From a virus, in the IMG/VR virus record IMGVR_UViG_3300031787_000171, positions 1 through 52,569 of that record: a stretch of 52,569 nucleotides of DNA; one strand, given 5' to 3'. How positions within the stretch are numbered: position 1 is the first letter of the stretch; each line of letters starts with the position of its first letter. Below the pieces are notes generated by a model. The model was not told the DNA's origin and searched no databases. It saw nothing but the letters and a program-made list of their open reading frames with translations. Of this stretch, positions 1 through 52,569 are shown one piece after another. Made by a program: the position numbers and the translations under genes.

Positions 1-44
1 TCCCAGTTGTTTCGTTGGGGCAGGTGAACTTTGTATTGATGCAT
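1..44 (-). CDS. Partial small CDS running off the left edge
   Basis: An ATG at 44 opens a frame that reads MHQYKVHLPQRNNW and leaves the window. It begins 4 bases after the stop codon of the preceding minus-strand gene (49-51), the tight spacing seen elsewhere in this phage. No Shine-Dalgarno site is visible. Only 14 residues can be read, so function and even reality are uncertain. Confidence 0.35.
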   Translation of the reverse strand, partial: MHQYKVHLPQRNNW

Positions 45-48
45 AAGA

Positions 49-216
49 TTAGCGGGGTAGAGGTTCATGACCATTCTCGAAACGAGAAAGATCGACGGAG
101 AGAGCATTAAGTTCCTCAAGGTGTGCCTTGTAGAGTTTATGCAACTCGGTGATGTAGTTGTCCAACTTGCGACGAAGGCGTTGAGCCTTCCGTTGTTCTT
201 TGTTTAGTTTTTTCAT
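49..216 (-). CDS. Small basic coiled-coil protein, unknown function
   Basis: Not recognised. The 55-residue product is charged and helical: a Lys/Arg-rich first third (KKLNKEQRKAQRLRRKL) is followed by a heptad-like Leu pattern (LDNYITELHKLYKAHLEEL), suggesting a short coiled coil. The open frame extends upstream to 255, but that extension lies in a 15-bp tandem repeat and encodes the repetitive MHTNLMHTN. The ATG at 216, 7 bases after the stop of the upstream gene, is the more natural start. It is probably cotranscribed with the 119-aa gene upstream. Confidence 0.5.
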   Translation of the reverse strand: MKKLNKEQRKAQRLRRKLDNYITELHKLYKAHLEELNALSVDLSRFENGHEPLPR

Positions 217-223
217 ATTGGGT

Positions 224-583
224 TTATTGTTTGTATGCATCAGGTTTGTATGCATCAGTAATGTCTGACACGGAAATGGTCAAGACTTTTTTTCCGAAGA
301 CACAAACGATCCCGTCTTCGAATCGTTGCATCTTGGGAACATTGTAACCATTCTCTTCCTCATCGAGTTTGAAGAAGATATGACGGACGAGTTCGTTAGT
401 TGTCATGGTGGTGTTATAGTGGTTGGCTGTTTTGGTGTCAATGGAATTTTTGGCCCATTGCACTAAAGCAGCGGTGACTTCGTTTCGACGTTTAGCCGCC
501 TCGAAGGTTTCGTCGTATTGGGTTTCCGTAGAGAAGAGCCATTGGATCATCTCTTTGGCTTCTTGGGTGGTTGGTGTATTCAT
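224..583 (-). CDS. Hypothetical 119-aa protein
   Basis: Not recognised. The start was placed at the ATG at 583 (MNTPTTQEAKEMIQWL), because the longer frame to 607 needs a GTG and adds a tail with no initiation signal. The product is soluble, with an N-terminal helical half and a C-terminal half that looks beta-rich (GIVCVFGKKVLTISVSDI). It ends in a duplicated DAYKPDAYKQ encoded by a 15-bp tandem repeat, which suggests recent slippage at the gene's 3' end. It forms a minus-strand unit with the following small coiled-coil gene. Confidence 0.6.
   Translation of the reverse strand: MNTPTTQEAKEMIQWLFSTETQYDETFEAAKRRNEVTAALVQWAKNSIDTKTANHYNTTMTTNELVRHIFFKLDEEENGYNVPKMQRFEDGIVCVFGKKVLTISVSDITDAYKPDAYKQ
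230..258. repeat. 15-bp tandem duplication
   Basis: TTTGTATGCATCAG occurs at 230-243 and again at 245-258, a period of 15 bp. It spans the end of the 119-aa gene (coding DAYKP DAYKQ) and the spacer before the next gene. The core TATGCATC contains the palindrome ATGCAT. Confidence 0.85.
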
Positions 584-646
584 CGTGGACAGTTTTATCA
601 GGTACACATTCAGGGGTCAACAGGTTTTTTCGGGGTAGGCCAAATC

Positions 647-676
647 GACAAGAAAATAAGATTCATACTTTCTTGT
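647..676. repeat. 30-bp hairpin repeat, copy 1
   Basis: This 30-bp segment is identical to 2031-2060. Its ends, ACAAGAAA and TTTCTTGT, form an 8-bp inverted repeat around a 13-base loop. A related partial element (AACAAGAAAATAAGTTTCAC) lies nearby at 725-744. All copies are in non-coding DNA of the left 2.3 kb. Confidence 0.85.
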
Positions 677-773
677 CTGGTCAGTGTTAATCTCTGTAAA
701 AAAACGAACGTTTAAATACCTTCCAACAAGAAAATAAGTTTCACGATAACCCTTTATCAAAAAAAACTCTTGA

Positions 774-815
774 CAAAAAAGAAGGATCCTGCGAGAATTA
801 CCTCACAGGATCCTT
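774..815 (-). terminator. Rho-independent terminator of the 58/73-aa operon
   Basis: A perfect 10-bp stem AAGGATCCTG (782-791) / CAGGATCCTT (806-815) encloses a 14-base loop. On the minus strand it is followed by a CTTTTTTG tract (774-781). It lies 50 bases beyond the stop codon of the minus-strand gene at 866, so it should end that operon's transcript. No T-run follows on the plus side, so it appears one-directional. The remainder of 584-865 holds the hairpin repeat copies and no convincing gene. Confidence 0.85.
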
Positions 816-865
816 TGTGTTTGAACGACCCCTCTGGTCGCCCATGCTTCTAAACGAAACCCAGA

Positions 866-1087
866 TTACTTCTTACGTCGAACTGCGAAGCGGCCTTTGC
901 GATCACGGATATTGTGAAAGCGAGGACGGAGACGCAAAACGGAACCGTTCTTATCAAAACCCAAGAAAGAGTATTTCTCAGGATTGATGTATTCAGAAAG
1001 AACTTCCATTTTGATGTCTCTGGGCGTATTGCGATTGATCTCACCATCAGTAAAATCAACCAAGTTATAGCGAATCTCCTTTGTCAT
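866..1087 (-). CDS. Hypothetical 73-aa protein with strong SD site
   Basis: Not recognised. The start is well supported: a full anti-SD complement AAGGAGGTGA lies 7 bases before the ATG, inside the end of the upstream 58-aa gene, whose TAA directly abuts this ATG. The product is beta-like in its middle (YSFLGFDKNGSVLRLRPRF) with a strongly basic tail ending DRKGRFAVRRKK, which suggests contact with nucleic acid. It is the last gene of a complete unit: sigma70-type promoter, two genes, terminator at 774-815. An overlapping minus-strand frame at 850-1059 lacks any initiation signal and is a shadow. Confidence 0.75.
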   Translation of the reverse strand: MTKEIRYNLVDFTDGEINRNTPRDIKMEVLSEYINPEKYSFLGFDKNGSVLRLRPRFHNIRDRKGRFAVRRKK

Positions 1088-1264
1088 TTATTCTTCACCT
1101 CCTTCCTCTTCATCAGAAATCTTTACTCTCTTCATTTTCTTTTGAGTACGAAGAAATTCATCATAGGTTCCAAGCATTTGCTTTCTTGAATCTTTAGAAA
1201 GATGAGGCCAGAAACTATCATCTGACTTCATACAGTTTTTGTTCCACCAGAATCCACTATTCAT
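1088..1264 (-). CDS. Hypothetical 58-aa protein, first gene of a small operon
   Basis: Not recognised. The frame runs ATG at 1264 (MNSGFWWNKNCMKSDDSFW) to TAA at 1088, which touches the ATG of the 73-aa gene. The N-terminal half is aromatic (four Trp/Phe-rich clusters) and the C-terminal half is charged, ending EEEGGEE. The GGAGGTGAA encoding part of that tail doubles as the next gene's SD site, so the two are translationally coupled. A TTGATG-16-TATAAT promoter lies just upstream, with its expected start site about 2 bases before the ATG. Confidence 0.65.
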   Translation of the reverse strand: MNSGFWWNKNCMKSDDSFWPHLSKDSRKQMLGTYDEFLRTQKKMKRVKISDEEEGGEE

Positions 1265-1272
1265 ATTAATAC

Positions 1273-1300
1273 ATTATATCACGTTTTGAGGTAACATCAA
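1273..1300 (-). promoter_or_regulatory. Sigma70-type promoter for the 58/73-aa operon
   Basis: On the minus strand TTGATG (1300-1295), a 16-base spacer and TATAAT (1278-1273) match the host vegetative consensus well. The ATG of the 58-aa gene is at 1264, so transcription would begin almost at the start codon. Confidence 0.75.
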
Positions 1301-1306
1301 GTGTTA

Positions 1307-1321
1307 TTTTTACACCATGTT
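1307..1321. repeat. AACATGGTGTAAAA motif, 3'-end copy
   Basis: Minus-strand AACATGGTGTAAAAA lies 4 bases after the stop of the 67-aa gene. The same 15-mer follows the 212-aa gene at 2746-2760, and a shorter copy is at 2732-2742. With AACAC beyond it, it can form a small GTGT/ACAC hairpin. Role unknown. Confidence 0.6.
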
Positions 1322-1324
1322 GCA

Positions 1325-1528
1325 TTATCGCAGAGTGACCAAAGATTTGAACCTTTCTCCATTATAGGTTACAGTTACAGTATCCCTTCCGAGCATATCT
1401 TCTTCAATGTTCTCGAATTGGACATCATCCATAGGAACCCATTCTCCATGAATGTTCACATGAGGCTTGGGTTCCCAACCATATTCTTCGTCTGCATATT
1501 CACTCATAAATTGAAATCCTTTTTTCAT
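1325..1528 (-). CDS. Hypothetical 67-aa acidic protein
   Basis: Not recognised. The small acidic protein has the core EYGWEPKPHVNIHGEWVPMDD and a C-terminal beta-like segment TVTVTYNGERFKSLVTLR. The ATG at 1528 follows the stop of the membrane-protein gene by 1 base, a coupling seen repeatedly here. An alternative ATG at 1507 (MSEYADEE) has an AAGGA site 9 bases upstream and may be the real start, giving 60 residues. A GTGT...ACAC imperfect repeat with the AACATGGTGT motif follows the stop. Confidence 0.6.
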   Translation of the reverse strand: MKKGFQFMSEYADEEYGWEPKPHVNIHGEWVPMDDVQFENIEEDMLGRDTVTVTYNGERFKSLVTLR

Positions 1529-1529
1529 A

Positions 1530-1907
1530 TTAGTTAGTAATCAATTGGGCTGATGGTGTTTGATTAGGAGTAGCCACCCTGACAGGCGTTGCCACAGGCA
1601 CAACAGAAGGCAAGGGCACACTGTTCGTAGCATTCATATTCGCCACTTGAGTAGCAACTTGAGTGATTTGTTCCTCAGTCATTACAGGTGTTGTGTTATG
1701 CATGGGTAATACTCTAAAGATAATAAGAAGAACTGTCAAGACCAAAACCCATTTAAAAGGTTTTGTATCCATAATCTTAACACTGACAATAGTTGCCATC
1801 ACCCATGCAAATAGTACAAAGAATACAGGAGGATTATATATCCATCCCTTAAGACTATTAATGGTATTGATGTTCTGAGCTAGTACGAAGACAGGTTCTT
1901 GGTCCAT
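1530..1907 (-). CDS. Small two-TM membrane protein with Pro/Thr/Val-rich tail
   Basis: Not recognised. The start was set at the ATG at 1907 (MDQEPVFVL); the longer frame to 1943 begins with TTG and would overlap the promoter. Two hydrophobic segments are visible, residues about 27-44 (VFFVLFAWVMATIVSVKI) and 53-66 (WVLVLTVLLIIFRVL), joined by a short basic loop. They are followed by an extracytoplasmic or cytoplasmic tail rich in Thr, Val, Pro and Asn (VVPVATPVRVATPNQTPSA). It is the first gene of a unit with the 67-aa gene. It could be an early host-membrane protein such as a superinfection-exclusion or lysis-timing factor, but nothing decides this. Confidence 0.6.
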   Translation of the reverse strand: MDQEPVFVLAQNINTINSLKGWIYNPPVFFVLFAWVMATIVSVKIMDTKPFKWVLVLTVLLIIFRVLPMHNTTPVMTEEQITQVATQVANMNATNSVPLPSVVPVATPVRVATPNQTPSAQLITN

Positions 1908-1916
1908 GAAAACAAA

Positions 1917-1943
1917 GCTATAGGAAAAGATCTTACCTGTCAA
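1917..1943 (-). promoter_or_regulatory. Probable sigma70-type promoter for the membrane-protein gene
   Basis: Minus-strand TTGACA (1943-1938), a 15-base spacer and TATAGC (1922-1917) lie 10 bases before the ATG at 1907. The -35 is perfect. The spacer is short and the -10 weak, so this call is moderate. Confidence 0.5.
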
Positions 1944-2016
1944 AGGATTTTTTCGTACTTTTCGTACGGATATTTTCCAACAAGAAAATATGTTTCATGA
2001 TTTTCAAATAGAATTT

Positions 2017-2031
2017 CGGCGCCAGGCGCCG
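2017..2031. repeat. GC-rich 15-bp palindrome
   Basis: CGGCGCC-A-GGCGCCG is a perfect inverted repeat made wholly of G/C apart from its centre, in surroundings that are mostly A/T. It touches the 30-bp hairpin repeat starting at 2031. It could be a protein-binding site or a cruciform. Confidence 0.8.
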
Positions 2032-2060
2032 ACAAGAAAATAAGATTCATACTTTCTTGT
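2031..2060. repeat. 30-bp hairpin repeat, copy 2
   Basis: Identical over 30 bp to 647-676, 1.38 kb away. Partial relatives are AACAAGAAAATATGTTTCAT at 1979-1998 and, inverted, ACAAGAAAATATGTTATTGA near 2211-2230. Confidence 0.85.
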
Positions 2061-2519
2061 GAATATTCAAAAAACTATTGCCAAGTCCCCTAAGACCTGA
2101 TACATTTATAAGCATGGGGAAGAAGTATTTCGGGGGATTCAAACAATCGTTTGAAACAATCTTTGGTCAAGAGATTTCCAAGTTAATTACAACCTATATG
2201 AAAACCAATTATCAATAACATATTTTCTTGTATTGAGCATTGGCTCTAATTTTTCAAAATTTTTTCCCAAAATTTTTCCAAAAAATTTCTTGTTGCAACT
2301 AAGTGTAATAAGATATTTTTTGTTTTAAGATTAAGATTAATAATAATATAATAAGAATTATATAAGGGAATATATAATATGATATAGAGAAATCTTATTA
2401 TAATTCATCTTCCAAGAATATTCTTATACAGAGATAAACACAGAAGAATAGTCCAAGATAAGCAAATATGTCCATAGGGGAATAAAAAGAATTGTTGGAC
2501 AGTAAAATATACTCCTTTC

Positions 2520-2690
2520 TTATTTGGACAATTCTTGGAGTTCTTGTTGTTTAGCTTTTAGTTTAAAGTATATATCAAGAAACTCTCTTTCAACTTCTTT
2601 CTTATTACAGAAGAATCTTTTCGACTTGGTTGAAAGTTCTTTAAGTTTATTTTGAAGATGTTTGATATCATCTTCTATGTGATTTTTCAC
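2520..2690 (-). CDS. Small coiled-coil protein, GTG start
   Basis: A 56-residue frame (read from GTG as MKNHIEDDIKHLQNKL...) ends at TAA 2520. It is a nearly continuous amphipathic helix of Glu, Lys and Leu heptads (NKLKELSTKSKRF, FLDIYFKLKAKQQELQEL), so a coiled-coil dimer or adaptor is likely. No function is recognised. The GTG is chosen because GATAAATA ends exactly 6 bases before it, which is the late-promoter geometry found throughout the window, and because the frame has no internal ATG. The inverted repeat AAGAATTGT / ACAATTCTT around its stop, followed by TTTATT, may act as a weak long-loop terminator. Confidence 0.55.
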   Translation of the reverse strand: MKNHIEDDIKHLQNKLKELSTKSKRFFCNKKEVEREFLDIYFKLKAKQQELQELSK

Positions 2691-2695
2691 ATATA

Positions 2696-2703
2696 TATTT
2701 ATC
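2696..2703 (-). promoter_or_regulatory. T4-type late promoter octamer for the 56-aa gene
   Basis: Minus-strand GATAAATA. With T4 spacing (last A at -6) the transcript would start at the G of the GTG codon at 2690. Confidence 0.6.
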
Positions 2704-2745
2704 GTTTTGAAGGTATATAATGCAGCAATGCTACACCATGTTGTG

Positions 2746-2760
2746 TTTTTACACCATGTT
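2746..2760. repeat. AACATGGTGTAAAA motif, second 3'-end copy
   Basis: The same 15-mer as at 1307-1321, here 13 bases after the stop of the 212-aa gene, with a further AACATGGTGT at 2733-2742. Together they form a direct repeat separated by AAAAACAC. Confidence 0.6.
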
Positions 2761-2773
2761 CTATTAAAACAAG

Positions 2774-3412
2774 TTAGGCTATTTCTTCTGGATTGATAAA
2801 GAAATTCTTTTGGAATTCTTCAAAGAATGTTGTTCCATCTATCTTATTTGTTGTAAAATATTCTTCTATATAGGTAGCGGTTTCAGATATGAGTCTGTCT
2901 CTGGTATATTCGCTTTTGAATTCTGTTTTTTGTATTGTATCGACTAATTTGGAAGCAAGTATGGATTGGTCTTTTTCTGATTGGATTTCTTTTTCGATGA
3001 GTTGAAAGGCTTCATTGAACTTTTGTTCTTCTTCTACTTGGAGGGTTTCGTCTTCAAAGAGAGTTTCTGCTGATAGGTGGAGCATAACATATTCTACGGC
3101 CATTGCTGCCAGATCTTCGTTTTCTGGTGTTCCTTTGAATCCATAGATTTTTTTATGGGCTTCTGCATACAGAGACGTAATCATGTCTCGGAGGTTATAG
3201 GGGGTTTCTTCTTTCTTGTTGAGTTCGATGAGTTCTGCTGCAAGGGTTTCAAAGAGGTTCTTGAAGCTATCCAAGGTCAGAAAGCTTTGGAACTTGAGAT
3301 CCTTTTCAAATGCATCAGGAAAGTCTTGTTTGATTCGATTGGCCACAGAATCGATAATCTGTTGTACTTGTTCGTCGGGTGGAACTTCGATAAGATTGGT
3401 TTGGTTGTCCAT
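2774..3412 (-). CDS. Hypothetical 212-aa acidic helical protein
   Basis: Not recognised. The product is strongly acidic and predicted to be almost all helix, with no Cys, no membrane segment and no obvious catalytic motif. Its segments LAAMAVEYVMLHLSAETLF and TATYIEEYFTTNKI look like packed amphipathic helices. The start at 3412 is fixed by a sigma70-type promoter whose -10 lies 13 bases upstream. It stands alone, between the AT-rich repeat region and a curved-DNA segment. This position and its sigma70 promoter suggest early rather than late expression. Structural, DNA-mimic or regulatory roles are all possible and none is supported directly. Confidence 0.75.
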   Translation of the reverse strand: MDNQTNLIEVPPDEQVQQIIDSVANRIKQDFPDAFEKDLKFQSFLTLDSFKNLFETLAAELIELNKKEETPYNLRDMITSLYAEAHKKIYGFKGTPENEDLAAMAVEYVMLHLSAETLFEDETLQVEEEQKFNEAFQLIEKEIQSEKDQSILASKLVDTIQKTEFKSEYTRDRLISETATYIEEYFTTNKIDGTTFFEEFQKNFFINPEEIA

Positions 3413-3425
3413 AGTATTTTTTCAT

Positions 3426-3453
3426 ACTATATCATTTTTTTATTAAAAGTCAA
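3426..3453 (-). promoter_or_regulatory. Sigma70-type promoter for the 212-aa gene
   Basis: Minus-strand TTGACT (3453-3448), a 16-base A/T-only-rich spacer and TATAGT (3431-3426). The expected start is about 7 bases before the ATG at 3412. Confidence 0.7.
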
Positions 3454-3515
3454 ACGTATTGGGTTATTTTGACTTTTTTTTCTATTCTACAGAGTAAACC
3501 TTAAAAAAATAGATA

Positions 3516-3584
3516 TTTTTTATGGTTTTTTGACCCATTTTTCCCCACTTTTACCCACTTTTCTGGTATTTTTGGGTACTTTTT
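3516..3584. other. Seven helically phased T-tracts: predicted curved DNA
   Basis: Runs of 4-6 T are centred at about 3518.5, 3528.5, 3540, 3550.5, 3560.5, 3571 and 3582, separated by C/G-containing steps. The mean spacing is 10.6 bp, matching the helical repeat, so the individual tract bends should add up. It lies 3' of the Thr/Ser-rich gene pair and upstream of the 212-aa gene's promoter, where it could affect either transcription or replication. No gene is visible in 3413-3617. Confidence 0.75.
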
Positions 3585-3591
3585 CGGGTAT

Positions 3592-3616
3592 AAATAGCCT
3601 TGAAAGAGGGCTATTT
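3592..3616 (-). terminator. Stem-loop after the first Thr/Ser-rich gene
   Basis: AAATAGCC (3592-3599) pairs perfectly with GGCTATTT (3609-3616) around a 9-base loop, directly after the minus-strand stop codon at 3618. The minus-strand sequence beyond it (TATACCCGAAAAAG) is not T-rich, so termination is plausible but not typical. The plus strand here also reads TATAAATA (3589-3596). Confidence 0.45.
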
Positions 3617-3617
3617 C

Positions 3618-4031
3618 TTAGGATATTCTCCAGACCCAACTTACGCTCACGCCTCGTCTGACAGGCACCAGACGCCAACGAGGAGTTACGGGACGGCTGG
3701 TTGTGCTTGTGACTGTTGTACTGGTTGTTGTGGTAACGCGAGGAACAGGAGGTTGGGAAAATGCACCCTGCAATTGGTAGAGATTTGTCGGCGCACCGGG
3801 CGCCACTGGTGCTGCATTGTTTACAAGTGGGGGAGCCTGAACCACAGTCGATGTGGTCGTGGAAACACTGACTGCACTGTAACCAAAACGCGCACGAAGA
3901 GTTGTTGTGATCGTGTTGGTATTTCTTGTTACAGTCGTGACACCACTGGTATAAGCATTGCCACTAGTTGTAACAGAACGACTAATGCTGTTTGTTGTTG
4001 TGATAAGAGGTCTTCTGGCGAACATCCACAT
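3618..4031 (-). CDS. Thr/Ser/Val-rich basic protein, paralogue A
   Basis: Not a recognised family. The 137-residue protein consists of Thr/Ser/Val runs (TTTTSTTVTSTTS, VSVSTTTSTVV) framed by basic ends. It shares with the next gene upstream a common layout: RRPL/GRTF start, TTT tract, TLRxRxGYxxVSxS, QAPPxVNNxAP, and a C-terminal PRWRLxPVxxGxxxxWVWR. The two are tandem duplicates that have diverged. The composition suggests a beta-rich or fibrous surface protein. A late promoter octamer ends 7 bases before the ATG. An overlapping plus-strand Cys-rich frame (3600-4163) is judged a shadow because the paralogy holds only on the minus strand. Confidence 0.7.
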   Translation of the reverse strand: MWMFARRPLITTTNSISRSVTTSGNAYTSGVTTVTRNTNTITTTLRARFGYSAVSVSTTTSTVVQAPPLVNNAAPVAPGAPTNLYQLQGAFSQPPVPRVTTTTSTTVTSTTSRPVTPRWRLVPVRRGVSVSWVWRIS

Positions 4032-4037
4032 ATAGTT

Positions 4038-4045
4038 TATTTATC
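4038..4045 (-). promoter_or_regulatory. Late promoter octamer for Thr/Ser-rich gene A
   Basis: GATAAATA on the minus strand, ending 7 bases before the ATG at 4031; predicted leader of 1 base. Confidence 0.6.
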
Positions 4046-4046
4046 C

Positions 4047-4484
4047 TTAAAATCTCCTCCAAACCCATCTACCCCAACCAACAGGGATCAAACGCCAGCG
4101 AGGGCGAATTGGACGAACAACTGTTGTAGTCACGCTGCTGGTGACTGTTGTGCTCGTACCTGATGCAGGAACTGCGGGTTGTACATAAGCCATTGCTGAA
4201 TTTGATGTTCTTTGACGAAGACTTTGTTGTACAGCAGGTGTTTGTGATGGAGCAGGATTGTTGACTGTTGGTGGTGCTTGCCATACTGTTCCTCTGGATA
4301 CTGATGTAGAAAAGCTGGCAGACGTAGAAACGGAAACATATCCATATCTGCGACGAAGAGTGGTTACAAAGCTGTTCGTTCTTACTGTTGAAATTACACC
4401 ATTGCTGGTGGTTGTTGATACCCTCGTTGATGTCGTGGTTGTTGTTGCAACCGGACGGCCAAAGGTTCTTCCAAAGAAAATCAT
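4047..4484 (-). CDS. Thr/Ser/Val-rich basic protein, paralogue B
   Basis: This 145-residue protein is the tandem paralogue of the gene at 3618. Visible in order: a basic aromatic start (MIFFGRTFGRP); a Thr tract (ATTTTTSTRVSTTTSN); the shared TLRRRYGYVSVSTS block at about residues 43-56; QAPPTVNNPAPS at about 70-81; a Gln/Ala-rich segment; a second Thr/Val tract; and RPRWRLIPVGWGRWVWRR at the C-terminus. Trp and Arg are concentrated in the last 20 residues. There is no signal peptide. Late timing of both genes fits a virion or lysis role. Function is unknown. Confidence 0.7.
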   Translation of the reverse strand: MIFFGRTFGRPVATTTTTSTRVSTTTSNGVISTVRTNSFVTTLRRRYGYVSVSTSASFSTSVSRGTVWQAPPTVNNPAPSQTPAVQQSLRQRTSNSAMAYVQPAVPASGTSTTVTSSVTTTVVRPIRPRWRLIPVGWGRWVWRRF

Positions 4485-4493
4485 ATTATAAAA

Positions 4494-4501
4494 TATTTAC
4501 C
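4494..4501 (-). promoter_or_regulatory. Late promoter octamer for Thr/Ser-rich gene B
   Basis: GGTAAATA on the minus strand ends 10 bases before the ATG at 4484. Confidence 0.55.
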
Positions 4502-4502
4502 C

Positions 4503-4531
4503 TTGACGAATGAACAAAACTAACGTAAGCT
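4503..4531 (+). promoter_or_regulatory. Possible sigma70-type promoter for the tRNA
   Basis: TTGACG (4503-4508), a 17-base spacer and TAAGCT (4526-4531) lie 11 bases before the tRNA. The -10 is poor, so the call is weak. Confidence 0.4.
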
Positions 4532-4541
4532 CTTTAAATAT

Positions 4542-4625
4542 GGCGAAGTGGTGAAATGGCAGACACAACAGACTTAAAATCTGTCGGCGCAAGCCGTGAG
4601 GGTTCGAGTCCCTCCTTCGCTACCA
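4542..4625 (+). tRNA. tRNA-Leu (anticodon UAA)
   Basis: A complete 84-base class II tRNA. The acceptor GGCGAAG pairs with CTTCGCT (one G-T), and the anticodon stem ACAGA/TCTGT holds the loop CTTAAAA with anticodon TAA. A long variable arm (CGGCGCAAGCCG) follows, then T stem GAGGG/CCCTC with TTCGAGT, and CCA is encoded at the 3' end. It reads UUA, a codon favoured in this AT-rich genome, so it probably tops up the host supply during late expression. It is the only tRNA seen in the window. Confidence 0.97.
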
Positions 4626-4631
4626 TCTTTT

Positions 4632-4853
4632 ATGAAAACTAAAGTCAAGGAACTAATCGATAATATCGAACCGTTGCTCGCTATTCAATTGAAATATGCA
4701 GATCGTCTGGGTCTGGATAGTATCAATATCAGTGCTTGTCGGGCGCGAGAGTTTGTTAAGCAATTAAGGGAATTGCAAAATGAAGTAAAGTCATTGAAAG
4801 CGGACAAGTCTTTTGTTTCCATGATGGATCAAAAGTTTGCCCATGTACTGTGA
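4632..4853 (+). CDS. Hypothetical 73-aa coiled-coil protein downstream of the tRNA
   Basis: Not recognised. The frame is open back into the tRNA, but the first sensible start is the ATG at 4632, 7 bases after the CCA end (MKTKVKELIDNIEPLLA). The product is helical with a Leu/Lys/Glu heptad pattern in its second half (FVKQLRELQNEVKSLKADKSF). It is probably transcribed with the tRNA. Its stop (4851-4853) is separated by one base from the stop of the convergent PcfJ-like gene. Confidence 0.65.
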   Translation: MKTKVKELIDNIEPLLAIQLKYADRLGLDSINISACRAREFVKQLRELQNEVKSLKADKSFVSMMDQKFAHVL

Positions 4854-4854
4854 T

Positions 4855-6099
4855 TTAGGTAGTCGGAGGAAATATTTTTTCTCTTTCATCTTTCGGGAAA
4901 TTCAATAAAACCTTATCTTTATTTTTACTTGCCATCACTGCCTTGATCATTTTTTCTGGTGGGTATTTTTCGGTTCTTCTACCTGTATCAGCATCATCCC
5001 AAGTCCATTCTCTGAAATATACTTCTAATCTTTTTGCCATTAGATCTGGTCTTTCATCCGTTAGTTTGACAAGGTTTTCATAGGAAAAATCTTCAATATC
5101 AAAGTTTTTTTCTGGAAGATAACCACCTCCTTCAATGTCTTTAATTAGATACTTGCCATTTTCTTTGTGAGTCAAAAGACTCAGAATATAAGGGTGGTAT
5201 TTTTCTTGTGGTTTTTGGTTTCCTCTACCTTTCATTTCTCCTAAAAATTCTCCTGACTTTAAAATAAAAGTCAAATTAGGTTTGGCCAAAAGAATTCCAT
5301 CTTTTTGTTTTTTCATTTCTCGTAATGACAAAACAGTATCGGTGTGTGCAAATGCTCCTTTGTTACCACAGTGACCCATTGCTTTTCCTTCTTGTTCACA
5401 ATAGGGACGCATTAAAGTAAACCAACCCATGTTTCCAAAATTTATAAACTCTTTGATGTTTCCTTTCTTCATATCATCGGTGACATCAATCCATTGACCT
5501 GCACTTTGTTTCCATTCGTTTTCCATTTCATCCACAGTTCGAGCCACCACATACCATTGTTCATTGGGACTGACATTTTTTAAATAAGTTTGCAGTTTTG
5601 GTATGGGTAAAGAAAGCCAGTGTTGTATGGACGTTGAAATTGAACGAGGAATTCTTTTTAAATAGTCTTCATACTCTTCTTTGGAACTTGTCATTTCTTG
5701 TCCATCTTCATCCAATTGTCTATCAAAAACCACCCCATATCTTTCCATGTCTTTCCACATTGTTTCCATATCTAAAACCACTTTTTTCAAAATTATCATG
5801 ACCAAGTTTTCTTTTTTTGCCAAAACAGAAACATTTTTTATTAACTGTTGAAAATCAAAAGTTAGTTCTTCAATGTTGTATTCTTTAATTTCTTTCTTGT
5901 ATTCTTCTTCGGTTTTATCTTTTGCACCAAATTCAGATTTTATCGAGGACTCTTGGTATTGAAGAGGAAACCCTTCAGGAAGATCGGCAAACTTTTGAAT
6001 AATTTTGTTGAACATGGGAAGAAATCTTTCTTTTCTTTTTTCATTCAAAATTTCTCTTGTATAAATTTCTTCCAAAATGATTTGATCTTTTGATCGCAT
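4855..6099 (-). CDS. PcfJ-like domain protein with putative head-targeting leader
   Basis: The 414-residue protein has two visible parts. The N-terminus MRSKDQIILEEIY matches a leader shared by several neighbours, with Glu at position 10 in an I-L-E site. At about residues 236-310 it carries AMGHCGNKGAF, then LSLRE, then PNLTFILKSGEFLGEMKGR and NQKPQEKYHPYI. This order (MGHC, SLR, a beta pair, KGxGNxKP, KYxPY) is the pattern of PcfJ-like proteins found in conjugative plasmids and phages, whose biochemical role is unknown. Between the two lies an acidic helical region. Inference: a virion-internal protein, perhaps injected. It diverges from the 132-aa gene over a 14-bp palindrome that supplies both late promoters. 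Confidence 0.65.
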   Translation of the reverse strand: MRSKDQIILEEIYTREILNEKRKERFLPMFNKIIQKFADLPEGFPLQYQESSIKSEFGAKDKTEEEYKKEIKEYNIEELTFDFQQLIKNVSVLAKKENLVMIILKKVVLDMETMWKDMERYGVVFDRQLDEDGQEMTSSKEEYEDYLKRIPRSISTSIQHWLSLPIPKLQTYLKNVSPNEQWYVVARTVDEMENEWKQSAGQWIDVTDDMKKGNIKEFINFGNMGWFTLMRPYCEQEGKAMGHCGNKGAFAHTDTVLSLREMKKQKDGILLAKPNLTFILKSGEFLGEMKGRGNQKPQEKYHPYILSLLTHKENGKYLIKDIEGGGYLPEKNFDIEDFSYENLVKLTDERPDLMAKRLEVYFREWTWDDADTGRRTEKYPPEKMIKAVMASKNKDKVLLNFPKDEREKIFPPTT

Positions 6100-6106
6100 A
6101 TAAATA
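6099..6106 (+). promoter_or_regulatory. Consensus late promoter TATAAATA for the 132-aa gene
   Basis: A perfect T4 late octamer whose last A is 6 bases before the ATG at 6112, so the predicted transcript starts on the A of ATG. It forms half of the palindrome ATAAATATATTTAT (6100-6113). Confidence 0.7.
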
Positions 6107-6114
6107 TATTTATG
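6107..6114 (-). promoter_or_regulatory. Late promoter octamer for the PcfJ-like gene
   Basis: CATAAATA on the minus strand ends 8 bases before the ATG at 6099. It overlaps the start codon of the divergent gene, so the two promoters should compete. Confidence 0.6.
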
Positions 6115-6510
6115 TTCAATTGGCTTCCAGTGGTGATAATAGTTGCTGGTGCTTTTTTTTTCTTACCTAATTATACACACCATAAAGAAAAAATCATGGT
6201 GGAATTAGAAAACGGATGTTTGGTTTATTCGCTGCACATGAAGATGTTATTGGATGCCCAAGAAAGATTGGAGTCTTATATCTGGACTCGCACGATTGCC
6301 ATACAGTTTAATGGAAGATTGTTGGGTCATGCCATTCTGGTGTTTGTTTACAAGAACATGACCTTTGTTTATGATCCTGCTCAAGGAAGTTTTGTTGTGG
6401 CTCGCTATCCTTTATATGACCCCAAATCGATTGCAGAAATTGCTTATCCCAAACTTCATGTAACAGAAGCTGCTTTTATTGAACCGACTCTGACTCTTCA
6501 CTATCCGTAA
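6112..6510 (+). CDS. Membrane-anchored protein with Cys-His-Asp arrangement
   Basis: No named family is certain. Residues 4-20 (WLPVVIIVAGAFFFLP) form a signal anchor, so the remaining 110 residues should face the periplasm or cell exterior, or sit on the membrane. The domain has C36 (NGCLVYS), then H73 in GHAILVFVY, then D88 in FVYDPAQGSF. This order and spacing resemble the papain/transglutaminase-like fold, in which Cys, His and Asp form the catalytic triad. Activity is inference. The gene overlaps the convergent 131-aa gene by 35 bp. Predicted mRNA is leaderless. Confidence 0.65.
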   Translation: MFNWLPVVIIVAGAFFFLPNYTHHKEKIMVELENGCLVYSLHMKMLLDAQERLESYIWTRTIAIQFNGRLLGHAILVFVYKNMTFVYDPAQGSFVVARYPLYDPKSIAEIAYPKLHVTEAAFIEPTLTLHYP

Positions 6511-6871
6511 AAAGTTCTTTAAGTTCATCGGGTGTCAATGATTCTTTGAGAAGATTTTCAAACGATTCTTTTTTAAGAGATGCTTTGGGAAATGAATCAG
6601 GTGTGATTGGAACTTGTGCTGTAGAAATTTTTACAGGAATACCAGCAGCAACGGGAGAAGAATTTTTGCTGACTTTTCTTTTTTGTTCTTTACTGATTAA
6701 TTTTTTTAAAAGTTTCAAAAGCAAAGGACGATATTCATTGTCTTGTTGTGCATTGCTTCCGATTCTTTTAGTAAGCCAAATAAGAATGGGTTCTTGTATA
6801 CTGGAAACATTTTCTTTTACATATATTTTACGATATGCACCTTCCATCAATTTTTCGTCATGGGTTCTCAT
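6476..6871 (-). CDS. Hypothetical 131-aa protein with putative head-targeting leader
   Basis: The N-terminus MRTHDEKLMEGAY lines up with the neighbouring leaders at Asp5, Glu10 and Tyr13, and gives an L-M-E site followed by Gly, close to the T4 prohead protease rule. The rest is a helical basic region (KLLKKLISKEQKRKVSKNS), a Pro/Ala/Ser linker, and an acidic tail ending ELFTDSEESESVQ. Separate basic and acidic segments suit a DNA-associated internal head protein (inference). Its 3' end overlaps the convergent membrane-protein gene by 35 bp. Confidence 0.65.
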   Translation of the reverse strand: MRTHDEKLMEGAYRKIYVKENVSSIQEPILIWLTKRIGSNAQQDNEYRPLLLKLLKKLISKEQKRKVSKNSSPVAAGIPVKISTAQVPITPDSFPKASLKKESFENLLKESLTPDELKELFTDSEESESVQ

Positions 6872-6884
6872 TAAAAGCTAATAT

Positions 6885-6892
6885 TATTTATC
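6885..6892 (-). promoter_or_regulatory. Late promoter octamer for the 131-aa gene
   Basis: GATAAATA on the minus strand ends 14 bases before the ATG at 6871, the longest spacing seen in the window. Confidence 0.55.
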
Positions 6893-6927
6893 TTGTAAAC
6901 CCCCATCTTATCTGATAATGTCTGCTT

Positions 6928-7032
6928 GTGCAAGATTTAAAAGGTTGGAAGTTTGTGATATTTATTGGGTTAATATTGTTTACAGCAATCATTTTATACA
7001 AAAACCAAAGAGTATTGAATAAATATTCTTAA
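6928..7032 (+). CDS. Possible 34-aa single-TM microprotein, GTG start
   Basis: From GTG at 6928 the frame reads MQDLKGWKFVIFIGL, continues as an uninterrupted hydrophobic helix (LFTAIILY) and ends with a basic tail KNQRVLNKYS. The stop at 7030-7032 is one base from the ATG of the next gene, the same TAA-T-ATG join used elsewhere. A second frame from ATG at 6918 has no protein-like features. No SD or late octamer lies at the correct place for this start, so reality is uncertain. If real it would be a short membrane protein. Confidence 0.4.
   Translation: MQDLKGWKFVIFIGLILFTAIILYKNQRVLNKYS
7018..7025 (+). promoter_or_regulatory. Late promoter octamer for the helical-repeat gene
   Basis: AATAAATA ends 9 bases before the ATG at 7034; predicted 3-base leader. 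Confidence 0.6.
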
Positions 7033-7033
7033 T

Positions 7034-7969
7034 ATGGCAAAACTGAATAGAATCATATTGGCTGCTCTTCGTAAATCCAATAAACCAGAAAACTTAAAGG
7101 GTATTGTAGCAAGAGGGTATGCTTATGATTATGCAAAATATTTGATAGGATTTGGGGATGAATTACCATCTGTTGTTACCGATTGGATAATCGAAAAGGG
7201 ACAACCAAGAACTACGCTCGAATTGGTAAAAAAAATGGATGAGAAAGGAATGGAAGTTCCTGAAGGATTTATAAAAAATATTTGTAAAGATACTACTTTG
7301 GCAATCAAATATGTATCGGATGCAATAGATTCTGATACACCGATACCCGAAATAGTTATGGATTCAATAACTGAAAGGGCTAATAATCAATTACAAGATT
7401 TTGGATTTGCTGAAAAAATATTAGAAATAGTTTTAAAAATGGAAATGAGAGGACTTGAAGTTCCTGAAACATTTATGCAAATTGTTTACAATAGTCCTGT
7501 AACTACGGCTGAATATGCTCTTCAAAAGTATGACTATGATCCTGAAACAACATTAGATCAAGAATTGTTTAATTCAATCATCAAAAATGAAAATGCAATT
7601 ACCAAATTCATACGTGAATTTTTGGCAAAAGATTTGGATGTCAGTTTGCTTTCTTTAGAACAATGGAACGCTATGGCTGAAAAGATATCTCCCCACATTG
7701 GAGTTAGTGATACTGTTTATGTTTTGGTTAGAAGATTAATTGAAGGTGGTTTGATTAAAAGTTATAAACAAATAAGCCAAAAATTGATCCAAACTATTTT
7801 AAAAGATTCAAAAACAGTAAACAAGTTTGCTCACTTCATTCTTCCATATGTCAAAGAATTACCTGAAGAAATCAAAAGCAAAGTAACAGATCAAAAAGTA
7901 TTAAAACCTGATTGGAGAAAGGTTAATAAGTTTGACGAGAGCTTCTCCAGTTTCTTTAAAAAGAAATAA
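7034..7969 (+). CDS. Alpha-helical repeat protein, 311 aa
   Basis: Not a named family. The protein is all helical with an internal repeat: LVKKMDEKGMEVPEGFIKNI (about residues 69-88) recurs as IVLKMEMRGLEVPETFMQIV (about 131-150). Helix pairs of similar pattern fill the rest, so a TPR/HEAT-like solenoid is likely. The C-terminus is basic (FKKK). The N-terminus MAKLNRIILAALRK resembles the amphipathic leaders of neighbouring proteins but lacks their Glu. Its stop abuts the stop of the convergent acidic protein (TAATTA) with no terminator. A protein-protein scaffold role is inference. Confidence 0.75.
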   Translation: MAKLNRIILAALRKSNKPENLKGIVARGYAYDYAKYLIGFGDELPSVVTDWIIEKGQPRTTLELVKKMDEKGMEVPEGFIKNICKDTTLAIKYVSDAIDSDTPIPEIVMDSITERANNQLQDFGFAEKILEIVLKMEMRGLEVPETFMQIVYNSPVTTAEYALQKYDYDPETTLDQELFNSIIKNENAITKFIREFLAKDLDVSLLSLEQWNAMAEKISPHIGVSDTVYVLVRRLIEGGLIKSYKQISQKLIQTILKDSKTVNKFAHFILPYVKELPEEIKSKVTDQKVLKPDWRKVNKFDESFSSFFKKK

Positions 7970-8257
7970 TTAATTTTTTTCGTCTAAAAGATCTTCAATC
8001 ACTTTGACTTGTTGATCTGACATACCATCTTGTGGTGCGCCTTGAGAAAGCATTGCATCTGCTTTCTTTTCAATTGGTGTATCTAATTCTTCGTTTTCTT
8101 CTTCATCGTCCTCTTTTGTAAGTGGGTCTACATTATCATCATCTTGAAAATCTACGTCTGATCGTGATTCATAATCGGCTTCCAGATGTTCGTCCTCTTG
8201 TTCTTGGAGAAGATTTGAATAGATATTTTCTAGTTTGATTTGGTCTTTTGATTTCAT
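7970..8257 (-). CDS. Small acidic scaffold-like protein with leader
   Basis: The 95-residue protein starts MKSKDQIKLENIY, nearly identical to the leader of the PcfJ-like protein. A very acidic middle (DDDNVDPLTKEDDEEENEEL) and a helical end (DQQVKVIEDLLDEK) follow. Composition, size and leader are reminiscent of small acidic prohead core proteins such as T4 gp67. No sequence homology to gp67 can be claimed. It overlaps the 446-aa gene by ATGA, so the two are cotranslated. Its candidate site is K-L-E rather than (I/L)-x-E. Inference: prohead core or internal protein. Confidence 0.7.
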   Translation of the reverse strand: MKSKDQIKLENIYSNLLQEQEDEHLEADYESRSDVDFQDDDNVDPLTKEDDEEENEELDTPIEKKADAMLSQGAPQDGMSDQQVKVIEDLLDEKN

Positions 8258-9594
8258 TTTTTTTCTGGGTTAAAGTCTAAATCTAATTGATTATCGGAAT
8301 CTTTTGGAAGCGGTCTGTATTCTGGTCTTACAACATTCTTTGCAATTTTTTCTACAGTTTTACGTTTTTCTTTTGGTGGTTCTGATAATCTATATCTAGA
8401 AATATTTAAATTTTTCAAATTAATCGTTTTGTTTGTATTTGGAATTTGGAAAGTGGCATCTCCTTTATTCCAAGCATATATAACATCCCAAATAGTATCA
8501 TAACCAACTAATTCTAAAGTTTCTGCCACTGATGAAAGTTTCATTTCTTTTTCAGTTAATTGAATACCATATTGTGGAACACCATCAACAAATTTTAATG
8601 GAAGAAGATTTATTCCTTCGTTTTCACTTGGCCAATCTGTTTTTAAACGAGGATTTGGTTTATCACCTTCTGTTTTATAAAGTTGTCGCAGATATGCTCC
8701 TTTTTCTGGATCTTTAACTCTTTTAATAGTATGAATAATCCAATTGGTAGGAGTTGAACGATAATCCAAAGCAAGAAGATTGATTTTTGGTTGCTCTTGT
8801 CTTGTTGTTCTACTCCATTTAACAAATTCTTTTCCTTTTGTTCCCGTAAATTGAATTAATCCTGCTATTAAACGTTTCCAACCTAAACGAATTTTTAAAA
8901 GGTTTTCAGTTTCTTGATTTCCTCTGGGAGGAACTGGTGACAAAATATTATTTTGATCGATTGAAAATGCTCTGGATAATCCATGATTTTCTATTAAATC
9001 TTTGGCAATTCCATCTTTAAATACTTTTAATGTTTCTTTTGCCAATAAAGGAATTGTAGTAACAGTTAATACTTCTCCTTCATCCGATAAAATTTTTATT
9101 TTTTTCTCTGCTTTCACGGAACCTTCTCCACCTTTTTGATCTAAATCATAAAGGCTAATGAGATTTCTAAAAATTCTTCCCATTAAATAATAAGCATCTG
9201 AAAGTTTTTCGTCCATACCACGCTCCATAAATTCTCTGACAGATTCTGCTTCGTGTGTGGTTTTAGGGACAAAATCTTGTGCTTTTAATCTTTTAAAGCC
9301 TTCGCCAGCAGCAACCCCGTATAAAATAGATTTTCTTTTATCTAAATCTCCTGTAAGTGTAATTTTTTTACCTTGATCCAATTTAAAATCAGTACCTACT
9401 TCTCTACTGCGTCCTCTAGCAACTGCAACTTCTTCTGGTGATGGTTTTTTTGGAATCAATGCTAAATTTCTGGCTCCAGCCGCACCAATGTTAAATTCTC
9501 CTGTAGCGGTTGCTCGTTCTGGCAATTCTCTTTCGGGTTCATCTGGTCCTCTTGCTTCCAAATAAATCTTTTTAGCCAAAGTATCGAATTTCAT
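8254..9594 (-). CDS. Hypothetical 446-aa protein with LEARG leader
   Basis: Not recognised. The N-terminus MKFDTLAKKIYLEARG recalls the T4 internal-protein leader (MKTYQEFIAEARVG) in length and in the Glu-Ala-Arg at its end. The body is basic, mixed alpha/beta, with Pro-rich spacers near both ends (GPDEPERELPER, RPEYRPLPKD). Segments WIIHTIKRVKDPEKGAYLR and LLALDYRSTPTN suggest a folded core. No catalytic motif is apparent. It is the first gene of a two-gene operon with the acidic protein and diverges from the plus-strand operon at 9656. Inference: an internal or core head protein. Confidence 0.7.
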   Translation of the reverse strand: MKFDTLAKKIYLEARGPDEPERELPERATATGEFNIGAAGARNLALIPKKPSPEEVAVARGRSREVGTDFKLDQGKKITLTGDLDKRKSILYGVAAGEGFKRLKAQDFVPKTTHEAESVREFMERGMDEKLSDAYYLMGRIFRNLISLYDLDQKGGEGSVKAEKKIKILSDEGEVLTVTTIPLLAKETLKVFKDGIAKDLIENHGLSRAFSIDQNNILSPVPPRGNQETENLLKIRLGWKRLIAGLIQFTGTKGKEFVKWSRTTRQEQPKINLLALDYRSTPTNWIIHTIKRVKDPEKGAYLRQLYKTEGDKPNPRLKTDWPSENEGINLLPLKFVDGVPQYGIQLTEKEMKLSSVAETLELVGYDTIWDVIYAWNKGDATFQIPNTNKTINLKNLNISRYRLSEPPKEKRKTVEKIAKNVVRPEYRPLPKDSDNQLDLDFNPEKK

Positions 9595-9602
9595 ATCTTT
9601 TA

Positions 9603-9610
9603 TATTTACA
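9603..9610 (-). promoter_or_regulatory. Late promoter octamer for the 446-aa/95-aa operon
   Basis: TGTAAATA on the minus strand ends 9 bases before the ATG at 9594. With the plus-strand octamer at 9642 it makes a divergent promoter pair in 61 bases. Confidence 0.6.
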
Positions 9611-9641
9611 AGATACTTATACTTATTTTGACATTTAAAAC

Positions 9642-9649
9642 ACTAAATA
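9642..9649 (+). promoter_or_regulatory. Late promoter octamer for the 71/396/459-aa operon
   Basis: ACTAAATA ends 7 bases before the ATG at 9656; predicted leader of 1 base. Confidence 0.6.
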
Positions 9650-9655
9650 TCTTAT

Positions 9656-9871
9656 ATGAATCTGAAAAAAATCATTTTGAGCATTTTGGAAGAACAACCC
9701 GTCGAAACGCCAACCAAGCCTGATACAAAACCAACAACCAAGCCTGATACAAAACCAAGCAAGGCTCCATTCCGCAGACCAAAACCAGGTCATCAACCAA
9801 ATCCAGATGCTCGTAAAAATAGAAAACAAAGAGAGATTGAAGCATTTAACAAACGTCACGGATTATCATGA
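9656..9871 (+). CDS. Lys/Pro-repeat basic miniprotein with leader
   Basis: The 71-residue protein starts MNLKKIILSILEEQ with an I-L-E site at position 12. It then has a perfect short repeat (TKPDTKPTTKPDTKPS) and a strongly basic Pro-rich tail (RRPKPGHQPNPDARKNRKQR). Cutting at I-L-E would release a roughly 59-residue disordered basic peptide able to bind DNA, much as T4 internal proteins do. It is the first gene of a plus-strand operon and overlaps the next by ATGA. It could instead be a flexible linker or assembly factor. Confidence 0.7.
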   Translation: MNLKKIILSILEEQPVETPTKPDTKPTTKPDTKPSKAPFRRPKPGHQPNPDARKNRKQREIEAFNKRHGLS

Positions 9872-11058
9872 AATTTTACAATAATAAAATAAATGGGTTA
9901 TTGGAAGATATTGAAATTGGAGAAAGATATCCAAAAAAATATTATCATCCCAGTAATTTAGCTCAAGATCAAACTGTTGAGGATTACAAGCACATGCTTT
10001 ATTCTCAAAATTATGAAAAGATCTTAGATCGTTTGGCTAACTATGCAAACGTCGATGTGGAACAACTTGGAAATTATCCTATTACAGAAACAGTTGTTAG
10101 ACTTTTACAAAGAATAAAACAAATTGAAAGTCAAAACAAACCAAGACTTGAAGAATTAGCAGTGAAATTGGTTTTGGATCTGGATGAAATGAAACCAATT
10201 AAAGAAGCAATCAATGATGGTGTTTTAAAAATTGATGCCAAAATTGATGGAGCAGAATTGGAAGATGCTATTACAGATTTAGAAGCTCAAACAAGAGAAG
10301 AAGAAATGAGACAAGAAGAAGAAGATTCTACTCTTGAAAGTGAAGACTTGACTGATCAAGAAAAAACAAACATTGCTCTTGCAATGGAAATTATGGGTGA
10401 AGAAGAAATCAAACAAAGAAAAAAATTTGCCGATGTTTTAAAATTTGGAGAAGCTTTCAACCATTTATATTCATACAATTTGGTTCGTGATGAACTCAAT
10501 CAAATGAGTACAGAAATTGCTGATATGTATGGTGTAATCTCATCAATTGTTCAGGTTTTATATTATGCTACACCAACTGAATTTGCAGGACAAGCAGCAC
10601 AAAACCCTGAAGCTGCATTGGGTAGCGCACAAGCAATGCCTGAAAGTGGTCGCGGTGAAGAAGGTGAAGGAAAATATGTAATCAAAGCCAGAGGCATAAC
10701 ATTCAGTTTTCTTATTCATGAAATCATAAAAGGTATCATGCAATATATTTCTATGATGGACGAATTGAGAGGAGCAGAACAAACAGCAAGCCTTGAAGAC
10801 GAAACAAGAACTGTAAGATTTGCTCAAGCTCAACTTAAAAGAATTCTAGATTTAATTCCTGCACCTTTTGTTAAACACAAATATTATATCTATCAACAAT
10901 TGATGCGTCTTCCTATCGATGATTTAAGAGAAATTGAAACAAATGGACCAAGAGCCAGAGAAATTGTAAAAGAAATTATTGATGAAATGAGTCAAGAATT
11001 TAATTTAGATCCTGAAACTGGAGAAGAAAAAGAAGAACAATATAAAGATCAAGAATGA
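9868..11058 (+). CDS. Hypothetical 396-aa acidic helical protein with leader
   Basis: Not recognised. It begins MKFYNNKINGLLEDIEIG, with an L-L-E site at residues 11-13. A helical body follows, with a very acidic stretch near residues 145-175 (QTREEEMRQEEEDSTLESED). A more hydrophobic, conserved-looking segment near 272-300 reads YVIKARGITFSFLIHEIIKG. The tail is acidic (GEEKEEQYKDQE). Size, acidity and helical content would suit a prohead core or scaffold role (inference). ATGA overlaps link it to both neighbours in the operon. Confidence 0.7.
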   Translation: MKFYNNKINGLLEDIEIGERYPKKYYHPSNLAQDQTVEDYKHMLYSQNYEKILDRLANYANVDVEQLGNYPITETVVRLLQRIKQIESQNKPRLEELAVKLVLDLDEMKPIKEAINDGVLKIDAKIDGAELEDAITDLEAQTREEEMRQEEEDSTLESEDLTDQEKTNIALAMEIMGEEEIKQRKKFADVLKFGEAFNHLYSYNLVRDELNQMSTEIADMYGVISSIVQVLYYATPTEFAGQAAQNPEAALGSAQAMPESGRGEEGEGKYVIKARGITFSFLIHEIIKGIMQYISMMDELRGAEQTASLEDETRTVRFAQAQLKRILDLIPAPFVKHKYYIYQQLMRLPIDDLREIETNGPRAREIVKEIIDEMSQEFNLDPETGEEKEEQYKDQE

Positions 11059-12434
11059 GAGATAAAGACACAATAATACTGGAAAGTTTATATGGTCTTG
11101 TTGTTGAAAAGGCCAAAGATGTTGTTGAAAAACTCAAGACATTAAATGTTCCAGAAGAAATAATAAATCAATTCATAGCAATTGATCCAACAGGACAAAA
11201 GAACGATGCTCAAGCTTTGGGTGTTATTTTTGCTAATCAAAATCCTGATGTAAACTATTTAATTTCTTTATATAAACAATTTTTAAAATTTAAAAATAAA
11301 AACAATTCTCAGACAAAAGATTTTCCCCGCCAGTTTGATAGTCTGGAAAAACTTGAAGTCACAATCCGTGATTTAAATTCTGTCGAAGTTTTAAAATTTG
11401 TACCGGACAGACAAGAAGCAAATAGACTTTTGACATTAGATCCCGCAGCACCCAAAATAGAAGCTTCTATTGTTGCAAAATGGATAAATGATGGAAAAAG
11501 AACTCTTTTACCAAAAGATGTTGTAGATGCTTATGAACAATTTGTCGAATTAAAAGAACAAGGCATCGAAGGATCGGAAGATGTTTCAAAATATAAAAGT
11601 TATGTTGAATTAACCGAATTTCTTCATCAACACATTGAAAGTGAAGATAAGGTTGATGTTGGAGCCAAAGTAAACATAACAAAAAAACCAGTTTACAATG
11701 ACGATGAAGTTGCAATTTGGTATGTTGCTAACACAAATGAAGCTATTAGCATTGGAAATGCATTGATTGACATGAATGATGTAAGAACACCAGATGGAAA
11801 AAGACCCGCTAACTGGTGTACAACATGGTCAATAGTTGGTGGTGGTACTAATATGTTCATGAGTTATAGAACGTATCAAAAATGGACTTTTTATTACACA
11901 TGGTCTAAAAAAAGAAATACAGGATTTAAAGAAACCAAAGGATCAGAAGCGGTAGCTAATGACCCATATGTTATTACAGCAATCGGTGTGACACGCGATG
12001 GACAATATGCTTTAACTCCCGCGCCAAATGGTACTAGAACGGCTGAACCTTGGTCAACGATTGAAAGCTGGATGCCTGAATTAAAAGGAAAACAAGGATA
12101 TTTCAAATATAAACCATTGTCAAATGAAGAAGAAGATAAGATGGTAAAGCTAGAAAGATTAGCTAGATATTTTGAGGAAGAGCAGTTTTTAAATTTAAGT
12201 CAAATGGATCAGTATGAATACATTTCGGCAGGTTATAATATTCCAGCCAAGACTTTTGTTAAGCTGTCAAAGGAAAGAAAAAATGATTATCTGAACATTA
12301 TGGCCGAAGATTTAGATCGAGAAATGCCTGAAGATTTAGAAGCTGTGTTAGAAGAAAGAGAAATGAAAAGATACTTGGCTCTTCATGAAAGAGCTTGGGA
12401 AAATCATTTACAAGGTATTGAAGCTGCTCTTTAA
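11055..12434 (+). CDS. 459-aa protein with WCTTW domain and leader
   Basis: The leader MRDKDTIILESLY shares Asp5, Glu10 and Tyr13 with other proteins here and gives an I-L-E/S site. A helical region follows to about residue 205. At about 228-345 there is a folded domain: ALIDMNDVRTPDGKRPANWC, TTW, MFMSYR, KWTFYYTW, YVITAIGV and PWSTIESWMPEL. I do not recognise it as a named family. Its single invariant-looking Cys in WCTT, followed by a Tyr-rich beta sheet, recalls the MGHC/SLR pattern of the PcfJ-like neighbour. Inference: a second packaged protein of similar type. Its TAA shares the TTAA with the convergent gene's stop. Confidence 0.65.
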   Translation: MRDKDTIILESLYGLVVEKAKDVVEKLKTLNVPEEIINQFIAIDPTGQKNDAQALGVIFANQNPDVNYLISLYKQFLKFKNKNNSQTKDFPRQFDSLEKLEVTIRDLNSVEVLKFVPDRQEANRLLTLDPAAPKIEASIVAKWINDGKRTLLPKDVVDAYEQFVELKEQGIEGSEDVSKYKSYVELTEFLHQHIESEDKVDVGAKVNITKKPVYNDDEVAIWYVANTNEAISIGNALIDMNDVRTPDGKRPANWCTTWSIVGGGTNMFMSYRTYQKWTFYYTWSKKRNTGFKETKGSEAVANDPYVITAIGVTRDGQYALTPAPNGTRTAEPWSTIESWMPELKGKQGYFKYKPLSNEEEDKMVKLERLARYFEEEQFLNLSQMDQYEYISAGYNIPAKTFVKLSKERKNDYLNIMAEDLDREMPEDLEAVLEEREMKRYLALHERAWENHLQGIEAAL

Positions 12435-12736
12435 TCTTCTGCTTTTTCTTTTTGTTTTTTTGTAATCTTGAATTTGAGTCTTGCGGTTTGTCTTGTCAAA
12501 GCTGATAAGAAAACATAGCTCATAATTAAAACAAAAATAAAGCCGTATCCAATCCATAGTGGAGAAAGAACCCACAACCAAGACCAATCAATTGCACCGA
12601 ATAGTTTTAGTCCTACAAAAACTAGCGTAAGCCAAAAAGAAAAACCCAATTTCATATAGTCGTTTAAGTTTTGTTGTTGTGGTTGTGGTTGGTTCTTACA
12701 ACAGTCTTTTTTATTTTGGCAGCATTTTTCACTCAT
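12431..12736 (-). CDS. Small Cys-rich two-TM membrane protein
   Basis: Not recognised. The start is placed at the ATG at 12736 (MSEKCCQNKKDCCKN); the longer frame to 12751 needs a GTG that overlaps the upstream gene. The N-terminus has paired cysteines (CC...CC) and a Gln/Pro run. Hydrophobic segments at about 31-49 and 54-80 (WLTLVFVGLKLF, LWIGYGFIFVLIMSYVFL) span the membrane, and the tail is Lys-rich. It is the last gene of a four-gene minus operon. The Cys pairs may bind metal. Confidence 0.65.
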   Translation of the reverse strand: MSEKCCQNKKDCCKNQPQPQQQNLNDYMKLGFSFWLTLVFVGLKLFGAIDWSWLWVLSPLWIGYGFIFVLIMSYVFLSALTRQTARLKFKITKKQKEKAED

Positions 12737-12744
12737 ATAATCAC

Positions 12745-12975
12745 TTACCACATAAGATTATGTTTTCTAGCCTCATTAGTAAAGCCTTCGGCATCCAAAT
12801 ATTCTTTAAGACCAAACAAATCAGATTCCGTCATTTTTTGTTTTGTTTTTACTCGAATATCAAATTCACATTCACTAATACTTTTCATCTGAATGTGACA
12901 ATCGATTCCTTTATATGTTAATTTAATTCTGTATGGACCTTGGGGGTTTGTTACTGGTTTATTTAGTTCTTCCAT
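12745..12975 (-). CDS. Hypothetical 76-aa protein with SD site
   Basis: Not recognised. The start at 12975 is decided by AAGGAG at 12990-12985, 9 bases upstream (MEELNKPVTNPQGPYRIKL). A longer open frame to 13044 overlaps the upstream gene in another frame and should not be used. The product looks like a small alpha/beta domain: YRIKLTYKGIDCHIQMKSI, CEFDIRVKTKQ, then a helix SDLFGLKEYLDAEGF. It starts inside the 3' end of the 58-aa membrane protein (17-base overlap), so translation is coupled. Confidence 0.65.
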   Translation of the reverse strand: MEELNKPVTNPQGPYRIKLTYKGIDCHIQMKSISECEFDIRVKTKQKMTESDLFGLKEYLDAEGFTNEARKHNLMW

Positions 12976-13135
12976 CTTGGGGTTCTCCTTGAATGTCGTA
13001 GTCTGGAATAGGCGCAAAATATTCTGAAGCCATTTTCTCCACATTTTTTAATTTGTTTTCTAAAGAAATAATTGTAACAGAATTCAAAGCACTTACAAGT
13101 ATCAATATGATCAATAGTTTTTCAGTAATGTTCAT
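12959..13135 (-). CDS. 58-aa single-TM microprotein
   Basis: The frame reads MNITEKLLIILILVSALNS, continues with a short coiled region (SLENKLKNVEKMAS) and a hydrophilic tail ending PQDGRTK. The start overlaps the stop of the Cys-rich gene by ATGA (13132-13135), and its 3' end carries the SD site for the 76-aa gene. The N-terminal helix is a signal anchor or uncleaved signal. It is too short for most gene finders, but position, coupling and composition support it. Function is unknown; a spanin-like or membrane-adaptor role is only a guess. Confidence 0.65.
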   Translation of the reverse strand: MNITEKLLIILILVSALNSVTIISLENKLKNVEKMASEYFAPIPDYDIQGEPQDGRTK

Positions 13136-13707
13136 TTATTTTTATATTGTTTGGAAAACTTTTTGATGGGACAAGCACACCATTTGTTTATACTACAATA
13201 GTCGCAAGTCTTATCATTGTCAAGATAAATGTCAGGGCGCATACATGCAAATCGTGTGTGTTCCTCACAAGCTGCTTTGTCTTTTCTAAGGTCAATAACT
13301 TGTCTTTCTTTGTGTAAATCTATCTTTGGTAGATTGCGACGAATTTCTTCTGCTCTGGCTTCCATTTCTTCCCTAGTAAGAACTTTTACTTTCTTTTCTT
13401 TTGGTTGAACTTCCCTACAATCTTTGCAATAGGTTTCATTCAAAACACGCATGGCATCACCATCACATCGTTCAAAGGCTTTCTTCCAACCTAGTCCTTT
13501 CATCGAAGCAAATCCCATGTGACATTTACAACAAAGAATTTGTTTGTATGGAAATTTATTATGTTGTTTATAATATTCCATCCAACCCTTTAAATCCTCA
13601 AACTGATCTACAGGATATTTCTTTTCAACATGAACTGGTTGTTCATATTTGTATGATTTAACCTTGGTGCGTTTGACGGGTGTTTTGCGTTTTTTCCTTT
13701 TAGGCAT
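13132..13707 (-). CDS. Basic protein with two Cys clusters (zinc-binding type)
   Basis: The 191-residue protein begins with a Lys/Arg-rich tail (MPKRKKRKTPVKRTKVKS). Cluster 1 has C59/C60, C62, C81 and the pair C94-x2-C97. Cluster 2 has C147, C155, C168-x2-C171, C177 and C179. These spacings suit zinc ribbons or treble-clef knuckles. A charged helix (EEMEARAEEIRRNL) separates them. With its basic N-terminus a nucleic-acid-binding role is reasonable (inference). It heads the four-gene operon behind a consensus late promoter. Confidence 0.7.
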   Translation of the reverse strand: MPKRKKRKTPVKRTKVKSYKYEQPVHVEKKYPVDQFEDLKGWMEYYKQHNKFPYKQILCCKCHMGFASMKGLGWKKAFERCDGDAMRVLNETYCKDCREVQPKEKKVKVLTREEMEARAEEIRRNLPKIDLHKERQVIDLRKDKAACEEHTRFACMRPDIYLDNDKTCDYCSINKWCACPIKKFSKQYKNK

Positions 13708-13718
13708 GTTTGTTAGTT

Positions 13719-13726
13719 TATTTATA
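13719..13726 (-). promoter_or_regulatory. Consensus late promoter TATAAATA for the Cys-rich operon
   Basis: The perfect octamer on the minus strand ends 12 bases before the ATG at 13707. Confidence 0.65.
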
Positions 13727-13777
13727 CCAAAGAAATTGTCAATAGTTTTTTAATTTCTTTGACATTCATTTGTTTAT

Positions 13778-14866
13778 ATGGATAATTGGTATATGCAAAT
13801 TTTTACCGAATCAGAATGGTCTGATATACTTTTAAAGTATCCAAAACCGTCTGATGAAATAAAAGAAATCATTTGGAATAAAACAAGAAATTGTTCTATG
13901 CCTATGGTAAACATTTCTGAAGAAGATTGCAAGAAAGATTTTGAAAAACTAAAAGAATTAAACACAAAAATCTTAATTAAAGAATCAAGTCTTTTTTCTC
14001 GATATGAATACAAATGGGATTTAGGAACCAAGTATATAGACTCATGTAATGTTGGGAATAAATCATCAAATTATTTTCATCAAGAATTAAGATATCATTG
14101 CGATTGTATTAATTCACCATCACCTTATCGAAATTGGACACAAAGAAAATTCTTTTATACTCTTTGCAATGCTTTGTGGGGATTAAAAGTAAAAGAAGTT
14201 AATACAGACATTCTAAGAAGTTGTATAGCTATGAGAAAGTATATAGCTTCACAATTTCGTCCATCTGCTGCAAAAGCAATATATGAAATATTCAATTCAG
14301 AAAATGTATTAGATTTTAGTTCTGGTTGGGGTGATAGACTTTCAGGTGCGATGGCAACTGAAAATATCAAAAGTTATACTGGTATAGATCCGAATCAAAA
14401 TTTGGTTGAAGGATATAACCAACAAATAAAAACATTCAATCAAAACAAAGAAATTAAAATGATTGTTGGTGCTGCGGAAGAAACTGTAGAAAAATTAGAA
14501 AGTAACTATGATACTATTTTTACAAGTCCACCATACTTTATTGTCGAAAGGTACACACAAGAAGAAAATCAAAGTTGGAAAAGATACAAAAAAATTGATG
14601 TGTGGCTCGAAAAGTTTTTATTTAAAACTTTAAATGATTGTTGGAATAAATTAAAACCTAACGGTATACTGGCAATCAATATTAGTGATGTGTATTGTAA
14701 TCATACCATCAATCGTATATGCGATCCTATGAATGATTTTATATCTAGTCTCCCAAATTCAAGCAAAGAAGAAAATTTAAACTATAGGATGGCTAAAAGA
14801 ATTAATAGCAAATCTCACAAAGAAGGAATATTTGTTGAGCCTTTGTGGGTATGGCGCAAAAACTAA
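13778..14866 (+). CDS. SPPY-type class I DNA methyltransferase-like protein
   Basis: The C-terminal half has the class I methyltransferase motifs in order. A motif-I loop LDFSSGWGDRLSGA starts at about residue 178, with a following acidic Asp in YTGIDPN, and motif IV is TSPPYF at about 248. Beta-strand GILAINISDVY follows at about 295. SPPY is typical of amino-methyltransferases that act on N4-cytosine or N6-adenine. The first 150 residues, with several Cys and Trp, are not recognised and may recognise the target or substitute for it. No restriction endonuclease is next to it, so protection of phage DNA is the likely use. No late octamer precedes it, so it may be expressed at a different time. 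Confidence 0.75.
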   Translation: MDNWYMQIFTESEWSDILLKYPKPSDEIKEIIWNKTRNCSMPMVNISEEDCKKDFEKLKELNTKILIKESSLFSRYEYKWDLGTKYIDSCNVGNKSSNYFHQELRYHCDCINSPSPYRNWTQRKFFYTLCNALWGLKVKEVNTDILRSCIAMRKYIASQFRPSAAKAIYEIFNSENVLDFSSGWGDRLSGAMATENIKSYTGIDPNQNLVEGYNQQIKTFNQNKEIKMIVGAAEETVEKLESNYDTIFTSPPYFIVERYTQEENQSWKRYKKIDVWLEKFLFKTLNDCWNKLKPNGILAINISDVYCNHTINRICDPMNDFISSLPNSSKEENLNYRMAKRINSKSHKEGIFVEPLWVWRKN

Positions 14867-15063
14867 CCTACCATTCTTTTAAGTTTAAATTCAACGGAAG
14901 CATAAGAATCATTTTTAGTTAAGATATTATGCTCTAAAACAATAAACCCGTTATGATTAAACAAATCTATGTTTTTTTGAATTTGAGTATTAACAAATTT
15001 TTCTCTTCTAGAAAAATCAAAGATTGGTTTATCGAAAGAAATTTTAACGATTTGTGAATGCAT
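14863..15063 (-). CDS. Hypothetical 66-aa protein
   Basis: Not recognised. The small basic alpha/beta protein reads IVKISFDKPIFDFSRREKF, a helix, then FIVLEHNILTKN and SVEFKLKRMVG. Its stop overlaps the methyltransferase stop within CTAA. Upstream, AATAAATT ends 6 bases before the ATG and may be a late promoter with one change in the last base. Confidence 0.55.
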   Translation of the reverse strand: MHSQIVKISFDKPIFDFSRREKFVNTQIQKNIDLFNHNGFIVLEHNILTKNDSYASVEFKLKRMVG

Positions 15064-15068
15064 ATTTT

Positions 15069-15076
15069 AATTTATT
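15069..15076 (-). promoter_or_regulatory. Variant late promoter octamer (AATAAATT)
   Basis: One mismatch from NNTAAATA, at the usual distance (6 bases) from the ATG at 15063. Confidence 0.35.
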
Positions 15077-15096
15077 ATAGTGAAGTTAAAAATCAA

Positions 15097-15663
15097 CTAT
15101 TTTTGTGAATTAACGTAAGCTTTATAACTTGACCAATTTGGAAACTTGGTACTTTTACCAACGACCATTGTCTTAAACTGTTGACGAACTGGTCTTTGTG
15201 TTCGCGGATCTGTTTCTGTTAAAACAAAATCTTTCTTTTTTTGAGGACCGCTTTCGTTACGTAGAATAATTTCATCTTTTTCTATTCGCCAATCAGGGTT
15301 ATTTTCTGTTTTAACAAATGAATATGGTGATGTTTTGCGGTCAGGCTTCATCAATGTAACTTGGAATTGTCCTTCTAAAAATTCTACATTTTCTTTTTTA
15401 TATGGAGCAGTAGCAACTTTTGTATCAATATGTGCGGTAACTTCTGGGTTTTGTTGATAAATGGCAATGTCACCAGGTTTTGGTTGATTGTTTACACCAT
15501 ATGATTGACCTTCTTTTTTTCCTTTTTCTGTTTGATAGTTTTTAATAGTTTGTCCCAAGAATGATGGATCTTCAGCGGCTTTTAAAAACGAACCAGCAGC
15601 AGATGCCGTTCCTTTTACTAAACTACCCAAAAATTCATTAATAACAGTATCAAATTTGTGCAT
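15097..15663 (-). CDS. Hypothetical 188-aa basic protein with leader
   Basis: Not recognised. The N-terminus MHKFDTVINEFLGSLV has Asp5 and Glu10 in an I-N-E site, matching the leader pattern. It continues with a small-residue helix (KGTASAAGSFLKAAED). The rest is Lys-rich and beta-like (FQVTLMKPDRKTSPYSFVKT, DEIILRNESG). A basic, possibly processed internal head protein is the best guess. Its late promoter octamer contains the stop codon of the upstream gene. Confidence 0.65.
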   Translation of the reverse strand: MHKFDTVINEFLGSLVKGTASAAGSFLKAAEDPSFLGQTIKNYQTEKGKKEGQSYGVNNQPKPGDIAIYQQNPEVTAHIDTKVATAPYKKENVEFLEGQFQVTLMKPDRKTSPYSFVKTENNPDWRIEKDEIILRNESGPQKKKDFVLTETDPRTQRPVRQQFKTMVVGKSTKFPNWSSYKAYVNSQK

Positions 15664-15669
15664 TATTAA

Positions 15670-15677
15670 TATTTAGT
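15670..15677 (-). promoter_or_regulatory. Late promoter octamer embedding an upstream stop codon
   Basis: ACTAAATA on the minus strand ends 7 bases before the ATG at 15663. Its internal TAA (15675-15673) is the stop codon of the 251-aa gene. Confidence 0.6.
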
Positions 15678-16428
15678 CTTTTTTGCTATGTAAAAAAGCA
15701 AATGGACACTTTGGTTTTTCAATTTCTCCTTCTAAAAATTCTTTGGGTGTTCTGAAGAATTTTTTGTATCTATCAAAAAATACTGTTCTGGCTTTCAACC
15801 AAAGTTTTTGATATCTTCCATCATCATAAGAATAAGTTGAAATGAATTTTTCTCTTTTAAATGGAATAACTTGAATAAATGGAGTTCCTTTTGGTATGAG
15901 TCCTTCAAAATCGTTTTTCAAAAAAAATGGAAAATTAACAGGATATGGGAATTTATCAGTATCAACCAATCCAGTTAAAGATTGAAATGGTAGTTCATCA
16001 AAATGAATTGGGTGAGTATATAAACAAGACCAATTTTTGGGTGTTTTTATAATCCAAGGATTAAGCCATTTAAATGCAACTTCTGTTTCATATCCTTTTG
16101 GAACTGGGTATTCTTCAAATTGCCAATTCTGATGAGTTCCAATTAATTCAATCTGGTCACTCGACCACTTTATATGTAGTTGAGGTTTTCTTTCAACGTA
16201 CACATCACAAGGTAATGGAATAAAATATCCTGCTGTCCTAGCATCATTAAACGGCATACACTTTTTAACGGTAGTTAAAGGATCTCCCATTTCATCTACT
16301 TTAATATCAGATGGATGGAATGATCCCATTTTTTTTAACCATTCTGGTGTAATTTTTTTAGCTACAAATGGTTTTTCTAAAAATTCCAATAATTCTTTTT
16401 TTTGGGCTAAAAATTTAATATTAATCAT
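15673..16428 (-). CDS. DUF6065-like protein, 251 aa
   Basis: The motif order MPFNDARTAGYFIPLPCDV (about 59-77), then WIIKTPKNWSCLYTHPIH, LTGLVDTDKFPYPVNFPF and IPKGTPFIQVIPFKRE is one I associate with phage proteins catalogued as DUF6065, from memory and unverified. No catalytic function is known to me. The fold looks beta-rich with many aromatic and Pro residues, and it ends with a helix that may pack on itself. There is no leader-type Glu10. It faces the structural genes at 16477 across a 48-base divergent spacer. No exact late octamer is seen on its own side. Confidence 0.6.
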   Translation of the reverse strand: MINIKFLAQKKELLEFLEKPFVAKKITPEWLKKMGSFHPSDIKVDEMGDPLTTVKKCMPFNDARTAGYFIPLPCDVYVERKPQLHIKWSSDQIELIGTHQNWQFEEYPVPKGYETEVAFKWLNPWIIKTPKNWSCLYTHPIHFDELPFQSLTGLVDTDKFPYPVNFPFFLKNDFEGLIPKGTPFIQVIPFKREKFISTYSYDDGRYQKLWLKARTVFFDRYKKFFRTPKEFLEGEIEKPKCPFAFLHSKKD

Positions 16429-16461
16429 TTAAGCATAATACATGAAAAAAAGCGCAAATCA

Positions 16462-16469
16462 AATAAATA
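16462..16469 (+). promoter_or_regulatory. Late promoter octamer for the 81-aa gene
   Basis: AATAAATA ends 8 bases before the ATG at 16477. Confidence 0.6.
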
Positions 16470-16476
16470 TTATAAG

Positions 16477-16722
16477 ATGAATTCAAATATTAGGTTTCTT
16501 TACACATATATGGCTGGATTAAACACTAAAAATGGGTTTTTTCCAGTATATAATGGTGAAATACAATCATGCCAAAGAGATTTACAGGTGGTTGATGAAA
16601 GATTAAGAGACTTAACAAGAGAAACTCCAAGACTTAAGTTATATACCCCAGAAAGTGATTCCTTCAATTTAGAAACAATTTTAGCAAATCTTGATAGTGG
16701 CGATGCTGAAATTTTACTTTAA
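16477..16722 (+). CDS. Hypothetical 81-aa protein at the head of the plus-strand structural block
   Basis: Not recognised. It begins MNSNIRFLYTYMAGLNTKNG, has a charged helix (CQRDLQVVDERLRDLTRETP), and ends in an acidic segment (ILANLDSGDAEILL). Its position before the fibre-like gene suggests a tail-associated or assembly function (inference). A late promoter sits in front of it and another directly follows its stop. Confidence 0.6.
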   Translation: MNSNIRFLYTYMAGLNTKNGFFPVYNGEIQSCQRDLQVVDERLRDLTRETPRLKLYTPESDSFNLETILANLDSGDAEILL

Positions 16723-16724
16723 AG

Positions 16725-16732
16725 TATAAATA
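16725..16732 (+). promoter_or_regulatory. Consensus late promoter TATAAATA for the fibre-like gene
   Basis: The perfect octamer begins 3 bases after the 81-aa stop and ends 7 bases before the ATG at 16739. Confidence 0.65.
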
Positions 16733-16738
16733 TAAAAT

Positions 16739-17629
16739 ATGGCAGGTGTTAGAATACCCGAATTAATAGAATTACCCACAGTTGAACCAAGTGATCATTT
16801 TGTGGTAGTAAGAAACAATAGAACCCGAAAAGTTGCTGGTAATGCTTTTTATCAAGCAATGTCGGGTGTAAAAAGTGCATTTAATTTAGGAGCAGGTGAA
16901 CAAATTTTTAAAGGGACCATCAATGCGGTCGATGGTACACAAGGAACCAGCTTACAATTCAATACATTGAGTGCTGGTGGTGGTTTAGAATCATTTGAAG
17001 AAGCAAGCAATTTAAATATTGTTGTAAAAAATCAAGGTATAAACAATCTAATGTTGGCTGATGGTTCTGTTGATGCTTTTAAAATAGCTAATGAAAGTAT
17101 TGCTCCTTTTAATATGGGGTATAATGGAGCAATTTTAAATCAAAACGTAACTCAAGCTAATTTTTTAGCTTACACTAATAACACCAATTGGGTATACACT
17201 GGATTTTCGGTTCCAATCCAAGCACAAAAAACAGGAAGTGTTTTTAACGTAAAAGCAAATTTTATGTTGGGTTCTTATTCTAGTTGGCCTTATGTAACAA
17301 TAATGCGTAGAATTAATGGTGTTGGTAGTACCTATTTACATTCACAATTTAACACATCTCCACCATATGTAAATTTTTTAGCAACCCATCAAGCAGATTA
17401 TTCTTGGGGATATACTGGTAATATGATCAATATTGATGTATGGGATCAAAACATATCAGCAAATGCTGGTGATAACATTGAATATTTTCTTTATTTTTCA
17501 AATGGTAGCGGTGGTGGTGCATACACATATATAGGATTGTCTTATTACTGGGCTGCTTACATTTATAGCCCATCAAATCCATATGTTATGACACCAACAA
17601 TAATGTCTGCTACAGAAGTATTGGCATAA
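16739..17629 (+). CDS. Tail fibre-like structural protein, 296 aa
   Basis: The N-terminus (RIPELIELPTV...DHFVVV...TRKV) has the same layout as that of the 1973-aa RCC1 fibre (RTKLITELPIG...EEILPM...TRKV). This is common in phage fibres at the point of attachment to the baseplate. The middle resembles shaft sequence (ADGSVDAFKIANESIAPF). The C-terminal 150 residues are Tyr/Trp/Gly-rich beta sandwich-like sequence (SSWPYVTIMRRINGVGS, YIGLSYYWAAYIYSPS), as expected for a receptor-binding head. A small chaperone-like gene follows by 3 bases. I call it a secondary, short fibre. Confidence 0.7.
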   Translation: MAGVRIPELIELPTVEPSDHFVVVRNNRTRKVAGNAFYQAMSGVKSAFNLGAGEQIFKGTINAVDGTQGTSLQFNTLSAGGGLESFEEASNLNIVVKNQGINNLMLADGSVDAFKIANESIAPFNMGYNGAILNQNVTQANFLAYTNNTNWVYTGFSVPIQAQKTGSVFNVKANFMLGSYSSWPYVTIMRRINGVGSTYLHSQFNTSPPYVNFLATHQADYSWGYTGNMINIDVWDQNISANAGDNIEYFLYFSNGSGGGAYTYIGLSYYWAAYIYSPSNPYVMTPTIMSATEVLA

Positions 17630-17632
17630 TTT

Positions 17633-17941
17633 ATGAATATAGCACTAGCACAAGCAATACAAGAATTGGTTCCAAACGCAATTGTCAATGTTATTAATGA
17701 TAAAATCGAATGGATTGAACCAACGGTTGCCCCAGTAACAAAAGAACAATTAGAATTAAAAGCAAAAGAAATACAAGAAAGAAACATGTATAAATTTCGT
17801 CGTATGAAAGATTATCCAGCTATATCTGATCAATTAGATATGATTTGGCATACGATTAATTCAGGAGGAACTTTGGATCAAAACTCTGATTTTTATAAAT
17901 CTATAAAACAAGTCAAAGATAATAATCCAAAGACAACATAA
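17633..17941 (+). CDS. Tail-fibre chaperone-like protein, 102 aa
   Basis: The C-terminal half carries MKDYPAISDQLDMIWHTINSG, then YKSIKQVKDNNPK. The YPxxxDQLDxxWH and IKxVKxxxPK signature is frequent in small proteins encoded next to phage tail fibres, often annotated as fibre assembly chaperones. The N-terminal half (ALAQAIQELVPNAIVNVIND) is an alpha/beta start. It follows the fibre-like gene by 3 bases and should be cotranslated with it, which supports a role in folding or attaching that fibre. Confidence 0.65.
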   Translation: MNIALAQAIQELVPNAIVNVINDKIEWIEPTVAPVTKEQLELKAKEIQERNMYKFRRMKDYPAISDQLDMIWHTINSGGTLDQNSDFYKSIKQVKDNNPKTT

Positions 17942-17965
17942 ACCATAGTATATAAGTATTTTTTC

Positions 17966-17973
17966 AGTAAATA
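17966..17973 (+). promoter_or_regulatory. Late promoter octamer for the VWA protein
   Basis: AGTAAATA ends 9 bases before the ATG at 17982. Confidence 0.6.
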
Positions 17974-17981
17974 TTTAAACT

Positions 17982-20900
17982 ATGGCAGTTTCTTTTGATA
18001 CTAATATACCTTTACCTTATAAGGAATGGGTAGCTAATCAGGATACTTTAAATTCTGCTATAGCTAGACAAAAATATAATGAATATCTAATTAGTTGGTA
18101 TGCTACCAAAGGATTAGAAAAAAATGAATTTAAAGATTCTTTAAAACAAAATTATATTCAACTCGTAAAGGACTTAAGTTTTCTTTTTGGTCAAAAAGAA
18201 AAGGATCAATTTTTAGCAGATATTGACTACAAAAACGAAGAAGAATTAATTTTTGCTATTCCGTTTTTTGCCAAAAAATTAAAAGAAATATCAATAGTAT
18301 TATCCCGAAAAAGAGAAGCCGTTAAAGAAGCAAAACTTAGATATAATTTGGTCGGTTCTAACAATGCTTTAGAAAAACTTTTATATGAATATATACTAAG
18401 AGGGTTCACAAACACTGAAGGGTCAATTACACAAGTTCCTGCATCTCCAATTTTAAATTTATTTCCTGATTTATCAGCAGTAAAAGATAATTTTTTTATT
18501 GAAGTTGAAGAATTACATGACGCAAACACATATTTTGACTCTGATCCAAGTGTTGGTATTGATGAATATGTTAATATTGAAAGTCTTGTTAACACTACAC
18601 CATTTGAAGGGTTTTCTTCTGATGAGATAAGAGGTATTCTTTCGACAAGATTTTTACCAAAAATATCAGAAAATCCTCTTTCGCGTTTATTCGCAGAATA
18701 TGTAACAAATCAAATTCGAGAAGATGATGGGGAATTGGAACCAGAACTTCCTTTCAGATTAGCGAATTATAACTTTCCTGAAAATAATATTCCAACAGAT
18801 ACCACATCGTTATCTTCTTTGTCAGCATTAATTTACAATCAAATTGAAGCTTCTCAAAAATATTTGGGTGAAAATGTTTATGGTTTGACTGCCGTAAGAT
18901 TAAAAGATGTTTATCAACCTGATGAAAAATTAACCATAGATTTACAAGAAGGAAACAGTTGGTTTTTATGGCCTAGTGGAACAAAAAATTTAGATAACTT
19001 ACAGTTTGTTAATACTTTTGAACCAATACCTTTGAATAAAGCTAACTTTTTAGATTCAGGTGCCACCGCAGGTTCTGGTTTTGATGTTTCAGATTTAATT
19101 TTTACAGAAAAAAATGGTGTGATTGAAGGTGCTTGGTTTAATGGGGAAAAAATAATTCAAGTCGATGATTCGATGAATGTTAGAATCGAAAGACAAACGC
19201 AAAAAACTTTTATTTTTCCGTTTCCTGGTTTTAATCTATCATCAAAAGGTAATAACTTTTTAGGATATAATGTTCGTGATGACATATTTGATAAGTTTAA
19301 CCTTCTTGATTCAAATGTTAAAAAAGAATTGTTACAATTTTATTATACAACAAAACTTCCTCTTTGTTCTGTTGAGCCAATTTATTTAAACCAAACAAAT
19401 TTACCAGATAATGGAGCATATGCTGGAGTGTTTTCAAATCAGGCCGATACCATTACAAAATATCAAAAACAAACCGAACCATTGGCAGTTTATGATGAGG
19501 TAAATCGAACACCAATTGAAGAAGCATTTTTATATAAATTTGAAAATACAGATTTGCCAATTACATCTGGTATAAATAATATTCTTTGGCCTGTTTTAAT
19601 AACAAACAAATTACCTGATCTTCCAATCACAATTCAAAAAGATACTGCTTTACCGATTCTGTTGTCTGAAGTAAACGTACCTAAAACCATGCAAGGAGCA
19701 GTTGCAGGAAGATCTTTTGAAGAATCGGATATAATTTATAAATTAAGCAATAAATCATCAGAACCAATTGAAGCTGCTTGGCTTGGTACACAGGGACTAG
19801 ATGTGATGGATTACTATACTGGTAGCACACAAGTTTATTTTGCATCAGCAGAAAAATGTGCAGAATATGTTGATGGTCCGGTACAGTTCGGTTTATTCAC
19901 CAAAATTAATCCATCGGAAAAAGTATCTTTTGTTTGGGGAGATAGAGACACGCCATTAGATGAAGTAATAAAATTTATAGAACATGCTGATTACTGTCCA
20001 TATGGAAAAAAATCACACAATTATTATGGAGATCAAGATTATTTAAACACAACCCCAATTTTCACAAAAGATTATTGGAAAGAATGTAATTGTAAATCGG
20101 TTATATTTTCGCCAATAGGACATATTGGAGATCGTTTTACGGATTATAATGCAATTACAGATTTTATTTTCGCGGATCCTGAAGGTGTCGGTGTTGATTT
20201 TGCAATAAACACTTGGAAAGATTCAAGAAATTTGGATTATTCTCAAAGTCCTCAATTTGCTTTTTATCAATTAAATCAAAATAATCCAGATGGATTAAGT
20301 TTAAACGATAACCCTATTGGGTGGGGAAGAGGAAAATGGAAGAATCCCACGAATACACCGTTTATATTAAAAACAGGAAGAAGATACACCTATAGTAGAA
20401 GTTCATTTAGAAAAAACAAAACGGATGTTTCTCAATCTCCTTATTTAATTGTAAAATATCCATACAAAAAAGTTTTAGGTTACATATATTCTAATCAACC
20501 AATAGATTTGGTAGTCTTAGTAGATCAAAGTAAATCACAATTATTGGATTTACCAACAGTGAAAGAAATATTAGTAGGACTAATTCAAAACTTTTTAGGA
20601 AAAAATAAATTAGACATACAAATATCATTCATAACTTTTGGAACAACTGCTTCTGTTTTAACTTATCTATCAAAAGATCAAGCAATGATGGATCTTTATT
20701 TATCATCGGTTAGTGTATCAGAAGACCCACAAGAACAATTTACAAACGTTTATGATGCTTTACAATTAGCACAATTTATTTTAAATTACCCATCATCAGA
20801 AACAGAGTTTTTAAATGTTAGAAATCTTTGTTCAAAATTAAATTACACTATTGCCAATCCTGTATTACAACCACAAGCCTTTAATATTCCAAATCCTAAA

Positions 20901-23423
20901 GCACAAAAGAAAATTTTAGTTTTGACTAATGGTGATATAAACATTTTACAAGGAACTAGTGAAGAACTTTTTGAATCAGAATCTGATAAATTTGAAGCGG
21001 AAAAAAGAACTTTAGATTTAGCAGACACAATTAAAAAACAAAATGTTGATATATATGTTGCAGACATTGGTGAATATAATTCACAATCTCAAGAATTCAG
21101 CATAAAACTTGCATCAAGAAGAAGTTTGTATTTTAATCTTAAAAGATATTTGGTTTCTGGTGACGGTAAACCAGAAGATTTTGTAGAATATGTAGCATAT
21201 AGATTAAATAATCAAGTTCCGCTTGCACCATCTTGGAATAAAGCAATTAGAAGTGCAGAAGGTGGTTGGGTTGGAGTTAACGATGCCTCGGATATGTTTT
21301 TAAATCCTGGTGACTACCTAATCTATGTACACCAAGGTAGTGTAATATATCGAAGTACTGGTGTTGGAAAAGATTTTACCACACCTGCATTAGATTTCAC
21401 AATTAACATGAAATTAGATGGTTGGGATTATTTAAACAACTATTTTACATTATCGGCAGTTGGTCCTTTTTATGGCGGGAAACCTTTTTGGGCCAAAGTT
21501 TACACCGACATTGATAAAAATAATAATTTTCACAAAGAAACATCCAAGTTTTCGGGAAATCCTAGATATGTTAAAGAATATGTTCGTGTTACTCAACCAG
21601 AAATATCAACGATGTTGTTAAAAACTGGTGATGAACTTTCATACAAAAGATATTTAAATCAAAATTTAACATGGAATCAACAATTTACTTTTAATGTAAC
21701 CCTTTCACCTTTAATGTGGAAAAAAATTAAATTTACAAAAGAACTTTCAAGTTTAAAGGATTTAATAAAAAACAACCCATATGAATATGTATCAGAAATA
21801 ACAGAGGAACCAAGTGATATTATTCTAGAAAGTTATTCTTCTTTTAATCCTTCTTATTACAACTATTATGCAAGAAAATCTTTTAAGTATAGCCAAGATT
21901 TATTTTTAAATAAAAGGTGTGAAGAAACCTTTGTCGTTTATAACACGGCGGCTACAATTGTTCCAGATGAACCTTATGCAAACATATCAAATATTCATTT
22001 TCCAACCGTAGCAACAGTACCCATTCCGATAAATGCAGTTAGTAAAAAACAAGTTGGTGAATATTTATTACCAGATAAATTAGGAGTGAGTACCTATCGC
22101 GGAAAAGGATATACAATATCTATTGATAATGATAATCTTTCTATGATTGATGAGAAGTCAGAAAGATTGTTTTTAGATTTAGGAAAATATGGTCCAAGAA
22201 ACAGAGGTTTAACTAAAAAAGATCAAATAACACCAACTAAAATATCAAGCATTGATAGTAGATGGATGTACGAACCTTATGGTAGAGGTAAAAGATCTGG
22301 TGTAATAGATGAAACAAAAGAAGATCAAAAATTTACACCTTATCAAACGACATATGAAGTTGAAAAAGAACATAAGTTCGGGGTTACTAGAACCACCGAT
22401 TTATTTCAATTTTGGACGCCGCCAATACCCCCAACGTGGAATCAACCAGATTTATATCCATTAACTTTTAGAAAAGAATTAACACCAGAAAACTACGAGA
22501 AAAGAAAAGAAAGATTATTAGTAAATGAGGGTGAATTAGTAGAATGGAGAACAGATTTGTTTGGATATGATTATGGTCTATATAAACAAACTATTCCAAG
22601 CTCTCTTCCAGATTTAGATATATGGTTTAAATCAGATTTTGGAACATTAAAAAATGTTAATCCAAATATTAATGCAGTTAATGGAGAACCGATTACAAGA
22701 TGGTTAAATAAAAAAGGCGGAATTTCTCATTTTGACTCTTATAAAAGTCTGTTTAGCACAGAAGCACCCATTTTGACATCAAATTATATAAACGGAAAAC
22801 CTGCTTTATATTTTAATGGGAATGCTAATATGTTATTTCCGTATCTTTTAACAAATCAAAACGAATTAACTATATTCGTTGTAGGTCAATTTTTAAATGT
22901 TGGTACCACATTTGCCCAACAAAACTATCAACCAATGGTATCTATTTCTTTATCTTCTGGTTTGAATTATCAAGCTCAATATTTTAATAACGAAACCTTC
23001 TCATTATACTCAGAATATGGAAATAATGCTTTTGGTTATGGTAATTCTTATTTAGATTCTGTTTCTCCAACAATGAGCGGAACACCCATTAAATTAAATT
23101 ACAGTAAGGATGGTATTGCTGAATTACAATTTACTAATAATAAAGTTAATTTGTTTGAATTTTCATTTAGAAATGGTTTCTCTGAAACATTTATAAATAA
23201 ACAATATTATTTGAATACTACTGATTATGGAAAAAGTTTAAACCTTCCTCTTTATTCTTCGGTTGGTGTTAATAATAGTGGTGGTTTGTGGATAGGTTCT
23301 TATGGTGGAGGTCAATATCCAACAGAATGTGCGATCATGGAAATCTTTATCTTTAAAAGATTTTTAACTAACAAAGAAAAAATTGATATGAGAAATTATA
23401 TTTTTAAAGAATATAATTTATAA
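17982..23423 (+). CDS. Giant virion protein with VWA domain and C-terminal lectin-like domain (1813 aa)
   Basis: Four regions are visible. Residues 1-350 are helical and unrecognised. Two copies of a beta module follow (GATAGSGFDVSDLIF...IEGAWF near 360; GAVAGRSFEESDIIY...IEAAWL near 570). A von Willebrand A domain lies at about 841-1060: DLVVLVDQSKS supplies the MIDAS DxSxS, followed by ISFITFGTTA, TNVYDAL and KKILVLTNGD. The last 270 residues form a concanavalin/LamG-like domain (DLDIWFKSDFG, GKPALYFNG, LTIFVVGQF, ending in GGLWIGSYGGG and FIFKRFLT). VWA domains bind ligands or surfaces through a metal ion. Together with the lectin fold this suggests a host-surface adhesin on the tail. Its stop is interleaved with the stop of the convergent Dps-like gene (TTATAA). 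Confidence 0.8.
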   Translation: MAVSFDTNIPLPYKEWVANQDTLNSAIARQKYNEYLISWYATKGLEKNEFKDSLKQNYIQLVKDLSFLFGQKEKDQFLADIDYKNEEELIFAIPFFAKKLKEISIVLSRKREAVKEAKLRYNLVGSNNALEKLLYEYILRGFTNTEGSITQVPASPILNLFPDLSAVKDNFFIEVEELHDANTYFDSDPSVGIDEYVNIESLVNTTPFEGFSSDEIRGILSTRFLPKISENPLSRLFAEYVTNQIREDDGELEPELPFRLANYNFPENNIPTDTTSLSSLSALIYNQIEASQKYLGENVYGLTAVRLKDVYQPDEKLTIDLQEGNSWFLWPSGTKNLDNLQFVNTFEPIPLNKANFLDSGATAGSGFDVSDLIFTEKNGVIEGAWFNGEKIIQVDDSMNVRIERQTQKTFIFPFPGFNLSSKGNNFLGYNVRDDIFDKFNLLDSNVKKELLQFYYTTKLPLCSVEPIYLNQTNLPDNGAYAGVFSNQADTITKYQKQTEPLAVYDEVNRTPIEEAFLYKFENTDLPITSGINNILWPVLITNKLPDLPITIQKDTALPILLSEVNVPKTMQGAVAGRSFEESDIIYKLSNKSSEPIEAAWLGTQGLDVMDYYTGSTQVYFASAEKCAEYVDGPVQFGLFTKINPSEKVSFVWGDRDTPLDEVIKFIEHADYCPYGKKSHNYYGDQDYLNTTPIFTKDYWKECNCKSVIFSPIGHIGDRFTDYNAITDFIFADPEGVGVDFAINTWKDSRNLDYSQSPQFAFYQLNQNNPDGLSLNDNPIGWGRGKWKNPTNTPFILKTGRRYTYSRSSFRKNKTDVSQSPYLIVKYPYKKVLGYIYSNQPIDLVVLVDQSKSQLLDLPTVKEILVGLIQNFLGKNKLDIQISFITFGTTASVLTYLSKDQAMMDLYLSSVSVSEDPQEQFTNVYDALQLAQFILNYPSSETEFLNVRNLCSKLNYTIANPVLQPQAFNIPNPKAQKKILVLTNGDINILQGTSEELFESESDKFEAEKRTLDLADTIKKQNVDIYVADIGEYNSQSQEFSIKLASRRSLYFNLKRYLVSGDGKPEDFVEYVAYRLNNQVPLAPSWNKAIRSAEGGWVGVNDASDMFLNPGDYLIYVHQGSVIYRSTGVGKDFTTPALDFTINMKLDGWDYLNNYFTLSAVGPFYGGKPFWAKVYTDIDKNNNFHKETSKFSGNPRYVKEYVRVTQPEISTMLLKTGDELSYKRYLNQNLTWNQQFTFNVTLSPLMWKKIKFTKELSSLKDLIKNNPYEYVSEITEEPSDIILESYSSFNPSYYNYYARKSFKYSQDLFLNKRCEETFVVYNTAATIVPDEPYANISNIHFPTVATVPIPINAVSKKQVGEYLLPDKLGVSTYRGKGYTISIDNDNLSMIDEKSERLFLDLGKYGPRNRGLTKKDQITPTKISSIDSRWMYEPYGRGKRSGVIDETKEDQKFTPYQTTYEVEKEHKFGVTRTTDLFQFWTPPIPPTWNQPDLYPLTFRKELTPENYEKRKERLLVNEGELVEWRTDLFGYDYGLYKQTIPSSLPDLDIWFKSDFGTLKNVNPNINAVNGEPITRWLNKKGGISHFDSYKSLFSTEAPILTSNYINGKPALYFNGNANMLFPYLLTNQNELTIFVVGQFLNVGTTFAQQNYQPMVSISLSSGLNYQAQYFNNETFSLYSEYGNNAFGYGNSYLDSVSPTMSGTPIKLNYSKDGIAELQFTNNKVNLFEFSFRNGFSETFINKQYYLNTTDYGKSLNLPLYSSVGVNNSGGLWIGSYGGGQYPTECAIMEIFIFKRFLTNKEKIDMRNYIFKEYNL

Positions 23424-23891
23424 TTTTATCATAGATAAAAGATATTCAGTCTTATTAAGCTCTGAAATAATTTCTTCTTTTGTGTTATTTATACCTGACT
23501 GAACAGTATCAACATACTGTATAAATTCTAAAGAGCATAACAAATTTTTTAAAACAGTTTTTGTTTGATCGAACACGTTTATAATTTTTTGATCATCTTG
23601 ATAATTTTCCAAACTTTCAATGTTATCAACAATTAAATTTAATTTAGGGAAAAAAACATTCGAAGTTTTTGAAGTTCCAATAATTTCTTCTTGCATTTTG
23701 TCAAAAAGATTATTTAAATTATCATATAAATTTCCTAAAATTTTATGAATATTATAATCTTGAGTATACCAATGTGCCATCTTTATGCTGCTTACAATTT
23801 TATTTAAAAATAATCCAAATTCTCTAGTAGTATCTAAACTATTAACAATTTGAATTTGTGTTGATTGGTTGGTATCGATTGTAATGTTCAT
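23418..23891 (-). CDS. Dps/ferritin-like helical protein
   Basis: Residues 37-72 read KMAHWYTQDYNIHKILGNLY, then DNLNNLFDKMQEEIIG. This closely follows the Dps pattern (AHW..., HxxL, LxDxxxE) in which His and acidic residues bind iron. H40, H49, D64 and E68 correspond to ferroxidase ligands, although the second Asp of Dps (four residues after the second His) is Gly here. The length (157 aa) and all-helical composition also fit. Related phage proteins are, as I recall, catalogued as DUF5856. It sits at the end of a late virion operon, so it may be a four-helix structural or DNA-packing protein rather than an iron store. Confidence 0.65.
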   Translation of the reverse strand: MNITIDTNQSTQIQIVNSLDTTREFGLFLNKIVSSIKMAHWYTQDYNIHKILGNLYDNLNNLFDKMQEEIIGTSKTSNVFFPKLNLIVDNIESLENYQDDQKIINVFDQTKTVLKNLLCSLEFIQYVDTVQSGINNTKEEIISELNKTEYLLSMIKL

Positions 23892-24367
23892 GATAATTTA
23901 TATATTTCTGTTTTTATAAAATAATTTTCAAATTCTGTATTATTTGAGTTTACTAATCTATACTCTTGTCCATTGTTATTTTTTATAGTTTTTGAAAAAT
24001 CAACTTTTTTATGTTCTTCGGGAACTTCTTTGTGATTTAAATACTGATTATTTTCTTCTCTTTTTTCTTCTTGTAATTGTGCAGATAACGCATTTTTTTC
24101 AAGATCATAATTAACTTCATATCCTAGATCTTCAAAATCTTTTTTGAGAGAAAGATTTAATTCTGTGTAATCTTTAAAAAATAAACGCCATACAGGAATT
24201 GGAAAAATTACATTTAATGCTTGTGATCTTTGTGAGCAAGCTTGACATTGATCTTTTTGACCTGTTAAAAATAAAGGTAACCAGCTTAAAAACTTACTGT
24301 GAAGAATACACCCTATTATATCCCCTAAACCGCGAGCGTATCTACATTTTAAAAAAGGATTTTTCAT
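23888..24367 (-). CDS. Hypothetical protein with Cys motif, 159 aa
   Basis: Not a named family. The first 65 residues look conserved: CRYARGLGDIIGCILHSKF, then LTGQKDQCQACSQRSQALN and PIPVWRLFF. C8, C20, H23 and the pair C41-x2-C44 could make a zinc site. The C-terminal half is charged and helical (QLQEEKREENNQYL). I have an impression of similar N-terminal blocks in other phage structural neighbourhoods but cannot name one. It overlaps the Dps-like gene by ATGA, so both are made together under the late octamer at 24374. Confidence 0.65.
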   Translation of the reverse strand: MKNPFLKCRYARGLGDIIGCILHSKFLSWLPLFLTGQKDQCQACSQRSQALNVIFPIPVWRLFFKDYTELNLSLKKDFEDLGYEVNYDLEKNALSAQLQEEKREENNQYLNHKEVPEEHKKVDFSKTIKNNNGQEYRLVNSNNTEFENYFIKTEIYKLS

Positions 24368-24373
24368 TTTTTT

Positions 24374-24381
24374 TATTTATT
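24374..24381 (-). promoter_or_regulatory. Late promoter octamer for the Cys-motif/Dps-like operon
   Basis: AATAAATA on the minus strand ends 7 bases before the ATG at 24367. Confidence 0.6.
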
Positions 24382-24406
24382 TTTCAATTTAAAATAATCA
24401 ACTTGT

Positions 24407-25636
24407 TTATATAGGAACAGTTTTTCTTAAAAATGCATCAATTTTTGGTCCAATTCCTCTATATTCTCTATAGATAAAGTTAACCGCCACATCTTTAGGT
24501 ATTGGCATTACCCAAGTTTTTACAATTACCCCGTCTTCTTTTGCATAAACTTGATTTAAATCCCAACCAAGAATTATTTGTTTTGATTGATATGTACCTC
24601 TAGCCATGCCGCTATTTTTTTCTGTATATTCATAAGTGAATATTTTTCCATCTTGAGATAAGAACGTCAAAGTCAAAGATCCGCCTTGACTAATAGCTTC
24701 TACACTAAAATATAAATCTCTATTATAGTATTGGTTAAATATAATATTTCTGGCATTTCCTTTTACTAAAGTTGTTCTTTGTCCTAATGGTGGGTTTGGT
24801 TCAACAAATTTTAGTGTAGTTGCAATACCAGTTTCAGGGTTATAATATGGTACTTCTATTGTCGCCGCTCCCGATGGGTTTGGGTCTGCACCAGAAATTG
24901 GAGCAGTTAAAGACCCTGATGTTTTCAAAGTATTTTTAACAGCATCGTTTATATATCCCTTATAAGACCATTCTCTTTTATTTTTATTTTCGAATGTGAG
25001 TATGACATTTGTCCAAAAATTATTATCACCTTTAGAGTAATATGCATTTATTTGTCTATAATCATAACCAACTCCAGTATCTTTTACTAAAGAAAAACTT
25101 GGCATTGTTGGGGTATTTACAGAATTTCCATCCAAATTAGTATATGTATATGATATTATGTTGCTTCCTAAATTACTATAAACAGGAACAACAACATTAA
25201 AAAAAGCGTTTAATTTGTATGATGAAGCGGGGTAATTTAAATTTATATGACGCAAACAAGTTGCAGTCATGTATGGCATAAAAGTTTCGCTAGTATTATA
25301 AACAAAATAATTTCCTGCTGTTCTATCATTTGGGTATGAAATTGTTGTATCATGTCTTTCCCAATAAGAACTTAATAGATTTAATCCGGTGTAAGTTCTA
25401 TCAAAACGAAAAGTGTTTGTCATCTGTGTCAAATTATCATTAAATGATTTTTGATTAGAAGATAAATCTCTTACTGTTAACAAAAGAGGGATGTTTCCCC
25501 TACTAGTTGAAAAAAATAAAGAAGAAAGATTGCAAATCAAACTATCTAATCCAAGGAAATTAAAATTGTGTTTTCCCAACGAATCTCCCACACATTCATA
25601 TGGTTCTATATTAAATGTTATATTTCTTTCATTCAT
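24407..25636 (-). CDS. Hypothetical virion structural protein, 409 aa
   Basis: Not recognised. The protein is rich in Asn, Thr, Tyr and Phe with beta-sandwich-like segments (YKLNAFFNVVVPVYSN, WTNVILTFENKNKREWSYKG, GSLTLTFLSQDGKIFTYEYT). It lacks long helices and has only two Cys. Composition and position at the end of a four-gene tail operon indicate a tail or baseplate-periphery protein. It starts 1 base after the stop of the Cys-rich paralogue, so translation is probably coupled. Confidence 0.7.
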   Translation of the reverse strand: MNERNITFNIEPYECVGDSLGKHNFNFLGLDSLICNLSSLFFSTSRGNIPLLLTVRDLSSNQKSFNDNLTQMTNTFRFDRTYTGLNLLSSYWERHDTTISYPNDRTAGNYFVYNTSETFMPYMTATCLRHINLNYPASSYKLNAFFNVVVPVYSNLGSNIISYTYTNLDGNSVNTPTMPSFSLVKDTGVGYDYRQINAYYSKGDNNFWTNVILTFENKNKREWSYKGYINDAVKNTLKTSGSLTAPISGADPNPSGAATIEVPYYNPETGIATTLKFVEPNPPLGQRTTLVKGNARNIIFNQYYNRDLYFSVEAISQGGSLTLTFLSQDGKIFTYEYTEKNSGMARGTYQSKQIILGWDLNQVYAKEDGVIVKTWVMPIPKDVAVNFIYREYRGIGPKIDAFLRKTVPI

Positions 25637-25637
25637 A

Positions 25638-26417
25638 TTATAATCTTGTTAATGTTTTTTCAAAAACCCATTGACAATCCTTAACCATAAAAACAAACGC
25701 ATTCATTTCTGATTTTTCATGGGAATTTGCCAAATTTACAATCATGTGTGTTCTTATGTAAGATGCTTTGCTTGTTGTGTTTGTTTTTGAAAAATTACAA
25801 TTTAGTGAACCACACCTATGACAATATGAACAACCTCTTCCATCACACCAAAATGTTCCCTGTTGACACGGTACATAGCTTGTAAAGCATTGGGAACAAT
25901 AAGCACATACTCTAACGGGTGCTGAAGTACATACAGTCGAATCGTTTAAGGTAAATGTGGAGTTAATTGCTTGACTGTTTTCTAAATTAAAACTGTATAT
26001 AATAATTCTTTGTCCTTCAACATAATACGGCAAAGGTGATGTTTTTCTAAAAATTGGATAATACACATCTAACCAGTTTTTAAATCTAGTTTGAATGACG
26101 TTGGGTTGATATAAAGCGATATTTGGTCCCTCAGTATATGGATAAAAAACTGTTATTGGTGTTATCCATTTGGCACTATTTGCTTCAAAGGTTGTTGATG
26201 CGGTTTGCCATCTTGGAAAATTTGAAGCAACTTCTTTAGTTGCTTCTTTTAAAAAGGTTTTTCTTTCCTCATAATATTGAGCCATTGGTATCCAAAATTT
26301 TTGTGCGCTTAATTGAATTGATGATACTAATTTATCTAATTCGTAAGAGTTTTGATTTAATGTAGATAGGGTGTTGCCTATCGAACTTGAAGTTGTAAGC
26401 ATATAAAGACTGTTCAT
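25638..26417 (-). CDS. Cys-rich virion protein, paralogue 2 (259 aa)
   Basis: The start is taken at the ATG at 26417 (MNSLYMLTTSSS), which overlaps the upstream stop as ATGA and has GGGGG 8 bases upstream; the frame is open 5 codons further. The N-terminal part contains FEANSAKWITPITVFYPYT and FKNWLDVYYPIF, matching FAANSATW, FSVIYPYI and VKNWLTVNYKPL in the next gene, so the two are paralogues. The C-terminal 100 residues hold many Cys (CAYCSQCF, CDGRGCSYCHRCGSLNC), consistent with zinc knuckles or disulphides. Inference: a tail-tip or fibre-junction protein. Confidence 0.7.
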   Translation of the reverse strand: MNSLYMLTTSSSIGNTLSTLNQNSYELDKLVSSIQLSAQKFWIPMAQYYEERKTFLKEATKEVASNFPRWQTASTTFEANSAKWITPITVFYPYTEGPNIALYQPNVIQTRFKNWLDVYYPIFRKTSPLPYYVEGQRIIIYSFNLENSQAINSTFTLNDSTVCTSAPVRVCAYCSQCFTSYVPCQQGTFWCDGRGCSYCHRCGSLNCNFSKTNTTSKASYIRTHMIVNLANSHEKSEMNAFVFMVKDCQWVFEKTLTRL

Positions 26418-27286
26418 GATATTAACCCCCATTCATTATTATTTAATTTTCTAAATTTTAACAAAATACATTTAGCAGTATATCTATCGGTATAATTTGG
26501 AGTAGTTCCAGAAACTGATAATGTTTTTTTGTTATAGCTTGTGCAATTTCCAGTGGCACACTTATTCACAACTCTTCTCTCACACTCTGCCCAAGGATTC
26601 ACACACCTTTTTCCCTTTCCTTTCCAATTAAAATTTATGTTACAACCTGCATGTGGTAATAATAATGCACAAGAATTATCAGCCGTTGATGGAACTATTC
26701 TTATAAATCTACTCAACCAACCAGCTTGGCCACCATATCTCTCTCCTCCTGCACCAGTACAACATACTTGTGTTGATGGTGCTTGAACTTCACAAGATTC
26801 ATAAAAACTATTCGAAAAAGAATAATTAAATGTATCAATTTTATATAAGTTAACATTTACGTAAACAATTTGATTATCGACAAAATCTAATGGTTTATAG
26901 TTTACTGTTAGCCAATTTTTAACAATATTTTGATACTGAATCGTGTTTGAGTTCCAAGTATTTAATAAATTAATGTAAGGATATATCACCGAAAATGGTT
27001 TATTCCAAGATGCACTTAAAGTATTAATAGTAGAATAAAACGAATTATAATTATTTTTTCCTTTGGATGTATTACTAGCACCCAAATTCCATGTAGCACT
27101 ATTTGCAGCAAAACTTGTGTAAAGTGCATTAAATTGATTTGCGTAAGGAATAAGTTGATCGATTGCTGCGGATAAATTTAAAAAATTGCTGTTAATCAAA
27201 TCGATAGAATTTGATAAACAAAGTCTTTCATCAATTAAAAAGATGTTGTTGCAGCTTTGGTCTGTTTTTTCAAAATTGTTATCCAT
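26414..27286 (-). CDS. Cys-rich virion protein, paralogue 1 (290 aa)
   Basis: The N-terminal 150 residues share a pattern with the next gene downstream: FAANSATW, FSVIYPYI, IVKNWLTVNYKPL, and a long beta strand (QIVYVNVNLYKI). The C-terminal part has about a dozen Cys (ESCEVQ, QVCCTGAGG, GCNINFNWKGKGKRCVNPW, ECERRVVNKCATGNC), again arranged differently from its paralogue. A Gly/Arg-rich loop lies between. Such Cys density is rare in cytoplasmic phage proteins unless metal is bound. It starts 1 base after the LamG/propeller gene. Confidence 0.7.
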   Translation of the reverse strand: MDNNFEKTDQSCNNIFLIDERLCLSNSIDLINSNFLNLSAAIDQLIPYANQFNALYTSFAANSATWNLGASNTSKGKNNYNSFYSTINTLSASWNKPFSVIYPYINLLNTWNSNTIQYQNIVKNWLTVNYKPLDFVDNQIVYVNVNLYKIDTFNYSFSNSFYESCEVQAPSTQVCCTGAGGERYGGQAGWLSRFIRIVPSTADNSCALLLPHAGCNINFNWKGKGKRCVNPWAECERRVVNKCATGNCTSYNKKTLSVSGTTPNYTDRYTAKCILLKFRKLNNNEWGLIS

Positions 27287-27287
27287 A

Positions 27288-30200
27288 TTATGTCCAATTT
27301 ATTTTATATAATGAAGCATTTGCTGGTGCAATTTTTGATAAGTTAGTTTTAATAGCTTCTTCTATTATTGTTTTTACTTCATTTGAAACGTTTAAATTGT
27401 GTATATTAATGTTGTAGTATTTACTTTTGCTACCTGGCATTTGCATTTTAAACCAATTTTTAACATCTTCGACATAAGATCTTTTTCCTATTAACATATT
27501 CCAAATCATGGTTTTATCATTTGATCCATATTGAGAAGAATAATAAATTTGTTCAATAATTCCTTTTGTTAAAGACTTACCATAAAGTCTTAAATCTGCA
27601 ATCTGTCCTCTAAATTTATAACCATCATTTATCTCAATTATATCGTTTAAATTAGTATTTTTTATCGTTTGAATTCCTAGTAATAAAGATGTTCTAAAAT
27701 CATAAGTTATTTGATATTTTTTAGGCTCAAAATAAACTTCTTTTATCAAATTTGAATCTAAGTAAGTTTTTATATAACCTTCTGTACCATCAAAGGTTAA
27801 AACAAAATGATGCCATCCTTCGTTTAATGCGCTTAGTTCATAATCTAAACTATATAATTGTGGCTCATATCTATTGATATCAGCAATTTTAATTTTCCAT
27901 GCGAACTTTTTATTGATTGTTTTAAACTTGCGAATATTTTGATACCCTGTAATGTCACCTTCACAATATATTATAGGATCATTTTTTTCAAACAATGCAG
28001 TAATATCTAGTTTTGTTAATAAATTACCGTTTGTATCTAATTGATATAATGTTCTTTCAAAGGTATCCACTAAAACTAACCTATCTTCTATATTTTTATT
28101 TTTATAACAAATATTTGTATTTGCATCAGTAGGAACTCTTATAAAATGAATATGGCGTACAATTCCATTTGCTTGTAAACATGGGTCAACGGGAGCAGAT
28201 GAATATTTTCCTATTCTAATAGAAAACTCTATTTTTTCTTCATCAGTATTGATTTTTGTTATAGTATCTTGTTCGTGTGCTATCCATAGGTAGTTATCCG
28301 CATCGCATGTTAAAGATTGAACATTTCCAATGTTTGCGAAAATTTGACTCGTTGAAAGATCTTGTGGGTTTTTTCCTTTATAAAGGTTTCCTCCTAAAAT
28401 TTGCCAAGCTGTATTTTTATTATCTATTATTGAGAATGTTCCATAAATTGGAATAACGTTGTCGTTTAAATCAATTTCAATTCTGTTGATGTTTGGTGCG
28501 ACTTCTACATCATTAACATAAATACCATAAGTGTTGTATTTGACATATCTTTTTAAGATATTATCAAACAAATATATATTTTCTTGACTATCAACTTCTA
28601 TTTGAGAAACGTTATTAATATAATTTCCATAAAATATTTCAACTAGTTTTTGATCATCTATACTAAATTTAGTTGCCGTATAGTTTATCACATCAACAAC
28701 CCAAAAACTATAATCTGGCAATCTTAAAATAAAACGATTCTGATTATTTCCTTTAGCTGGTGGTACATAAATTGTGGGATCTATGTTTTCTAAAATTTCC
28801 GGTCTAGTAATTGCCACTTCATTAATTTTACCAAATCTATAATTTATATTGTAATATTTGTTGTTGTTGCCATTTACTAAAGTAATAATTGGAGTTGTTA
28901 AAGAAGAATCGTTTAACAAACCAAAACCACTGTCATAATAATTTCCAAATATTTGATTACCTTCAACCGCATTCCAATCTTCAACATTTATCCACAAAGA
29001 TGCTGTTAATTTTGTTTGTTCCAATAAAATACTTTTTGCTGGAAATACGGCATGATTTGTTCCGTCAAGTTGAATATAATCGTTTTTTAAATTTTCTGGT
29101 TTATTATAATATAAAATACCATTGTTTTTATATTTTGATTCATCTGTTAATGGATCTGAGTGCCATTTTTCTACGTGTAAAAATTTGGAACCTAATGGTA
29201 AATGTGGATCATTGTTAATTTCATCAACATATTCTAGGTAAGATTTTCTGGTTTCTTTTCCAACATGAAAGTATCGATACAAACCAGCGGGTTCTAGATA
29301 CATCGTTGAAGGAACATCAATAACAAAAGGAGCAGTTGGATCTATTTTCTCGTTATATGAATAAACTTTAGATGTTAAGGCTTCGTTTACTGTATAATAT
29401 GCAGTATTATAAAAACGATCTAACCAAACATATTCACCATTAGAACTTAAATGAAGCCAAGAACACAACCATGTTCCGTTGGTTATATCTTTATTAATAT
29501 TTTTTATGGATGGTAGTTGTGGTTGTCCCACATTTGTTTGTGAATAGTCATCTAGTTTGAAAAATATTCTATCGGAAACAAAAGGTATTTCACCTGCCAA
29601 GGCACCATCTTCAATTAAACTTGATTCTTGTATTTTTTTTCTAATTGATGTTGGAGCAAAATAAAATGGAACGTCTTTATCTGATTCAAATTCAATTTTA
29701 GAGGTGTCGGAATGATATCCCAAATATATTTGAGGTAATCCGTTTGTTTGATTTGTGCCTGAAAATATTTTATGGTAGTCTCTTCTTACTCCCAACTCAT
29801 TCTCTAATATTTCTGAATTTTTAGCATAATAGGCATAGTTATACTCAGGAGTTTGATAGTTTTTTAATCCATGTATATGTAAAGGATATAATGCTTTATC
29901 GTTAGATATTAAAGGATACTCATAAGGAAAAATTCCTAAATAATTTTGACTATATGGCATGTTTGCATATTCAGGGTCTATGTCCAATTGATTTTTTTTA
30001 GTAAGAGGATCTATTTTATATTTTGCAAGAAAACTATTTTTAAGATGTTTTTTATTGGGTTCTAATTTTTTATAAGAAATTAATTTAATTATTGCCGATG
30101 GTGGAATGTTTGATTGAAAAAATGGTGGTAATGCACTTAACCCAAAAGCAGTAGAATCTAAAACTTGATTCACCAAAATTAAAGGATCGTTTATAACAAT

Positions 30201-30809
30201 TTCTGAAAAATATTCTTTATATTGAAAAAGTATGATATTGTCTTTTCCAAGCAAATAACGAAACTTTTGATTAGAAATTGATGGGAAAATTTTTGGATAA
30301 ATTATAATGTTTCCTTGTCCACTACCACCAAGCCACGTAAGGTATTTGTCATCTGTTGTAGACTGTATTGTTACATATTCATCTCCATCATCATTGTAAA
30401 AATTTAAAATAAAATTGTCTTCAACGGTAAAATTAATTCTTTCGGAAACACATAATCTATTCCAAGGTTCAACACCAAAAGTTGAACTTGATAAAGTTGT
30501 ATTAATTAATATTTTTGAATCAAAATTTGCTAAAGGTGTTAAGATTGTTTTTAATGGTTCTTTTTCAGCAAAATCAACATTATCATCTAAAAAATTATTT
30601 ATTTTAGTTAAATCTGTTAAAAACAAACCTGTTTTTTTGTTTAAAGAAACGTCTTTGCAATCGTTTAAACACTCTTGAAGTTGAAACTTTATGCCATTAT
30701 TAAATACCAATGGGTATGTCTTGATGTTGTATTCTTGGCTTAATAAATTAAGCTCGACAGGATACCAATGCATCTGAGGGACATTATAAAAATTGATAGT
30801 ATTCGACAT
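27288..30809 (-). CDS. Virion protein: LamG-like domain with beta-propeller insertion (1173 aa)
   Basis: The first 560 residues are unrecognised beta-rich sequence. A LamG/concanavalin-like domain opens at about 565-650 (YIQLDGTNHAVFPA, LTASLWINVEDW, GNQIFGNYYDSGFGL). It is then interrupted by about 300 residues of propeller-like repeats at about 660-945 (QENIYLFDNILKRYVKYN, DADNYLWIAHEQDTITKIN, EDRLVLVDTFERTLYQLD). It closes at about 990-1075 (NEGWHHFVLTFDGTEG, YKFRGQIADLRLYGKSL). The last 90 residues (KNWFKMQMPGSKSKYYNI) are probably for assembly. A carbohydrate-binding adhesin of the tail periphery is the likely role. Confidence 0.75.
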   Translation of the reverse strand: MSNTINFYNVPQMHWYPVELNLLSQEYNIKTYPLVFNNGIKFQLQECLNDCKDVSLNKKTGLFLTDLTKINNFLDDNVDFAEKEPLKTILTPLANFDSKILINTTLSSSTFGVEPWNRLCVSERINFTVEDNFILNFYNDDGDEYVTIQSTTDDKYLTWLGGSGQGNIIIYPKIFPSISNQKFRYLLGKDNIILFQYKEYFSEIVINDPLILVNQVLDSTAFGLSALPPFFQSNIPPSAIIKLISYKKLEPNKKHLKNSFLAKYKIDPLTKKNQLDIDPEYANMPYSQNYLGIFPYEYPLISNDKALYPLHIHGLKNYQTPEYNYAYYAKNSEILENELGVRRDYHKIFSGTNQTNGLPQIYLGYHSDTSKIEFESDKDVPFYFAPTSIRKKIQESSLIEDGALAGEIPFVSDRIFFKLDDYSQTNVGQPQLPSIKNINKDITNGTWLCSWLHLSSNGEYVWLDRFYNTAYYTVNEALTSKVYSYNEKIDPTAPFVIDVPSTMYLEPAGLYRYFHVGKETRKSYLEYVDEINNDPHLPLGSKFLHVEKWHSDPLTDESKYKNNGILYYNKPENLKNDYIQLDGTNHAVFPAKSILLEQTKLTASLWINVEDWNAVEGNQIFGNYYDSGFGLLNDSSLTTPIITLVNGNNNKYYNINYRFGKINEVAITRPEILENIDPTIYVPPAKGNNQNRFILRLPDYSFWVVDVINYTATKFSIDDQKLVEIFYGNYINNVSQIEVDSQENIYLFDNILKRYVKYNTYGIYVNDVEVAPNINRIEIDLNDNVIPIYGTFSIIDNKNTAWQILGGNLYKGKNPQDLSTSQIFANIGNVQSLTCDADNYLWIAHEQDTITKINTDEEKIEFSIRIGKYSSAPVDPCLQANGIVRHIHFIRVPTDANTNICYKNKNIEDRLVLVDTFERTLYQLDTNGNLLTKLDITALFEKNDPIIYCEGDITGYQNIRKFKTINKKFAWKIKIADINRYEPQLYSLDYELSALNEGWHHFVLTFDGTEGYIKTYLDSNLIKEVYFEPKKYQITYDFRTSLLLGIQTIKNTNLNDIIEINDGYKFRGQIADLRLYGKSLTKGIIEQIYYSSQYGSNDKTMIWNMLIGKRSYVEDVKNWFKMQMPGSKSKYYNINIHNLNVSNEVKTIIEEAIKTNLSKIAPANASLYKINWT

Positions 30810-30817
30810 CTTTATAA

Positions 30818-30825
30818 TATTTATT
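30818..30825 (-). promoter_or_regulatory. Late promoter octamer for the LamG/propeller operon
   Basis: AATAAATA on the minus strand ends 9 bases before the ATG at 30809; it serves a four-gene unit. Confidence 0.6.
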
Positions 30826-30844
30826 TCTTAATCTTGAAATAAGA

Positions 30845-31594
30845 TTAGGTTTCGGTGAAAATAGCTTGTGCTGCAAAGCTTATTGCTTCTGGATCATTCT
30901 CTAAAATTGAATAAAATGTCGAATTTTCGGGATCTAGTGTTATAAATGGAGCAATCCCATCAATTTTAGTTATTATAAAATCTGTTTCTTTTCTAAGCAT
31001 GATACTTAAAAGAGCAAATTGTTTTTCTTTTCCACGAAACACAAAAGAAACATTATAATTTTTGGTATCAATATTATATGCTAATCTTGGTTTTTCAATT
31101 TCGGGTGTAAAATTTGACCAAATTGGAGAGTTTTTAAGTTTTAAATTAATTCTGTTTTTTAATTTTAAATTGGTAATTCCTGTTATTAAATCGAATTCAT
31201 AAAAATATAATATAAATTTAAAAGTTTCATTAAGAATAGATTCATATTGAATTTCAATAAAAAACACTTTATTTTGAACTTCATCAAACCAATAATCAAC
31301 GGGTGTTGTTTTTCTTGTGTTATAAAAGAAAAATTTAGTATATGGAAGAAGTGAAAAATTTTCATCAACATTTATTTTTTCAAAAAAACATCCACTTTCG
31401 GTTTCAATAAAAATACAATCATAAAAAACATCAAATCTATAAATTTCATTATTGATTAATTCATTATAAAATTGAGTTTCTTGTGAATATTTTGCATATA
31501 TGGCTGACAAAACATTATTGGCACTATCAATATTTCCAATAACGTTTCTTAACCAAAGTTTTCCAGTTGTTTGATCTTGATTATATAAACTCAT
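30845..31594 (-). CDS. Hypothetical virion protein, 249 aa
   Basis: Not recognised. It is beta-rich with Phe/Tyr-dense strands (RFDVFYDCIFIETESGCFF, KFFFYNTRKTTPVDYWFDE, FKFILYFYEFDLITGI). The alternating pattern may be a small propeller or beta-barrel. It overlaps the upstream PKD-like gene by ATGA and is likely made in equal amounts with it. Position within the tail operon suggests a structural role. Confidence 0.65.
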   Translation of the reverse strand: MSLYNQDQTTGKLWLRNVIGNIDSANNVLSAIYAKYSQETQFYNELINNEIYRFDVFYDCIFIETESGCFFEKINVDENFSLLPYTKFFFYNTRKTTPVDYWFDEVQNKVFFIEIQYESILNETFKFILYFYEFDLITGITNLKLKNRINLKLKNSPIWSNFTPEIEKPRLAYNIDTKNYNVSFVFRGKEKQFALLSIMLRKETDFIITKIDGIAPFITLDPENSTFYSILENDPEAISFAAQAIFTET

Positions 31595-32403
31595 ACGTCA
31601 TCCATTCCTATGTCAGTAATATTTGTATTTGGTGTTTGTGGAGAAACAAAAGAAATTGGTACTTTGGTTTCAACACTTGTAACATCTTCTTTTTCAAAAG
31701 GTTGTAATAATTTATATGGTCGAAATTGATTATTTTGTATATTGATGTTGTTGTTTTCCTCTTTATTTTCCCATTTGACCAATGCAGGTAAAAGATAATT
31801 TGGAACATCGCTTTCAAATACATAAAATATCTTATCATCAGGTCCAAACATTCTTGTAGAAATTAAGTGAAGATTTTCAAAATATCTATTTTCAGCATTA
31901 TCACCATCTAAATTTGGAGGATCCAGTACAAGATTAACAAAGTATTGTTTAAATTCACTAAATCCTAATGAATATATTTTAACTTCAACGGTTATGTATT
32001 TTGTATTTGTATCAGATAAAAAGAAGGTATTTTGTTGGGTGTAATTTCTTGGATCGCCCGGTTCAGCCGAGTAAGCCAAATTCATCGTATCAACGCCTGT
32101 ATTTGAATAATAATAATTTTGTGTAATAATATTACCATCACCAAAATTATATTCAATTTTATAAATTTTATTATCAACGTCCAATGCAGATGGATCTAAT
32201 GTTAAAGTAAATGGAGCATATGTTGCAATATTTGTTTGACTGAAAAATGTTTGACCGATTGTAACCGCAGTCAATGGTACAGGTGAACTGTCTGTTGGTG
32301 AAAATATAATAATGTTTTGAAATTCATCACCAATAACAATAGGAATAAATTGTACACCACTAGCAGAACTAGCCAATGACATTAATACTGTTTGCGAATT
32401 CAC
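31591..32403 (-). CDS. Virion protein with PKD-like segment, 270 aa, GTG start
   Basis: The frame starts at GTG 32403 (MNSQTVLMSLASSASG), exactly 6 bases after the late octamer TCTAAATA. An overlapping ATG is out of frame and runs straight into TGA, so GTG is preferred. The central region carries YKIEYNFGDGNIITQNYYY and YITVEVKIYSLGFSEFKQYF, the WDFGDG-like turn and paired strands of a PKD domain. The C-terminal third is acidic and extended. PKD domains space out or bind in adhesins. It is likely a tail-peripheral protein, coupled to the 249-aa gene by ATGA. Confidence 0.7.
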   Translation of the reverse strand: MNSQTVLMSLASSASGVQFIPIVIGDEFQNIIIFSPTDSSPVPLTAVTIGQTFFSQTNIATYAPFTLTLDPSALDVDNKIYKIEYNFGDGNIITQNYYYSNTGVDTMNLAYSAEPGDPRNYTQQNTFFLSDTNTKYITVEVKIYSLGFSEFKQYFVNLVLDPPNLDGDNAENRYFENLHLISTRMFGPDDKIFYVFESDVPNYLLPALVKWENKEENNNINIQNNQFRPYKLLQPFEKEDVTSVETKVPISFVSPQTPNTNITDIGMDDV

Positions 32404-32408
32404 ATTAA

Positions 32409-32416
32409 TATTTAGA
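32409..32416 (-). promoter_or_regulatory. Late promoter octamer for the PKD-like gene
   Basis: TCTAAATA on the minus strand ends 6 bases before the GTG at 32403, so the predicted mRNA is leaderless. Confidence 0.6.
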
Positions 32417-32423
32417 TTTAAAA

Positions 32424-35400
32424 TTAGTTAATTGTACATCTTCTAGGATGACGAATATTATTGGTATCAGCGAAGTTGAGAGCACACATGCGCGTATTAT
32501 TCCAACCACAACTAAAAAGGTCTCCTTTTTGTGTAGCAGCTAATAACACATTACCACCAGCCCAACCGTAAGGACAAAAATCTATGATTTTATCTTGTTT
32601 TGGAAAAAGCATTGGTCTAAAGAATCTATTATGTTCAATGGGTGATGTGCTGTCGGATGGATAGGGTCCTCTTCCGCACTGTCCCGCTCCATTATATCCA
32701 GTTGCATACAATATACCATTTTCTGATAATGCATAAACTGATGCATAATCATAAGTTGAAGTTGTGCCACTACCCCAAGCTTGACCTGCGACGATAACTT
32801 TTTTAAAATTGATGTTCTCTAAACCGTCTGGAATCGTAGGTACGTGTGAGTTTGTTGTACCGTTTCTTCCCAAATAACCTAAACTGTTATACCCCCAAGT
32901 AACCAATTTGCCGTCAGTTCTAATTGCAGCCACGATTCCATTGTGATATCCACTGGCAGAAAAGCTTTTAATAGTTCCTAAACCAGAAACTTCTAATAAG
33001 TTATTTCTGGCTGTTGTTGCTGTTGAAACTCCTAATTGGCCATATTGGTTGGAACCGCAAGCAAAAAGTCTATCTCCATTTTGTATAAAAGTTGCTCCAG
33101 AATTATTCCAATGATGGGCAATTACGGCATCTGCTTTTATATTCGGTATTTGTGTAAAAACAGTTTTTGCAGCACCATCAATACCAAGCATAGGACCATA
33201 TGAACCTCTAACATAAATATTTCTTTCATTATCGATAGCGAAAGCAATATGACCATTTGATGTGAATTGATCTGATTGGGTCCAAACTTTTTGGATATTT
33301 TTACCAACAATATTACCTGTTGTAATTAAAGTTGGTACTCTGACATCTGCTGCCAATCCAGTTCCACCACTCCATCCCCAACCATATAATCTTCCATCGG
33401 ATGTTACAGCAAAAGCCCAAGGGTACATGCCAAAATACGGCGATGCATTATAACTATGCCACCAACCATGACTCATATTGTTATTACAGCTAAAATGAAC
33501 AACATTTGGTAATGCTATTTTTTTCCAATAAGTAAGAACTGTTGATACTGCATCATTAGTTCCTAACTGTCCATATTGATTAACACCAATAGACCAAAGG
33601 TTGCCTAAATTTGTTAAAATATATTTATTAGTGTGGTTTGTATATATTTTTTCTATAACTTCATTAGGCTCAAAATCTGGAATTTCCACAGAGAAAAATC
33701 CTTCTCTAGTTTGAGTAATATCTGTACCAAAACCAATTTGAGGACTTCCATAATCATCCGCACCAGCAGAATAAAGTCTTCTATCAGCAGATATAAATAC
33801 CGACATTCTTGCCGTATTTCCCAAATTTTCAACATCTTGAAAAGAATACCATTTTTTAGATAAGTCTAAATTTGTAATTCCCGTACCATCACCGAAAATT
33901 GTTCCTGTTGCACTGATGTTTCCAACAACCGTTAAACTTTGATTTGCATTTGGAGTATTGATACCTACATTTCCAGCGGGTGTGATTCTTATACCTCTGT
34001 TTTGAGTTGACCATTGGGCCAACGTCAACCCTCCAGTATTAACGCCGCCATTACCATGATATATTATAGCTACGTCATTAACTTGTGTTAATGGACTATA
34101 ATTTCCAATTTGTGTATTATCCAAGAACATTAAAGTTCCACCATTTGTAGATGACATTCTTATATCTGGTGATGCACTAGGAACAGTTTGTTTTCCAACA
34201 ATATCTAAACGAATTCCTTGATCAACAACTGCTCTTCCCATCGAAACGCTTCCATCGTTGTCTATAGCAAGACTTGGAGACGGGTCGGCTGCTTGATCTT
34301 CAACAACTAAAGCATAGCCACTTCCTTGTTGGCTTACAAAAAGAGCGGTTCCAGAGCCTTGATTTACGATAACTGCGGCAGATCCGTTTGGAGAAAGATT
34401 ATTAACTAAAAATGCATCGCCAGTATTTGCCGTGTCATTTGTAACGGTAAGAGCGTAATGATTTGTTGAATTTTGGTAAATTGATAATTTTGCATTTGAT
34501 GGATTTCCATTGTTGATACCAACATTTCCAGTAGATCCTTGTATAGTAAGTTTTGTTGTGCCATTCCAAACTCTTAAATCTGGTGTACTTGTGTTATTAT
34601 AAGCATCAATTAACCAACCTAAACTATTATCAGAAGATCGATTTAATACAAGTTGTCCACCCTCGTTAGCTGAATCTTCTCTTGAAAGAACTAAATTTCT
34701 AATTGTTGCATTTGATCCTACATTTAATGTTGGAACTGTTAAGTTTCCTGACATGGTTCCACCTGAAAGAGGAACAACGTTTGGAATAAATGTTGGAACT
34801 GCTCCGAAGATTACATATTCCAAAACATAATTTGGTGCTTTAGTTGGTTCTGTGAGAACAATTCTGTTTAGATTTGCCTGATCATCATAGTCATAGTTAA
34901 GAACTAATTTGACACCGTTTAAGAAAATATCCAAACCATCGGGATTGTGTGCAGGAATTCCGTCAACAATTGTTGTTCCTGCATCAGTAATAGTAATAAT
35001 ACCACGAATGGCTTGGTAGTTTGCACTATTTGCTTGGAATGTTGAAAATACAGAATTCCATTGTGTAGAATTTCCTCTGCCGTCATAAACAATTGCATTG
35101 GAACTTATATTTCCAACAACTGTTAATTTTTGGTTTGGTGTGGTTGAACCTATTCCAATATCACCAGAAGTATTTAATGTTATTCTAGCAGAAATTGTTG
35201 CTGCTGTATTATTGCCTGTTGTATTGTTAGGAGCATACCAAAGGGTTAAATTATCAGATGTTTGTCCGAATGCATATCCATGACCATTATCTAAATATTC
35301 CCATCTTGCTTGATTTGGATCATAAAATAAGTTTATCCCAATCACTCCAAAATTAGGAGTTACCAAATGGTTTGTTGTGGTAACACCGCTAACATGCAAC

Positions 35401-38345
35401 TCACTAACCGGGCTTGCAGTATTAATTCCAAAAAACCCGTTTGTATGAATTCTTGCTCTTTCAGTTGTGCTTTGGCGGAATACTATTGGTGCCGATGTTG
35501 TTCCTGTAGAAATTCTTAATCCACCAGTAACACCAGAACCACTAGTCCAATCAACAATATCGCTGGTATCTTCTGTTAATGCAATTACAGTATTGGCATT
35601 TGCTGTTCCTGTAACGAGTTCAAATTGAGCCTTAGAGTTTGTTACAGTTGAATTGTTTGTAACACGCATCGAAGTTGTAGAACCGTGTCTTGCACTTGTT
35701 ACATTGAACAAAGTCGTTGTAGCCGTGAAAGCTCCAATTGAACCTGCAATTTGTAATCTTTGTTGTTGTGATGGTCCTTCAAAAACTCTGAGTTCTGGTG
35801 TAGTTGTTGAACCAAAAGTATCTATGTGCCAAGCTATAGCATTATCTGATGCTCTTCCAAATTGTATTTCCCCGCCTTCGTTGATTGAATCAGTTCTGCT
35901 GAATTTAACAGCACCTGCAATATCCATGATACCAGTAGTAGCAGGATCTGTTGTGTTAACACCTACTCTACCTGCACTGGTTATTCTCATTCTTTCCGAT
36001 CCATTAGAAATAAATCGGAAGCTATCGTCTGATGGTTCAATTAAAAGATAATCATTATTTCTATTTTCAAACCTTCCTATTTGTGAATAGACTATGTTTG
36101 ATGCACTTACGTTTCCAACAACTGTTAATCTTTCATTCGGAGTTGTTGTATTTAAACCAACAAATCCTCCAGATTTAACAACAACTGTATCTGCATTATT
36201 ATTTTTAAAGAAAAGATCTTTTCCAATATCAAATGTGTAATCTATGTTAGTTGATGTGCCGATTCTATTAGATGTCCCATATGCACCAACTCCCAATGCA
36301 TAGTTATTTGAAAGATTATTAATTCTTATTGGATAATCTGTAGTATTATTCGAGTTACTTAAAATTGTTAATTTGTTTGTAGGGGAAGATGCACCTATTC
36401 CAACATTACCATCTGTATCAATTACAAATGGAGTTGTATCAGAATTAACGTCTTCTACTAAAAGTGCATTTCCTGTTCCCGTTTGTGTGATTCGTAAACC
36501 AGCACCAGCACCAGCTTGAGTTATAAGAACAGCAGGATTCGAAGAATTATCGGTTACGTGTAAGATGCTAGTTGGTGTCAGTTGGTTAATACCAACATTT
36601 CCAGTATTCAAAACTGTAACTCTGGCAATGTTATTTGTTTCTAATGTTAGATTAGTTGAATTGTTTGTTCCAACTGTTACTGCACCAGTATTTCCACCAT
36701 TTAATACCCAATTAGCACTATTTGAATTTACTGTTGTTGCAACTTGGCTTAAATTGATACGATTTGTGTTGACGTAAGAATTTACATCATTAATTGTTGC
36801 GCTCGTATTATTGATGTATGATGTAGCCTGAGAAATATTAGAAGATAATGTGTTAAAGTGAACATAGTTACTTTCCCATCTTGCAGACAAAGCACAGACT
36901 CTGTTAAAGTTAGAAACCCAATTACGACTGTCACCACCTGCACCACCGGGCACTAAAAAGTATCCCGATAAAAACATATTTCTTCCAACAATTACATCTT
37001 GAGCTACTCCAAGATTAGTACCAAACGTTCCACTGGTTTCAACAATCAAATTTGAAGAAGTTACAGGAATAACTTGAGCATCAATAACTGTAAATCTTTG
37101 TGCTGTCAACGCTCCCAATACAACTAAATTTGCAAAAGGACCGAATGTTAAATTTCCTGAAAACCCAACGTTTCCAGTTACTAATCCACCAGAAAGTGGT
37201 AAAAATCCATTAGTGTATGCATATGTTGTGAATGAAGCACTGTTGGCATTATAATGGCTATAATTGCTTACAATGTTTCTATTATTTTGATTTATGAAAT
37301 TTCTAGCAGAAAGCTCAAATCCGCTTGTAGAATTCCATGTAGAATATACCGAATTCCAATTTGCAGATGTTCCATTTACAGTAGAAACTACTTGTGCTGT
37401 ATTTGCTGTTAATGGGTTCCAATAACTATAAACACTCTCCCATCTGGCGGATAAAGCGCATACGTTGTTAAAGTTGGAAACCCAGTTACGACTGTCACCA
37501 CCTGCACCACCAGGAATCGTCATTACCCCTGAAAGATGAAGATTTCCTGTTCCGATTATATTCCCTCTTGTAGAGAGGTTTCCCAAAAGAGACAGTTTTT
37601 CATTAGGTCGATTGACTCCAATACCCAAAGAATCTAAAAGGTGTATATTAGTTGCACTTAAAGTAGAATTTGAACTTAAATTTCCATTAATTGTTAAATC
37701 TATTAATGGGTTTGCTGTTTTAATACCAACATTACCAATATTATTGATGACAAATGGTGTTGTATCATTTATTTCATCGAATACTTCTACTGCATTACCT
37801 GTTCCGGTTTGAACAATATACAAACCATCTAAATTATTATTTGCAGAAATAGTTATTGAATCTGTAACAAATATCTGTTTAGCACTTAAAACATTTGAAG
37901 TTGAAAGTTGATTGATATATGTTATTGCATTTTGATCAATATAATAAGCAGTTAAAACACGCGAATGCGTAGACCCTGATGTATTTGAAGTAAAAACAAA
38001 ATTATTAGATGATTCGTCGTAATAAAAAGTAAAACCTGTTAAACTTGTTAATTCTGTTGTGTTGGTTAATGTGTCAATTTCACCAATAAAAAATTCAGGA
38101 TTTGATCCATCATTTGGTGTTCTGTTATATAATTTTATAAATCTTGAAGATAAATCTACGGTTAAAAGATTTGTTGATGCTTGGTTTACCCAAGTAGCAT
38201 AATCTTGTTTTTTGGTATAAAGAATGACATCTTTTGTTTGGACTTTTCGGGTAACACCCTGCTGCTGCATTGGTAAAATTTCTTCACCATCCAAAGGAAT
38301 TCCTATTGGTAATTCTGTGATTAACTTTGTTCTGATATCTGCCAT
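32424..38345 (-). CDS. Long tail fibre with VGI repeats and RCC1 propeller (1973 aa)
   Basis: The N-terminus has the baseplate-attachment layout seen in the 296-aa fibre. From about residue 200 to 1500 it has repeated fibre motifs such as GNVGIGASSPTNKLTIL, GFVGLNTTTPNERLTVVGN, GDIGIGSTTPNQKLTVVGN and GNVGINTPNANQSLTVVGN. These usually precede an S74 intramolecular chaperone in other phages. Here the last 410 residues instead form an RCC1/BLIP-II-type beta-propeller (YGQLGTNDAV, DGRLYGWGWSGGTG, NQYGQLGVS, DGKLVTWGYNSLGYLG, NGILYATGYNGAGQCG, KGDLFSCGWNN). A 75-bp segment is duplicated near 36873 and 37437. Probably the main receptor-binding fibre; the propeller would sit at its tip. Confidence 0.85.
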   Translation of the reverse strand: MADIRTKLITELPIGIPLDGEEILPMQQQGVTRKVQTKDVILYTKKQDYATWVNQASTNLLTVDLSSRFIKLYNRTPNDGSNPEFFIGEIDTLTNTTELTSLTGFTFYYDESSNNFVFTSNTSGSTHSRVLTAYYIDQNAITYINQLSTSNVLSAKQIFVTDSITISANNNLDGLYIVQTGTGNAVEVFDEINDTTPFVINNIGNVGIKTANPLIDLTINGNLSSNSTLSATNIHLLDSLGIGVNRPNEKLSLLGNLSTRGNIIGTGNLHLSGVMTIPGGAGGDSRNWVSNFNNVCALSARWESVYSYWNPLTANTAQVVSTVNGTSANWNSVYSTWNSTSGFELSARNFINQNNRNIVSNYSHYNANSASFTTYAYTNGFLPLSGGLVTGNVGFSGNLTFGPFANLVVLGALTAQRFTVIDAQVIPVTSSNLIVETSGTFGTNLGVAQDVIVGRNMFLSGYFLVPGGAGGDSRNWVSNFNRVCALSARWESNYVHFNTLSSNISQATSYINNTSATINDVNSYVNTNRINLSQVATTVNSNSANWVLNGGNTGAVTVGTNNSTNLTLETNNIARVTVLNTGNVGINQLTPTSILHVTDNSSNPAVLITQAGAGAGLRITQTGTGNALLVEDVNSDTTPFVIDTDGNVGIGASSPTNKLTILSNSNNTTDYPIRINNLSNNYALGVGAYGTSNRIGTSTNIDYTFDIGKDLFFKNNNADTVVVKSGGFVGLNTTTPNERLTVVGNVSASNIVYSQIGRFENRNNDYLLIEPSDDSFRFISNGSERMRITSAGRVGVNTTDPATTGIMDIAGAVKFSRTDSINEGGEIQFGRASDNAIAWHIDTFGSTTTPELRVFEGPSQQQRLQIAGSIGAFTATTTLFNVTSARHGSTTSMRVTNNSTVTNSKAQFELVTGTANANTVIALTEDTSDIVDWTSGSGVTGGLRISTGTTSAPIVFRQSTTERARIHTNGFFGINTASPVSELHVSGVTTTNHLVTPNFGVIGINLFYDPNQARWEYLDNGHGYAFGQTSDNLTLWYAPNNTTGNNTAATISARITLNTSGDIGIGSTTPNQKLTVVGNISSNAIVYDGRGNSTQWNSVFSTFQANSANYQAIRGIITITDAGTTIVDGIPAHNPDGLDIFLNGVKLVLNYDYDDQANLNRIVLTEPTKAPNYVLEYVIFGAVPTFIPNVVPLSGGTMSGNLTVPTLNVGSNATIRNLVLSREDSANEGGQLVLNRSSDNSLGWLIDAYNNTSTPDLRVWNGTTKLTIQGSTGNVGINNGNPSNAKLSIYQNSTNHYALTVTNDTANTGDAFLVNNLSPNGSAAVIVNQGSGTALFVSQQGSGYALVVEDQAADPSPSLAIDNDGSVSMGRAVVDQGIRLDIVGKQTVPSASPDIRMSSTNGGTLMFLDNTQIGNYSPLTQVNDVAIIYHGNGGVNTGGLTLAQWSTQNRGIRITPAGNVGINTPNANQSLTVVGNISATGTIFGDGTGITNLDLSKKWYSFQDVENLGNTARMSVFISADRRLYSAGADDYGSPQIGFGTDITQTREGFFSVEIPDFEPNEVIEKIYTNHTNKYILTNLGNLWSIGVNQYGQLGTNDAVSTVLTYWKKIALPNVVHFSCNNNMSHGWWHSYNASPYFGMYPWAFAVTSDGRLYGWGWSGGTGLAADVRVPTLITTGNIVGKNIQKVWTQSDQFTSNGHIAFAIDNERNIYVRGSYGPMLGIDGAAKTVFTQIPNIKADAVIAHHWNNSGATFIQNGDRLFACGSNQYGQLGVSTATTARNNLLEVSGLGTIKSFSASGYHNGIVAAIRTDGKLVTWGYNSLGYLGRNGTTNSHVPTIPDGLENINFKKVIVAGQAWGSGTTSTYDYASVYALSENGILYATGYNGAGQCGRGPYPSDSTSPIEHNRFFRPMLFPKQDKIIDFCPYGWAGGNVLLAATQKGDLFSCGWNNTRMCALNFADTNNIRHPRRCTIN
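36873..36947 (-). repeat. Internal duplication in the RCC1 fibre gene, copy B
   Basis: This segment encodes GGAGGDSRNWVSNFNR then VCALSARWES, and is duplicated at 37437-37511 with a few synonymous differences. The 3' third (TACGACTGTCACCACCTGCA on the plus strand) is identical in both copies. Confidence 0.75.
37437..37511 (-). repeat. Internal duplication in the RCC1 fibre gene, copy A
   Basis: It encodes GGAGGDSRNWVSNFNN then VCALSARWES. Partner of 36873-36947. The protein repeat probably marks two equivalent points in the fibre shaft. Confidence 0.75.
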
Positions 38346-38355
38346 GACTTATTAA

Positions 38356-38363
38356 TATTTAGG
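38356..38363 (-). promoter_or_regulatory. Late promoter octamer for the RCC1 fibre, embedding a stop codon
   Basis: CCTAAATA on the minus strand ends 11 bases before the ATG at 38345. Its TAA (38361-38359) is the stop of the 136-aa gene. Confidence 0.6.
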
Positions 38364-38769
38364 ATGTTTGTAAGATAAACCAACCAATCGTACTTCTATC
38401 ATTTGCGTGTGTAGATGATATTGTAAAGCTAACTGATGGGATTCTTGTTCTGATAAATGGTGTTCCAATATTTACAGATGAAGTTTGTGGGGTTAACAGA
38501 ACAATCGAACTGGCTTGAATTGCTGTTGTGGTTACCAAAGCTGAAGAACCTGCCACAAGAGTAGTAAATCCCACTGTTTTATAATCCCTTGAAATATTAA
38601 ACCCACTAACAGTTAAACCTCCACTTGAACTCAAATTACCATTAACACAGAAAATACCTTGAAATGGAGCATCTGGACTTGCTATTGGATCATGTCCTGC
38701 ATCTGGATTATAAGGATCTGTGTTTGTGTGATGATTTTTTCTATGAAATTTAGAATGAAACCTATTCAT
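38359..38769 (-). CDS. Small virion protein with fibre-tip-like beta domain, 136 aa
   Basis: The first 45 residues are extended and rich in His, Asn, Asp and Pro (SKFHRKNHHTNTDPYNPDAG, DPIASPDAPFQGIF), likely an anchoring strand. The remainder is a beta domain with TTAIQASSIVLLTPQT, IRTRIPSVSFTISSTHANDR and STIGWFIL. This matches a C-terminal module common in phage tail and fibre proteins (AITASSxIxLTPQ ... PGxSFTIxSTxAxDxSTVxW). It is a single-gene unit between the 2204-aa protein and the RCC1 fibre and may join or decorate one of them. Confidence 0.7.
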   Translation of the reverse strand: MNRFHSKFHRKNHHTNTDPYNPDAGHDPIASPDAPFQGIFCVNGNLSSSGGLTVSGFNISRDYKTVGFTTLVAGSSALVTTTAIQASSIVLLTPQTSSVNIGTPFIRTRIPSVSFTISSTHANDRSTIGWFILQTS

Positions 38770-38780
38770 TTGTTGTTAAA

Positions 38781-38788
38781 TATTTATC
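38781..38788 (-). promoter_or_regulatory. Late promoter octamer for the 136-aa gene
   Basis: GATAAATA on the minus strand ends 12 bases before the ATG at 38769. Confidence 0.6.
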
Positions 38789-38813
38789 TGTAAGTTTTAT
38801 TAATCAAAGCTAT

Positions 38814-41800
38814 TTATTCTTGATACAAAGGATTTGCTATTTGATTAAAATCTTTGCAGCAAGAAGCTGATGCTTTCCCCCATGTGGTTGTTGGTGCATA
38901 TTTAACAGGAAAATCATTCTCCAGTTCAATATATGTAATTGGGTTTATGTTACAAATTCGAATAACTGGCAAACTTAAATTGTAACAAGACATTGCTCGC
39001 CACGACCAACAAAAAGGAGAAAAGCATCCATTATTAAGTCCCGATTGAACTCTAATATCTGAAACGGTGAGATATTCTCTTAAAATATCTAAAGAATCAT
39101 ATATTTTTTTGAATTCTCTATTTAATACAGGAGGAACATGGAGTTCATTTACCCCCACTCCAATATTTTCATTTTCGATATCATTAGAAAAACTAGGAAG
39201 TTCGTCAGTAGAAATTGGGACTAATGTAAAGTAAGAAACGGTTCCTGATGGAAGTTGTTCAGTAGCAACAACAAATTTAGAATTAAAAATATTTCTAAAG
39301 TTTTTAATGTTTTGAACCAAACGAATCATGCAACGATTATAATTTGTATCATCTGCAAATTCATTTCTATTTAAAAGAAGCTGGTCTAGTGACCAATAGC
39401 GTTGTTCTAATCCATCACCAATTCTATATAGTTGAATTAAATCCTGTATTTTTAAAATACATCTATCAGAACAAATCAACATAGAATGATATGGTGATTG
39501 TTTGATATAGTTATAATTTAATTCACTACTATTTGGTATGTCAACATCTCCGATAAAAGTTCCACTTATCGTATATTTGTATATGTTTTTTCTTGTTAAA
39601 ACATAGAAAAATTCCCCTGCTTCATCAAAACTAATTTCCACTAATTCTTGTGAATCAAAAGTTTCTGGTAAATCTATAATTTGAAACGGTACAGTATTAA
39701 ACTGATCAAAAATAAATACTCTTCTTTGGTTTGTTAAAACATATAAGAAAGATATGTCAGCACTAGGATGAACTGCCAAAGCTTCCGGTTGTTCATTATC
39801 AAATGCTTCATCAAAATATGTAAATGTCCAGTTTAAATCAGATGTAAATTGTTTTACACATTGATTGTTATAATCAAGAACATAAACAAAATCATTGGCA
39901 TAAATTATTTTTGATGGTGCATTAAATTTATTGGGTTCGTCTCTTTTTCCAAAATTACCTATAATCAATTGAACATTGATTTGTGGAACAAAAGAAAAAT
40001 CTAAATTGAATTTATAGATTCTATTTCTAACATTATCCGCAACATAAACATAAGAAGAATTGTCTGAATCTGTAAAAGAATCAATACTAACTGGACTTGG
40101 AATTAATGGACGTATATCTTCAATATTTTCAAAAAACCTTTCTTGTGGAATTTTTCCAGAAGAAAAAGCTCTAAATTCTGTTCCATCAATAACTAATAAA
40201 TGGTCTTTTGTTTCAGAAACACAAATAATATTTGAAAAGAATTTTTTGTTGTATTCAACATTATTTAAATTTTCATTAAAAGTAACTCTAAGTGATGCCA
40301 AATATGGTTTATCCCATTCGAAAAATCCATAATCTTTTGTGTTCCACTGAATACCTCTTGCCGTATTGTTTTCTTCGGTTCCTAACCAACCATAAAATAA
40401 AGTTGGAGAATTTGTATTAATTGTTTGTGAATTAAATTTTAAATATTCAAAGTTATTATACAATCTCGTTATACTGGTGTTGAATATATCAACATCCCCA
40501 AACTCATTAGGTTGAATGTCTATTTGATCTAACGTATATGTATTTTCTAATTCATCACCAAAATTTAAAATTGTTTCATTTAAAAATCTTATTTTTTGCT
40601 GATCATATTTTGGCCATTCCGTATAAATTGTAATTGGAGATTCTAAATTAAATTTTTTAATTTCTCCAGTATTATAAATTACATCAAAAGAAAGATTGTA
40701 GATACCAGACTCTTTATAAACGTGTCTTACTGTATCATTGATGTCAGAATATTCAATGTTTGATCCAACTTCATTTGGTTGATCAAATTCCGAAGTTGAA
40801 AGATCTCCAAAATTTGTACGATACGATGTAATATAAAGATTTTGATTATTTTCAGGTGTTTCAAATTGAATAAAAATTTCTTGTCCTGTCAAAGCAAAAT
40901 ATGTAGAAACATAAACTTCTGGTATAACACTCGTACTATATGCGACCAGTGTTAATGGATTGGCAGTAACGGGTTGATTTATAACTTTCCATAACGGTCT
41001 TTCCCCAATGTATGCTTCTGGTTCGCTATAAAGAAACGGATACGTCAACCCTCTTCCTTGGTTATATAAGGCATACACATCAGGACCTTCTAGTGACCTA
41101 TACCAAATTCCCATTTCGTCTATTTCTACTGAACGATTTTGGCCATTAATTCTAAATGGGTAATTGTTAGAAATTGACATATAGTCCAACAAAGCATCAG
41201 ATAAAAATACTTCATCTACAACCTGAACATTGTTGATCCAAACGCTCAACAATTTATTTTTGGCCGAAAAAACAATATGATTCCATTTATAAGGTTCTGG
41301 ATATGGTCCACTATATATCGCAGCATGATCATATAAAGGATTGTTATCATAAATTACCATTGGTGATGTGGTAATCATAATTCCGCTTAACGGATTATTG
41401 ACGTTACCGTTTGATGTTTTCGTTATAAAATTATCTATTCTTTCTATTTGAGACTGAGGAACGTTTAATTTTTGCCAATATGAAATTGCCCAATCTCCTT
41501 CAAAGTTTATTCCTGTTGTTTGTAAAAACACACCAGTAACAGAAGCTGAAAGAGATCGAGATCCAATAAAACCAATACTGGTTAGTGGTAATGAGCTTAT
41601 AGATGGAATAGACGACAACATTAAGTTGTATCCATTTCCAGTTGAATCAATTCTATTTCCGCTTACTTCATTAAAATTCCAATATGCTATGCAATTTGCT
41701 GTTAATGGTGTTACTGGATACAAATCAAATGTAGATGGTGGTATCCATACTGGCATGTTTCCTGATGCGGATAAATTTAAACTATTATATTTGTATTTGC

Positions 41801-44800
41801 TAATATTAAGTGATTGTGTAGGATCTCCAACAGCCAAAATAAATAATTGATAACTTCCTTGTAAAGCTGGAACAAATTGATTTACTTTCCATGTGGGGGA
41901 AGAAAGAGTATAAACTATTACGTTACCTGATAAAATTTCTTGAAAATTTTGTGTTGGAAGTCCAGAAAGAGGTTTTCCTCCCTCTCCAGTAAAAAATTGA
42001 TCAACTGTAATAATTCTATTTTCATCAATATCAATTGATGTGATAGTTGAACTAAATGTCAAATAAAGTGTATCGTATTGTTTTAATTTTGGAGATTGTG
42101 TAAATTTTGCTGAAACTGGTACTGTAGAACTAAAGGGAATAGTAAAAGCAAAATTATTAAATGGTAAGGTTACAATACTATTTCCTGATAATGTTTGATA
42201 TGTAAAACCATTATATTCTGGATATTTTTCACCAAAACTTGCTAAAGTTATTTTTAATCCTGTATTTTGGAAAAATTCCGTTCTAAACGGTATTTCTACA
42301 TATTCAAACTTTGAAGTAATTGTATCAACATATGTCAGATCATCACCGGAATAAACTTTATAACTATCAAAATAAACTTTATTTGCAGATATGTAAAATC
42401 CATGAGTTTCTGAAATAGTGTTTGCATAAGCTGTTGGATTAACTGCTAAAGTATAATCATTTTCCTGCAATAGTGTCACATATCTACCACTAAGTCCCCA
42501 CATAAAAGGAGGATATAGTATAAATTTTAAAGGATCAAAAAACACAGCCGATGGTTCGGTGTAAATGGTAATTTGAGTTTTTGTATCAAATCTTTCTGTC
42601 CAATTTGGGATTAATGCTTTTATAGCAGATAATGTTATGGTTGTTACTTTAATGTTTGGGTTTGATATTCTATATCTAAAAGCTGAAATATCCGAGAAAT
42701 TTGTGGATGATAAAGCAGATAAAGTACCATTATCGCTTGAAGCTAACCAAGCAAAACTTTGAGCACTTAAAGTTGGTAAAATATCCGTATTGGCAAAAAA
42801 TACAAAATTATTATTATCACTGTTTGGTCTAGTAATTACATATTGATTATTTCTTGTATCTGATATAGTAACACTAGGAAAACCGTTATAAGTTGTTTTA
42901 AAATCAGTATTAAAAACGCTTTTTGCTGGATATGCATCCAGAGTTAAAGAAAATTCACCCGAAATTGGTGGAACTGAAATGTTAGAAAATAAATAAAAAC
43001 TTATTAAATGTGAAAATGGAGTAGATGGATCAGAAACAAGATCCATGTCATACTTGTTTTTAACTTCAACATAGATTGAACTTAAAACTGTAGCCAATCC
43101 TGATTGACCGTATTGATATTGTGCGCTTAAATTTTTATCATAAACATTTACTGGAATAGATCTATCATCAACATCTTCATCGTGCTTCCAAGTCCAATAC
43201 ATATAAACATCATCACCATTAAATGTTTTTGGAATATCAAATTTTTGACCTTCATATTCCAAAAAAGCTGTCAATCTAAATTGTTTAGTATCAAAATTAT
43301 TAAAAACTGGATTTAACAAACCAATTTGAAATTTTTTATTTTTGTATATATTAAACAGTGACTGGTTAGTTTGGATGCTATCAAACAATCCCCAAAACTG
43401 TGAAGAAAATGTAATTGTTGTAGTGTCCTTTGCATAACCAGATACACGTACAGTATGTGTATTAAAATCAAATAATATAGGTTGGTTTGGTGTTATCTTT
43501 TGAAGAAAATTTCCATCAGAGTCAATAGCATTAATTGATACTAAATTTGAAGATGGGCTAACATTCCAACTTATAAAAGTATCTCTTAAATCTCTAAAAG
43601 GAAAATCATTCATAGAAGTTATTGATTTTACCGTCAAATCAATTTGATTTTCTTTTTCATTTAATACTGTTAAAAATAAATCAGTATCTATGGTTTGTAC
43701 AGATCCTGCTGCAAAGTCTTTCTTGAAATTATATTTTGAATCGATGTTTGTACCAATTGATGTACTTAAAGATGGATTTAATACAAAATCCATTTCTCCA
43801 TATTGTTTATTATAATAAATTTTAAAAAATTGTGCGGATGCCGCATTTATCCAAGGTGTAGAATTTAAATTATAATTAAAAAAGTTAATGTTATCTGGAC
43901 TATATTGTGCAGTTACTGAGGACAAAACAACTCTAAATAAAGAAATATCTCTTGATGCAAAATTAACATTTATTGGTGTAAATCTAATTAAATCTTTTGT
44001 AGCATAGGATGTTAAATCCAAAACCAGTGTATTAAAATCTGTTGTCAATACATTTTTAAAAACACAATTTAAATCATCTTCTGAAATAATCTGACTTGAT
44101 AAATAAAAATTTAAATAAGACGTATCGCTGTTCTTATTAAAACCTAAAGAATTTGCATCAAAATATGTTTTATATGAATAATAATGTGGTGGATATTTTA
44201 AGTTCCAAACAGCAGTATCAAAATTTTGTACGTTAGAAGCAACTTTAAACCCACTCAAAAATTGAACATTTTGAAAACCTGAACCAACTTTAAACGACAA
44301 AATGTTAGAATGTACTGAAGTGTTTAAAATTCTGCCATAGTCAGCAGCATATCGAAAACCTAAATTTGTATTTGTTACCGCCGAAACAAGTGGAATTGAA
44401 TTACCTATATTGTTTCTATATTTGTATATGAAAGTTTTTAAATTAGAATTAGAAACGTTTAACTCACATTTTAATATACAATTAGAAATATCATCAAGAG
44501 CAAGTTCATTTAGAGAACTTTGTACTAATTGAAATGTTTCTATTGAAGAAACTCTAGGATCATAACGAGAAATATAAGCAGATATAAAGCCATTAACATA
44601 TCGATAATTTTCTGTGTTTTCTTGAGCTATTCCAGCATATTGTTGTTCATCGGGAAACCCCGTTTGAAAAGTAAATGGAGGATATATAACATTGAAATTA
44701 AAAGATGTATAATCCGGTCTTATGTTTACTGGATTGTTTAAAATCATTGCATTTCTATCGAAATTATAAATTTGAGAAGAATATATTTGTGGAAGTTGTC

Positions 44801-45428
44801 TATCCAAGTAAAATTCAAAACCACTAATACTGTAATTTAAATTAATATTAGTTGGTAAATTTTTATATTTTGGTTTATAATTTATATGATTAACATAAGC
44901 ATCAACATCACCCGTAGTTGTTAAATAATAAAACGATTGAGCACTTAATAATACAGCGGATGTTACAAATTCAAAACTGTTATCATTAATTTTTTTAGCA
45001 CTAATCGGTCTTAAATATAAAGAATAAGGATATAATATATAAGAGTGAAATTCTGTAAAACCTTCTGGATTATCTAAATCAATTTGAAAATAATTAAATG
45101 CAGGTCCCGCATCTATCAATCTTAATGCAGATGGAGAAAACGTGAAAAAAGTATTATTAAAAACTGACATTTGATAATAATCTTCTTCTAATTGATTATT
45201 TTCTAAAGGATTGTTTTTTGGACCTAATGCAGTGGTAGTATTTTTGTAACTAAAAACATTTGTTAATAATCTAGGATCAACACTTTTAATTGGTGTGTTA
45301 AAATATTTAAAATTATTTTGGAAAATGACATAGCCCAAATTTGGGCTGATAACATCATAATTTGGAACAATTTGATATGTTTCATTAGGCCAATTGCCTG
45401 TATGGGTTATGCTAAATGAATCTGCCAT
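38814..45428 (-). CDS. Giant tail/baseplate protein with LamG, PKD and propeller modules (2204 aa)
   Basis: Residues 1-1230 are a long series of beta-sandwich-like modules. A LamG-like domain follows at about 1240-1465 (CIAYWNFNEVSGNRIDSTGN, WAISYWQKLNVPQ, YKWNHIVFSAKNKLLSVWIN, IDEMGIWYRSL). Next is a PKD-like segment at about 1505-1595 (YRTNFGDLS, HVYKESGIYNLSFDVIYN). An NHL-like propeller lies at about 1730-1995 (SSYVYVADNVRNRIYKFNLD, DFVYVLDYNNQCVKQF, FFYVLTRKNIYKYT). The C-terminus has clustered Cys/Trp (CFSPFCWSWRAMSCYN, ASCCKDF). It follows the gp6-like and 1539-aa genes, the place of wedge and tail-fibre-connector proteins. Probable host-surface-binding baseplate extension. Confidence 0.8.
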   Translation of the reverse strand: MADSFSITHTGNWPNETYQIVPNYDVISPNLGYVIFQNNFKYFNTPIKSVDPRLLTNVFSYKNTTTALGPKNNPLENNQLEEDYYQMSVFNNTFFTFSPSALRLIDAGPAFNYFQIDLDNPEGFTEFHSYILYPYSLYLRPISAKKINDNSFEFVTSAVLLSAQSFYYLTTTGDVDAYVNHINYKPKYKNLPTNINLNYSISGFEFYLDRQLPQIYSSQIYNFDRNAMILNNPVNIRPDYTSFNFNVIYPPFTFQTGFPDEQQYAGIAQENTENYRYVNGFISAYISRYDPRVSSIETFQLVQSSLNELALDDISNCILKCELNVSNSNLKTFIYKYRNNIGNSIPLVSAVTNTNLGFRYAADYGRILNTSVHSNILSFKVGSGFQNVQFLSGFKVASNVQNFDTAVWNLKYPPHYYSYKTYFDANSLGFNKNSDTSYLNFYLSSQIISEDDLNCVFKNVLTTDFNTLVLDLTSYATKDLIRFTPINVNFASRDISLFRVVLSSVTAQYSPDNINFFNYNLNSTPWINAASAQFFKIYYNKQYGEMDFVLNPSLSTSIGTNIDSKYNFKKDFAAGSVQTIDTDLFLTVLNEKENQIDLTVKSITSMNDFPFRDLRDTFISWNVSPSSNLVSINAIDSDGNFLQKITPNQPILFDFNTHTVRVSGYAKDTTTITFSSQFWGLFDSIQTNQSLFNIYKNKKFQIGLLNPVFNNFDTKQFRLTAFLEYEGQKFDIPKTFNGDDVYMYWTWKHDEDVDDRSIPVNVYDKNLSAQYQYGQSGLATVLSSIYVEVKNKYDMDLVSDPSTPFSHLISFYLFSNISVPPISGEFSLTLDAYPAKSVFNTDFKTTYNGFPSVTISDTRNNQYVITRPNSDNNNFVFFANTDILPTLSAQSFAWLASSDNGTLSALSSTNFSDISAFRYRISNPNIKVTTITLSAIKALIPNWTERFDTKTQITIYTEPSAVFFDPLKFILYPPFMWGLSGRYVTLLQENDYTLAVNPTAYANTISETHGFYISANKVYFDSYKVYSGDDLTYVDTITSKFEYVEIPFRTEFFQNTGLKITLASFGEKYPEYNGFTYQTLSGNSIVTLPFNNFAFTIPFSSTVPVSAKFTQSPKLKQYDTLYLTFSSTITSIDIDENRIITVDQFFTGEGGKPLSGLPTQNFQEILSGNVIVYTLSSPTWKVNQFVPALQGSYQLFILAVGDPTQSLNISKYKYNSLNLSASGNMPVWIPPSTFDLYPVTPLTANCIAYWNFNEVSGNRIDSTGNGYNLMLSSIPSISSLPLTSIGFIGSRSLSASVTGVFLQTTGINFEGDWAISYWQKLNVPQSQIERIDNFITKTSNGNVNNPLSGIMITTSPMVIYDNNPLYDHAAIYSGPYPEPYKWNHIVFSAKNKLLSVWINNVQVVDEVFLSDALLDYMSISNNYPFRINGQNRSVEIDEMGIWYRSLEGPDVYALYNQGRGLTYPFLYSEPEAYIGERPLWKVINQPVTANPLTLVAYSTSVIPEVYVSTYFALTGQEIFIQFETPENNQNLYITSYRTNFGDLSTSEFDQPNEVGSNIEYSDINDTVRHVYKESGIYNLSFDVIYNTGEIKKFNLESPITIYTEWPKYDQQKIRFLNETILNFGDELENTYTLDQIDIQPNEFGDVDIFNTSITRLYNNFEYLKFNSQTINTNSPTLFYGWLGTEENNTARGIQWNTKDYGFFEWDKPYLASLRVTFNENLNNVEYNKKFFSNIICVSETKDHLLVIDGTEFRAFSSGKIPQERFFENIEDIRPLIPSPVSIDSFTDSDNSSYVYVADNVRNRIYKFNLDFSFVPQINVQLIIGNFGKRDEPNKFNAPSKIIYANDFVYVLDYNNQCVKQFTSDLNWTFTYFDEAFDNEQPEALAVHPSADISFLYVLTNQRRVFIFDQFNTVPFQIIDLPETFDSQELVEISFDEAGEFFYVLTRKNIYKYTISGTFIGDVDIPNSSELNYNYIKQSPYHSMLICSDRCILKIQDLIQLYRIGDGLEQRYWSLDQLLLNRNEFADDTNYNRCMIRLVQNIKNFRNIFNSKFVVATEQLPSGTVSYFTLVPISTDELPSFSNDIENENIGVGVNELHVPPVLNREFKKIYDSLDILREYLTVSDIRVQSGLNNGCFSPFCWSWRAMSCYNLSLPVIRICNINPITYIELENDFPVKYAPTTTWGKASASCCKDFNQIANPLYQE

Positions 45429-45440
45429 GTTTATCTTATA

Positions 45441-45448
45441 TATTTAGA
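45441..45448 (-). promoter_or_regulatory. Late promoter octamer for the 2204-aa gene
   Basis: TCTAAATA on the minus strand ends 13 bases before the ATG at 45428. Confidence 0.55.
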
Positions 45449-45463
45449 TTAAAAAACCTAGTT

Positions 45464-48400
45464 TCAAGCAGACTCTAATAATTTTAATCCTTTGTATAAT
45501 TCATAAGCAAACGAGGTTTCCATAGCTTTTTCATCCCCAAACCAAAATTCACTAGAAGAATTATAATATTGTAAAGTTGTATTTGGATTATCCCAATCAA
45601 TAACACCTTCAACTTGTTCATTAGATGTCGTTGGAATATATTCATAAAATTCGTAATAAAGGTTCCAATCATCACCTAATTTTAGGAAATCAGCTAATAT
45701 GTTAATATCATAAAAAGAATTTCCAGCAATGTTTCCAGTTTGTATGAGATTATATTTTTGAAGAGATTTTATTTTTAATAAAACTGGTTTTCCAGCATAA
45801 ATTGAATCGTTAATATCAATTTTATTTCCTCTATTTAAAATTCCATAGTTTCCGCCATCGGAAAAATTATAAGCACTTTTATCTTTATCCCCCCAAAGAA
45901 TTGATTTATTAATACTAAAAATATCCATCATTCTTTTAATAAAAAATGGATAATTTAAACGAAAATCATCAGAATCCAAATCAACCGATGCTGCCAAGTT
46001 ATATAATGCATTTATATCACACTCATCAATGTCTGCTTGGTTTTTGATAAAGTTAGCTACTTTTTCATAAGAAAGTACACCCAAATCATCGTGTAAATCT
46101 TTTCCAAAAATTGCTTTTAAAAATTTATTATACAAAAATTGACTATTTTTTAAACTTTCAACAAATGTTACGGATTTCATTTGTTCAGTAAAATCATGAT
46201 TTTCGTTTCTTTTAAAGATTTCATATGGATTTTTATCATAAAAATCTAAATGTCTAGAAACCCCAGAGATTGTTTTATTTAAAGTTGATATATTTCGATA
46301 TTTGTTTGACCACTTCCAACTTGTCCAATCTCCTGTTGCCATTATTGAATTTACCCAAGGATGATATTCTACTTTTGTAGGAGGACTAATACTAACAATT
46401 GGTTGTAAAATTTGTGTAATGTCTCTTATTGTTATTTCGTTTTTATCATCAGGATAAAAATTAAATCCTTTGGGGTTTACATAAAAAGTATCTTCAATAT
46501 TTTTATTGATAGTATTAAAAACAACAACTTTGTTTTCAAAAGAATTTAAAATATAAAGATATTTGTTTCCATTAAAAGCTATTCCTTTTAATGCAGTTTC
46601 ATCTATGTTTCCTATAACTTCAAATGTTATAGCATTTTGTCCTTTTATTGTAGAAAGTGTTTCTAGATGTTGTGTGGGTTGCAATCCTAGTTCTAACTGC
46701 GTTCCCCAAATATATAATCCATTCAAACTAAATGCTGACAATGCACTAGCAGCAGCAGGATCAAATAAACCAACATCAAAACCAGAAAATGCTGTATTGC
46801 TCAATGGGCTAAATTCGCTTGATAATTTATTGTTATATACTGCACATAAAAATGGTGCAAATGAACTTGAAGTTCCGATATAATTGCTTGAAACACCATT
46901 ATGAAGATTGATAGTAAATACGTTTTGTAGTTCTGTAGTTGTTCCTGTAATGTAACAACGATACCAATTACCCGAAAGATCAATCCCCGCAGTTCCTGAT
47001 AAACTTGTTAAAGATGGAGATCCCGCAGATGGAACGTAGAAAATAGTTCTGGCGTAATTTGAACTGTTAGGACTTGATAAACTTAATTGTATATATTGGC
47101 GTGTGTCGGGTTTGACATATACGGATGCAGTTTGTTGGCCAGAGATTTGAGCACCTGTACTATTAAAAATAAAATACTGAGAAAGATTATTTTTATCTTC
47201 TAAAATATATTCGGCTGTTGGTGTGTTGTTGGGGGCTATTCCCGCATTTTCTAAAGCTAATACATTATTTTTACTCCAATAGTTACTTGATAGTGTGTTA
47301 CTCCAAAGCAAGTAATTGGTGGATGATGTTTGAAATATAAAATTTTTAGTATCAATCCAATCAGGAATATTTGCATAAATTCCTTCCATTGGTATCTTGT
47401 AAGAAGATACAACATTGTTAATAATTGATCCAATATATTGATAACTATGTGTAAACCAGATATTTTGATGATTATCTAAAGTTAGATGGTTTATGGATTT
47501 AAATGGACCAAACGTATTTAATAGAACACCATTTGTGTTTCTTTTTTCCAAATAACTTTTTTCTCTATAAACTTGGTTAGTGAGAGCAATCCAAACGTTA
47601 TTTTGGTTATCACATAAAATTTCTGTAGGTGATGAATAAATTGGATAATTTATAGATGATAAAACAACACCATTAGAACAAACTTTAGAAACAAAACTGT
47701 TAAATGGATCAGAGTAAGATACCCAAACATTATTTTCTTTATCTGTATCAATACCAGTTGGTTTTGTGTGATTTTGTAAAAAGCTAGTTGATGATAATTT
47801 AATATTTTGACTGTCTATAAAATATTCTTTTGCTAAATTAGAAATGTATTTTGTTGCCGAACTCCCAAGTTCAAATTTTGCACCCCAAACATGTAAACCG
47901 CTCCCTATTGTTCCTGTATAGCTGCTTACACTATTATGTGGATATATTCTAATTCCGATTCCACCATTATTTGTTGGTTTTATTGTTACTGTGCAAAGCC
48001 ACCAACCATCACCAACGTTTGTTATTGACCTAGAAATTAATTCACCTCCAATAGTAGTTCCGGTTAGTGTGCCATTTGAAAAATTAAAGGTGTTAGATTT
48101 TGCAGAGGTCAATGCATCAACCGTTGTTGTCGTATCAATATAAACGAGCATTGAATTTTTTTCGCCAGATTTACCATAAACAGAAAACGTATATTCTGTA
48201 TTCGCTAACAATCCATTTGAAATTTCATATCTAATATAACGACCCACTGATGTTGTTGATGTCTCATATATTTTAGAAGAAGTGTAAGAATTTTCAGGAG
48301 ATAATATTGAATTTGAAGAAACTTCAATATGTAAAGAGCTTGAAAGCGACCATTTTTTAAAATTTTCTGAATAATCAGCACTTAACCAATCTGCTATCGT

Positions 48401-50083
48401 TGTTGTGGAAAATGGTGTATTAAAATTTATAAAACCAGAATCGTTGTTATTATTTGTTAAACTTAATAATTTTCCTTGTGGATCTAATTTTAGAGTAGAT
48501 GTTGTATCGTGTAAAGTCACCCAAAGATTTTGTTCTCCGTCTAAAACACAAAAAGCAGGAGAAACAAATTTACTTGAAGCATTTCCTAAAATTGTTCTTA
48601 AATCTATAGAACATAATGTATTTCCATTTGAAGAAAATCTATACAGTTTATTCAAATCTGAATCAATAGCCCATGCATGGTAACATGGAAGAGGTAGTGC
48701 TGCTATACAATTAATTCCGTGACTGCCTGTAATTGCCATTGCGTCCGTTGTATAGTCAGGATCGAAAGAAATTGGTACTTCAAAACTTTTAACTATTGCT
48801 TTATTTTGATTTTTTGCTGCATTACTGTTGAAAAACAATTTACTAGTGTGTGGGTTTTTGATGTATTGAACCACGTTCATAGTACCTGCTGCTTGGTTTG
48901 GTATCCAAATTAAAGGATTAAAATAGTTACCAGAAAGTTCAGGAATATTAAAATTAATAGCTGCACTTAAGGTTTCGTTTAATGCAGTAGATTTTACTAC
49001 CATCGTTCCTTTATAATATCCTGCTACTTTATATGTTGTATCATCCACATATTTAAATTCTAAAGGTTGTGGTGATATATATGAACTTAAATTTTGAAAA
49101 CCAACGCTTAAAGGAATAGAACTAGTATTGTCAAAAGGAAGATATTCAGTAAAAAATGAATCAGGTTGCCACAATTTGACGCCATTTCCATCACTCAGTA
49201 AATCGGGATACTCCAAAGATTTAAAATTTGGATTTATAATCAATGGTATTTTTGAGTTCACCCAACGTGGGTTACTATGTTCTCTTATACCATTTTCTGT
49301 AATTCTTAACTGGTCTGGTGTTCTCCACAAAAAAATATAAGGTAATATTACTTGAGCTAAACTATTGCTATAACTTGGAATGTTTGGGCTTAAATTTTTA
49401 GGATCACCAAAAGATTTAGTAGCACTAGTTGCCAAAGTTGCAATGATAGATGTGTGTGGTTGTCCTTTTATTGCTAAGTCAAAATTATAGATATCATCTA
49501 TAAAATAAAATTCGGCAGTCCCAGTTACTCCTGCAACAATTCCGTTTGGATTTATTTTTCCATTTTCATCGACTTTTATGACGGTATCTTCGGTAATAAT
49601 TTGTGAAATTTGTTTTCCATTTTTGTCAACAAATCTCCATTGGGGTCTTAAAAATGTCCATTTGTTTGTTGGATCTTGTGGAGAATATGAGCGAGAAAAA
49701 TTTGCGTATAAATCTATAACATGTGTATCTAAATCAGGTGAAGTTATGTTTATTTTAAAAGGATATCTATTTAAATGTCCTGCAAAAGTTGGAGGTGGAA
49801 CATAATCAAAGTAAATTGAATTATTAAGATATAGATCAACATTTATATTTTTTGTATAAACATCATAAGAGCTTACCCCATAATAAGCATTTAAAGTTAC
49901 TTCAAATGAACTGGGAGTAACAAAAACATGCGTTGGATTTTTTTCTCTAGATCGAACACCGTCACCAAAATCCCAAAGATATTTTGTATAGTTATATGCT
50001 GATAATCCATCAACATTAAAACTAAAATTAGTAATATCTACATATCCTTTATCTGGATATACTATAAAATTTTCTTCCTCCAT
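45464..50083 (-). CDS. Giant baseplate-associated protein: PKD, propeller and two carbohydrate-binding modules (1539 aa)
   Basis: A PKD domain opens the protein (residues about 8-80: YLWDFGDGVRSREKNPTHVF). An NHL-like propeller begins near 460 (HAWAIDSDLNKLYRF, QNLWVTLHD). Its blades are separated by two lectin or CBM-like domains at about 570-745 and 915-1140. Both end in the typical (H/Y)xWGxxxELG...T signature (LHVWGAKFELGSSATKYIS; LYIWGTQLELGLQPTQHL). Blades in between include KENNVWVSYSD and QNIWFTHSYQ. The last 300 residues (SVTFVESLKNSQFLYNKFL, FFIKRMMDIFSINKSILWG) are helical and probably attach to the baseplate. The gene begins 6 bases after the gp6-like stop and belongs to that operon. 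Confidence 0.8.
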   Translation of the reverse strand: MEEENFIVYPDKGYVDITNFSFNVDGLSAYNYTKYLWDFGDGVRSREKNPTHVFVTPSSFEVTLNAYYGVSSYDVYTKNINVDLYLNNSIYFDYVPPPTFAGHLNRYPFKINITSPDLDTHVIDLYANFSRSYSPQDPTNKWTFLRPQWRFVDKNGKQISQIITEDTVIKVDENGKINPNGIVAGVTGTAEFYFIDDIYNFDLAIKGQPHTSIIATLATSATKSFGDPKNLSPNIPSYSNSLAQVILPYIFLWRTPDQLRITENGIREHSNPRWVNSKIPLIINPNFKSLEYPDLLSDGNGVKLWQPDSFFTEYLPFDNTSSIPLSVGFQNLSSYISPQPLEFKYVDDTTYKVAGYYKGTMVVKSTALNETLSAAINFNIPELSGNYFNPLIWIPNQAAGTMNVVQYIKNPHTSKLFFNSNAAKNQNKAIVKSFEVPISFDPDYTTDAMAITGSHGINCIAALPLPCYHAWAIDSDLNKLYRFSSNGNTLCSIDLRTILGNASSKFVSPAFCVLDGEQNLWVTLHDTTSTLKLDPQGKLLSLTNNNNDSGFINFNTPFSTTTIADWLSADYSENFKKWSLSSSLHIEVSSNSILSPENSYTSSKIYETSTTSVGRYIRYEISNGLLANTEYTFSVYGKSGEKNSMLVYIDTTTTVDALTSAKSNTFNFSNGTLTGTTIGGELISRSITNVGDGWWLCTVTIKPTNNGGIGIRIYPHNSVSSYTGTIGSGLHVWGAKFELGSSATKYISNLAKEYFIDSQNIKLSSTSFLQNHTKPTGIDTDKENNVWVSYSDPFNSFVSKVCSNGVVLSSINYPIYSSPTEILCDNQNNVWIALTNQVYREKSYLEKRNTNGVLLNTFGPFKSINHLTLDNHQNIWFTHSYQYIGSIINNVVSSYKIPMEGIYANIPDWIDTKNFIFQTSSTNYLLWSNTLSSNYWSKNNVLALENAGIAPNNTPTAEYILEDKNNLSQYFIFNSTGAQISGQQTASVYVKPDTRQYIQLSLSSPNSSNYARTIFYVPSAGSPSLTSLSGTAGIDLSGNWYRCYITGTTTELQNVFTINLHNGVSSNYIGTSSSFAPFLCAVYNNKLSSEFSPLSNTAFSGFDVGLFDPAAASALSAFSLNGLYIWGTQLELGLQPTQHLETLSTIKGQNAITFEVIGNIDETALKGIAFNGNKYLYILNSFENKVVVFNTINKNIEDTFYVNPKGFNFYPDDKNEITIRDITQILQPIVSISPPTKVEYHPWVNSIMATGDWTSWKWSNKYRNISTLNKTISGVSRHLDFYDKNPYEIFKRNENHDFTEQMKSVTFVESLKNSQFLYNKFLKAIFGKDLHDDLGVLSYEKVANFIKNQADIDECDINALYNLAASVDLDSDDFRLNYPFFIKRMMDIFSINKSILWGDKDKSAYNFSDGGNYGILNRGNKIDINDSIYAGKPVLLKIKSLQKYNLIQTGNIAGNSFYDINILADFLKLGDDWNLYYEFYEYIPTTSNEQVEGVIDWDNPNTTLQYYNSSSEFWFGDEKAMETSFAYELYKGLKLLESA

Positions 50084-50089
50084 ATTTTA

Positions 50090-51895
50090 TTAAAAATCAG
50101 CAACTTTAATTGTTCCTGTTGGTTCGTTTATTTTTATTCTTGAAGAAATGTTTTCAATATTGTTAAAAATTGGATATTGAAAAAATTCCAACTCTATATT
50201 TTGAGTATAAACTTGTGAATCAGCTAATGGATAATAGTAATTCCAAAGTAATAGTGAAACGCCTTCTGTGTATGCGTCTATGTCTGCCCTGTAAGTTTGA
50301 ACTCTATCTACGCTTTCGATGTTGAGAATACTTGTAGACAACTGGTATATGTCAATTAATTCTCCAAGTTTATTAGTTTTTCTGTTAAAAGATTGTTTAA
50401 TTAAATTTTCTATATCAGAAAGAATTGCTGAATTGGCTCTTCTACTGTTTGGAGTTTTGGTAATGACCAAATAATTTTCTGCCAAATCATTTGGACTAGG
50501 AGAAGTAAATGGACTGTTAACATAAAAATCTATATAAATATAAACGGGATCCATTGGTACAATTTCTGATGTCAAAGTTTTGCTATTTTGTAAACCATTG
50601 ATAATAACTTCTTTTTGTGATGGTGCTAAATAATTTTGAAGTTCGCTTTTTGGAACAGTATAAACGTATAAATTATTAAAGTTGCAACTATCAGCAAATT
50701 TAATTTGATTTAACAAAATTTTATCATCTTTTTGTGGTTGATTTAAACCAATATTATACAAATATTTGATATGAGTTCTTAAATAATCTTCATTGTTTAA
50801 AACTTTAACATCAGCTAAAAGATTTGAATAATTGGTTTTAATATAAGTTTCATAATCTAAAGATGTTACTAATCTATATTGTGACCTGAAATTTTTTGCT
50901 GCATTTGAACGAATAGAATCAACAGATTCCTCATCCGTGTAAAAAGTTGATGGGTAGTCATTATCTAATGTTAGATACTGTAAATTTTCAGAAGTTAAAA
51001 TTTCTCCTAAAATATTATTTTTAATGTCGTTATATATTTGTTCAAATCTTATTGAATTGTATTGAACAATTTTAGATTTTCCAATAGAATTAGGTCCAAT
51101 GTTTGAAGATTCGGGATCAACGTTTAAAAAATAAACAGCAACCTCATCACCCTCTTTTAATTTTTTACCATTAATATCATCTCCAAATTTTATTTCATAT
51201 CTTTTATTTTCATTAAATCTTATTTGATAAACATTTTCATTAGATCCGTATAAGAAAGTTTCAGGAACTCTTTCCCATTCTTGCCAACGACCATTACTTT
51301 TTTCTTTTACAAAAACATAAATGTTAAAATGATCAATATAAACAGACTCAAGAAAAGAAAGATACATGACTTCGTTTTCAATTCCGATGGCCGTATATGT
51401 AGGATACTCTTGAAACAATCCTTGATATAAAAGATATTTGTTAGAAACCTCATCAATTAAAACGTTACCAACAGTTGGTTTATAAATTTGAATATCACGA
51501 TTAAAAGAAAAATTTGTTCCCCCAACACTTAAATAACTAAATCTTGGAATAACATAGTTTCCAACATTTAAATTTTCTCTTACTGTTAATTTGAAAGGAA
51601 CGTTTTGTCCAATTCGACCTATGGGGTTATAATTTAAAATTTTTACTAGTCTGTTAATATTTTCATATATTTGAGTTTCAGAGTATAAGGTTTCAGAAGA
51701 TGTTTTATTTAAATAGTAAAGTAAAGTACTAAAGCTAAAGCCAATTACATCCAAGAAAGCAGACATGTTTGAACCTTGATAGTTTTGATCGGTAAAGATT
51801 TGACTTTGATTCAATCTGTTAACTATCAAATCTCTTATGCTCGTTGCATCAAAACTGATGTATGAGTTATTATTGTTTAAATAATCGTTTGTCAT
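50090..51895 (-). CDS. 6: Baseplate wedge protein gp6-like (Baseplate_J family), 601 aa
   Basis: The N-terminal 100 residues (IRDLIVNRLNQSQIFTDQNY, MSAFLDVIGFSFSTLLYYLN, NINRLVKILNYNPIG) and the central YQIRFNENKRYEIKFGDDIN, GKKLKEGDEVAVYFLNVD block are characteristic of T4 gp6-type wedge proteins. The length is close to T4 gp6 (660 aa). In T4, gp6 dimers form the iris-like ring of the inner baseplate and contact gp25 and gp53. The C-terminal region has the FxxKTNKLGELIDIYQL helix expected of this family. It lies 13 bases downstream of the gp25-like gene, the same order seen in many T4-type phages. No late octamer precedes it, so it is read from the gp25 promoter. Confidence 0.9.
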   Translation of the reverse strand: MTNDYLNNNNSYISFDATSIRDLIVNRLNQSQIFTDQNYQGSNMSAFLDVIGFSFSTLLYYLNKTSSETLYSETQIYENINRLVKILNYNPIGRIGQNVPFKLTVRENLNVGNYVIPRFSYLSVGGTNFSFNRDIQIYKPTVGNVLIDEVSNKYLLYQGLFQEYPTYTAIGIENEVMYLSFLESVYIDHFNIYVFVKEKSNGRWQEWERVPETFLYGSNENVYQIRFNENKRYEIKFGDDINGKKLKEGDEVAVYFLNVDPESSNIGPNSIGKSKIVQYNSIRFEQIYNDIKNNILGEILTSENLQYLTLDNDYPSTFYTDEESVDSIRSNAAKNFRSQYRLVTSLDYETYIKTNYSNLLADVKVLNNEDYLRTHIKYLYNIGLNQPQKDDKILLNQIKFADSCNFNNLYVYTVPKSELQNYLAPSQKEVIINGLQNSKTLTSEIVPMDPVYIYIDFYVNSPFTSPSPNDLAENYLVITKTPNSRRANSAILSDIENLIKQSFNRKTNKLGELIDIYQLSTSILNIESVDRVQTYRADIDAYTEGVSLLLWNYYYPLADSQVYTQNIELEFFQYPIFNNIENISSRIKINEPTGTIKVADF

Positions 51896-51908
51896 TGTAA
51901 TAATTATC

Positions 51909-52415
51909 TTATATTAAGATTTCTCCTCCTCTTTTGGCAATAATACTTAAAATACTTTCTTTTTGTATTTCCAAAAATCTATATCTAACATAAGTTTCAT
52001 ATTGATTATCATCTTGTTTTGGAACAATGGTAACTTTTGTTACTTCAATTCTGGGTTCGTATGTTTCTAAAGTATTTAAAATATCATCGGCAATTGCTCT
52101 GGCATATACCTCAGAAACTGGTTCGAAAAGATATTGTTCCAAGGAAGATCCAAACTCTGGATTCAAAAGCTTATCACCCTTTCTAATCGAAAAAATATTT
52201 CTTATAGAATTTTTGATAGCTTCTTCATCACTATCAACCAGTATATCATTGGAATTTGCTGGAGAAGTTCCCACGCCAATGCTTTTACTAAATTGAAGAT
52301 CTAAATGCAAATCTGTATAGATTGATCCAACAACTTCCACTTTTTTAGACAACACTGTAGAAGGATTGTTTTGTTGTTTTGGTCTAATTAAATTGTTTAA
52401 ATCTACTTTTGCCAC
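51909..52415 (-). CDS. 25: Baseplate wedge protein gp25-like (GPW/gp25 family), 168 aa
   Basis: The core is diagnostic: IKNSIRNIFSIRKGDKLLNP, EFGSSLEQYLFEPVSEV, DDILNTLETYEPRIEVTKV. The EPR triad is the conserved motif of the gp25/T6SS TssE family, which organises the baseplate around the sheath and tube. The C-terminus (YVRYRFLEIQKESILSII) completes the fold. A 40-residue N-terminal extension is present. I place the start at GTG 52415 (MAKVDLNNLIRP), because CATAAGTA, one base off the late octamer, ends 9 bases before it. The frame is open to a TTG at 52436 and that start cannot be excluded. Confidence 0.9.
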   Translation of the reverse strand: MAKVDLNNLIRPKQQNNPSTVLSKKVEVVGSIYTDLHLDLQFSKSIGVGTSPANSNDILVDSDEEAIKNSIRNIFSIRKGDKLLNPEFGSSLEQYLFEPVSEVYARAIADDILNTLETYEPRIEVTKVTIVPKQDDNQYETYVRYRFLEIQKESILSIIAKRGGEILI

Positions 52416-52423
52416 GGCATAAA

Positions 52424-52431
52424 TACTTATG
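52424..52431 (-). promoter_or_regulatory. Variant late promoter (CATAAGTA) for the baseplate operon
   Basis: One mismatch from NNTAAATA, ending 9 bases before the GTG at 52415. The opposite strand reads CATAAATA at 52418-52425, so the site is a near-palindrome. Confidence 0.4.
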
Positions 52432-52474
52432 TCCAAAATCTATTAAATCTTTTATGGTTTTGGGCTTATTTTGA

Positions 52475-52482
52475 AGTAAATA
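52475..52482 (+). promoter_or_regulatory. Late promoter octamer for the gene at the right edge
   Basis: AGTAAATA ends 10 bases before the ATG at 52492. Another plus-strand octamer (CATAAATA, 52418-52425) lies further upstream. Confidence 0.6.
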
Positions 52483-52491
52483 TTATAAACC

Positions 52492-52569
52492 ATGTCAAAG
52501 TTCAATAAATTTAATACTCTGTTAGAAACAGCTTTTTCTCATTATTCAAATGGAGGCTTTCGTGAAGGT
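52492..52569 (+). CDS. Partial CDS with leader-like N-terminus, right edge
   Basis: The first 26 residues (MSKFNKFNTLLETAFSHYSN then GGFREG) are visible before the window ends. The start has an L-L-E site at residues 10-12. A following GGFREG resembles N-termini of phage proteins that begin MSKFNxLxExxxxR...GGFxxGD, some of them packaged or structural. It diverges from the baseplate operon. Function cannot be set from this fragment. Confidence 0.65.
   Translation, partial: MSKFNKFNTLLETAFSHYSNGGFREG

What the first reader, a model, noticed from the sequence alone, without database searches (positions are those of the whole stretch)
3516..3584. Seven T-tracts in exact helical phase
T-runs of 4-6 bases recur at spacings of 10, 11.5, 10.5, 10, 10.5 and 11 bp (mean 10.6), interrupted by C/G steps. 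This is the classical layout of a strongly curved fragment, and such regularity over seven tracts is unlikely by chance even in AT-rich DNA. It separates the sigma70-driven left end from the late region.
Basis: seen in the sequence. Interest (0 to 1): 0.65.

Follow-up and report, generated by a model that had tools for sequence, protein, structure and literature searches.

The report
Conserved curved-DNA array in T4-like phages
A short stretch of regularly spaced T-runs in a large T4-like phage is predicted to bend the DNA more sharply than anywhere else in its genome, and the same single-copy bend sits at the same place in four related phage lineages although the neighbouring genes have changed, which points to a docking site for a protein (perhaps where DNA copying starts) rather than a simple gene switch.

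Summary
In detail: seven T-tracts with centre spacings 10, 11.5, 10.5, 10, 10.5 and 11 bp. Nowhere else in the window or its 211,587-bp relative are more than three consecutive tracts phased; 300 shuffles gave at most five. By two models it is the strongest predicted bend of both. Followed into relatives, the array recurs once per record, at one syntenic place before rIIA/rIIB, in four lineages of this T4-like phage group, each time as the record's strongest bend. The unit is conserved: A-tract-TACC(C) units, then A-tract-TGGG units. All seven window/relative differences in and beside it spare the tracts. Flanking genes and one flanking promoter type differ between lineages, so it is not tied to one promoter. 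In the window it lies about 95-165 bp upstream of a sigma70-like promoter and abuts a T4-type late core pointing away. Best guess, inferred only: a protein-wrapped curved site, most likely origin-type like the T4 oriE repeats; transcription control is nearly as likely. No gel, binding or replication data exist here. New variant of a known kind. Side finding: no Shine-Dalgarno signal and late promoters about 6 nt from ATG, implying leaderless late mRNAs.

The parts
3511..3591 (-). phased array read on the minus strand: TACCCG-A5-GTACCC-A5-TACCAG-A4-GTGGGT-A4-GTGGGG-A5-TGGGTC-A6-CCAT-A6; seven tracts, linkers change from C-rich to G-rich in the middle
   Evidence: strongest predicted bend of window and of relative G001
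3516..3584 (+). the seven T-tracts of the finding (3516-3521, 3526-3531, 3538-3542, 3549-3552, 3559-3562, 3569-3573, 3580-3584)
   Evidence: run of 7 unique in window and G001
3466..3616 (.). 150-bp segment with the largest predicted net bend in the window
3426..3453 (-). sigma70-like promoter TTGACT-N16-TATAGT with TG before the -10, directed at ORF 2774-3412; the array lies about 95-165 bp upstream of its expected start
   Evidence: hexamers conserved in G001/G002
3411..3430 (.). inverted repeat ATAGTAT-N6-ATACTAT overlapping the -10 and the start codon, operator-like
   Evidence: read from sequence; unchanged in G001/G002
3445..3477 (.). inverted repeat AAAAGTCAAA-N13-TTTGACTTTT overlapping the -35
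   Evidence: read from sequence; arms conserved in G001/G002
3487..3494 (+). CTACAGAG (CTCTGTAG on the minus strand), an 8-mer found in either orientation, with one change in one lineage, beside the array in all four lineages
3589..3596 (+). TATAAATA, T4-type late promoter core abutting the array, pointing right (away from it)
   Evidence: ATAARTA is strongly enriched before start codons in this phage group
3592..3616 (.). hairpin AAATAGCC-TTGAAAGAG-GGCTATTT after the stop of ORF 3618-4031; overlaps TATAAATA; lacks a T-tail
2774..3412 (-). 212-aa ORF downstream of the sigma70-like promoter; no Pfam or PHROG family; found only in this lineage
3618..4031 (-). 137-aa Thr/Val-rich ORF running toward the array; resembles ORF 4047-4484

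Best explanation
SHOWN by sequence: a single-copy intergenic cis-element of about seven to ten helically phased A-tracts separated by conserved GC linkers (TACC(C) units, then GTGGG/ATGGG units), predicted to be the most curved DNA of each record and kept at one syntenic position in four lineages of a T4-like phage group while flanking genes and one flanking promoter type changed. INFERRED: it is a pre-bent scaffold on which a DNA-binding protein, probably phage-encoded, assembles, reading both the repeated linker sequence and the bend, and wraps about 70-150 bp. Its most likely job is origin-type: initiator loading at the array opens the adjacent AT-rich stretch, and a transcript from a neighbouring promoter may prime synthesis, by analogy with T4 oriE, where evenly spaced direct repeats lie at a syntenic place in related phages. 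The origin step is the weakest link.
For: Array and unit found at the same place (upstream of rIIA/rIIB) in lineage A (window, G001, G002), B (G016, 188,421), C (G017, 17,680-17,800) and D (G010, 50,798). It is the rank-1 bend in each record by two models and the repeat occurs once per record. Flanking genes differ: the 212-aa gene has no match in the other contigs searched, G010 among them, and the 54-aa divergent gene occurs only in C and D, so the site is kept independently of any one gene. All seven window-versus-G001 differences in and next to the array fall in linkers, none in tracts. A low-stability 100-bp stretch lies within 400 bp (97th-99.9th percentile in window, G016, G017, G010; 89th in G001). 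[quoted passage not shown]
Against: Strand-corrected GC skew changes sign near 60 kb in G001, not at the array at 37 kb. DNA polymerase and helicase genes lie about 95-117 kb away in G001. T4's own annotated origins are not notably bent (64-94 degrees within 500 bp versus 168 here). The repeat period is that of the helix, not 12 nt. No binding protein was identified. Contigs with 42% identical rIIA (L125/L126) show no such array in the flank held. In three of four lineages the array sits next to promoters, as a transcription-control site would.
Confidence: 0.35

Rival explanations
1. Transcription control: the bend stimulates or regulates neighbouring promoters. In the window it would act as upstream curved DNA (about -95 to -165) on the sigma70-like promoter of ORF 2774-3412, or as the binding site of a regulator that controls two opposed promoters, as p4 does at the A-tract region of the phage phi29 early/late switch.
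For: A near-consensus sigma70-like promoter lies downstream on the minus strand and a late core TATAAATA abuts the other side. In lineages C and D the array lies between two opposed late-type motifs. phi29 p4 reads A-tracts and a flanking G (PMC3100819).
Against: The promoter type on the gene side differs between lineages (sigma70-like in A, late-type in C and D, none seen close in B), and T4-type late promoters are not known to need upstream curvature (own knowledge). The array is rather far from the -35 for a direct effect. The element stays when the genes are replaced.
Confidence: 0.33
2. Packaging initiation (pac) site: a ring of small terminase wraps the bent array, as SPP1 G1P wraps pacL.
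For: SPP1 pacL is intrinsically bent and small terminase is proposed to select bent DNA (PMC4737164, PMC4856287). One copy per record; kept independently of flanking genes.
Against: The large terminase gene is at 116.4-118.2 kb in G001, some 79 kb from the array; known pac/cos sites usually lie at the terminase genes (own knowledge).
Confidence: 0.12
3. Topological element: the bend pins a supercoil tip or separates opposed transcription units without a dedicated protein.
For: Position between opposed promoter motifs in lineages A, C and D; the tracts are spared, linkers change, between window and G001.
Against: The linker sequence GTGGG/ATGGG is kept in all four lineages, which bending alone does not require.
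Confidence: 0.1
4. No selected function: a tandem repeat that arose once and is inherited.
For: AT-rich phage; units could arise by slippage; the array DNA is no more conserved between window and G001 (92%) than the nearby noncoding stretch (96%).
Against: Kept through divergence in which matching DNA fell to about 65-70% identity between G001 and G010, with tract number and linkers drifting but the rank-1 bend kept in all four; differences avoid tracts.
Confidence: 0.1

Closest known systems
T4 oriE iterons
   Same: Evenly spaced direct repeats, conserved at a syntenic place in related T4-like phages, with an early-type promoter (PMC3016281)
   Different: T4 repeats are 12 nt; the oriE area is not strongly bent (81 degrees at most within 500 bp); no repEA/repEB homologue was sought here; replication start not shown
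phage phi29 p4 region (A2c-A2b-A3)
   Same: A-tracts with flanking G between opposed promoters
   Different: phi29 sites are inverted repeats CTTTTT-15 bp-AAAATG, and p4 relies on individual A-tracts rather than on global curvature; here a head-to-tail array of seven or more tracts; unrelated phage
phage SPP1 pacL
   Same: Intrinsically bent DNA of about 100 bp suited to wrapping
   Different: No terminase gene nearby; the repeats here are regular and sequence-conserved
curved upstream DNA of sigma70 promoters
   Same: Phased A-tracts upstream of a near-consensus promoter in lineage A
   Different: Starts about 95 bp from the expected start site, and the promoter is not kept in other lineages

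Membership tests
intrinsically curved, phased A-tract DNA | several A/T-tracts of 4-6 bp at helical spacing | tested here: met
   seven tracts, 10-11.5 bp; unique in window and G001
intrinsically curved, phased A-tract DNA | predicted bend far above genome background | tested here: met
   rank 1 in five records, z 5.3-7.6 over 69 bp and 6.2-7.9 over 120 bp
intrinsically curved, phased A-tract DNA | anomalous gel mobility at low temperature | not testable with these tools
   needs a gel
T4 oriE-type iteron origin | evenly spaced direct repeats, conserved at a syntenic place | tested here: met
T4 oriE-type iteron origin | early promoter nearby | tested here: inconclusive
   sigma70-like promoter in lineage A; not evident in C and D
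T4 oriE-type iteron origin | shift of strand composition at the site | tested here: not met
   sign change near 60 kb in G001, array at 37 kb; some T4 origins lack such a shift too
T4 oriE-type iteron origin | start of nascent DNA | not testable with these tools
   needs infected cells
SPP1-type pac site | bent DNA next to the terminase genes | tested here: not met
   large terminase is 79 kb away; the small terminase gene was not identified
SPP1-type pac site | binding by small terminase and cleavage nearby | not testable with these tools
   needs protein or virion reads
phi29 p4-type regulatory site | inverted repeat CTTTTT-15 bp-AAAATG | tested here: not met
   all seven tracts have their T's on one strand
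curved upstream element of a sigma70 promoter | adjacent sigma70 promoter conserved with the array | tested here: not met
   seen in lineage A only

The most novel reading that the evidence does not exclude
A shape-plus-sequence origin (or other genome-handling site) of a T4-like phage clade: a single strongly curved iteron array with opposed GC linkers, bound and wrapped by a still unknown phage protein, and kept while the neighbouring genes are exchanged.
Probability: 0.3. Interest if true: 0.65.

Novelty: new variant of a known kind. Interest (0 to 1): 0.47.

Why it matters
The repeats at T4 oriE have no established role (PMC3016281). A single, precisely located, highly regular array kept at a fixed place while neighbouring genes change gives a clean cis-site to test: delete it, shift its phase by half a turn, or fish for the protein that binds it. 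It also gives a simple sequence signature for lining up circularly permuted genomes of this uncultured phage group.

Tried and rejected
Strand-corrected GC skew as a test of an origin at the array: sign change elsewhere. Rfam: only the tRNA-Leu. DNA similarity of the region in 50,697 phage records: only chance-level hits; protein 2774-3412 in phage records and bacterial genomes: none. The AAAANTGGG x3 pattern in GTDB genomes: 12 scattered hits in unrelated phyla, not examined further and taken as chance. Among viral contigs, L068/L071 and L069/L070 also match that pattern but in different surroundings; not counted as homologues. L084 is the same lineage as L079. G-quadruplex reading: four runs of GGG only in lineage C, so not conserved (from the sequences). 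Terminator reading: the T-tracts have no preceding hairpin on the plus strand, and hairpin 3592-3616 has no T-tail. T4's origins and gene 16 area as yardsticks: no comparable bend. Contigs L125/L126 with a distant rIIA: no array in the flank held. G008 and G013 have no such peak, but the G008 contig does not cover the syntenic region. Bait with protein 3618-4031: no relatives in viral contigs.

Full report
WHAT IS THERE. A count of consecutive tracts of four or more at 9.5-12 bp finds a run of seven here, a next best of three in the window, three in the 211-kb relative, and at most five (once) in 300 comparisons with dinucleotide-shuffled windows. A simple tract-phase score agrees (34.2 against at most 32.3). 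The numbers are predictions from linear sums and should be read as ranks, not as measured angles.

WHAT GENOME. The record is a virus contig of 52,569 bases. It is about 91-94% identical over most of its length to IMGVR_UViG_3300042289_000986 (G001, 211,587 bp), wrapping over that contig's ends, so the genome is circularly permuted and the site is not near a genome end. G001 carries T4-type portal, major head protein, tail sheath and tube, terminase, DNA polymerase, gp46-like nuclease, rIIA and rIIB; the window has a gp25-like baseplate protein.

ANATOMY. On the minus strand, from right to left: the end of ORF 3618-4031; a hairpin (3616-3592); the array, TACCCG-A5-GTACCC-A5-TACCAG-A4-GTGGGT-A4-GTGGGG-A5-TGGGTC-A6-CCAT-A6; an AT-rich stretch with the 8-mer CTCTGTAG; an inverted repeat over the -35 of a sigma70-like promoter (TTGACT-16-TATAGT, 3453-3426); a second inverted repeat over the -10 and the start codon; ORF 2774-3412. 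On the plus strand TATAAATA (3589-3596) touches the array and points right.

RELATIVES. The 212-aa ORF is known only from near-identical contigs, so the array was followed by scanning relatives for curvature and then by using the rIIB protein as a bait. The same array, with the same two kinds of unit in the same order, lies upstream of rIIA/rIIB in three further lineages: G016 (195 kb; rIIB 93% identical), G017 (69 kb; 63%) and G010 (122 kb; 61%). In all four lineages it is the strongest predicted bend of the record by the wedge model at 69 and 120 bp and by tract phase; the margin at 69 bp is small in G016 (131.5 against 127.3) and clear at 120 bp (192 against 161). The lineages are not equally independent: A and B are close, and C and D are about 80% identical in DNA around the site. 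Contigs with a 42% identical rIIA show none in the flank held. Between window and G001 the region is 92% identical, no more than other noncoding DNA nearby (96%), yet all seven differences in and beside the array lie in linkers.

READING OF THE FLANKS. In this phage group ATAARTA is strongly enriched just before start codons (51 of 269 genes in G001 against 1.8 expected), so it is taken as the late promoter core of the T4 type. In lineages C and D late-type motifs lie on both sides of the array, before a 54-aa gene on one side and, on the other, a gene whose product in D bears a shared N-terminal tag. In lineage A the gene side has the sigma70-like promoter instead and the 54-aa gene is gone, though TATAAATA remains; in B neither was seen near. 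The array therefore outlives its neighbours. That is the main argument against a plain upstream promoter element and for a site with a function of its own.

MECHANISM. Phased tracts plus conserved linkers suit a protein that reads both shape and sequence and wraps the DNA (inference). Known precedents are T4 oriE repeats (role unproven, PMC3016281), SPP1 pacL (PMC4737164, PMC4856287) and phi29 p4 sites (PMC3100819). Origin-type function is put first because of repeats at a fixed syntenic site independent of neighbouring genes and a low-stability stretch close by. It is not proven: strand composition does not switch at the site, T4's own origins are not strongly bent, and nothing is known of a binding protein. 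Transcription control is almost as likely; packaging is less likely since terminase lies 79 kb away.

VERDICT. New variant of a known kind.

Noticed in passing
G001 genome-wide (L014-L024); also G016, G010, G008: T4-type late promoter motif ATAARTA ends a median 6-9 nt before ATG (27 nt in T4), and Shine-Dalgarno-like sequence is at background (5-8% of ORFs against 55% in T4). This implies leaderless or nearly leaderless late mRNAs in a T4-like phage group, and a host that does not rely on SD.
   Followed up: partly
window 4855-6099 (-); G001 31558, 34655, 79667, 81705, 101396; G010 50406: Otherwise unlike proteins share an N-terminal tag of the form MxxKDQxxLExxY; could be a capsid-targeting signal like that of T4 internal proteins.
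   Followed up: partly
window 2733-2766 and 1294-1327; G016 188951-188986; G017 15260-15295: AACATGGTGTA-type repeats 18 bp apart in three lineages, in the window upstream of -10-like TATAAT/TATATA sequences on the minus strand: candidate activator boxes of middle promoters.
   Followed up: partly
window 646-676 and 2030-2060; G001 six copies at 38-68 kb: About 29-bp palindromes ACAAGAAAATAAGATTCATACTTTCTTGT in noncoding DNA, not found in G016, G017, G010 or G008.
   Followed up: no
window 3618-4031 and 4047-4484 (-): Two similar Thr/Val-rich ORFs only 63% identical in DNA to G001, beside DNA that is 92-96% identical: fast-changing genes or exchange.
   Followed up: no
L075:5665-5766: Tandem AACCCTTTCGGAAAC repeats directly downstream of the array in lineage B.
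   Followed up: no
window 32424-38345 (-) and 38359-38769 (-): A 1973-aa protein with RCC1 repeats beside a protein with a K1-lyase C-terminal domain: likely host-range structures.
   Followed up: no
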